Shown here: positions 1 to 33,602 of the stretch, one piece after another
Position numbering within the stretch: position 1 is the first letter of the stretch
Layout of the letters: the number at the start of each line of letters is the position of its first letter
NCBI GenBank assembly: GCA_007135605.1
Contig: SLIN01000062.1
Span: 1-33,602 of the forward strand
Reading direction: 5' to 3'
DNA from: Spirochaetales bacterium
Lineage (GTDB): Bacteria; Spirochaetota; Spirochaetia; DSM-27196; SKKC01
DNA length: 33,602 nucleotides
Made by a program: the position numbers and the translations under genes
Notes under the pieces: generated by a model
What the model was told of the DNA's origin: nothing
What the model saw: only the letters and a program-made list of their open reading frames with translations
Databases searched by the model: none

Positions 1-185
1 AGTCTGTTCGGAGCAAACTCCATCATTGCGCTCCGTTGTTGTAAGCTCAGTCAACGCTACGACGAATACTGGAAGTCGAGGAGCTCAGCCTAACTCATCT
101 CACAGAATTGTCGTGCGCCCCCGGGCGATGCACCGCCACGGCCGGCACCCGGCGTGACGCGCTTCACCGAACTGTCGGAGCGGAG
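1..185. other. Intergenic, no gene recognised
   Basis: This stretch lies downstream of mltG at the window edge. I see no open frame with coding character, no tRNA-like structure and no clear hairpin plus T-run that would serve as a terminator. It may hold the 3' untranslated end of mltG and the flank of a gene outside the window. Confidence 0.5.
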
Positions 186-1214
186 TCAGCGCTCGAGATA
201 GCGCTCGGCGTTCGCGCGGTGCTCCTCGTAGGTGCGCGACAGAATGGTGCGCCCGTCGAGCGGGTGGAGAAAAAAGTAGTATTGATGTTCCGCCGGGTTT
301 ACAGCCGCTTCAATTGCCTCGCGGCCCGGATTGCCGATCGGCCCCGGTGGCAGGCCGTCACGCCGATACGTGTTAAACGGGTGTTGGGTCAGGACCTGCG
401 CAAAGGTGGGCCGCCGGTCCGAGGTGCCGAGCGCATAGTTCACCGTCGCGTCGGACTCCAGCCTGCGGCCGTCGCGCAGACGATTCTCGAAGACGCCGGC
501 GACAAGCGGCATATCGGCCGTCGGCGACTCGTGCTGGACGATGCTCGCCAAAGTGACGATCTCGCGTATCGACAGGCGCCGATCTTCGGCATCATCGCCG
601 AGCAGCAAGTCGCCCACACGATCCTCGAAAGTCGCGAGCATTCGTTCGATCACATCGGTCGGATCACTTCCCTCGTCGAATCGATACGTCTCGGGATAGA
701 GAAAGCCCTCGAGCGTCTCACCATCCTCGAGCCCGAGCAGAAACTCGAACGAACGATGGCGCTCTTTCATCACCGCGGCATCCGCGAAATCGTCGGCACT
801 CACCACGCCGAACGCTTCCAGCCTCGTTCCAATCTGTTCGAGCCGCCATCCTTCGGGTATGGTCACTCGAATGCTCTCGTCGAGAGCTCGCCCGTACACG
901 ATGTCCGAGAGTATATCGACAGGTCGTTGTCCCGGACTCAGTGGGTACGTGCCCGAACGTACCCTCGGCGCGGCATCCAACAGGCGACCGTACAGCTCGA
1001 GAACACGCGCGTCGCGAATCAGCCCGGCCTCAGCCAAGTTGCTCGTAACCCGCCGCAGCGACTGCCCGCGAGCGATCGGGAACTCGATCGTATCCACGAC
1101 TTCCGAGTCGACCGGAGTCAGGAGGACCCACGAGACGTACCCCGCCGCGAGCACAAGCGCAACGAAGATCGTGACGAGAATGAGTCTAAGGGGATGAGCG
1201 GTGTTTCGTGCCAT
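186..1214 (-). CDS. mltG: Endolytic murein transglycosylase MltG (YceG family)
   Basis: This is a membrane-anchored lytic transglycosylase that cleaves nascent glycan strands and is thought to terminate peptidoglycan polymerisation. The 342-residue length is normal for the family. One N-terminal membrane segment spans about residues 10-32, so the catalytic domain faces the periplasm. Family signatures are FLYPETY (171-177), LASIVQHES with the conserved catalytic Glu at 229, ESDATVNYALG (253-263), FNTY (280-283) and GLPPGPIGNPG (287-297). The catalytic motif has Gln-His where many relatives have Glu-Lys before the essential Glu, a common variation. The gene stands alone on this strand and diverges from the cyclase gene; the 170-bp gap between them contains a TTGTA-N2-TACAA palindrome. 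Identification is by motif and is firm. Confidence 0.95.
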   Translation of the reverse strand: MARNTAHPLRLILVTIFVALVLAAGYVSWVLLTPVDSEVVDTIEFPIARGQSLRRVTSNLAEAGLIRDARVLELYGRLLDAAPRVRSGTYPLSPGQRPVDILSDIVYGRALDESIRVTIPEGWRLEQIGTRLEAFGVVSADDFADAAVMKERHRSFEFLLGLEDGETLEGFLYPETYRFDEGSDPTDVIERMLATFEDRVGDLLLGDDAEDRRLSIREIVTLASIVQHESPTADMPLVAGVFENRLRDGRRLESDATVNYALGTSDRRPTFAQVLTQHPFNTYRRDGLPPGPIGNPGREAIEAAVNPAEHQYYFFLHPLDGRTILSRTYEEHRANAERYLER

Positions 1215-1280
1215 GTTTCGCAGGGGCCTCGCGCTTCAGATGCTCCGATGAAACCGGAGAGCGGAACCCGGCTATATTCC

Positions 1281-1309
1281 TTGTAACTACAATAAACTAC
1301 TGATAGTAT
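1281..1309 (+). promoter_or_regulatory. Promoter with palindromic operator, cyclase/mltG divergent region
   Basis: A perfect palindrome TTGTA-AC-TACAA sits at 1281-1292. On the plus strand TTGTAA (1281-1286) can act as a -35 box, followed by a 17-bp spacer and TAGTAT (1304-1309) as a -10 box, with a start near 1316. The palindrome therefore covers the -35 element. It is one of eight related sites in the window. It lies between two divergent genes, so it could also affect mltG. The sequence and spacing are read directly; the operator role is inferred. Confidence 0.6.
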
Positions 1310-1384
1310 CTGCCATTCAGTATGGTAGATAAAATAGTAGCGCGGCCGGCCGATGTGTCGCAAGAACCGGGACGGAACCGAACA

Positions 1385-4300
1385 ATGCCTCGAACACTCG
1401 TACCTCACTTTGTCACAGAGCGCGTGCACAACCCCGAACGAAACGGCAACGAATCAGGTGCATCGCTTTTCCTCGATATTTCCGGCTTCACTGTGCTCAC
1501 TTCCGAGCTCATGCGACACGGGAAATCGGGGGCGGAGACCATGTCACTCGTTATTAACCGCGTATTCGAGCCGATGATCGACGCGGTGCACCGCGAAGGT
1601 GGATTCGTCGCAAACTTCGCCGGCGACGCGTTCACCGCCGTTTTCCTCGATGGTGACGATGCGGGCCCCTCGCCCCTCGAACGGGCAGCCGCCACCGCGA
1701 TCTCATGTCGCACGGTAATCGACCGGGAACATGTTCAGCGGACTCCGTTCGGTGATTTTTCGATCGAAGCGAGTATCGGGTTGGGATGCGGTGCGATTGA
1801 TTGGGGCATTGTGGGTCCCGAACCAGGCCCGCTGAGCTGGTATCTCCGCGGAGAAGCGATCGAACAAGCGATCGCAGCGGAGGAAGCTGCCGAGGCCGGA
1901 CACATCACCGTCTCTGCGACGAACTCCGAATACCTCGTTCCGGCGTTCGTTGTGCGTAAAGGCGATGCAGGTTTCGTCCGCCTTCAGAACAGGCACTCTT
2001 CGGATTCGGTTCCGTCGACGCGGAAGAAAGGAGAAGAACCGGCGAACAACGGGAGTGTGTCCTCGGTCTCGCCGACTGCATCAACGATCGCCGGGAACGC
2101 GGCGCATGAGCTGCAAAGCCAGTTCCGGCCACCGGATAAGTTTGCCTCAGTGGGCGCGGGAGAGTTCCGGGATATCGTATCGGCATTTATCGCTGCCGAC
2201 GCCGGCGCAACTCACGAGGAGATCGATACGACAGCCAGCTGTGTAATCGGGAGCGCGGAAGCACACGGCGGATATTTCGATCTACTTGATTTCGGCGACA
2301 AAGGATGCGTCATGCTCGTTCTCTTCGGGGCTCCTCGCTCGCACGGTCGCAACGCTGAACGGGCCACGAGGTTCGCACGCGATGTGCTCGAATCGCTGGG
2401 GACGCGCTGCCGTATCGGCTTGACCTCGGGTACCGTCTTTGCCGGATATGTGGGCGCGCACTCTCGCGCGACGTACACCGCGCTCGGCGAAACCGTCAAT
2501 CGCTCGGCTCGTATCGCAGTCGCAGCGGATACCGCCGAGGTACTGCTCGACGAGAAGGTCGCCTCGGCGCTTGAATCGCAGGCCCTTGATTCGCGCTCAC
2601 GATCGCTCGATCTGAAAGGATTCGCCGAGCCGATCGTCGTGCATTCTCTGAGTCGAGAACGCGATTCCGGAGAGGATAGCGCGCGATCCGACCATGCCCT
2701 TGTGCTCGCGGGACGAGAATCGGAGCTTTCCACACTTCATTCGTGGCTGCAGGAGGAACGCCCGTCATCTTCCGCCGATAGAGGGCTCCGTGTCATGCGG
2801 ATAATCGGCGATCCCGGTATCGGAAAATCGTCACTTGTCGATTCGGTACTCTCCGAGCATTCAGACCGGTCGACGATCGTTCGGCTTGCCGCCGATCCGA
2901 TTCTTCAGAAGAGTCTGAACCTGTTCACCGGCCTCGTTCCGGCGCTCTGTGTAGCGCTCGATATCGAGCCTCCGGGTACCGAACCGACCGAACGCTGGGT
3001 AGAATCACTCGTTCACCGTGCGAAGACACTCGACGAAGGAATAGCAGAGCGGATTCGCGAAACTGCCGACGCTTTGCCGGTTCTTGAGCGGCTGCCCGGC
3101 GGTGCGCGTTACGAGGAGCGCGAGCCGCGAGCCCGTCTCGAGATGACCGTCGACGCGGTCTCGGAGGCGATCATTCTACTCGCTCGGGTCAGCAGACCGA
3201 TCATCGTAGTCGATGACTTGCACGCAATCGACGAGGACAGCGCTCACGCGTTGGACCGCGCTCTTCATGCGACACGAGATGAAAATGTATCGGTGATTCT
3301 TATCTCGCGGGGCTCGGACTTACCTCGGGTCCTCGATCTCTCCAGATTAGACCACTCACGCCTCTCGGTTATTGAGCTCGGCCCTCTTGACGGACAGGCG
3401 CTGAGCGAGCTCGCCGCTACGGTACTCGGAGGCCCGGTCGATTCGGCGCTCGGTGACTTTCTCGTAACACGAGTCGGCGGCAATCCGTTCTACGCCGATG
3501 AGATGCTTCGATATCTCCGGCATTTCGGCCATCTGCGACAAGGGCCAAATGGATACAACGTTCCGTCGAATCAGTCCGGTATTCCGCAAAGCATCTCGGC
3601 CGTACTGACCGAGCGCATCGACGCCTTGCCCGCCCGGGTGCGAGAGCTTTGCGCGGCCGCAGCGGTTATCGGGCTCGAGTTCGATGCGGATACGCTGCGA
3701 GAAATGGAGATCATCGATGGACTTGAAGAAGCACTCGAGGACGGGAAGGCTGCCGGGCTCTGGCAGGGCACCGAAACCGGTACATACCGCTTCGTTCAGT
3801 CACTCATCCGTGAGGCGATCGTTGAGATGCAGCTCGACTCCGAGCGCGAGCGTCTGCATGCGGCGGTATTCGGCGCCCTCCGTTCAAGATTCGCGGACGA
3901 CCCGTCGCATGCAGCAGAGTTGGCATATCACGCGAAGCGAGCATCGCTCCACGCGGAGACACTCGAGCAGCTTTGGCGCGCGTTCGAGTACGCTCGCGAG
4001 CGCTACCACAACGAGAAGGCCATCTCATTCCTTCGCGAATACCTGGAGCAATGCGTACAGAACGACGAGAAGCTGCGCGCCTATATTGAGTTGGGTCAGA
4101 TATACGATGTCACCGGTGAATGGGAGAAGGCAGCCGATGCGCTTACCTACGGCCTAGGCGCAGCTGTGCTGACCGAGGACTTCCGATCGCGTGTATCGAT
4201 TCTCACATCGCTGACCGGCATTCATCAACGGATCGGCCGTAACCGCGAGGCCGTCAGAATCGGCCGCCAGTCAGTGGAGAGTGCACGGAGTGCCGAAGAC

Positions 4301-5419
4301 CGACGACTCCTGGCCGAAGCGTTGCTCGGTCTCGCGCGCGCGCAATGGGCCGAGGGAAGACTGCAGGAGGCCAAGAGTGGGGCCGAAGAAGCGATCGAGG
4401 CGGCACAACAAGCAGAGGACCCGAAGAACGAAGGGCTCGCGCTCTACCTCGCCGGCGTCATCCACCGCGATCGAAACGACTACCCCCGGGCCAGGGAGCT
4501 TTACCGCGAAGCCGAGGCGCGGCTGGAGGTGTACGGAGACCAACAGCTGACAACCTATCCGCTGTACGACCTTGCGGTGCTCATGCAGTACGAGGGCGAT
4601 CTCGAACAGTCGAGGGAATATTTCGAGCGGGTGCTCGAGGTCTATCGGAAGACCGGCTACCGAAGCGGCGCTTCGGCGGCAGTGCTGAACCTTGGCGTTC
4701 TTCGCGACCGCCGCGGCGACTTCGCCGGAGCCATCGAACGCTTCGAGGAGGCGCGAGAGATAGCCGAAAGTACTGGAGAGCAGCTTGCGATCGCGTATAC
4801 GCTGTTTAGCATCGGCGCGACCTATTACAAGATGATCGATAACCGAAAGGCGCTTTACTACCTTCGCGACTCACTGCGGATTATGCGCGATCTCGGAGCC
4901 AAAGGTTACTACGGCTATCCTCTCTCATACTTGACCGCACTCTATTCGCGCGCCGGCGATACCAACCGTGCTATCTCAATGTGCGCATACCATCTCGCCG
5001 CCGTCCGCGATGTGGGCAGCGATCCCGAGAACGGGCTCGCTCTCCTGAGCCTCGCCAGAGCGTTGCGGAATGCGGCACCGAAATCGGCAGGAGCAAAGCA
5101 AGCACTGGCAGAGATTGCCGATTATTACGGAGTGAACCCCGACAACATCGAAACGCTCTTTCGGAAGGCCATTGAGATTTCGCGGCAGGCCCAGTATGTG
5201 AACACGCTTATCCCGGCCCGGTACCACTACTCCCGCTATTTGCACGACACCGGACAGGAGTCGCAAGCGTCCGTCGAGCTTAGAGAGGCTTATCGACTCG
5301 CGAAGGCGGCAAGTTGGGAGCGTTACATCGCGACGCTTGAGAGGAGGCACGGATCAGAAGCACTCGCTCCGGCATCCGATCAGTCGGCCGGCGTCACTTC
5401 ACAGACAAATAGTGTCTGA
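1385..5419 (+). CDS. Soluble-adenylyl-cyclase-like protein: two cyclase domains, NTPase, TPR
   Basis: This 1344-residue protein has the layout of the bicarbonate-responsive soluble adenylyl cyclases. The first class III cyclase domain (about 20-220) has the two metal-binding aspartates in LDISGF (Asp31) and NFAGD (Asp81). It lacks the substrate Lys four residues before the second Asp (Asn77 here). The second cyclase domain (about 255-430) has the DKG Lys (306) and the VNRSAR Asn/Arg pair (372, 376). One catalytic site at the domain interface is therefore expected, making cAMP (or cGMP) from ATP (or GTP). A STAND-type NTPase follows, with Walker A GDPGIGKSS (475-483) and Walker B VVDD (610-611). 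TPR-like helical repeats run from about 870 to 1300. I chose ATG 1385 over an ATG at 1322, which has no ribosome site and would add 21 unconserved residues; neither start has a strong Shine-Dalgarno. The 3' end overlaps the convergent methyltransferase gene by 40 bp. Confidence 0.9.
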   Translation: MPRTLVPHFVTERVHNPERNGNESGASLFLDISGFTVLTSELMRHGKSGAETMSLVINRVFEPMIDAVHREGGFVANFAGDAFTAVFLDGDDAGPSPLERAAATAISCRTVIDREHVQRTPFGDFSIEASIGLGCGAIDWGIVGPEPGPLSWYLRGEAIEQAIAAEEAAEAGHITVSATNSEYLVPAFVVRKGDAGFVRLQNRHSSDSVPSTRKKGEEPANNGSVSSVSPTASTIAGNAAHELQSQFRPPDKFASVGAGEFRDIVSAFIAADAGATHEEIDTTASCVIGSAEAHGGYFDLLDFGDKGCVMLVLFGAPRSHGRNAERATRFARDVLESLGTRCRIGLTSGTVFAGYVGAHSRATYTALGETVNRSARIAVAADTAEVLLDEKVASALESQALDSRSRSLDLKGFAEPIVVHSLSRERDSGEDSARSDHALVLAGRESELSTLHSWLQEERPSSSADRGLRVMRIIGDPGIGKSSLVDSVLSEHSDRSTIVRLAADPILQKSLNLFTGLVPALCVALDIEPPGTEPTERWVESLVHRAKTLDEGIAERIRETADALPVLERLPGGARYEEREPRARLEMTVDAVSEAIILLARVSRPIIVVDDLHAIDEDSAHALDRALHATRDENVSVILISRGSDLPRVLDLSRLDHSRLSVIELGPLDGQALSELAATVLGGPVDSALGDFLVTRVGGNPFYADEMLRYLRHFGHLRQGPNGYNVPSNQSGIPQSISAVLTERIDALPARVRELCAAAAVIGLEFDADTLREMEIIDGLEEALEDGKAAGLWQGTETGTYRFVQSLIREAIVEMQLDSERERLHAAVFGALRSRFADDPSHAAELAYHAKRASLHAETLEQLWRAFEYARERYHNEKAISFLREYLEQCVQNDEKLRAYIELGQIYDVTGEWEKAADALTYGLGAAVLTEDFRSRVSILTSLTGIHQRIGRNREAVRIGRQSVESARSAEDRRLLAEALLGLARAQWAEGRLQEAKSGAEEAIEAAQQAEDPKNEGLALYLAGVIHRDRNDYPRARELYREAEARLEVYGDQQLTTYPLYDLAVLMQYEGDLEQSREYFERVLEVYRKTGYRSGASAAVLNLGVLRDRRGDFAGAIERFEEAREIAESTGEQLAIAYTLFSIGATYYKMIDNRKALYYLRDSLRIMRDLGAKGYYGYPLSYLTALYSRAGDTNRAISMCAYHLAAVRDVGSDPENGLALLSLARALRNAAPKSAGAKQALAEIADYYGVNPDNIETLFRKAIEISRQAQYVNTLIPARYHYSRYLHDTGQESQASVELREAYRLAKAASWERYIATLERRHGSEALAPASDQSAGVTSQTNSV

Positions 5420-5982
5420 TCGAAATAGCCGAGCGCCCGTACGGTGCTTTCGGCCACGACCCGGAGGCCCAGACGAGTTAATGCTTCGCGCCACTCGCGA
5501 CAGGTTCGATTTGTATGAGGATGACCACGAAACTCGCGATTGACGATGCTGTCCATAAGCTGGAGAAGCCTCATCTTTTCGCTCGCATAGTACGTGTCTT
5601 CGAGAACGATGAGACGCCTCCGGCTTACGCGAACCGCCTCTTCCAGGATAGAATCGGGATCGGGAGTATGATGCAATACGGTAAGCAACAGGACGACGTC
5701 AAATGAATCGTCGGGAAACGGTAAATATCCTCCGTCATACAGAATCGGGCGAACATCGTCGAAGCTGCTGTAATCGGACACATCAAGGGGAACAGTATCG
5801 TAGCCCCATCGACGAAGGAGGCGTGTGATTCCACCTTTCCCGCACCCGACATCGAGGACCCGATGACCTGCCGGCAGATATGGACGAATTCGCCGGGCCT
5901 TGCCACGATCCCACGGAATCGAGGCGCCTCGAATCAGCTCACGCTGCCCAACGCTTGCAACGATTCGAGAGTATGGCGCCAT
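5380..5982 (-). CDS. Class I SAM-dependent methyltransferase
   Basis: This small methyltransferase of 200 residues has a Rossmann fold that binds S-adenosylmethionine. Motif I is VLDVGCGKGG (42-51), the acidic end of beta-2 is PLDVSD, and the motif II/III region is FDVVLLLTVLHH, typical of methyltransferase type 11 or 25 proteins. The substrate cannot be told from sequence. The gene follows marR and its start overlaps the end of marR by 49 bp, so the two are almost certainly co-transcribed. No clear Shine-Dalgarno precedes ATG 5982; an internal start is possible but would remove little conserved sequence. The 3' end overlaps the cyclase gene on the other strand, leaving no room for an intergenic terminator. 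A role in detoxification or membrane lipid modification would be a guess. Confidence 0.85.
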   Translation of the reverse strand: MAPYSRIVASVGQRELIRGASIPWDRGKARRIRPYLPAGHRVLDVGCGKGGITRLLRRWGYDTVPLDVSDYSSFDDVRPILYDGGYLPFPDDSFDVVLLLTVLHHTPDPDSILEEAVRVSRRRLIVLEDTYYASEKMRLLQLMDSIVNREFRGHPHTNRTCREWREALTRLGLRVVAESTVRALGYFDQTLFVCEVTPAD

Positions 5983-6407
5983 TCGTTTTCTTCGACACCC
6001 GCGAGCACGCGAGAACGGGCGCGCTCCCAGCTCGCCAGGCCGTCCTCGATTGCCGTTCGTCCGGCGTCGGTCAACGAATACAGATGGGTACGACGGTCGG
6101 TTCCCGGCCGGCTACTGACCAGGTCCTTATTCTCAAGGGTGTCAAGAATTCGGGAGATGGTGCTCGGATCGGATCCGAGCTTCGCGGCGAGCTCCGATCC
6201 ACCCGGCTCACCGAGAATACCGACATGGACCAGCACCCCAAACTGGGTGGGCGTGATGCAGGAGTTACGAAACTCTTCTTCGAAAATCCGAACGATTGAC
6301 TTGTACGCCTTCCCGATTTGCGTTGCGGGGCAGATTTCGGGGATTTGCTCAAGCTGCTCGATCAGCCTTGAATCGCTCGGCTTTCGACTACAATTGTTTT
6401 GGTTCAT
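5934..6407 (-). CDS. MarR-family transcriptional regulator
   Basis: This 157-residue winged-helix regulator has a dimerisation helix at each end and a DNA-binding core. The recognition-helix region SELAAKLGSDPSTISRILDTLE (split here around residues 71-92) and the wing with DRRTHLYSLTDAGR (about 104-117) are classic MarR features. Cysteines at 6, 26 and 50 are present; Cys50 lies just before the helix-turn-helix region, so a redox or electrophile sensor is possible. MarR proteins usually bind short palindromes at their own promoters. Here TTGTG-TC-TACAA lies 35-46 bp upstream of the start codon. No Shine-Dalgarno is visible, and a TATATA box begins about 9 bp before ATG, so the message may be nearly leaderless. 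The downstream methyltransferase overlaps and is probably co-expressed. This is the best candidate regulator of the eight-site regulon. Confidence 0.9.
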   Translation of the reverse strand: MNQNNCSRKPSDSRLIEQLEQIPEICPATQIGKAYKSIVRIFEEEFRNSCITPTQFGVLVHVGILGEPGGSELAAKLGSDPSTISRILDTLENKDLVSSRPGTDRRTHLYSLTDAGRTAIEDGLASWERARSRVLAGVEENEWRHTLESLQALGSVS

Positions 6408-6441
6408 ATTACGTGTATATAAGCCTAACCGAACATCGTAG

Positions 6442-6453
6442 TTGTGTCTACAA
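6442..6453. promoter_or_regulatory. Palindromic operator between marR and small membrane ORF
   Basis: The sequence TTGTG-TC-TACAA matches the window-wide consensus TTGTA-N2-TACAA with one mismatch. It lies upstream of marR on the minus strand and of the small ORF at 6521 on the plus strand. I could not assign strong -35 and -10 boxes on either strand. Autoregulation by the MarR protein is the simplest reading, by inference. Confidence 0.5.
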
Positions 6454-6480
6454 GCTGTAGGACATCCAGGACATCGAGCG

Positions 6481-7179
6481 TTACAGCCAGAAACAAGCGA
6501 AAGGGAATGATATACAAAACATGAAAATAGATACGGAAATTGCCGGCCTCTGTGGATTCACTATCTCCGGATTACTCTTTGTTGCAGCGGCACTGAAATC
6601 CGGGGACACCGTCTCGCTTCTCGGTAGTATCGTCTGGATAGTCTCCTGCATCGGCTGGATTACCGCACTGTCGCGGAGCAGATAGTCTCGGGAGCGATCG
6701 ATTATCAGTGTCGTCGGCATGACCCGCACGTTGTAACGGGCGGTCACGCGCATACCGTGATCGAGCAGAATGTCGTATCGCAGCCCGAGCATATCGACAA
6801 ACCTGGTCACCTGCTCGCTCGACTCTCCGACATTCACCGCCACAACCGCGAGGCCGTCATCCCCGAGGGCATCCTGCAGCACCTGCATTGCCGGCATCTC
6901 TTCAACGCACGGCGCACACCAGGTGGCCCAGAAGTTCAGAAATACGACCCGTCCTTCATAATCGGACAACCGAGCCTCTGCGCCGTCCGACAGACGCTCG
7001 ACTCCCAACTCCGGGCTTTCGACCGACGCCGGGCTTACTCCCATCGTTGCAAACGCCGCTTCGATGTCGACTTCATCAACCGTATCGCGCTCGACGAAGT
7101 GTACCAGGCCGGTAAGAAGTGCCGCCCCAAAGAGAACTACGCTACCAATACGAACTGCGGAATGTCGTTGCGTATACAA
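6481..7179 (-). CDS. TlpA-like membrane-anchored thioredoxin
   Basis: This is a thiol-disulfide oxidoreductase of the TlpA/ResA type, tethered by an N-terminal membrane segment (about residues 10-28) with the thioredoxin fold outside. The active site is WATWCAPC (Cys88, Cys91) and the cis-proline is in MPTT (Pro155). Such proteins reduce periplasmic disulfides, for example in cytochrome c maturation. The only start that keeps the membrane anchor is TTG 7179, directly preceded in frame by TAG; it lies inside the operator palindrome and has no Shine-Dalgarno, so translation may be leaderless. About 45 residues beyond the expected end of the fold form an unusual tail with a hydrophobic terminus (FMFCISFPFACFWL). 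That tail is antisense to a small membrane ORF, so the original stop codon may have been lost. Confidence 0.8.
   Translation of the reverse strand: MYTQRHSAVRIGSVVLFGAALLTGLVHFVERDTVDEVDIEAAFATMGVSPASVESPELGVERLSDGAEARLSDYEGRVVFLNFWATWCAPCVEEMPAMQVLQDALGDDGLAVVAVNVGESSEQVTRFVDMLGLRYDILLDHGMRVTARYNVRVMPTTLIIDRSRDYLLRDSAVIQPMQETIQTILPRSETVSPDFSAAATKSNPEIVNPQRPAISVSIFMFCISFPFACFWL
6521..6685 (+). CDS. Possible 54-residue two-segment membrane protein
   Basis: This short plus-strand frame runs from ATG 6521 to TAG 6683-6685. It encodes two hydrophobic segments (about residues 6-25 and 30-48) joined by a short KSGDT turn, ending in a basic SRSR tail that would stay in the cytoplasm. AAGGGA lies about 15 bp before the ATG, a distant ribosome site. 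It faces away from marR across a shared palindromic site and lies wholly antisense to the 3' end of the TlpA-like gene. The overlap could mean that one of the two frames is fortuitous there. The regular pattern of a small inner-membrane protein makes me favour it as real, but I recognise no family. Function unknown. Confidence 0.45.
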   Translation: MKIDTEIAGLCGFTISGLLFVAAALKSGDTVSLLGSIVWIVSCIGWITALSRSR

Positions 7180-7209
7180 CTACTTATACCGAAACGGCGT
7201 CGCCGTCAA
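7168..7209 (-). promoter_or_regulatory. Promoter with operator for the TlpA-like gene
   Basis: On the minus strand TTGACG (7209-7204) and TATAAG (7188-7183) form -35 and -10 boxes separated by 15 bp, slightly short. Immediately downstream, over the predicted start point, lies TTGTA-TA-CGCAA (7179-7168), a one-mismatch copy of the window's palindrome. A repressor bound there would block initiation. The TTG start codon is the first triplet of the palindrome. Confidence 0.5.
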
Positions 7210-7228
7210 GGACCGCTACACGTCATCA

Positions 7229-7260
7229 TGGACACGAGATTAAATTGATTGTAGTATCAA
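7229..7260 (+). promoter_or_regulatory. Promoter with operator-like site for the 7280 operon
   Basis: TGGACA (7229-7234) and TAGTAT (7252-7257) are separated by exactly 17 bp, a good housekeeping-type promoter. The -10 box lies within TTGTA-GT-ATCAA (7249-7260), a weaker relative of the window's palindrome; an outer TTGAT/ATCAA symmetry (7245-7260) is also present. A start near 7264 would give a leader of about 16 nt. Confidence 0.5.
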
Positions 7261-7279
7261 GTACATGGAGCGATAAGTC

Positions 7280-7771
7280 ATGTCACGCAATGCGAAGGGC
7301 AAAAAACCGAAACATGGAGGAAACGCCGGTGCCGTGCGGAAAGCACGCTTGTTCCGGCGTCCGCGACGTCGTCATGCCGTCTTCGGAGCGATCTTTCTCG
7401 TAGCCGCGGCGGCGGCCGCGTTCGGCATCGCACGGTATTCGAGAGTCGATGCGCAGCAACACGATCTGAGTGCAGTGGGGAACGGTACGCCGACGGTGGT
7501 GCAAATCCACGATCCCTCGTGTCCTTTGTGCCGGGAGCTCCGCAGCAACGTACTGACCGCTGCCGGAGATTTCTCCGAGGATACCCTCCAGATACGTTTC
7601 GCCGACCTACACACCGACGAAGGACGGACTTTCGCACTCCGTCACGGCCACACGTCGGTTACACTGCTGTTTATGGACGGCAACGGGGAGATCCTCGAGG
7701 TGCAATCCGGCGTCAAGCATGCCGACGCACTCCGACAAAGCTTCGAGCGACTCGCAAACGGAGAGATGTAA
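7280..7771 (+). CDS. Membrane-anchored thioredoxin-like protein (CPLC)
   Basis: This 163-residue protein has a very basic N-terminus (about 1-31), one membrane segment (about 33-51) and a thioredoxin-like domain from about residue 70. The redox motif is DPSCPLC (Cys81, Cys84), followed by a helix and a beta strand in the usual order, with TSVTLLFMDGNGE matching the cis-Pro strand region although Ser takes the place usually filled next to proline. The domain probably faces the periplasm and handles protein thiols; the substrate is unknown. GGAG lies 11 bp before ATG 7280. It heads an operon with the GAF protein (50 bp downstream) and the CPBP-like membrane protein. The divergent neighbour is another membrane thioredoxin, so the intergenic region is a shared redox control point. 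Confidence 0.75.
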   Translation: MSRNAKGKKPKHGGNAGAVRKARLFRRPRRRHAVFGAIFLVAAAAAAFGIARYSRVDAQQHDLSAVGNGTPTVVQIHDPSCPLCRELRSNVLTAAGDFSEDTLQIRFADLHTDEGRTFALRHGHTSVTLLFMDGNGEILEVQSGVKHADALRQSFERLANGEM

Positions 7772-7821
7772 CCGACGGCCCGCCTGTAACGACGTTGTAA
7801 TGTACGTTCGGAGGCACCTGC

Positions 7822-8301
7822 ATGAAGTTTGACACACACTATTACGACGGGTTCGAGCGAAAATGGCGCGACCATCTCGAAGATGTAGCCGCGCGCAATG
7901 GCATCGAGTCGCTTCTGATTATGCGATCTACCGAAACGCACATGGTCGCAGCGGTGAGCGCGGGACCGAAACGTGACACGTACCATCCCGGCGACGCGGG
8001 CCCGAAGAGCGTCGTTCCCGGCTGCCACAAGCTCTACTGCGAACAGGTCGTCAAAGACCGGGCACCATTGCATGTTCCCGACGCCGCATCGGATCCCGAA
8101 TGGGAAGGGAACGAAGACTATGTCCGGTTCGGATTGGGTGCCTACCTCGGCTATCCCATCGAGGTTGACGGCGAGGTATTGGGCACGATCTGCGCATTGC
8201 ACGATGCGCCGTTCGATTTCGAAGGCGGCTCACCGAGCCTTCGACAGGAGCTCGAGCGACTGAAGACGGAAATCGAATACGATCTGAAAGAGGCGGTGTG
8301 A
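7822..8301 (+). CDS. Stand-alone GAF-domain protein
   Basis: This 159-residue cytoplasmic protein consists almost entirely of one GAF domain. Typical GAF features are the LYCEQVVKDRAPLHVPDA strand-helix segment, the YLGYPIEVDGEVLGTICALHD sheet (split by a turn at VDGE) and a final helix ending EIEYDLKEAV. It resembles the GAF domains fused to sensor kinases and cyclases but has no output domain, so it would act through a partner or sense a small ligand on its own. GGAGG (7811-7815) is well placed for ATG 7822. Its stop overlaps the GTG start of the next gene by four bases (GTGA), which indicates translational coupling with the membrane protein. The ligand is unknown. Confidence 0.85.
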   Translation: MKFDTHYYDGFERKWRDHLEDVAARNGIESLLIMRSTETHMVAAVSAGPKRDTYHPGDAGPKSVVPGCHKLYCEQVVKDRAPLHVPDAASDPEWEGNEDYVRFGLGAYLGYPIEVDGEVLGTICALHDAPFDFEGGSPSLRQELERLKTEIEYDLKEAV

Positions 8302-8960
8302 AGAGAGACCGTTATTTCGGGCGGTTTCGACGCCCTTCGAAACGGTCGGTGCTCGCCGCCGAGGCGTTCGTCCTGTTCGTCGCGTTGCCGACGGTTTTCC
8401 TCTTCGAGCTATCGCGCTCGATTACGGCCATCATAATACTCGGCGGACTGGCGTATGTTGCCGCGCTCATGTGGCGGTTCCGGCTGAATCGCGCGTTTGC
8501 GTTCGGGCTTGCGGGATATCGCGAACTCGTCCCGGTTGTTCTGCGATTTGCCGTCTTTGCAATCCTGACGACGATCGCCGTAGCGGTTCTCATGCCCGAA
8601 TACCTCTTTTATGTCGTCCGCGAGAATCCCCGTTTGTGGCTCGTCATTCTCGGCGTGTACTGCCTCTTTTCCGTGTATCCGCAGACGATCGTGTATCGCG
8701 GTTTCTTCATGGAGCGCTATCGCCCCCTCGTTCGTAGCGACACAATGCTGGTGCTGGCCAACGCAATCGCATTCTCCTGGGCTCACACGCTGATTGCAAA
8801 TCCACTCGTCTACTCCCTTACGTTCCTCGGCGGAATACTCTTTTCAATCACCTACCTTCGAAGTCGATCGCTCCTTGTGGTAGCAATCGAGCACGCCCTC
8901 TACGGCTTCTGGTTGTTCACCGTCGGGCTCGGAATGTACTTCGCTTTCCCGGGACCATAG
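8298..8960 (+). CDS. CPBP-family membrane protein, catalytic Glu missing
   Basis: This 220-residue integral membrane protein has about six to eight hydrophobic segments and the layout of CPBP (Abi/Rce1-like) intramembrane proteases. Motif 1 reads YPQTIVYRGFF (127-137). The family normally has Glu-Glu (or Gln-Glu) before xxxR, and here it is Gln129-Thr130. Motif 2, AFSWAH with His163, and motif 3, VAIEHALYG with His199, are intact. Loss of the catalytic Glu suggests an inactive protease or a changed chemistry. The gene starts with GTG at 8298, overlapping the stop of the GAF gene; GAGG in the end of that gene is the ribosome site. It is the third gene of the thioredoxin-GAF operon, so a role in sensing or scaffolding at the membrane is possible but unproven. 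Confidence 0.75.
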   Translation: MKRDRYFGRFRRPSKRSVLAAEAFVLFVALPTVFLFELSRSITAIIILGGLAYVAALMWRFRLNRAFAFGLAGYRELVPVVLRFAVFAILTTIAVAVLMPEYLFYVVRENPRLWLVILGVYCLFSVYPQTIVYRGFFMERYRPLVRSDTMLVLANAIAFSWAHTLIANPLVYSLTFLGGILFSITYLRSRSLLVVAIEHALYGFWLFTVGLGMYFAFPGP

Positions 8961-8988
8961 AGACAGCGTGTCGACTACCGCCGACTAA

Positions 8989-9117
8989 GAGTTTGTCGGA
9001 CATATGGGCAGAATTGAATATCGGAGGGGCTCAGCGCATATTACCGTGGAGACAAATACATTCCGATGGCGCCATATACGTCCGATATTCAATACCGAAG
9101 TGAAGTCCGACAAACTC
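8989..9117. repeat. MITE-like interrupted inverted repeat, 129 bp
   Basis: Two 37-bp arms face each other. The outer 13 bp (8989-9001, beginning GAGTTTGTCGGAC) match 9105-9117 perfectly in reverse complement, and the inner 13 bp (9013-9025, ATTGAATATCGGA) match 9081-9093 perfectly. They are separated by 11 unmatched bases in each arm. A 7-bp direct repeat CTAAGAG lies at 8985-8991 and 9118-9124, resembling a target-site duplication. No transposase gene lies inside. The element occupies the gap between the CPBP-like gene and the DinB gene. A related, degenerate arm lies at 9807-9826. Confidence 0.7.
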
Positions 9118-9210
9118 CTAAGAGCCGAAATTGACGACAGCGGTCACAGCTCCCGCACCGTCGAATCGTTGACGCTGCAATCAATACGCGGTAGGTTCGC
9201 GCTACGATCT

Positions 9211-9804
9211 ATGGAGCTCACAGAAACCACCGGCCGGCCACGGAAATTTCCATGGACGTGCGACCGCACGTTCGCGAATAGAGAAGTCGAGCAGCTCGCC
9301 GCTCTCATGGGGGAGCTGGTTGAACGGACAGTCGACCAAGTGCACGACCTTCGCTCCGATGCCCTGCTGTTTCGACCGAAACACGTGTGGTTTTCGATAG
9401 CCGGACTCGCGCTGCATATGAGCGCGAGTGAGTATCGACAGGTTCGCCATCTGCTTCCGGTGACTCGACGCAGTGGCGATGAAGCGGAGACGCAACTCGA
9501 GTCCCAGCTCCTCGAGGATCTCGAGCACGGCAATATTCGCTCCGAGATTGCGGTTCCAGAGCGACTCGCCGACGGTCAGCTTCTCTCCGATATCATGCGC
9601 ACGGTACACCGGGATTTCACCACCCACATATGCTCCGGCATCCCGGACGCCGATGCGCAGCTCGGTGAAGAATGCCTCTTCGCTACGCCGCGCGATCTTC
9701 TCGCGCACATGAACTGGCATTGGAGTTATCACTCCGGTCAGATCGGACTTCTGCGCCTGATGTGGGGCGACAACTACGTCTGGACAATGGCCGGCCGGGA
9801 ATAG
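9211..9804 (+). CDS. DinB-family putative metal-dependent protein
   Basis: This 197-residue four-helix-bundle protein belongs to the DinB/DfsB superfamily, whose members bind a metal through three histidines and include thiol-dependent S-transferases. The C-terminal signature HMNWHWSYHSGQIGLLRLMW is clear and supplies two of the histidines; an earlier histidine lies in the KHVWFSIAGLALHMS helix. The true function of this member is unknown. I placed the start at ATG 9211. The frame stays open to 9004, but that extension reads through the inverted repeat and shows no conserved sequence. The ribosome site is weak (GGTAGG, 15 bp upstream). Repeat sequences lie on both sides of the gene, so it may have been moved as a unit or simply sit in a repeat-prone spot. 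It converges with the serine hydrolase gene. Confidence 0.8.
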   Translation: MELTETTGRPRKFPWTCDRTFANREVEQLAALMGELVERTVDQVHDLRSDALLFRPKHVWFSIAGLALHMSASEYRQVRHLLPVTRRSGDEAETQLESQLLEDLEHGNIRSEIAVPERLADGQLLSDIMRTVHRDFTTHICSGIPDADAQLGEECLFATPRDLLAHMNWHWSYHSGQIGLLRLMWGDNYVWTMAGRE

Positions 9805-9806
9805 GT

Positions 9807-9826
9807 TTTGTCGGAGTTCACTTTGG
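9807..9826 (+). repeat. Degenerate third copy of the repeat arm
   Basis: The 20 bases match the reverse complement of 9095-9114 at 18 of 20 positions (TTTGTCGGA then TTCACTT in both). They lie between the stop codons of the convergent DinB and serine hydrolase genes. No partner arm follows, so this is a solo or truncated copy. Confidence 0.6.
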
Positions 9827-9827
9827 C

Positions 9828-11123
9828 TCACGTCCCGCTACGCTCGCACGGCTGCCGCTCCGGACGAACACCACCCGCCTCGTCACCGGTCAGCTCGACG
9901 ACAATGCGCCGGAAGAGCGCCCGTGTGGCGCGGATATCGTGCGCCGCGTTGCGATAGCCGGCTCCGGTTTTCACGATAACCGTACGCGAGGGCCGGTGCA
10001 CGTAGATCATCTGCCCGAATATGCCCATGGCCGCAAAATCGTTATCCGGCTGCGGAGGTATCCACCAATGATAGCCGTAGCCGGAGGGACAGCATGAGAG
10101 CGGATTGTCCCATCCCGGCTGAAGATGCGGGGCTTCGGGCACGACCGACCGGCGCACCCAATCACCCGGAACCACCTGACGGCCGTCCATACGACCGTCG
10201 TTCAGATATAGCAGACCGAAGCGTGCATAATCCCTGGCGGTAGCGTTGATTCCGAAGGAAGCAAACGGTGTGCCGGTCGAATCGACGTTAACCGTTGCAT
10301 CGGACTCCATGCCTGCCGGTTGCCAGAGGTCACGCTCGAGTAGCCTCGCATACCGCTCTTCGGTCGCCTCCTCGAGCACCCACGACAGGACGACCGTATC
10401 GGAACTGATGTAGTCGTGATAGGTGCCCGGCTCGCGCCGGCTCTCGAGGTCGACGATGTAGTCTCGTATCGACCCGCCTCGCAACAGAGCGAGCACCGGC
10501 ATGCGATACACGTCGGCGAACGGATTCCAGTACGTTTCACTGAATTGCACACCGGACGACATCGTCAACGCGTCGCGGATGGTGACATCCTCGTATCCCG
10601 ACTCGGCGAGCTCCGGGGCGTACTCGGTCACGCGGTCATCGATGGAGCGTATATCGCCCCGCTCAACGGCCTGGCCGATCAACGGTGAAACGAACGACTT
10701 TGCCATAGACCACGAGGTCGGACGGTCGTGTCTGTCGTAACCGCGAAAGTAACGCTCATACACAATTGTGTTCTCATGCACCACGAGGAGTGTTGTCGTC
10801 GTCGATTCGGAAACGAACTCGCCGGTGTCGAACTCTTCGTTCTCCACAACGAACGATTCAGGAAGCGTAAATGACATCGACTGATTCGGGTGCGATTCGG
10901 CAAACTCGTGAGTCCGCGTTCCGGCGGTAACCGGCACACTCGGCAAGTGTTGACCGAGGTCGCGAAAGCTCTCGACGCGTCCCTGTGCCGAAAGGAGTGA
11001 AAGCGCCGGGGAGAGTGGCGACCGACTGATCGAGAGATAAGCGGTCAACAGCACAATACCGGCGAGTGTCGCAATGAACCCGGCGACGAGACCGGTTTTC
11101 GTGAGGAGCGATCGAACCTTCAT
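9828..11123 (-). CDS. Membrane-anchored serine hydrolase, class C beta-lactamase/PBP4* fold
   Basis: This exported serine hydrolase is of the beta-lactamase superfamily, class C/esterase type. Counting from ATG 11123, an N-terminal signal anchor spans about residues 9-30. The nucleophile motif is SMAK (Ser139, Lys142), the second motif is DYIS with Tyr238, and later segments such as SGYGYHWWIPP and GIFGQMIYVHRPSRTVIV resemble the C-terminal part of 6-aminohexanoate-dimer hydrolase-like proteins. Substrates in this family range from peptidoglycan peptides to esters and oligoamides, so none is assigned. ATG 11123 has no Shine-Dalgarno and its A is the last base of the operator palindrome. GTG 11180 has a good GGAGAGGG site and would add 19 residues of atypical composition. 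I prefer the ATG because it begins a normal signal anchor, but this is unsettled. Confidence 0.85.
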   Translation of the reverse strand: MKVRSLLTKTGLVAGFIATLAGIVLLTAYLSISRSPLSPALSLLSAQGRVESFRDLGQHLPSVPVTAGTRTHEFAESHPNQSMSFTLPESFVVENEEFDTGEFVSESTTTTLLVVHENTIVYERYFRGYDRHDRPTSWSMAKSFVSPLIGQAVERGDIRSIDDRVTEYAPELAESGYEDVTIRDALTMSSGVQFSETYWNPFADVYRMPVLALLRGGSIRDYIVDLESRREPGTYHDYISSDTVVLSWVLEEATEERYARLLERDLWQPAGMESDATVNVDSTGTPFASFGINATARDYARFGLLYLNDGRMDGRQVVPGDWVRRSVVPEAPHLQPGWDNPLSCCPSGYGYHWWIPPQPDNDFAAMGIFGQMIYVHRPSRTVIVKTGAGYRNAAHDIRATRALFRRIVVELTGDEAGGVRPERQPCERSGT

Positions 11124-11134
11124 TGTATATACAA
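11123..11134 (-). promoter_or_regulatory. Perfect palindromic operator at serine hydrolase start
   Basis: TTGTATATACAA is a perfect 12-bp palindrome ending on the A of the presumed ATG. If TTGTAT serves as the -10 box, as it seems to upstream of 19071, a weak TTCAAA -35 lies 18 bp upstream and transcription would begin at or near the ATG, giving a leaderless message. If the GTG at 11180 is used, the site would instead lie inside the coding region. Confidence 0.5.
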
Positions 11135-11329
11135 GGATATCGCGAAAAACTGTTTGAATGAAGCGATGAGTGAAGCACACCGGTTGCCCTCTCCGACATC
11201 GACACCCACGACCGTCCGCTTGGGGAATAGGGTTCGAAGAGCGGGGCCGGCCGCAAGCGCCCGAATGTCATCTTCGACGGAAGTACGTGCAGATAGCTGT
11301 ATCGAGTATCAGTGCGATACGTCGAAATA

Positions 11330-11629
11330 CTACGTTTGGTACTCTGCGATAATCGTCTTGCTCGCAACCGATCGATCGAAAAGTGATTCCCTCACTTTCG
11401 CATAGTCGGCATCGGCAAAAAACCGTTCTCTGGCCGCCCAGTCAGGGAACCGGATGGTGAACAACCGATTGACCTCTTCGCCGGTCGCGGATTTGACAAC
11501 CTCCGACACGCGGAAATCGTAAACGAAGCGGCCGCCGTAAGACTCGAGAATCGGCATCATTGCCGAACGGTAAGAGCCGTAACTCTTTTCGTCGATCACG
11601 TTTATAGCCATCAATATCTCGTATGCCAT
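11330..11629 (-). CDS. DUF1330 domain protein
   Basis: This 99-residue cytoplasmic protein has the ferredoxin-like alpha-beta fold of the DUF1330 / dimeric alpha-beta barrel superfamily. Family-like features are the opening AYEILMAINVIDEKSYGSYR, the central SYGGRFVYDFRVSEV strand pair and the FPDWAARERFFADADYAKVRE helix. The biochemical role of DUF1330 proteins is mostly unknown. AAGGAG lies eight bases before ATG 11629; a GTG three codons upstream would leave almost no spacing and is less likely. It may be co-transcribed with the small membrane protein 84 bp upstream on the same strand. No TTGTA-type palindrome lies in front of it. Confidence 0.8.
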   Translation of the reverse strand: MAYEILMAINVIDEKSYGSYRSAMMPILESYGGRFVYDFRVSEVVKSATGEEVNRLFTIRFPDWAARERFFADADYAKVRESLFDRSVASKTIIAEYQT

Positions 11630-11713
11630 CTGCTTCACTCCTTCGCCGGAGAGACACTCGGCGCTTCATACCGTGCCGTATTTCGGTCCTATTGGAGTCG
11701 GTCGTGTCGATGC

Positions 11714-11968
11714 TTAGAAAAACACCTCGCCGAATAACACGAATATCAGGACTCGAACGATGATTGCCCCAGTTGCCGCCCAGACGACACTTCGCCCGAG
11801 AAAGCCTCCGAGGAGGGCCCCAGCGCCGCCGCCGACGACCGACCAGAGAAAGAAGCCGACCGGCTGGAATGCACCCCAGACCACATAGAAGAGTCCCGAA
11901 AGAACGAAACCGAGACCCACTCCGAGTGCGGCGTAGACGATATAAACGCTTCTTGTCGTCATCTGCAT
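11714..11968 (-). CDS. Small glycine-rich membrane protein, unknown
   Basis: This 84-residue protein is almost entirely hydrophobic, with three probable membrane segments (about residues 8-28, 33-52 and 58-80) separated by short loops. The second helix and the loop after it are glycine-rich (VVGGGAGALLGGFLG). I recognise no family. GGAG lies about ten bases before ATG 11968; an ATG seven codons upstream and another two codons downstream are alternatives. The gene precedes the DUF1330 gene on the same strand and follows the HD-GYP gene after a 65-bp gap. Function is unknown. Confidence 0.65.
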   Translation of the reverse strand: MQMTTRSVYIVYAALGVGLGFVLSGLFYVVWGAFQPVGFFLWSVVGGGAGALLGGFLGRSVVWAATGAIIVRVLIFVLFGEVFF

Positions 11969-12033
11969 ATCGCATTTCTCCTCTTCCATAAACTTCGATT
12001 CACTGATCCCACGGATCGCGGCGAGCGCGGAGA

Positions 12034-13791
12034 CTAAGCGCGATCGTTCATCGTCTCGAAAATCTCGCGAAATCGCTCCCGATTTCTCTCCCAGGCGCGT
12101 GTGACCTCCGGCCCGTAGCGGTCGACCGCCCGAACATCGCCGTTCGGGTCACAGTCGATGATCGCAACCGCCTCTTCGTGTGTAAACGCTCGCTTATACG
12201 GACGCGAGGAGCGCAACGCATCGTAACAGTCACACACGCTGACAATCCTCGCCGACAACGGAATTTCCTCCCTGCAGAGCGGGCGCAGCGAAGCGTAGTA
12301 GCCGGGACTGCGGTTGTCGATCGGTCGCTGCACCCCGCTCTCATCCATTAGGCCCGGGTAGCCACCGCCGTCCCATCGCTGGTGGTGATTGAGGGCGATA
12401 TCGCGGGCAAGCAGAAGCCGGCTGTCGACAACCTCGCTTACTCCGATCATGCGGTCGAGGATCTGCGCGCCGTAGATGGTGTGCATCTTCATCTGCTCGA
12501 ATTCTGCCACGCTGAGTCGACGTGGAGCGTGCACGAGCTCCGGAATCGCGACTTTCCCGACATCGTGAGCGGCCGCAACCTGACCGATCTCCATGCACAA
12601 CCGCTCGCCGGGACACAACTGCTCGGCGAGCACCTCAGCATACGCATTCACCCGCCATATATGGAGCCCGGTAATCTCGTCACTGAACTCGGCGCTCGCG
12701 CACAACCCGTGGATCGCCTGAATGAATCGGACGTCACGATCCCGGGCGATATCCATCGCCGCGAAGAGGCTCTGTGCTGCATCCGCCGCCGCTTCGAGAA
12801 ATCGAAGATCGGACATAGTGAGCTCCGGACGGCGATTGAATGCAACGATCGAGGTACGTCCGGCATGGTAGTTGGCCAGATTGTCGACTCGCCCACCGAG
12901 AAACTCCCGCATCTCCGGCGCGACCGGATACGCGCGTTCGAACGTTTCGTCGGATTCGTAACGTTCGCGGTGAGCGGCGATCGCTCGCCCTTCGACTCGC
13001 GAGCGAGTGATCGGCGCACGGGAATCGATCGGAACGTGAATATCCCCCGATCGCTCGAGCTGACGGTCGGTCACGTACCGCATCGCACGGCCCACCAGAT
13101 GTCCGTCAGAGCGTTCGCGCGCGAAGAGCACCGCTTCATAGCCGGAGTCGAGAATGAGGCGGGCAAGCCGCTCTTCGCCTGTATCGAACGGATCGGAGCT
13201 TGCGGCATCTTCCACGACCTCGATCTGGAACGATCTTACCGCGGCACGCCGCAGCTCCGCTTCCCGTTCAGCGGTCACATCGCTCAACCATACAAGAACC
13301 GAATCGTCTCCCGGTTCGCAATGGCTGGAAACCCGATACCAGCGCTCGACCGCCGGCGCATACAGTACCGGTTCATTATCATCGATAGAGCAAATGATGG
13401 CGGCAACGGACTCGTCGTTTCGCTCTGCTCCTCGTTCGATGCGCTTCTCCTCCGGCAATTCCAGAAAGTCCGCGACACATCGTACTCCGTGTAGCTCGAA
13501 CAGTTCGGCCGTGCGCCCCATCGCCGCTTCGACCGTTCCGTCGATTGCCATGACGAAGGCCGGCGACAACCGCATTGCCGGAAGCTGAAGCAGACGCTCG
13601 CGCTCGAGATGCGCGATCCGTGCAAACGTTCGACCGATACTGGAAACCAGAAACGGCACGACGAACGGGGCAAGCACCATCCCGAACGTATAGCTCGTTA
13701 CAAAGGTCAGCACCGCACCCACAAACACGGCGACAACGTAGTGCGTCGGCCGCACGAGCTCCTGAAGGAGAATCCTCCCTCCGCGTTTCAC
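12034..13791 (-). CDS. Membrane-associated PAS/GAF-like HD-GYP phosphodiesterase
   Basis: This 585-residue signalling protein begins with two membrane segments (about 17-38 and 41-57) and continues with a PAS-like region (about 70-185) and a divergent GAF-like region (about 200-350). It ends in an HD-GYP domain with HDVGK (about 407-411) and HHQRWDGGGYPG (about 468-479). HD-GYP enzymes hydrolyse cyclic di-GMP to pGpG and GMP; the metal and GYP residues appear intact, so activity is likely. The GTG start overlaps the TGA of the upstream adenosine deaminase fusion by four bases (GTGA), which indicates tight coupling. No regulator-binding domain beyond the sensory region is seen. The signal sensed is unknown. 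Confidence 0.88.
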   Translation of the reverse strand: MKRGGRILLQELVRPTHYVVAVFVGAVLTFVTSYTFGMVLAPFVVPFLVSSIGRTFARIAHLERERLLQLPAMRLSPAFVMAIDGTVEAAMGRTAELFELHGVRCVADFLELPEEKRIERGAERNDESVAAIICSIDDNEPVLYAPAVERWYRVSSHCEPGDDSVLVWLSDVTAEREAELRRAAVRSFQIEVVEDAASSDPFDTGEERLARLILDSGYEAVLFARERSDGHLVGRAMRYVTDRQLERSGDIHVPIDSRAPITRSRVEGRAIAAHRERYESDETFERAYPVAPEMREFLGGRVDNLANYHAGRTSIVAFNRRPELTMSDLRFLEAAADAAQSLFAAMDIARDRDVRFIQAIHGLCASAEFSDEITGLHIWRVNAYAEVLAEQLCPGERLCMEIGQVAAAHDVGKVAIPELVHAPRRLSVAEFEQMKMHTIYGAQILDRMIGVSEVVDSRLLLARDIALNHHQRWDGGGYPGLMDESGVQRPIDNRSPGYYASLRPLCREEIPLSARIVSVCDCYDALRSSRPYKRAFTHEEAVAIIDCDPNGDVRAVDRYGPEVTRAWERNRERFREIFETMNDRA

Positions 13792-15203
13792 GTTGTGTCC
13801 CCCACTACAGCCTGAATACGCGCCTTCATAGCGCGCTTCGCGGACTCCGGCATAAACGACATATCAATCGCATAGTCGTTCAGCTTTACGAGCTCCGCGG
13901 GCGTGAAGTGGTGGTACTGATGGGCGCTCATGAACTCGTCGGTTAACTCGACGCCGAAAATGACCGGATCGTCGGTGTTGAGCGAAACCGGTATACCGGC
14001 ATCGAAAAACGTACGCATGGGATGATCCCCGATCGATTCCACGTACACACCGGTGAAAACGTTACTGGAGGGACAGAGCTCGACCGGAATACGCCGGCGC
14101 GCCAGTTCGTCGATCAAAGAACGGTCTTCGACCGCGCTGACACCGTGGCCGATACGCTCGGCGCCGCATAAATCGACGGCCGCACGAATCGAGTCCGGTC
14201 CGACTACCTCGCCGGCGTGTGCCGTCGTTCGCAGGCCGGCTTCACGCGCCTGCCGAAAAATGATCGCAAACTCCGAGGCGGGTCCGGCGCTCTCGGCGCC
14301 ACCGAACCCGATACCGACTATGCAGTCGCGCCGATGAGCGATCGTCAGGTCGAGGTTGCGCTGTGCGTTCTCGAGGCCGAATCCACGGGATACATCGATC
14401 AGAAAGCGCATTTCGAGTCCATCCCGTCGCTTAACCTCTGCCGCGCTTCGATCGACGACATCGACCATCTCTTCGAAATCGAGTCCTTTCTCGAGAAGCT
14501 TCGTCGGGGCAAGGTGCATTTCCGCGTATTCGATCCGGTTGCGTTGCATGTAGTCGCGCGCGGCTTCAACAAACAGAGTGAGGTCGTCCGCCTGCGCGAT
14601 CGCCGGCTGAATTACTCCGATAAACAGCGTGATAAAATCGTCGAGTGAGCGAACCTGAAAACAGCGCAGAAGATCTTCGCGACCGGCAATCCGCGAGAGC
14701 AATTCCGGGTTGCGTCCGACCAGGCGCCACAATCGCTCGGCATCGATCATCGCCTCCAGATGCAGATGGACTTCACATTTCGGCATTTGATTGAGAAACG
14801 AAAGGATTTCCTCGTTCGTGTCCGTAATCGGGCCTTTCGCTGCCGTCGTCGCAGCCGCTTTTTGGACTGCGGATGCGCCCGAGCGCACGTGGGACTCGAG
14901 ATCGTGCTCGCCGTCGACGCGTTCGACACGCACCGCGGGAGAAAATGCGATCGCCCCACGGATATGCTCGTAGCCGTCTTTCGGATCAGCGTATTGCCAC
15001 GCCCCGTGCGGTAGCCGCGTGCCGGACACTATCAGATCGAAGTACGTGGCCGTACCTTTCCACGGACATTCGGTCCGGTGGTTATTCGGCTCGAGATACC
15101 TCGAGTCCACGTATTCGGCGGGGAAGTAGTGGACGCCGCCAACAATCACGCATCTATCCGTTTCGCTGAACGTAACTCCATTCCACGTGGCTGAGACCTT
15201 CAA
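13788..15203 (-). CDS. DUF427-adenosine deaminase fusion
   Basis: This 471-residue protein joins two domains. Residues 1-95 are a DUF427 domain with its hallmark TECPWKG (44-50) and the GAWQYADPK segment. A linker (about 96-135) rich in Ala leads to an adenosine/AMP deaminase domain (about 136-465). Deaminase metal and catalytic residues are present: HLH (His146, His148), HAGE (His329, Glu332), IGHG (His353) and NTDDP (Asp411, Asp412). The predicted reaction is hydrolytic deamination of adenosine (or a relative) to inosine in the cytoplasm. DUF427 is normally a stand-alone domain of unknown function, so the fusion hints at a linked nucleotide or nucleoside role. The start is TTG 15203 with GGAGGG about ten bases upstream, and the protein begins exactly at the DUF427 N-terminus. 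It is coupled to the HD-GYP gene. Confidence 0.9.
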   Translation of the reverse strand: MKVSATWNGVTFSETDRCVIVGGVHYFPAEYVDSRYLEPNNHRTECPWKGTATYFDLIVSGTRLPHGAWQYADPKDGYEHIRGAIAFSPAVRVERVDGEHDLESHVRSGASAVQKAAATTAAKGPITDTNEEILSFLNQMPKCEVHLHLEAMIDAERLWRLVGRNPELLSRIAGREDLLRCFQVRSLDDFITLFIGVIQPAIAQADDLTLFVEAARDYMQRNRIEYAEMHLAPTKLLEKGLDFEEMVDVVDRSAAEVKRRDGLEMRFLIDVSRGFGLENAQRNLDLTIAHRRDCIVGIGFGGAESAGPASEFAIIFRQAREAGLRTTAHAGEVVGPDSIRAAVDLCGAERIGHGVSAVEDRSLIDELARRRIPVELCPSSNVFTGVYVESIGDHPMRTFFDAGIPVSLNTDDPVIFGVELTDEFMSAHQYHHFTPAELVKLNDYAIDMSFMPESAKRAMKARIQAVVGDTT

Positions 15204-15346
15204 ACTCTACAGCCCTCCTCAAACGAGCTCCGTAACAATTACTTTCCGACCGTGCGCTTGCTCGCAACACCAACGGTCCCGCGGCCGGTCGTTCAACACT
15301 CACGACTCTATCGGCGCAAAGCACATCGAGCAGCTCGCGTGCTCCA

Positions 15347-15375
15347 TTGACCCATAGAATACTTGTACATACAAT
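15347..15375 (+). promoter_or_regulatory. Promoter with perfect operator for the SDR gene
   Basis: TTGACC (15347-15352), a 17-bp spacer and TACAAT (15370-15375) form a strong housekeeping-type promoter. The perfect palindrome TTGTA-CA-TACAA (15363-15374) covers most of the -10 box, an ideal repressor position. The start would be near 15382, leaving a 32-nt leader before ATG 15414. Confidence 0.7.
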
Positions 15376-15413
15376 CGTATGCAACTCGTTTCGATACAAT
15401 AATGGGAGGCAAT

Positions 15414-16370
15414 ATGAGCGATCGCACCAAGGGTGCTGCAGGCGGCGGGGCCCAACAGTCAGCCGGCGGTCCGGGCGCTGATGCGTCACCGCCGGCACAA
15501 GGTCCGGACACCGATACTCCGAAGTCGCCGGCCGGGCCGGACACCGATACTTCACAGTCGACACCGATTCCACCGATCCTGACCGGACAAAGGGCGCTGG
15601 TCACCGGTGGAAGCGCCGGTATCGGCGCGGCATGCGTCAGAGCCCTTGCGGAGGCGGGCGCCGACGTTGCAATTAACTACCGTTCGGGAGCGGATTCGGC
15701 GGAGTCTCTCGCCGAGTACGCCCGGACACTCGGCCGTACGGCGATTACCGTGCAGGCCGACGTATCGGAGGAAGAGCAGGTCGAAGCGATGGTCTCCACG
15801 GTGATCGATCAGCTCGGAACGATCGACATACTCGTAAACAACGCGGGCCTACAGGCCGATGCACCGTTCGAGGAAATGACGATCGAGCAGTGGAACCGGG
15901 TAATCAACGTGAACTTGACCGGGCCGTTTCTCTGTTCTCGCGCGGTGGTACGCGAGTTCAAACGTCGCGGAGTGGTACCCGAGGTCTCCTCGGCCGCGGG
16001 AAAAATCATTAACATGAGCTCGGTCCACGATGCGATTCCGTGGGCCGGCCACGTGAATTACGCCGCCGGCAAAGGGGGCGTGCAGATGTTTACCAGGAGC
16101 ATCGCTCAGGAGCTGGCCCCGCACAGGATACGCGTATTGGCGCTATCCCCCGGCGCGATTCGGACCAATATCAACCGGCCCGCCTGGGAAAACGAAGAAG
16201 CGTACAACAACCTCATGAAACTGATACCGGTCAATCGCATCGGCGAACCGTCGGATGTCGGCCGGGTGCTTGCCTGGCTTGCATCAGACTTCTGCGACTA
16301 CGTAACCGGCACGACCATGTACGTCGACGGCGGGATGATGCTCTACCCCGCCTTTGCCGAAGGAGGCTGA
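15414..16370 (+). CDS. Short-chain dehydrogenase, glucose 1-dehydrogenase-like
   Basis: This 318-residue NAD(P)-dependent oxidoreductase has the classical SDR core from about residue 58 to the end. It contains the cofactor motif TGGSAGIG, the NNAG motif, a catalytic Ser in INMSS and the YxxxK motif (Y-A-A-G-K), then SPGAIRT and the C-terminal TGTTMYVDGG. The pattern resembles glucose 1-dehydrogenases and general sugar or polyol SDRs, but the substrate is not certain. The first 55 residues are a low-complexity Gly/Pro/Ala linker containing an 11-residue repeat (PDTDT core) caused by a 33-bp DNA duplication (15504-15518 and 15537-15551). GGGAGG precedes ATG 15414; a TTG at 15363 inside the operator is rejected. 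The next gene starts eight bases after the stop, so the pair forms an operon. Confidence 0.9.
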   Translation: MSDRTKGAAGGGAQQSAGGPGADASPPAQGPDTDTPKSPAGPDTDTSQSTPIPPILTGQRALVTGGSAGIGAACVRALAEAGADVAINYRSGADSAESLAEYARTLGRTAITVQADVSEEEQVEAMVSTVIDQLGTIDILVNNAGLQADAPFEEMTIEQWNRVINVNLTGPFLCSRAVVREFKRRGVVPEVSSAAGKIINMSSVHDAIPWAGHVNYAAGKGGVQMFTRSIAQELAPHRIRVLALSPGAIRTNINRPAWENEEAYNNLMKLIPVNRIGEPSDVGRVLAWLASDFCDYVTGTTMYVDGGMMLYPAFAEGG

Positions 16371-16377
16371 ACCAGGT

Positions 16378-18282
16378 ATGTCCGGCAAAGAAGCTTCATA
16401 TCGACCGATTGCCGACTACGGAATAATCGGCAATATGCGCACGATCGCGCTGGTAGGAATAGACGGTGCGATCGACTGGATGTGTTACCCCTACTTCGAC
16501 TCTCCGAGTTTATTCGCCGGAATTCTCGACGGGGAAAACGGGGGCTCGTTCGAAATATATCCGGTCGAGTCGCCGAACGCAACGAAGAAGCAGCACTACT
16601 GGCCGGAGACGAACGTACTGGTGACCCGTTTCCTCTGCGAGCATGGTGTCGTCGAAGTCACCGATTTCATGCCCGTATCACGCCGCTTCGATGAACGAAC
16701 CCCCGCTGCGCTCGAAGCCGGCGCGGAGCCGAATCGCCTGCTCCGAAGCATCCGCGGAGTACGCGGATCGCTCCGGATTCGTGTCTCCTGCCGGCCGGCG
16801 TTCGATTTCGCCCGAGTCGGTCACACGCTGGAGATAAACGGGGCATCCGCGCGGTTTACGCCGGAGTCGAACGAGAACGACCTGTACGCCATCGAGCTCC
16901 ACGCCGGCGTTGCGTTGGAGTCGGATGCCCGCGGGGCGGCCGTCGCCGAGTTCGACCTGCACGAGGATGAGACCGTCACCTTTGTGCTCGGACGCCCCGG
17001 CGAAATCGAAGAGCTGCGTGCCGACGGCGATTCGTCCGGCGATAGTGCACGTAAGTTCGAAGCGCTGTTTTCCGAGACCGTTTCCTACTGGCGCTCGTGG
17101 CTCGCGCAATGTCGGTATCAGGGCCGGTGGCGCGAGATGGTGCATCGCTCGGCGCTCGTTCTCAAGCTGCTGACCTTCGCTCCGACCGGAGCGATTGTCG
17201 CCGCGCCGACGGCGGCACTTCCGGAGGCGATCGGCGGCGAGCGAAACTGGGATTACCGATATACCTGGATACGCGACGCCGCGTTTACCGTTTATGGTCT
17301 CATGAGAATCGGATTCTCACGGGAGGCCACAAGGTTCATGCGCTGGATCGAAGACCGTACGAACGAACCGAATGAAGACGGATCGCTGCAGATCATGTAC
17401 GCACTGGACGGACGCCACAAACTGACCGAGGAGACCCTCGATCATCTCGACGGCTATCGTGGTTCCCGGCCGGTACGTGTCGGGAACGCCGCCTACGATC
17501 AGCTGCAGCTCGACATATACGGCGAGCTGCTCGACTCGGTCTATCTCTACAACAAGCACGGTGAGCCGATCTCCTACGACTTCTGGGTTCGCCTTCGAAG
17601 CCTCGTGAACTATGTGTGCGATCATTGAAAAGAGCCCGACGAAGGCATCTGGGAAGTTCGCGGCGGACGCCGGCACTTCACCTACTCCAAGCTGATGTGC
17701 TGGGTGGCTGTAGATCGCGGAATACGCCTGGCCGATAAGCGGTCGTTTCCAGCCGACCGTAGCCGTTGGATCGCCGTACGGGACGAGATCTACGAGGAGA
17801 TAATGGAGCGCGGTTTCAGCACCGAGCGCGGGGCGTTCGTCCAGGCGTACGGAGAGGATGCGCTTGACGCCTCCAACCTCATGATGCCACTCGTGTTCTT
17901 CGTATCGCCGTCCGATCGACGCATGATCGCAACACTCGAGCAGACGCTGAAGACACCGGAAAACGGGGGACTCGTTTCGAACAGCCTGGTATACCGGTAC
18001 GACGTGTCGAAAACCGACGACGGACTCTCCGGCGAGGAAGGCACGTTCAACATCTGTAGCTTTTGGCTCGTTGAAGCGCTCACGCGCGCAGGCAGGATGC
18101 ACCCGGAGAAGCTGGAGCAGGCGCGGCTGATTTTTGAAAAGATGATCGGGTACGCGAATCACCTCGGCCTCTACGCCGAGGAGACGGGGCCGACCGGAGA
18201 TGCGCTCGGCAACTACCCTCAGGCGTTTACCCATCTATCGCTGATCAGCGCCGCTTACAATCTGGACCGTACGCTCGGTTGA
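16378..18282 (+). pseudogene. GH15 glycosidase (trehalase/glucoamylase-like) with in-frame TGA
   Basis: The frame encodes a bacterial GH15 enzyme of normal length (634 codons), which would release glucose from trehalose or alpha-glucans. The N-terminal beta-sandwich domain runs to about residue 240, and the (alpha/alpha)6 barrel starts with GERNWDYRYTWIRDA. The frame is broken once by TGA at 17626-17628 (codon 417), between CDH and [12 protein letters not shown]. Relatives usually have Trp there, so a single TGG to TGA change explains it. The catalytic acid region GIWE and the base region GEEGTFNIC both lie after the stop, so the 416-residue product should be dead without readthrough. Downstream sequence is otherwise intact, arguing for a recent mutation, sequencing error or readthrough. 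The start is ATG 16378 with GGAGG upstream. It follows the SDR gene in one operon. Confidence 0.85.
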
Positions 18283-18385
18283 GCTCGTCGTCTCTGATCC
18301 GGTTATGCCGATAGAAGCCGCGATATCGAGAAGGGATTGACACTTCTGCCGAATTCCCCGTGCACAGACGATAGCTCTTCGTGAC

Positions 18386-18417
18386 CAACCGACGGACGGC
18401 AAACCGCCCGTCGGTTG
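18386..18417. terminator. Strong hairpin between convergent GH15 and dsrE-like genes
   Basis: Ten-base arms CAACCGACGG (18386-18395) and CCGTCGGTTG (18408-18417) pair perfectly. Three more pairs (CGG/CCG) follow beyond one mismatch and close on a CAAA loop. It lies between convergent genes, as a bidirectional terminator would. No T-run follows on either strand, so termination may be weak or factor-assisted. Confidence 0.5.
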
Positions 18418-18455
18418 TGGTAGCGAAAGCGTTACGTCGGCACGTACCGCCTGTT

Positions 18456-18812
18456 TCAGAATGTGACTACCGAGAAACCGTTTGCTATCAACGATCGCAG
18501 CGAAGGATGGCCCTCGTAATCCTGAAGCAATTTGACTCCCGCGTCCTGGACCTCCTTCTTCACCTCGAACGCGTTGGCGCAGAATGCACATGCCCCTGTC
18601 ACGGTGTCCTCGATCGCCTTGTACACGGGATGCAGCATGTGTTCGCTATCGGACAACGGTCCGACCCAGCGTGTACCCGCACCATCGAACACAAAGCGTA
18701 CATCATCTCCCTGTTCCTTACTCTCTTTTGCCAACTCGAGCGCATTCGCAACGCGCCCCATATCACCATGCGATTCGATGTCGGCCAGCAATACAACGGC
18801 AATTTTAGCCAT
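18456..18812 (-). CDS. DsrE-family protein
   Basis: This 118-residue cytoplasmic protein belongs to the DsrE/DsrF-like (YchN-fold) superfamily, members of which carry or transfer sulfur, while others have unknown roles. It opens with the strand KIAVVLLADIESHGDMGRV and continues with the helix ALELAKESKEQG and the strand DVRFVFDGAGT. The conserved cysteine region is TGACAFCANAF, with a CxxC pair near residues 83-86 that could hold a persulfide. AGGAG lies just before ATG 18812. Transcription starts from a strong promoter whose -10 box lies within a perfect TTGTATATACAA palindrome. The gene is divergent from the flavoprotein operon, which also has the palindrome, and convergent with the GH15 gene. 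The partner is unknown. Confidence 0.85.
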   Translation of the reverse strand: MAKIAVVLLADIESHGDMGRVANALELAKESKEQGDDVRFVFDGAGTRWVGPLSDSEHMLHPVYKAIEDTVTGACAFCANAFEVKKEVQDAGVKLLQDYEGHPSLRSLIANGFSVVTF

Positions 18813-18871
18813 AAGAGTTACTCCTTATAGAGACTGTTTCGAATGGATCGCAGAACCCATCTCGTATTTAC

Positions 18872-18903
18872 TTGTATATACAATTATATAAATGAATAGT
18901 CAA
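18872..18903 (-). promoter_or_regulatory. Promoter with perfect operator for the dsrE-like gene
   Basis: On the minus strand TTGACT (18903-18898), a 17-bp spacer and TATATA (18880-18875) form a near-ideal promoter. The -10 box is the exact centre of the perfect palindrome TTGTATATACAA (18872-18883). A bound regulator would exclude RNA polymerase. The leader would be about 55 nt. Confidence 0.7.
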
Positions 18904-18985
18904 GCCGTTATGTATGGAAATTCCTATAGTCGAGCAAACGATTGATTTACTTCTTCTGTACCGTCCGTTCGACTCGTTCCGGTAT

Positions 18986-19020
18986 TTGACAGAAATGCGA
19001 AAATATCATTGTATCTGCAA
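18986..19020 (+). promoter_or_regulatory. Promoter with operator for the flavoprotein operon
   Basis: TTGACA (18986-18991), a 17-bp spacer and TTGTAT (19009-19014) form a promoter with a perfect -35 box. The -10 box is the left half of TTGTA-TC-TGCAA (19009-19020), a one-mismatch copy of the palindrome. The start would be near 19021 and the GTG start codon lies at 19071. Confidence 0.65.
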
Positions 19021-19070
19021 TAATAAACAGCGCGGATGAGTTGCGTTGAACTGATACAGAGGGAGCAACT

Positions 19071-20522
19071 GTGAATACTCACGACGTTATCGTAATCGGG
19101 GGAGGAGCGGCCGGTCTTACCGTCGCCTCCGGCTGTGCACAGCTCGGGATGAAGACGGCGGTCGTTGAACGCGAGCATATGGGAGGCGACTGTCTGCATT
19201 ATGGCTGCGTACCAAGCAAGACACTGCTCCATGTAGCGTCCCAGTTTCGCAATGCCGCGGAGGTCGAGCGCTTCGTCGCGAAGCGAAACGGATTCCCCGT
19301 CGAACTGAAACCGGATATGTCGGCGATCAACAGTCACGTCGCGGGCGTTGTCGGTGAGATTGCACATCACGATTCGCCCGAGCGCTTTCGTTCGCTTGGC
19401 GCGGAGGTCTATCTCGGCGCGGCGACCTTCAGATCGGCGAGCGAGGTGGAGGTGGATGGAAATCGCCTTAGTGCCCGGCGAATTGTCATCGCGACCGGTA
19501 GCCGGGCCGCGATACCTCCGATACCGGGGCTACGCGAGACTGACTATCTGACAAACCGCGATATGTTCAGTCTCACCGAGCTTCCCCGTTCAATCGCGGT
19601 CCTGGGCGGAGGTCCGATCGGCGTAGAGCTGAGTCAGGCCTACCGGAGACTCGGAAGCGAGGTAACCATTATCGAGATGGCACCGCGAATTCTCCCGCGT
19701 GACGATGATCAGCTTGCCGCTGTCGTACGTACCCGTCTCGAGAAGGAAGGTATTCACGTGCTCACCGGTGATGCGGTAACGAAAGTTGCAGCCGAGGGCC
19801 GGAAGAAGGTGCTCACTATCGGGTCGGGCGGCCACGAGCGCACCGTAGAAACCGAGCAGGTACTTGTCGCGGCGGGAAGAATCGCGAACGTCGATCAGCT
19901 CGGTCTCGATTCGGCCGGCGTCGCTTTGGAACGCGGCGTTGTCGTCGTAAACGACAAGATGCAAAGCTCGGTGCCGCACATCTACGCAATCGGCGACGCG
20001 AACGGCCGCTTTCCCTTTACTCACGTGGCCGGAGTGGAGGCAAGTGCGGTTGTGCGCCGCGTTGCGTTGCACGCCGGCGGACATGTGGACTACAGCAAGG
20101 TTCCGTGGGTCAGCTATACCGACCCGGAACTGGCCAGCGTCGGCCACACTCAGGCATCCGCGGAAGCGGAAGGTATATCTTGCCGGACCATCATCCAGTC
20201 CTTTTCTGCTATCGATCGTGCGCACGCCGAGGAAAGCGCCGATGGGTTGATCAAAATTGTACTTGATAAGAAGGACCGGGTGATCGGAACCGGGATCGCA
20301 TCGAAAGGGGCCGGCGAGTTGCTCGGACCGGCACTTCACGCGGTCACTGGAAAATGGAAGTTCGCACGGTTTCGTAAGGCGCTGACCCCGTATCCTACGA
20401 TGGGCGAGATCTACGGGCGGACGGTCTCCAATGAGCTGGCACCGAAGCTCTTCAACCGGCGGACACGCTCGATACTCAAGGCGTTGTTTCGATATCGGGG
20501 AACCGGTCCGATAGAAGAGTAG
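19071..20522 (+). CDS. Mercuric-reductase-like FAD-dependent disulfide oxidoreductase
   Basis: This 483-residue flavoprotein is of the pyridine nucleotide-disulfide oxidoreductase class I. It has an FAD motif GGGAAG (10-15), a redox pair in GGDCLHYGCVPSK (Cys41, Cys46), a second nucleotide motif GGGPIG, and YAIGDANG binding FAD. It lacks the N-terminal metal-binding domain and the C-terminal Cys pair of true MerA. The active-site His-x4-Glu of the dimerisation domain is replaced by PYPTMGE, with Tyr for His. It is therefore not a lipoamide dehydrogenase and probably not a mercuric reductase; the substrate is unknown. Translation starts at GTG 19071 with GGGAG upstream. The TVP38 gene follows after 63 bp, a pairing often seen for this subfamily, and the DUF3047 gene follows that. 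Confidence 0.88.
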   Translation: MNTHDVIVIGGGAAGLTVASGCAQLGMKTAVVEREHMGGDCLHYGCVPSKTLLHVASQFRNAAEVERFVAKRNGFPVELKPDMSAINSHVAGVVGEIAHHDSPERFRSLGAEVYLGAATFRSASEVEVDGNRLSARRIVIATGSRAAIPPIPGLRETDYLTNRDMFSLTELPRSIAVLGGGPIGVELSQAYRRLGSEVTIIEMAPRILPRDDDQLAAVVRTRLEKEGIHVLTGDAVTKVAAEGRKKVLTIGSGGHERTVETEQVLVAAGRIANVDQLGLDSAGVALERGVVVVNDKMQSSVPHIYAIGDANGRFPFTHVAGVEASAVVRRVALHAGGHVDYSKVPWVSYTDPELASVGHTQASAEAEGISCRTIIQSFSAIDRAHAEESADGLIKIVLDKKDRVIGTGIASKGAGELLGPALHAVTGKWKFARFRKALTPYPTMGEIYGRTVSNELAPKLFNRRTRSILKALFRYRGTGPIEE

Positions 20523-20585
20523 CAGGAGTCCGACATACGACGGAGCGCTATCGTTACCGATTCTGAACTGTGTGAGGTGAAGATT

Positions 20586-21383
20586 ATGAGTGGAGTAAAG
20601 CAGCAGCAAGAAAACTCCCACGGGGAGCCGGCGAAGGACGGGAGGAGTACGCGCAGGCGCGACACCATCCGGGTAGCAGCGGTAGCGGTACTGCTCGCAA
20701 CTCTGCTTACCGTCGGATATCTGCTCGACGCGCCTCGCTATCTCCAGCAGGCGCTGCAGTGGGTCGAAGGGCTCGGGTATTGGGGACCGGTGCTCTTCGC
20801 GGTCATTTATGTGATCATTACCGTTCTCCTGATTCCCGGCTCCATATTGACCCTCGGCGCCGGCGCCGTATTCGGCGTCATCCCAGGCACCATCTACACC
20901 TCGGTGGGATCGACGATCGGCGCCACATGCGCGTTCTTGCTCGGCAGAACCCTTATGCGCGATTGGGTCGAGCGAAAGGTGAAGTCCAGCCCGAAGCTTC
21001 AAGCGGTCGACGAAGCTGTTGAGCGCGAAGGCGGTCGCATCGTGTTTCTGCTGCGCCTCTCGCCGCTCGTTCCGTTCAGCATCTCCAACTATGTATACGG
21101 TTTGACCAAGATACGCCTGGGCGCGTACGTACTCGCGTCATGGATCGGCATGATCCCGGGAACACTCCTGTACGCGTATATCGGCTCGCTCGTGCAGCGT
21201 TTTGCCGAGCTCGGCGCCGCCGAACAGACGACAACGACCGGGGAGTGGATCATGTACATAGTCGGGCTCATCGCCACGATTATAGCGACTGTGCGGATCA
21301 CGATCGTTGCTCGGCGGGCATTGGCCGCCAAGGTTCCGGCGGATGAGCTCGCCGATGCAGGGGCGGAGGGGACGGTGACGTGA
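20586..21383 (+). CDS. TVP38/TMEM64 (DedA-like) membrane protein
   Basis: This 265-residue inner-membrane protein has the VTT/SNARE-associated domain of the TVP38/TMEM64 family, related to DedA lipid transporters or flippases. A hydrophilic basic N-terminus (about 1-26) is followed by a first membrane helix (about 28-45) and further helices. The family core is LIPGSILTLGAGAVFG and, after an amphipathic segment, FLLRLSPLVPFSISNYVYGLT with the conserved Arg and Pro residues. A C-terminal helix ends about residue 245. GAGG lies shortly before ATG 20586; a GTG three codons upstream is an alternative start. Its position directly after the flavoprotein suggests a joint function at the membrane that is not yet known. 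Transport or scrambling of lipids is inferred only from the family. Confidence 0.9.
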   Translation: MSGVKQQQENSHGEPAKDGRSTRRRDTIRVAAVAVLLATLLTVGYLLDAPRYLQQALQWVEGLGYWGPVLFAVIYVIITVLLIPGSILTLGAGAVFGVIPGTIYTSVGSTIGATCAFLLGRTLMRDWVERKVKSSPKLQAVDEAVEREGGRIVFLLRLSPLVPFSISNYVYGLTKIRLGAYVLASWIGMIPGTLLYAYIGSLVQRFAELGAAEQTTTTGEWIMYIVGLIATIIATVRITIVARRALAAKVPADELADAGAEGTVT

Positions 21384-21484
21384 AATCACGGGCAGATTCA
21401 CCGGCGGAACCTCACCGCGGTACGCATCGAATTTCGACAAGTGTCAACGCCCGTTCGGCCCTTTGTCGGAGGAGAACCACGAAC

Positions 21485-22234
21485 ATGCGCGAACGAACCG
21501 AGTCACGCAAGTTTCCGGCTGCACTTGCCGCCGTGGCTCTCATCCTCGCGACACCGTATCCGGTGCGACCGGAGCCGTCGCCCGCGATCGACGAGTCGTT
21601 CGAGACTCTCGCACAGTGGGAGCCGCTCGAGTTCGATAGCATCGACCGGCATACCGACTATAGCGTCGTTGTCAACGCGAATGCTTCCATGCTGTTCATA
21701 GAGTCCGACGACGGTGGCAGCGGCCTCATACACCAGACAACCGTTAACGCCCACGAAAATCCGGTCCTGGAATGGAGGTGGCGCGTTGAGGATATTATCC
21801 GCGGGGGAGACCTCACGAGCCGCGACGGAGATACATATCCGGTTCGGGTGTCCGTGAACTTCGAATACGACTCGGACATGGTCGGTTTCGGAACCAGGCT
21901 TCGATACGCAGCGATCCGTGCCATTCGCGGCGAGTACCCACCCCACGGCTCACTGATTTACATCTGGGCAAACCAGGAATGGCCGGTCGAATGGTACGAG
22001 AGCCCATTCACGAGTCGGGCAATGATGCTGCCTATCGATCAAGGCCGCGGGGGACTCATGGAGTGGCACTCCCACCGCCGGAATGTCGTCGAGGACTATC
22101 GCGAAGCCTTTGGTGAGGATCCCCCGGAGCGCGCACAGCTCGCGATCATGGGAGATTCTTACGGTAGCGGTGCGGTCAGTCGAGCATGGATCGATTTCGT
22201 TCGGATACGGCCGGAGTCCCGGACACAGCGATAG
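21485..22234 (+). CDS. Exported DUF3047 protein
   Basis: This 249-residue secreted protein has a signal peptide (about 1-28, ending near VRPEPS) followed by a DUF3047 domain. The domain shows the recurring W-and-strand pattern, for example QWEPLEFDSID, NPVLEWRWRVEDI, SRDGDTYPVRVSVNFEYDS, LIYIWANQEWPVEWYESPF and a final AIMGDSYGSGAVSRAWIDFVRI strand. DUF3047 proteins are periplasmic beta-sandwich proteins resembling carbohydrate-binding or lectin folds; their role is unknown. GGAGGAG precedes ATG 21485. The open frame extends upstream to overlap the TVP38 gene, but that part has no signal peptide and is rejected. It is the last gene of the flavoprotein operon and is followed by the sulfur operon's own promoter. 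Confidence 0.85.
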   Translation: MRERTESRKFPAALAAVALILATPYPVRPEPSPAIDESFETLAQWEPLEFDSIDRHTDYSVVVNANASMLFIESDDGGSGLIHQTTVNAHENPVLEWRWRVEDIIRGGDLTSRDGDTYPVRVSVNFEYDSDMVGFGTRLRYAAIRAIRGEYPPHGSLIYIWANQEWPVEWYESPFTSRAMMLPIDQGRGGLMEWHSHRRNVVEDYREAFGEDPPERAQLAIMGDSYGSGAVSRAWIDFVRIRPESRTQR

Positions 22235-22287
22235 GTAACGTAAACAAAAACCTCATCTATATCGTTTCGGTGCCTCGATGGGAGGGG

Positions 22288-22316
22288 TTGACGATTCTTT
22301 GGGAGTGCAATAGATT
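22288..22316 (+). promoter_or_regulatory. Promoter of the sulfur operon
   Basis: TTGACG (22288-22293), a 17-bp spacer and TAGATT (22311-22316) form a clear housekeeping-type promoter. The start would be near 22323, giving a leader of about 57 nt before ATG 22380. The TTGTA-type palindrome is absent here. Confidence 0.65.
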
Positions 22317-22331
22317 GATCAAGAGTTAAGT

Positions 22332-22349
22332 AAGTAACGCTAGTTACTT
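22332..22349 (+). promoter_or_regulatory. Inverted repeat in the sulfur operon leader
   Basis: Perfect 7-bp arms AAGTAAC (22332-22338) and GTTACTT (22343-22349) are separated by four bases, about 9 bp downstream of the predicted start. This position and size suit a dimeric repressor's operator. As RNA it would be an A-U-rich hairpin too weak for a terminator. The regulator is not identified in the window. Confidence 0.55.
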
Positions 22350-22379
22350 TACTTTCGAATTACACACAAGGAAGGGTGT

Positions 22380-23234
22380 ATGGCACTGAACGACCAGCAA
22401 ATCTACCGCTACTCCCGGCACATTCTGTTGAAGGGCGTGGGTGGCACCGGCCAGGAGAAATTGCTCAACTCACGGGTGCTTATCGTCGGCGCCGGTGGCT
22501 TGGGCTCGCCGGTTTCGCTCTATCTCGCTGCCGCCGGGGTCGGAACCATCGGAATTGTTGACGCCGACGAGGTCGATTTGAGTAATTTGCAGCGACAGAT
22601 CGCACATGGGACCTCCGACATCGGCCGCTCCAAGGTCGACTCGGCTGCCGAGCAGATTGCGGAGCTGAATCCGGATGCTACCGTCGAGAAGCACCCGTAT
22701 CGACTCAGTGCGGAGAACGCTCGCGATCTCGTTGCACAGTACGATTTCATTGTCGAGGGAACCGATAATTTCCCGACGAAGTTTCTCGTAAACGATGCGT
22801 GCGTGTTCGCCTCCAAGCCGGCGTCGATCGGCGGAATACTCCGCTTCGAAGGTTCGACCATGACCATTTTGCCGGGTGAAGCATGCTACCGCTGCGTCTT
22901 CCGACAACCGCCACCGAAAGACGCGGTGCCGACCTGCGCCCAGGCCGGGGTTCTCGGTGCGGTGGCCGGTATGCTCGGAACGGTGCAGGCAACCGAAGCG
23001 CTCAAGTACCTGACCGGAGTGGGAACGCTTCTTTCCAATCGGGTACTCAGCTTTGACGCACTGAGTATGGAGTGGCGGACGGTGCGGGTGAAGCGCGACC
23101 ACAAATGCCCGGTATGCGGAGACAATCCGACGATCACCGAGCTTGTTGAGTATGAACAGCCTGCGTGCGCGATCCGACCCGGTGAAGGGATTTCACAGAC
23201 CCGGGACGAGCATCAATTGAGTGGAGTGCGATGA
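22380..23234 (+). CDS. E1-like sulfur-carrier adenylyltransferase (MoeB/ThiF/HcyF type)
   Basis: This 284-residue enzyme is predicted to use ATP to adenylate the C-terminal glycine of a ThiS/MoaD-like carrier, ready for thiocarboxylate formation. The nucleotide motif is VGAGGLGSP (36-44), and the DxxNLQRQ segment (66-73) and GTDN (127-130) contact ATP and Mg. The catalytic-region Cys is in PTCAQAG (Cys186), and two CxxC pairs (169/172 and 243/246) bind structural zinc. No rhodanese domain is fused, but a separate one lies in the operon. No thiamine or molybdopterin genes are nearby; the carrier, MetY and JAMM genes point to the HcyF role of the thiocarboxylate homocysteine pathway. GGAAGG precedes ATG 22380. 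The stop overlaps the next start by four bases (ATGA). Confidence 0.88.
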   Translation: MALNDQQIYRYSRHILLKGVGGTGQEKLLNSRVLIVGAGGLGSPVSLYLAAAGVGTIGIVDADEVDLSNLQRQIAHGTSDIGRSKVDSAAEQIAELNPDATVEKHPYRLSAENARDLVAQYDFIVEGTDNFPTKFLVNDACVFASKPASIGGILRFEGSTMTILPGEACYRCVFRQPPPKDAVPTCAQAGVLGAVAGMLGTVQATEALKYLTGVGTLLSNRVLSFDALSMEWRTVRVKRDHKCPVCGDNPTITELVEYEQPACAIRPGEGISQTRDEHQLSGVR

Positions 23235-24361
23235 ACCGAACGACCGTAAACCGAATCATACCGATCGTAATGGCCGCGGCCGCGATAACACTCACCGCAA
23301 CTATCGTCTTGGGGATCATCGACGGTACGCTCACCGGTGGATCGCCCATAACGTCCGGCCAATCGGTCTTTGCTGCGGGCGGCTCAACGCTGCAGGTCGA
23401 CGAGGATCTCGAGGGCGGGATTCTCGTCATCGCCGATCCGGCGACGGAGATCCGCGTTCTCGATCCGGCGGACGCCTCCGAGCGGGGACGAATCGAGCTC
23501 GGACGGGAACCGGCCACGATCACTCCGACACCCGGCGGGGTTTCGGTTTTTGTGACCTTTCCGGATACCGAGGAGATAGAAGTTTACAGTACGACGGAGT
23601 TCGAACACGAGACGACGATCGCGCCGGAAGGTGGCGACGGTCGGACTCCGGAAGATCTCACCTTCTCGGAAAACGGCGATACCCTTTTCGTCACCTGGCG
23701 AGACAGCGATGCGGTGAGCGTGTTCTCGCACTCTATGCTGGGTCTCTCGTTTCGATACGAGTTCGCAACGCCGGATGCCCACGGACCGCTCTATCGCAAC
23801 CGGCGCGCAACGCGACTGTATCGCGGAAGCGGTTCAGGCATCGAAATCTATTTCGCGCAGAACGGTGAGCACATCGATACGATAACGCTCCCCGGCGAGC
23901 AGGCGGATAATGAAGCATGGGTGTTCAACGCCCGGCATACCCATCTCTGGGGTACCGACGCCTCGGGCAATCCGATCGTCGTGGATGAGGCTGCGTCCAG
24001 CGCGCGCGAAATCGACATTTCGGCCTCACCGGAGATCGCACCGGTGATTCCGGCCGACACCGAGCACGCACTTTACGTCGATGCGGCGCAGACGGGGGTA
24101 TTCGCGTTTGACGCGCGCAGCGGAAATCGACTCGCAGACGTGACGTTCTCCGAAAAGGTGCTGGATGAGCTGGGCGGACGAATCGCCCGCATCGTTGATA
24201 CGGGCGCCGGTCCGGTGTGGGCCATCGGCGTCTCGGGGAAAATCGCAGCGGTAGATCCGGCAACGCTCTCGATCGCAGATGTACACGATGCCGGAGCAAG
24301 GGAAACGGTTATGGCGGTCTCTTCGATCGTCCAACAGGACGGAAACTTCGCATGTTTCTAA
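23231..24361 (+). CDS. Membrane-anchored beta-propeller protein, unknown
   Basis: This 376-residue protein has one N-terminal hydrophobic segment (about 9-31) and an extracytoplasmic domain of repeated four-strand units. Repeats such as GILVIADPATEIRVLDP, GVSVFVTFPDTEEIEVYS, GDTLFVTWRDSDAVSVFS and HALYVDAAQTGVFAFDAR suggest a YncE-like or lactonase-like seven-bladed propeller. No catalytic residues are recognisable. It is translationally coupled to the E1-like gene (ATGA overlap) and lies 27 bp before the thiosulfate transporter gene, so it is embedded in the sulfur operon. By context it could bind a sulfur compound or a partner such as the anchored rhodanese outside the cytoplasm; this is inference only. 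No relative with a known role comes to mind. Confidence 0.65.
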   Translation: MNRTTVNRIIPIVMAAAAITLTATIVLGIIDGTLTGGSPITSGQSVFAAGGSTLQVDEDLEGGILVIADPATEIRVLDPADASERGRIELGREPATITPTPGGVSVFVTFPDTEEIEVYSTTEFEHETTIAPEGGDGRTPEDLTFSENGDTLFVTWRDSDAVSVFSHSMLGLSFRYEFATPDAHGPLYRNRRATRLYRGSGSGIEIYFAQNGEHIDTITLPGEQADNEAWVFNARHTHLWGTDASGNPIVVDEAASSAREIDISASPEIAPVIPADTEHALYVDAAQTGVFAFDARSGNRLADVTFSEKVLDELGGRIARIVDTGAGPVWAIGVSGKIAAVDPATLSIADVHDAGARETVMAVSSIVQQDGNFACF

Positions 24362-24388
24362 CGTGACGGCTGCAGAGGATATTGAATC

Positions 24389-25438
24389 ATGATAGTCGCA
24401 GGTGGCATCTCTCTCGGATTACTACTCGGATATGCGCTTCAGCGCGGTGGCTACTGTATGAACACCGCCTTCCGCAGTTTCTATCTGGAGAAGGACCGCA
24501 GTTTGGTACGCGCGTGGGCGGTCGTACTCTTGATAAACGTGATCGGCGTGGCACTGCTCACCGAGCTCGGAGTACTGCTACCGGAGGTCGCTCCATTCTT
24601 CTGGCCGGCGGCGATCGTCGGTGGGTTCGTGTTCGGGATCGGTATGGTGCTTGCCGGCGGCTGTGCCAGCGGCACCTATTACCGGTGCGGGCGCGGAATG
24701 CTCGGATCGATCGCCGCCCTCGTCGGGTTCGTCATCGGTACCGCCCTCATCGACGGCGGAGCGCTCGTCGAGATCCAGCAGCAGCTACGCGGTACCACGA
24801 TCGATGTGAGTGGGCGGGAAGCAACGCTCTTCAACCTCCTCGGGCTCGAATCAACGGCCGCGCGATGGCTTCTGATCGCAGGGATCTCGATACCGGCGAT
24901 CGTGTGGCTCTCGCGCGCCCCGAAGCAACGCTTCCTTATCGGATGGGGTTGGCGAAAGACCGGTGCTGCCGTGGGCGTCCTTGCGCTTGCGACATGGGTG
25001 ATTTCGGCAATGCAGGGACGCGATTTCGGACTGTCGTTCACGCAGCCGACGGTGGCCTTGACGCGGTTTCTCGTCACCGGCGATTCCGCCGGCATTAGCG
25101 TCGCATCGTTTATTGTCATCGGCGTGCCAATCGGAGCGTTTCTGGCCGCGAAGGCTGCCGGAGAGGCGATTCTTCGCATGCCGGACCCGGGCCGTTTTGT
25201 TCGCCAATTCGGCGGCGGAGCAACAATGGGCCTCGGCGCCTCGATCGCCGGTGGCTGCAATATCGGACACAGCATTACCGGGGTATCTACGCTCGGCATC
25301 ACGGCGATCACCAGCACAGCGTTCATTATGCTCGGGTGCTGGGTAATGACAGGAATCGTGTATCGATCTGAACGCCGAAAGATGGAAGCCGAAATCGCCG
25401 CCATGCGGTCCGCGGTTCCACAAGGAGAAACGTCATGA
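24389..25438 (+). CDS. YeeE/YedE-family thiosulfate (sulfur) transporter, TsuA-like
   Basis: This 349-residue integral membrane protein has about ten membrane segments and the two-fold internal repeat of the YeeE/YedE family. The conserved cysteines that relay thiosulfate through the structurally known Spirochaeta thermophila YeeE are present at matching places: Cys23 in RGGYCMNTAFR, Cys92 in AGGCASGTYYRCGRG and Cys290 in AGGCNIGHS. An extra Cys100 accompanies the second motif. Predicted function is uptake of thiosulfate (or a related sulfane-sulfur anion) into the cytoplasm. AGAGGA precedes ATG 24389. The neighbours are a propeller protein before it and an anchored rhodanese and a TusA-like carrier after it, all consistent with sulfur import and relay. 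Confidence 0.9.
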   Translation: MIVAGGISLGLLLGYALQRGGYCMNTAFRSFYLEKDRSLVRAWAVVLLINVIGVALLTELGVLLPEVAPFFWPAAIVGGFVFGIGMVLAGGCASGTYYRCGRGMLGSIAALVGFVIGTALIDGGALVEIQQQLRGTTIDVSGREATLFNLLGLESTAARWLLIAGISIPAIVWLSRAPKQRFLIGWGWRKTGAAVGVLALATWVISAMQGRDFGLSFTQPTVALTRFLVTGDSAGISVASFIVIGVPIGAFLAAKAAGEAILRMPDPGRFVRQFGGGATMGLGASIAGGCNIGHSITGVSTLGITAITSTAFIMLGCWVMTGIVYRSERRKMEAEIAAMRSAVPQGETS

Positions 25439-25506
25439 GACGGGGACGACAACACGGACCGGCGTGCGGGGCGTGTCCGCACAGGAGACGCTCATCGATG
25501 CGGTGA
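25435..25506 (+). CDS. Possible 23-residue Cys-rich peptide
   Basis: A short frame starts at ATG 25435, overlapping the transporter stop (ATGA), with a good AGGAG seven bases upstream. It ends at TGA 25504-25506. The peptide is basic and has a central ACGACPH motif with a CxxC pair. The Shine-Dalgarno and coupling argue for translation; the lack of any known relative argues for caution. It could be a leader or coupling peptide for the rhodanese, whose start follows 54 bp later, or only a remnant of a longer gene. Confidence 0.3.
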   Translation: MRRGRQHGPACGACPHRRRSSMR

Positions 25507-25560
25507 TATTACGAGCGCGGCATGTCGAACAATCATATGCAACACAGCATGGAGGAAGGA

Positions 25561-26487
25561 ATGGCAAGATTCAAAAGGAATCCGACAGTGATCGCCGCGG
25601 CGATCGTTCTTGTAGTGGGCGTCGCCGGAGTCGGAGTGGCATACGCGGCAGGCGCATTCGAGCAGCAAATCGTTCGGACCGCGCCGGAGGATATCCTGGT
25701 GAGCCCGGAATGGGTCCGGGACAACGCCGGCGACATCACAATTCTCGATGTCGGCAGAGATGCCGACGCATTCGCGGAGGGACACGTTCCGGGCGCCGCA
25801 TACGTCGATCGAGTCGTCGTGTGGGACCGGGTAAACGATATCGATGGGATGCTCCCCGAACCGGAAGTAGTCGCAGCCGACCTCGCGGAATCGGGCGTAT
25901 CCAACGATCGCCCGGTGGTCGTCTACGACGGCGGCAATGGTCTTTGGGCAAGCCGCTTTTTCTGGGCGCTCGAATATCTCGGACACGAACAAGTGCATGT
26001 ACTGGACGGCGGAATAACGGCCTGGAACGAGTCGGGATTCAGTCCAACCAATGAGATCGATGTGCCGGATCGTGGCAACTTCGTAGCAGACGTACGCCCG
26101 CAGCTGATTGCCGACAAGGAGTTCATTCTCGAACAACACGGCAATGAGCATTTCGCAGTTCTCGATGCACGCTCGGAAGCGGAGTACAGCGGGGAAGATG
26201 TCCGGGCCGCCCGCGGCGGTCATATCCCCGGTTCGGTGAACATCGACTGGGTGAATAACCTCAGCGAGTCGAACCGCTTTCGCCCATTCGAGGAACTCGC
26301 AGAACTCTATGGTGATGTACTCGAAGGTCATGACGGTCCGGCCGTAACGCTTTGCCAGACCGGTGTGCGCGGCGCCCACACCTATGTCGTGCTTCGCGTA
26401 CTCGGCGAAGAAGACGTACGCGTCTACGACGGCTCCTGGGCCGAATGGGGTAACGACGAAGATGCACCCGTCAGCGGAGGGGCATGA
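25561..26487 (+). CDS. Exported/anchored two-domain rhodanese sulfurtransferase
   Basis: This 308-residue thiosulfate or mercaptopyruvate sulfurtransferase has two rhodanese domains. The N-terminal hydrophobic segment (about 8-30, ending AYAAGAFE) is a signal peptide or anchor, so the enzyme probably acts outside the inner membrane. The N-terminal domain (about 45-160) is inactive, with Asp in place of Cys (VVYDGGNG). The C-terminal domain (about 185-300) has the active loop CQTGVRG with Cys265, a loop of the thiosulfate-sulfurtransferase type. It can form a persulfide from thiosulfate. AGGAAGGA precedes ATG 25561; longer starts at 25522 and 25549 are less well supported. It lies between the thiosulfate transporter and the TusA-like carrier. 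An exported location would be odd for feeding a cytoplasmic carrier directly, so the anchor topology matters. Confidence 0.88.
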   Translation: MARFKRNPTVIAAAIVLVVGVAGVGVAYAAGAFEQQIVRTAPEDILVSPEWVRDNAGDITILDVGRDADAFAEGHVPGAAYVDRVVVWDRVNDIDGMLPEPEVVAADLAESGVSNDRPVVVYDGGNGLWASRFFWALEYLGHEQVHVLDGGITAWNESGFSPTNEIDVPDRGNFVADVRPQLIADKEFILEQHGNEHFAVLDARSEAEYSGEDVRAARGGHIPGSVNIDWVNNLSESNRFRPFEELAELYGDVLEGHDGPAVTLCQTGVRGAHTYVVLRVLGEEDVRVYDGSWAEWGNDEDAPVSGGA

Positions 26488-26493
26488 TGACAA

Positions 26494-26523
26494 CAGCCTT
26501 CGGCGCGAATGCGCCGGAGGCTG
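26494..26523 (+). other. Stable intercistronic hairpin in the sulfur operon
   Basis: Thirteen-base arms (26494-26506 and 26511-26523, beginning CAGCC and ending GGCTG) pair at every position with one G-U wobble around a GAAT loop. The structure starts 7 bp after the rhodanese stop and ends 32 bp before the TusA-like start. No T-run follows. It could stabilise the upstream message, act as a partial attenuator, or mark an RNA processing site. An ATG at 26484 that would extend the tusA frame through it is rejected because GGGGAGG supports ATG 26556. Confidence 0.6.
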
Positions 26524-26555
26524 TAAACAATAGAGAAAATTGGGGAGGAATACGT

Positions 26556-26804
26556 ATGAGTGACCAGAAAGAGCAGAAAGCAGACAGGACGGTAGATCTT
26601 CTGAGCGAAGTGTGCCCGTACACATTTGTTAAGAGCAAGCTCGAGCTCGAACAGATGGAGACCGGGCAGATCCTGCAGATACATCTCGGAAACAGCGAAT
26701 CCGCGTCAAACGTTCCGCGGTCGGTCGATCTCGAAGGGCACGAGGTTCTGAGTGTCGATCAAACGGAGCCGAGTCACTGGGTGGTAACGGTTCGCCGCGC
26801 ATAA
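26556..26804 (+). CDS. TusA-like sulfur carrier protein
   Basis: This 82-residue cytoplasmic protein is of the TusA/SirA/YedF family. The conserved sulfur-binding motif is EVCPYTFVKSK with Cys20, followed by the helix LELEQMETGQ and a strand pair (QILQIHLGN and HWVVTVRR). TusA proteins accept sulfane sulfur as a Cys persulfide from rhodaneses or cysteine desulfurases and pass it to partner proteins. The Tyr-Thr after CP replaces the usual Gly-Pro or Tyr-Pro of well-known members, as in other carriers found near YeeE transporters. GGGGAGG lies seven bases before ATG 26556. It lies between the rhodanese and the ThiS/MoaD-like carrier, so relay of sulfur to the adenylated carrier is a reasonable inference. 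Confidence 0.85.
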   Translation: MSDQKEQKADRTVDLLSEVCPYTFVKSKLELEQMETGQILQIHLGNSESASNVPRSVDLEGHEVLSVDQTEPSHWVVTVRRA

Positions 26805-26835
26805 TCACACTATCTGCAACGGAGGAAAGAACGGT

Positions 26836-27057
26836 ATGAATCTCAAGATAAACGGTACAGACACGACAATCGATGCTCCGAGCTTGACGGTCGTTGAGCT
26901 GTTGAAACAGCAGAACGTCGATATGCCGGACATGGTTTCCGTACAGCTGAACGGCGAAATACTCGAGCGCGATGCCTTCGAGAATACAACGGTAAAGGAT
27001 TCCGACGAGGTGGAGTTTCTCTACTTCATGGGGGGTGGTGCGATAGATGCAGGGTGA
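26836..27057 (+). CDS. ThiS/MoaD-like sulfur carrier with masked Gly-Gly (HcyS-like)
   Basis: This 73-residue ubiquitin-fold protein resembles ThiS and MoaD: MNLKINGTD, a TVVELLKQQNV helix, a VSVQLNGEIL strand and the terminal DEVEFLYFMGGG. In ThiS the chain ends at the glycines. Here five more residues, AIDAG, follow Gly66-Gly67-Gly68, so the carrier must be cut before it can be adenylated. Wolinella HcyS has the same logic with one extra Ala, removed by a JAMM protease (HcyD), and a JAMM gene lies two genes downstream here. After thiocarboxylation the carrier would give its sulfur to an O-acyl-homoserine. GGAGGA precedes ATG 26836. Its last 11 bases overlap the start of metY, so the tail is encoded within the overlap region. 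Confidence 0.85.
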   Translation: MNLKINGTDTTIDAPSLTVVELLKQQNVDMPDMVSVQLNGEILERDAFENTTVKDSDEVEFLYFMGGGAIDAG

Positions 27058-28327
27058 TGGACATGAGTGTCGCGGCTTCAACACGCGTGCGGCACACATT
27101 CTGGGCAGCGACAAAACGCCGTACGGGGCTACGAATGCGCCACTCTACCTTTCCAGCGGTTTCTCGGCGGAGAGCGCCGATGAGCTTGCCGAACGATTCG
27201 CCGGAAGGCGCCCCGGTTACATCTATTCTCGCATCTCTAATCCAGGCGTGAGCACGTTCGAACAGCAGTTCGCTTCGCTCGAAGAGGGCCGTGGTGCGAT
27301 CGCATGCTCCTCCGGTATGGCCGCGATATCCGCGGTGATTCTGACACTCTGTCGCACCGGAGATCGAGTCGTCGCCGGCAGCAGCCTGTTCGGTGGTACA
27401 CTTATGCTCTTCGACTTCCTGCTCCAGCGAATGGGGGTGGATGTCGAGTACATCGATCCGAGTGAAACGCAGAACTTCGCCCGGGCGGCCGACGGTGCAG
27501 CGCTCTGTTTCGTGGAATCGATCGGCAACCCGAAACTCGATGTCGTAGACGTAGGAGCGCTCGCCGAGATCTGCTCAACCGCCGGTACACCGCTGGTCGT
27601 CGACAGCACGCTTGCAACCCCCTATGCTGCACCGGGCCGGCGGTTGGGAGCTCACCTAACGGTACACTCAACAACGAAGTTCGCCGCCGGGACCGGGAAC
27701 TCCGTTGGAGGGCTTGTCGTCGATACCGGACTCTTCGACTGGAAGAAGTGTCGCGACCCGGAGGTATCTGAGTCAGCCGGCCGTTTCGGCAGCGAACTCG
27801 GCTTTCTCGCGCTGGCGCGCCGGCAAGTAACCCGCAATACCGGGAACGGAATGGCGCCGTTCGATGCGTTCCTGCAATGCACGGGCCTCCAGACACTCGG
27901 GCTGCGAATGGAACGCCACTGCGCCAACGCACAAGCGCTCGCCCGATTCCTCGAACGTCACGAGCTCGTGGAATCGGTGAATTATCCGGGCCTGCAATCG
28001 AGCCCTTGGCACGACATAGCAACCAAACAGTTCGGCGAGGCGTGCGGCGCACTGCTCACGCTGAGACTCGGGAGTAGCACGCGAGCGCTCCGTTTCATCG
28101 ACGCGCTCGATTTGGCAATAAACACTGCAAACCTCGGCGATGTACGCACCATGGTCATTCATCCGGCGTCGACGATCTATCGCGACCTGTCCGAGCAATC
28201 GCGCCGGTCGGCCGGGGTCACCGATGATCTCGTGCGTGTCTCGGTCGGAATCGAACACATCGACGACCTTATTCACGACTTCGATTGCGCATTGAAGAAC
28301 GGAGAAACGGATGATACGACTACCTAA
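27047..28327 (+). CDS. metY: MetY-like PLP enzyme (O-acetylhomoserine sulfhydrylase family)
   Basis: This 426-residue Cys/Met-metabolism PLP enzyme has the Schiff-base Lys in HSTTKFAAGTGN (Lys211), the Asp that binds the pyridine nitrogen in VVDSTLATP (Asp186), and the phosphate or substrate loop YSRISNP (60-66) with SSGMAAI. It ends with RVSVGIEHIDDLIHDF, typical of the family. The expected reaction is replacement of the acyl group of O-acetyl- or O-succinylhomoserine by sulfur, here from the carrier thiocarboxylate, giving a carrier-homocysteine adduct. A cysteine-forming or cystathionine-forming activity cannot be excluded from sequence. ATG 27047 overlaps the carrier gene by 11 bp, with a G-rich ribosome site in that gene. 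The JAMM gene overlaps its 3' end by 17 bp. Confidence 0.88.
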   Translation: MQGDGHECRGFNTRAAHILGSDKTPYGATNAPLYLSSGFSAESADELAERFAGRRPGYIYSRISNPGVSTFEQQFASLEEGRGAIACSSGMAAISAVILTLCRTGDRVVAGSSLFGGTLMLFDFLLQRMGVDVEYIDPSETQNFARAADGAALCFVESIGNPKLDVVDVGALAEICSTAGTPLVVDSTLATPYAAPGRRLGAHLTVHSTTKFAAGTGNSVGGLVVDTGLFDWKKCRDPEVSESAGRFGSELGFLALARRQVTRNTGNGMAPFDAFLQCTGLQTLGLRMERHCANAQALARFLERHELVESVNYPGLQSSPWHDIATKQFGEACGALLTLRLGSSTRALRFIDALDLAINTANLGDVRTMVIHPASTIYRDLSEQSRRSAGVTDDLVRVSVGIEHIDDLIHDFDCALKNGETDDTTT

Positions 28328-28706
28328 AGGAATAGTGGACGAGATCGCGGCGCAGGCAAACGCGGAAGCGCCGAATGAAGCGTGTGGATACCTCGCCGGG
28401 ACTGACGGCACTGTTCGGCAACGCTATCCGATGACGAACGTAGATGCCAGCCCGGATCACTTCGCCCTCGACCCGAAAGAGCAATTTGCGGTGCTCAAGC
28501 GAGCGCGCGAAGCCGGGCTCACGCTGCTTGCCGTCTATCACAGCCACCCGGAGACGCCGGCTCGAATGTCGGATGAAGATATCCGACTCGCGAACGACCC
28601 AAATACCATCTACCTGATTCACTCGCTACTCGACGGCGGGACGAAAGGTTTCACCGTTGATCGTGACAAAACTGTCATGGAGGTCCCCGTCGAGGTGTTC
28701 GAGTAG
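28311..28706 (+). CDS. JAMM/MPN+ zinc metalloprotease (HcyD/Mec+-like)
   Basis: This 131-residue bacterial JAMM protease has all its metal and catalytic residues: Glu23 in NEACGYLAG, His77 and His79 in YHSHPETP, then Ser87 and Asp90 in MSDED, which fits the HxH-x7-Sx2D motif. Close functional relatives are Mec+ of mycobacteria, which frees cysteine from CysO, and HcyD of Wolinella, which trims HcyS and frees homocysteine. The same double role is predicted here: removing the five-residue tail of the carrier, then hydrolysing the carrier-homocysteine bond. GGAG precedes ATG 28311, which lies inside the end of metY, so the two are translationally coupled. It is the last gene of the operon and converges on lpdA. 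Confidence 0.9.
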   Translation: MIRLPKGIVDEIAAQANAEAPNEACGYLAGTDGTVRQRYPMTNVDASPDHFALDPKEQFAVLKRAREAGLTLLAVYHSHPETPARMSDEDIRLANDPNTIYLIHSLLDGGTKGFTVDRDKTVMEVPVEVFE

Positions 28707-28756
28707 CATACTATTCACGGTCGATCAGCCGGTCGATCCGTCGTCGACGGTAACGA

Positions 28757-30169
28757 CTATACGCTGTTCAACGGCATTCCGCTTGCCGCAAGCGCAGCCT
28801 CCCGCACCGCTTCCGGTAACGTCGGATGGGCGTGAACAGTTCTTGCCATGTCTTCGCTGGAGCCGCGGAACGTCATGACGGTCACAGCCTCGGCGATCAG
28901 ATCACTTGCCCACGGGCCGATAATGTGGCAGCCGAGCAGACGGTCGGTGTGCTTGTCGGCAAGCACCTTCACAAAACCGGCGGTTTCGTCCATTGCCAGT
29001 GCGCGTCCGTTCGCCGCAAAACTGAACTGTCCCTTTGTGTACTCGGTCCCGGCCTCGGTAAGCTGCTCCTCGGTCCGCCCGACCGACGCTACCTCCGGCC
29101 ATGTGTAGACAACGTTCGGGACCGTCTCGTAGTCTACGTGTCCGGCCTTGCCGGCAATACACTCGGCACACGCGACTCCGTCGTCCTCGGCCTTATGCGC
29201 GAGCATCGGCCCGTGAATGAGATCTCCGATCGCGTAAACACCTTCGACGCTGGTGCGATAGCGCTCGTCGACTACTACTCTCCCCTTCTCCAATGTGACA
29301 CCCGCATCTTCAAGCCCCAACCCCTCGGCATGCGGTTTACGCCCGACGGCAACCAGCACGCGATCGGATTCGAGCGTTTCCGATTTCCCCTTCGAGCTCT
29401 CGAGCGACAGCTTCACTCCCTTCTTCTTGACCTCGGCATCCTTAACCGTGGTGCCGAGGCGTATAGCTATGCCCTGCTTCTTCAACTCCCGCCCGAGTTG
29501 TTTCGACAAGGCGAGGTCCCACCCCGGTATCAGATTCGGCGTGAGCTCGACGACGGTCACATCACTGCCGAGCCGACTCCAGACACTGGCCATCTCGAGA
29601 CCGATCGCTCCGCCTCCGACGACGATCATCTTCCTCGGCACCTCGTCCATCGAGAGCGCTTCGGTGGAGCTCAGTACACGGTCGCCGTCAAACGGTAGAA
29701 ATGGAAGCTCGATCGATTCACTGCCTGACGCAAGGATCACATGCTTGGCAGAGAGTACCGTTTCGCCGCCGTCCTCCCCGGTTACGATAACCGAAGGGCC
29801 CGACTCCAATCGCCCGCTCCCGGTGAACACACGCACCTTGTTCTTCTTCATGAGCGACGCCACACCGCCTGTCAGACGGCCGACGACCTCGTCCTTTCGG
29901 TTCATCATCGCTTGCAGATCGAGTTTCACGCCGGAGAGCTCGATTCCGTGCTGCTTCAGACCGTTTCGTGCCTTCGCGTACTGTTCGCTCGAATCGAGCA
30001 GCGCCTTCGACGGAATGCAGCCAATATTCAGGCAGGTTCCGCCGAGCGTCTTCCGCTTCTCAACAACTGCTGTGGTGAGGCCGAGCTGAGACGCCCGAAT
30101 CGCCGCTACATACCCCCCCGGTCCGCTACCGATTACCACCACATCGAACTCGTTGTCCTTCGTTCCCAT
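28757..30169 (-). CDS. lpdA: Dihydrolipoyl dehydrogenase (E3)
   Basis: This 470-residue flavoprotein reoxidises the dihydrolipoyl groups of the 2-oxoglutarate dehydrogenase E2 and reduces NAD. The FAD motif is VIGSGPGGY (12-20), the redox pair is in GGTCLNIGCIPSK (Cys46, Cys51), the NAD motif is VVGGGAIGLEMAS, and YAIGDL closes the FAD site. The dimer-interface catalytic pair is intact in HAHPTLPE (His448, Glu453), unlike in the flavoprotein at 19071. ATG 30169 fits the family N-terminus; upstream starts at 30209 (ATG) and 30244 (TTG) would add residues with no match. It is the last gene of the sucA-sucB-lpdA operon. No convincing terminator separates it from the convergent sulfur operon 50 bp away. 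Confidence 0.95.
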   Translation of the reverse strand: MGTKDNEFDVVVIGSGPGGYVAAIRASQLGLTTAVVEKRKTLGGTCLNIGCIPSKALLDSSEQYAKARNGLKQHGIELSGVKLDLQAMMNRKDEVVGRLTGGVASLMKKNKVRVFTGSGRLESGPSVIVTGEDGGETVLSAKHVILASGSESIELPFLPFDGDRVLSSTEALSMDEVPRKMIVVGGGAIGLEMASVWSRLGSDVTVVELTPNLIPGWDLALSKQLGRELKKQGIAIRLGTTVKDAEVKKKGVKLSLESSKGKSETLESDRVLVAVGRKPHAEGLGLEDAGVTLEKGRVVVDERYRTSVEGVYAIGDLIHGPMLAHKAEDDGVACAECIAGKAGHVDYETVPNVVYTWPEVASVGRTEEQLTEAGTEYTKGQFSFAANGRALAMDETAGFVKVLADKHTDRLLGCHIIGPWASDLIAEAVTVMTFRGSSEDMARTVHAHPTLPEAVREAALAASGMPLNSV

Positions 30170-30240
30170 ACTACCTATCCGCCCCTCCGGAGTATCCGGT
30201 CTGGCAGTCATTCCCGCCCATTCACCGGCCGAATCATCGA

Positions 30241-31683
30241 TCAAAGATCGATGAGCAACTGCGTCGGATCCTCAATATACTGCTTGATCTTCATAAGAAA
30301 TCCGATCGCTTCACGCCCATCGATCATTCGGTGATCGTAGCTCAGCGCCAGATACATCATCGGGCGAATCGCAATCTCGTCCTCCACAACAACCGGTCGT
30401 TTCTGGATCGTGTGCATGCCGAGAATCGCCGTCTGCGGCGGATTTGGAATCGGGGTTGACAGCATCGAGCCGAACACACCGCCGTTTGAGATCGTGAACG
30501 TCCCTCCGGTCAGTTCGTCGGGCATGAGTCGCTTTTCTTTTGCCTTCCCGATGAAACCGAGGATCTCCCGCTCGATCTCCGCAAACGATTTCTCTTCCAC
30601 GTTCCGAACGACCGGAGTAATCAACCCGCGGTCGCTCGAAAGCGCAACACCGATATTGTAGAAGTGATTGTAAACGATCTCCTCCTCCTGGAGGTATGCA
30701 TTCACCTCGGGATACGCCTCGAGGGCTTTCTCGCACGCTTTCACGAAAAAGCTCATAAAGCCGAGCTTGACCTCGTGCTTTCTCTCGAACGCTTCCTTGT
30801 AGCGTGAACGGATATCCATAACGCTCGACATATCGACTTCGTTAAAAGTCGTCAGATGAGCGGCGTTCTGTTTTGCGCTAACGAGGTTCGCAGCGATGCG
30901 CTTTCTGAGGTTACTCAGTTTCTTGCGTGTTTGGCGCCCGCCGCGATCGGACGATTCGGTCGTGCCCGGCGCGGAGCTTGAACCAGGCGACGCCACATCG
31001 GTGACCGGAGCACGGTCACCGGAGCCCCCCGTAGCGCCGGCGGAGGTCGGACCATCGTCGCCACGGGCTTCGGTGCTCCGACCACCTACCTGCTCCTCTA
31101 CCGCACGCAAGGCGTCTTCCTTTGTTACGCGGCCACCTTTCCCTGTCCCGCGGATCTGCGAGACATCGAGCCCGTGTTCGCTTGCGACCCGACGTGCTGC
31201 CGGGGGCAACTCGTCGAGTGCCGCTGTGGCATCGGAAGCCCCGGCAACATCGGAGGCACGCTCAGAATCGGAGGCTCTCTCGGCAGCACTCGCCCCTGCG
31301 CCACCACTCTCCGACTTCGAGGTCGACGCGCCGGTCCGGATGTCTTCGCCGTCGCGTGAGCTATCGCGGGTGCGACCGCCATCGCCGCTCTGACCGCTCT
31401 CACCGGTGCGCCCGGCATCGCCCGCCGATGGAGCCGTTCCGGCGGCCGCCGTATCGATTGAACCGACCGCCTGGCCGACCTCGACCTCGGTATCCTCGTC
31501 CACCGTTGTCTCGAGCATGCCGCTCGCCGGCGCCGGCACATTGAGCGTCGCTTTGTCGGTTTCCAGCTCGAAAAGGTCTTCCCCCTCGGAAACCTGCTCC
31601 CCGCTCTGCTTGAGCCAGGTAGCCAACACTCCACTGCTCACGCTCTCCCCAACCTCGGGGACGGTTACATCCTGCTTCATCAT
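30241..31683 (-). CDS. sucB: Dihydrolipoyllysine succinyltransferase, oxoglutarate dehydrogenase E2
   Basis: This 480-residue core subunit of the 2-oxoglutarate dehydrogenase complex transfers succinyl groups to CoA. The N-terminal lipoyl domain (about 4-78) has the lipoylated Lys44 in ETDKATL. A long flexible linker (about 80-158), rich in Gly, Ser, Asp and Ala, leads to the E3-binding domain (about 158-195, PPAARRVASEHGLDVSQIRG). A second linker precedes the catalytic domain (about 255-480), with the active-site SYDHRMIDG (His451, Asp455). The first linker is longer and more acidic than in common homologues. ATG 31683 overlaps the sucA stop by four bases (ATGA). The lpdA gene follows, completing the complex. 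Confidence 0.95.
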   Translation of the reverse strand: MMKQDVTVPEVGESVSSGVLATWLKQSGEQVSEGEDLFELETDKATLNVPAPASGMLETTVDEDTEVEVGQAVGSIDTAAAGTAPSAGDAGRTGESGQSGDGGRTRDSSRDGEDIRTGASTSKSESGGAGASAAERASDSERASDVAGASDATAALDELPPAARRVASEHGLDVSQIRGTGKGGRVTKEDALRAVEEQVGGRSTEARGDDGPTSAGATGGSGDRAPVTDVASPGSSSAPGTTESSDRGGRQTRKKLSNLRKRIAANLVSAKQNAAHLTTFNEVDMSSVMDIRSRYKEAFERKHEVKLGFMSFFVKACEKALEAYPEVNAYLQEEEIVYNHFYNIGVALSSDRGLITPVVRNVEEKSFAEIEREILGFIGKAKEKRLMPDELTGGTFTISNGGVFGSMLSTPIPNPPQTAILGMHTIQKRPVVVEDEIAIRPMMYLALSYDHRMIDGREAIGFLMKIKQYIEDPTQLLIDL

Positions 31684-33602
31684 TTTCCTCTGGTAAACGC
31701 CTCGTCGAGCAGACGCCTCAACTCGTCATTGTGTTCCTTATGGCTGCCCGCCGCCGGACTCGCGGCTGCCCGACGACCCACGTAATCAACCCTCGGCCGT
31801 TCAACGAGGTCGGCGACCCATTCACCCGCGAACGTCCATGCGCCCCGATTCCGCGACTCCTCCTGCACCCATGCGACGCGCTTCGCCGATGCGTACTGCG
31901 CGAGAACTTCCTTCAATCTTACGTCCGGTCGTGGATAGAGCTGCTCAACGCGGACAATCGCGGTTCTCGAATCGCCGCGCGCCTTGCGTTCGGCCGCCAG
32001 ATCGTAGTAGACCTTGCCGCTGCAAATCAGCAGGTTGTCCACCTCGGAACCGGCCGGGCGTGCCGGATCATCGATCACGGTGTGGAAAGATCCCGATGTG
32101 AACTCATCTCGCGACGACACGCACTCCTTGTGCCGCAGGAGGCTTTTCGGCGTCATGAGAACGAGCGGCTTTCGGAACGGCTGCTTCACTTGACGGCGCA
32201 GCACATGGAAGTACTGTGCGGGAGTCGACGGATAGCACACCAGCATGTTGTCTTCGGCACAAAGCTGCAGAAACCGCTCCAGATGTGCGCTCGAGTGCTC
32301 TGGTCCCTGTCCCTCGTAGCCGTGCGGCAGGAGCATCACGAGTCCGCTGTAACGAAACCACTTTCGTTCGCCCGCTGCGAGGAACTGGTCGATAACGACC
32401 TGAGCTCCGTTCACGAAATCACCGAACTGTGCTTCCCACATCGTAAGAATATTCGGCTGTGCGATAGAATAGCCGTAATCAAATCCGAGTACCCCGAACT
32501 CGCTCAGCGGACTATCGTATACACTGAAAGCCGCCTGATCCGGAGCGAGGTTTCGCAACGGAGTATGCGTTCGCGGAATCGGGCTCTGGGTATCCCACCA
32601 CACCGCGTGACGTTGGCTGAACGTTCCGCGCCCCGAATCCTCGCCGCTCAAACGGATCGGGTGCTCTTCGAGAAGAAGCGAACCGAGCGCCAGCGATTCC
32701 GCCAGCGACCAATCAAACTTCTCGCCGGACTCCAGGCGTTCTCTTCGATCTTTGACAAATCGTTTCAGCTTCGGATGGATGCCGAAACCGTCCGGCACGG
32801 TGACCAGCGCATTTCCGATAAGATCGAGCCGATCTCGACCAATTCCTGTATCGATCGGCTCATGCGAATAGCGGCCCTGCATACCGCTCCAGTCACCGTC
32901 CTGGAAGGCATCGTTTATGTTCGGCCGGTAATCGCCCTTCGCCTGGTCGAGCTCGGTTTTCCAGTCGGCGATCACCGCATCCTTCTCCTGATCCTGTTCC
33001 TCGGCGGAATAGACCCCTTCCTCCTGGAGCTTGCGACCGTACAGCGTCCGGGTCGTAGGATGGTCTTTGATACGACCGTACATGAGCGGATGGGTGAAAC
33101 TCGGTTCGTCCGATTCGTTGTGTCCGAGCCTTCGGTAACATATGATATCGACGATCGCGTCGTAGCCGTGTTTCTGCCGATAGCGCATCGCCAGGTCGAT
33201 AGCCCGAACAACCTGTTCGGGATCGTCTCCGTTCACATGCAGGATCGGTATCGGCAGCCCTTTCGCAATATCGGTCGTAAAGAAGCTCGAGCGGGCATCG
33301 CGGCTGGCGGTAGTAAAGCCGATCTGATTGTTGATGATGATGTGAACCGTACCGCCGGTCCGGTATCCCTTGAGCTGACTCAGATTCAACGTCTCGGCAA
33401 CCACCCCCTGGCCGCTGAACGCCGCGTCACCGTGAATCAACACCGGCATGACCTTCTTGCGATGCTTATCTCCGCGACGCCGCTGAATACCGCGAGCCTT
33501 GCCTTCGACCACCGGATTGACCGCCTCGAGATGACTCGGGTTGGCGACCATGCTTACATGAATAACCGCCCCGCTCTCATCAACGATATCGAGGCTGTGC
33601 CC
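31680..33602 (-). CDS. sucA: 2-oxoglutarate dehydrogenase E1, C-terminal part (cut by window edge)
   Basis: This is the thiamine-diphosphate-dependent E1 that decarboxylates 2-oxoglutarate and succinylates the lipoyl arm of E2. The visible part is 640 residues; the frame runs open through the right edge and the N-terminal third lies outside. Recognisable blocks are VANPSHLEAVNPVVEG, the ThDP/Mg region HGDAAFSGQG with the later INNQIGFTT, RRLGHNESDEP, the transketolase-like pyrimidine domain (ILTMWEAQFGDF and LLPHGYEGQGPEHSSAHLERFLQLC), and the C-terminal GAWTFAGEW region. It is the first visible gene of the suc operon. Nothing in the visible part looks damaged. Confidence 0.95.
   Translation of the reverse strand, partial: GHSLDIVDESGAVIHVSMVANPSHLEAVNPVVEGKARGIQRRRGDKHRKKVMPVLIHGDAAFSGQGVVAETLNLSQLKGYRTGGTVHIIINNQIGFTTASRDARSSFFTTDIAKGLPIPILHVNGDDPEQVVRAIDLAMRYRQKHGYDAIVDIICYRRLGHNESDEPSFTHPLMYGRIKDHPTTRTLYGRKLQEEGVYSAEEQDQEKDAVIADWKTELDQAKGDYRPNINDAFQDGDWSGMQGRYSHEPIDTGIGRDRLDLIGNALVTVPDGFGIHPKLKRFVKDRRERLESGEKFDWSLAESLALGSLLLEEHPIRLSGEDSGRGTFSQRHAVWWDTQSPIPRTHTPLRNLAPDQAAFSVYDSPLSEFGVLGFDYGYSIAQPNILTMWEAQFGDFVNGAQVVIDQFLAAGERKWFRYSGLVMLLPHGYEGQGPEHSSAHLERFLQLCAEDNMLVCYPSTPAQYFHVLRRQVKQPFRKPLVLMTPKSLLRHKECVSSRDEFTSGSFHTVIDDPARPAGSEVDNLLICSGKVYYDLAAERKARGDSRTAIVRVEQLYPRPDVRLKEVLAQYASAKRVAWVQEESRNRGAWTFAGEWVADLVERPRVDYVGRRAAASPAAGSHKEHNDELRRLLDEAFTRGK

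What the first reader, a model, noticed from the sequence alone, without database searches (positions are those of the whole stretch)
26836..27057. Sulfur carrier with a five-residue mask (AIDAG) after Gly-Gly-Gly
ThiS and MoaD carriers end at the glycines. This one has AIDAG beyond Gly68, longer than the single Ala of HcyS. The tail is encoded where the gene overlaps the start of metY, so its length could be set partly by the overlap. The downstream JAMM protease would unmask the carrier, making activation a controlled step.
Basis: partly seen in the sequence, partly recalled or inferred. Interest (0 to 1): 0.6.

Follow-up and report, generated by a model that had tools for sequence, protein, structure and literature searches.

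The report
Capped sulfur-carrier gene for methionine synthesis
A small bacterial sulfur-carrier protein carries five extra residues that a neighbouring protease very probably trims off before use; such caps are a normal, highly variable feature of this known methionine-pathway family, and they appear on a second carrier (the thiamine one) almost only in genomes that encode such a protease.

Summary
Window 26836-27057 encodes a 73-residue ThiS-like protein ending FLYFMGGG-AIDAG, and its last 11 bases overlap the start of a MetY-like gene. It lies in an intact operon: E1, propeller, thiosulfate transporter, rhodanese, TusA, carrier, MetY, JAMM. This is a new member of a known kind, the HcyS/HcyD (protein-thiocarboxylate methionine) system. 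"Capped" carriers needing a JAMM are already described. The five-residue tail is not exceptional: 105 of 111 distinct relatives from many phyla carry 1-26 residues after GGG (81 different tails), and 23 of 111 are 5 or longer. The overlap does not create the tail. Non-overlapping relatives are still capped (25/28), and a same-genus relative has an exact 12-codon insertion between the glycines and the overlap, although overlaps often favour short tails. "Controlled activation" is unsupported: the JAMM is presumably needed anyway to release homocysteine, and tailless orthologues keep it. The broader result is that caps on ThiS-type carriers (mostly thiamine ThiS) track a JAMM in the genome: 35 of 67 JAMM-positive against 1 of 171 JAMM-negative genomes in three clades. 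One JAMM therefore probably decaps more than one carrier. Cleavage itself was not tested.

The parts
26836..27057 (+). HcyS-type sulfur carrier (ThiS family), 73 aa
   Evidence: Pfam ThiS 7e-11; NCBIfam thiS 1e-15; 2k5p 4.6e-21
27031..27039 (+). codons of Gly66-Gly68 (GGGGGTGGT), predicted mature C-terminus; also a G-rich Shine-Dalgarno-like stretch 7 nt before the metY ATG
   Evidence: sequence; GGG invariant in the relatives aligned; downstream start 1-12 nt after the Gly codons in 54 of 72 relatives
27040..27054 (+). five-residue C-terminal cap AIDAG
   Evidence: hypervariable tail at this place in 105 of 111 relatives
27047..28327 (+). MetY-like O-acetylhomoserine sulfhydrylase family (PLP Lys in STTKF, residue 211); start overlaps the carrier by 11 nt
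   Evidence: Pfam PF01053 9e-108; below NCBIfam cut-off of the general OAH sulfhydrylase model (395 vs 495 bits)
28311..28706 (+). JAMM metalloprotease, HcyD-type; E23, H77, H79, S87, D90 invariant in 98 aligned JAMMs; overlaps metY by 17 nt
   Evidence: Prok-JAB 8e-24; 2kks 1e-26; only JAMM in this genome assembly
22380..23234 (+). E1-like MoeB/ThiF adenylyltransferase without rhodanese domain, two CxxC motifs
   Evidence: Pfam ThiF 4e-82
23231..24361 (+). beta-propeller-like protein with N-terminal signal/anchor, function unknown; co-occurs with TsuA and rhodanese in related operons
   Evidence: weak TIGR03866
24389..25438 (+). TsuA-like thiosulfate transporter
   Evidence: PF04143 6e-74; NCBIfam TsuA 2e-60, below its cut-off
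25522..26487 (+). two-domain rhodanese with N-terminal membrane anchor; Cys motif CQTGVR
   Evidence: PF00581
26556..26804 (+). TusA/SirA-family sulfurtransferase (Cys20 in VCPY)
   Evidence: PF01206 3e-17

Best explanation
The gene encodes a capped HcyS-type sulfur carrier of the protein-thiocarboxylate route to homocysteine. Proposed cycle: the co-encoded JAMM cuts after the third glycine and removes AIDAG. The E1 adenylates the exposed Gly. TusA/rhodanese sulfur, probably from thiosulfate imported by the TsuA-like transporter, makes the thiocarboxylate. The MetY-like enzyme transfers it onto an activated homoserine. The same JAMM then cuts the carrier-homocysteine amide, releasing homocysteine and regenerating the carrier. 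Because the JAMM cuts after the glycines whatever follows, the residues after GGG are free to vary, and any short cap is tolerated, perhaps even favoured. Shown here: the anatomy, the family, the hypervariable tails, and the association of tails with JAMM. Inferred: cleavage, cut site, substrate and cycle, by analogy with HcyS/HcyD, CysO/Mec+, QbsE/QbsD and PtmS2/PtmS1.
For: Complete co-oriented gene set with overlaps or short gaps. Same gene set (carrier, E1, JAMM, usually TusA and MetY) around FLYFMGGG carriers from many phyla: JAMM in 96 of 111 loci, and most of the rest lie near contig ends. Genome-level checks found an HcyD-type JAMM for most of those, so 101 of 105 capped but 3 of 6 tailless relatives have one (Fisher p 0.003). 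Capped 105/111 in this family against 8/70 in ThiS-type carriers from the same searches (Fisher 3e-32). In three clades, caps on ThiS-type carriers follow the presence of a JAMM in the genome: 13/19 vs 0/113, 17/26 vs 0/12, 5/22 vs 1/46 (CMH p 2e-18; about 12 of 13 clade-collapsed gains in JAMM genomes). JAMM catalytic residues intact and invariant. Literature: capped carriers need a JAMM, and deleting ptmS1 abolishes the thiocarboxylate products (PMC6006322); Mec+ releases cysteine from CysO-cysteine (PMC3227635); ThiS-JAB-E1-SirA-OAH sulfhydrylase neighbourhoods described in 2006 (PMC1779556). No convincing ThiG in this genome, so a thiamine role is unlikely.
Against: No biochemistry. A few capped carriers sit in assemblies without a detected JAMM (G041, G130, G459, G462), though these are draft genomes with contig breaks. 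The HcyS/HcyD paper itself was not available, so the single-Ala statement rests on my knowledge and on the GGGA carriers of Campylobacterales.
Confidence: 0.85

Rival explanations
1. The tail is a selected zymogen-style mask: it holds the carrier inactive until regulated cleavage, so cap removal is a control point for sulfur flow.
For: Tailless members are rarer than a geometric tail-length distribution predicts (6 seen, about 24-32 expected), so having at least one extra residue may be favoured.
Against: Length and sequence are hypervariable even within a genus. The protease is co-encoded in the same overlapping operon, which leaves no obvious separate regulation. Tailless orthologues with the JAMM exist.
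Confidence: 0.2
2. The tail is a by-product of gene overlap: the downstream start uses the Gly codons as ribosome-binding site and the stop falls where the overlap puts it.
For: Downstream start 1-12 nt after the Gly codons in 54 of 72 relatives; exact 4-nt overlaps in 24 of 72; tail length correlates weakly with start position among overlapping genes (rho 0.41).
Against: 25 of 28 relatives whose genes do not overlap are still capped; ThiS genes with equally close downstream starts stop right after GGG. In the window's genus a 36-bp insertion lengthened the tail without touching the metY start.
Confidence: 0.1
3. The extended carrier is not cleaved and works through another route (for example conjugation or binding via the tail); the JAMM only releases homocysteine.
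For: Tailless orthologues keep the JAMM, so the JAMM has at least one other job.
Against: No tail sequence conservation beyond close relatives (81 distinct tails among 105); invariant GGG; caps on ThiS-type carriers track JAMM.
Confidence: 0.04

Closest known systems
HcyS-HcyD-MetY system of Wolinella succinogenes (Krishnamoorthy and Begley 2011; paper not held, content from my knowledge)
   Same: Carrier, E1, JAMM and MetY in one neighbourhood; residue(s) beyond the terminal glycines removed by the JAMM. Campylobacterales relatives end GGGA.
   Different: Five-residue cap instead of one Ala; metY between carrier and JAMM; operon includes a TsuA-like transporter, an anchored rhodanese and a propeller protein.
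PtmS1 with PtmS2/PtmS3 in Streptomyces platensis, and QbsD/QbsE (PMC6006322)
   Same: Carriers capped after GG by 1-2 residues, with a JAMM required for function.
   Different: Serve thiocarboxylate natural products; caps MV, C (QbsE: CF, from memory); gene set otherwise different.
CysO-Mec+-CysM of Mycobacterium tuberculosis (PMC3227635)
   Same: JAMM hydrolyses a carrier-amino acid adduct to release the product.
   Different: Makes cysteine via CysM rather than homocysteine via MetY; CysO is not known to me to be capped.
2006 neighbourhood class 4e of Iyer, Burroughs and Aravind (PMC1779556)
   Same: ThiS/MoaD-like protein, JAB, E1 without rhodanese, SirA, O-acetylhomoserine sulfhydrylase.
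   Different: Listed neighbourhoods have sulfate/sulfite uptake and reduction genes; this one has a thiosulfate-type transporter and a rhodanese.

Membership tests
ThiS/MoaD beta-grasp sulfur carriers | ThiS-family sequence with C-terminal GG | tested here: met
   Pfam, NCBIfam and 2k5p matches; GGG followed by a cap
HcyS-type methionine carrier system | Operon with E1, JAMM and MetY | tested here: met
   shared with relatives
HcyS-type methionine carrier system | Residue(s) after the glycines | tested here: met
   AIDAG; 105 of 111 relatives capped
HcyS-type methionine carrier system | JAMM removes the cap; carrier thiocarboxylate donates sulfur to homocysteine synthesis | not testable with these tools
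   needs protein biochemistry
JAMM/MPN+ metalloproteases (HcyD/Mec+ type) | Glu, HxH, Ser, Asp zinc/catalytic set | tested here: met
   E23, H77, H79, S87, D90 invariant in 98 sequences
Thiamine ThiS | Partner ThiG in neighbourhood or genome; C-terminus at GG | tested here: not met
   only a weak partial ThiG hit in a 89% complete assembly; capped; neighbours are MetY and JAMM

The most novel reading that the evidence does not exclude
A JAMM acts as a general decapping enzyme for sulfur carriers in the cell: once a genome has it, both the methionine carrier and the thiamine ThiS may acquire freely drifting C-terminal caps, so thiamine synthesis becomes dependent on a protease of the methionine pathway. 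The cap is licensed by the protease rather than designed as a regulatory mask.
Probability: 0.55. Interest if true: 0.5.

Novelty: new member of a known kind. Interest (0 to 1): 0.33.

Why it matters
The window itself adds one more member to a known pathway. The comparison gives a usable rule: residues after GG in a bacterial ThiS-like protein predict a JAMM in the genome, and thiamine ThiS in such genomes may need that JAMM. It would help annotation (capped carriers are not misassembled or dead genes) and give a simple genetic test of protease-dependent thiamine synthesis.

Tried and rejected
Thiamine role for this carrier: rejected, since there is no convincing ThiG and no second ThiS-like gene in the assembly. 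Overlap as the cause of the tail: rejected by non-overlapping capped relatives and by the 36-bp insertion in the same genus. Tail as a fixed recognition peptide: rejected, 81 distinct tails among 105. Structured RNA in the region: none at Rfam gathering scores. Original HcyS/HcyD, QbsE/QbsD and 2-thiosugar papers: not held. I did not run structure prediction, because sequence matches already settle both folds. The Cys enrichment of tails (19 of 410 residues vs 6 of 7506 in the core) has no explanation.

Full report
Observation. Window 26836-27057 (+) encodes a 73-residue ThiS-family protein ending FLYFMGGG-AIDAG. The metY-like gene begins at 27047, directly after an in-frame TAG, so it overlaps the carrier by 11 nt. 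The metY gene overlaps a JAMM gene (28311-28706) by 17 nt. Upstream on the same strand are an E1-like enzyme, a propeller-like protein, a TsuA-like thiosulfate transporter, an anchored two-domain rhodanese and a TusA. The genome is a Spirochaete draft assembly (near relatives are named). It has one ThiS-like gene, one JAMM and no convincing ThiG.

Family. Relatives with the FLYFMGGG end were collected from close genomes, a phylum sample and a scan of named genomes. They come from Spirochaetes, Clostridia, Negativicutes, Deltaproteobacteria, Bacteroidota, Planctomycetota, Omnitrophota, Helicobacteraceae and others. After removing duplicates, 105 of 111 have extra residues after GGG: 1-26 long, median 2, 81 different sequences. 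AIDAG is therefore typical; 23 of 111 are as long or longer. In the window's genus, G002 has the same AIDAG, with only synonymous differences in the tail codons. G001 (L032) has SSCSSSECSGVSALHA, made by an exact 36-bp in-frame insertion after the third Gly codon, with the metY start preserved.

Neighbours. A JAMM lies in 96 of the 111 loci. Most of the rest are cut by contig ends, and whole-genome searches found HcyD-type JAMMs for most of them: 101 of 105 capped but 3 of 6 tailless carriers are in JAMM genomes. Tailless carriers L043, L132 and L041 keep the JAMM. This fits the second role known for Mec+, which frees the amino acid from the carrier (PMC3227635). It also means the protease is not there only to unmask.

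Control carriers. ThiS-type carriers found in the same searches normally stop at the glycines (62 of 70). The exceptions prompted a test: does a JAMM elsewhere in the genome predict a cap on ThiS? Campylobacterales: 13 of 19 JAMM genomes have a capped ThiS against 0 of 113 without JAMM. Selenomonadales: 17 of 26 against 0 of 12. Spirochaete-phylum sample: 5 of 22 against 1 of 46. Pooled Cochran-Mantel-Haenszel p is 2e-18. Genomes are related, so I also collapsed shared tails by clade by hand: about 12 of 13 gains lie in JAMM genomes, which make up 28% of the sample (p 2e-6). Many of these ThiS genes sit next to thiG, so they are thiamine carriers; in Campylobacterales most lack a nearby thiG and are called ThiS-type by sequence only. 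For Campylobacterales without JAMM, most tail calls rest on the stop position printed; those read in sequence agreed.

Overlap. Among 72 relatives with an unambiguous downstream start, 54 starts lie 1-12 nt after the Gly codons and 24 show the 4-nt overlap of the ATGA kind. The G-rich Gly codons may therefore serve as ribosome-binding site for the next gene. Yet 25 of 28 non-overlapping relatives are capped, and ThiS genes with equally close downstream starts are not. Overlap influences length; it does not explain the cap.

Mechanism. The best reading is the known protein-thiocarboxylate route to homocysteine. The JAMM decaps, the E1 activates, TusA/rhodanese sulfur forms the thiocarboxylate, MetY transfers it, and the JAMM releases homocysteine. 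Genetic support for capped carriers needing a JAMM exists in Streptomyces platensis, where deleting the JAMM gene ptmS1 abolishes the thiocarboxylate products (PMC6006322). The operon class was described in 2006 (PMC1779556). Cleavage in this organism is inferred. The deficit of zero-length tails (6 seen, 24-32 expected from a geometric fit) hints that having some cap is favoured, but relatedness was not corrected and I do not lean on it.

Verdict. A real but ordinary feature of a known kind. The part worth following is the JAMM dependence of caps on ThiS-type carriers.

Noticed in passing
L136, L077, L288-L304, L367-L383: ThiS-type carriers (many next to thiG) with caps such as A, R, C, SK, AF, LSL or CGCRKDG, almost only in genomes that also encode a JAMM.
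   Followed up: yes
family-wide tails: Cysteine is strongly enriched in the tails (19 of 410 residues) compared with the carrier core (6 of 7506). No explanation.
   Followed up: no
window 23231-26804: Propeller-like protein, TsuA-like thiosulfate transporter, anchored rhodanese and TusA form a block shared with several related Spirochaete operons, suggesting thiosulfate as the sulfur source for this carrier system.
   Followed up: partly
window 16354-18282: A GH15 glycosyl hydrolase is split over two ORFs (16354-17628 and 17695-18282) that match successive parts of one Pfam model, so it is probably frameshifted or mis-assembled.
   Followed up: no
L164, L384 and genomes G649, G650: Open frames of 329-383 aa beginning with a ThiS-type carrier; L164 is a ThiS-ThiG fusion with about 264 residues after GGG. 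Whether a JAMM separates such fusions was not examined; G661, G649 and G650 have one.
   Followed up: no
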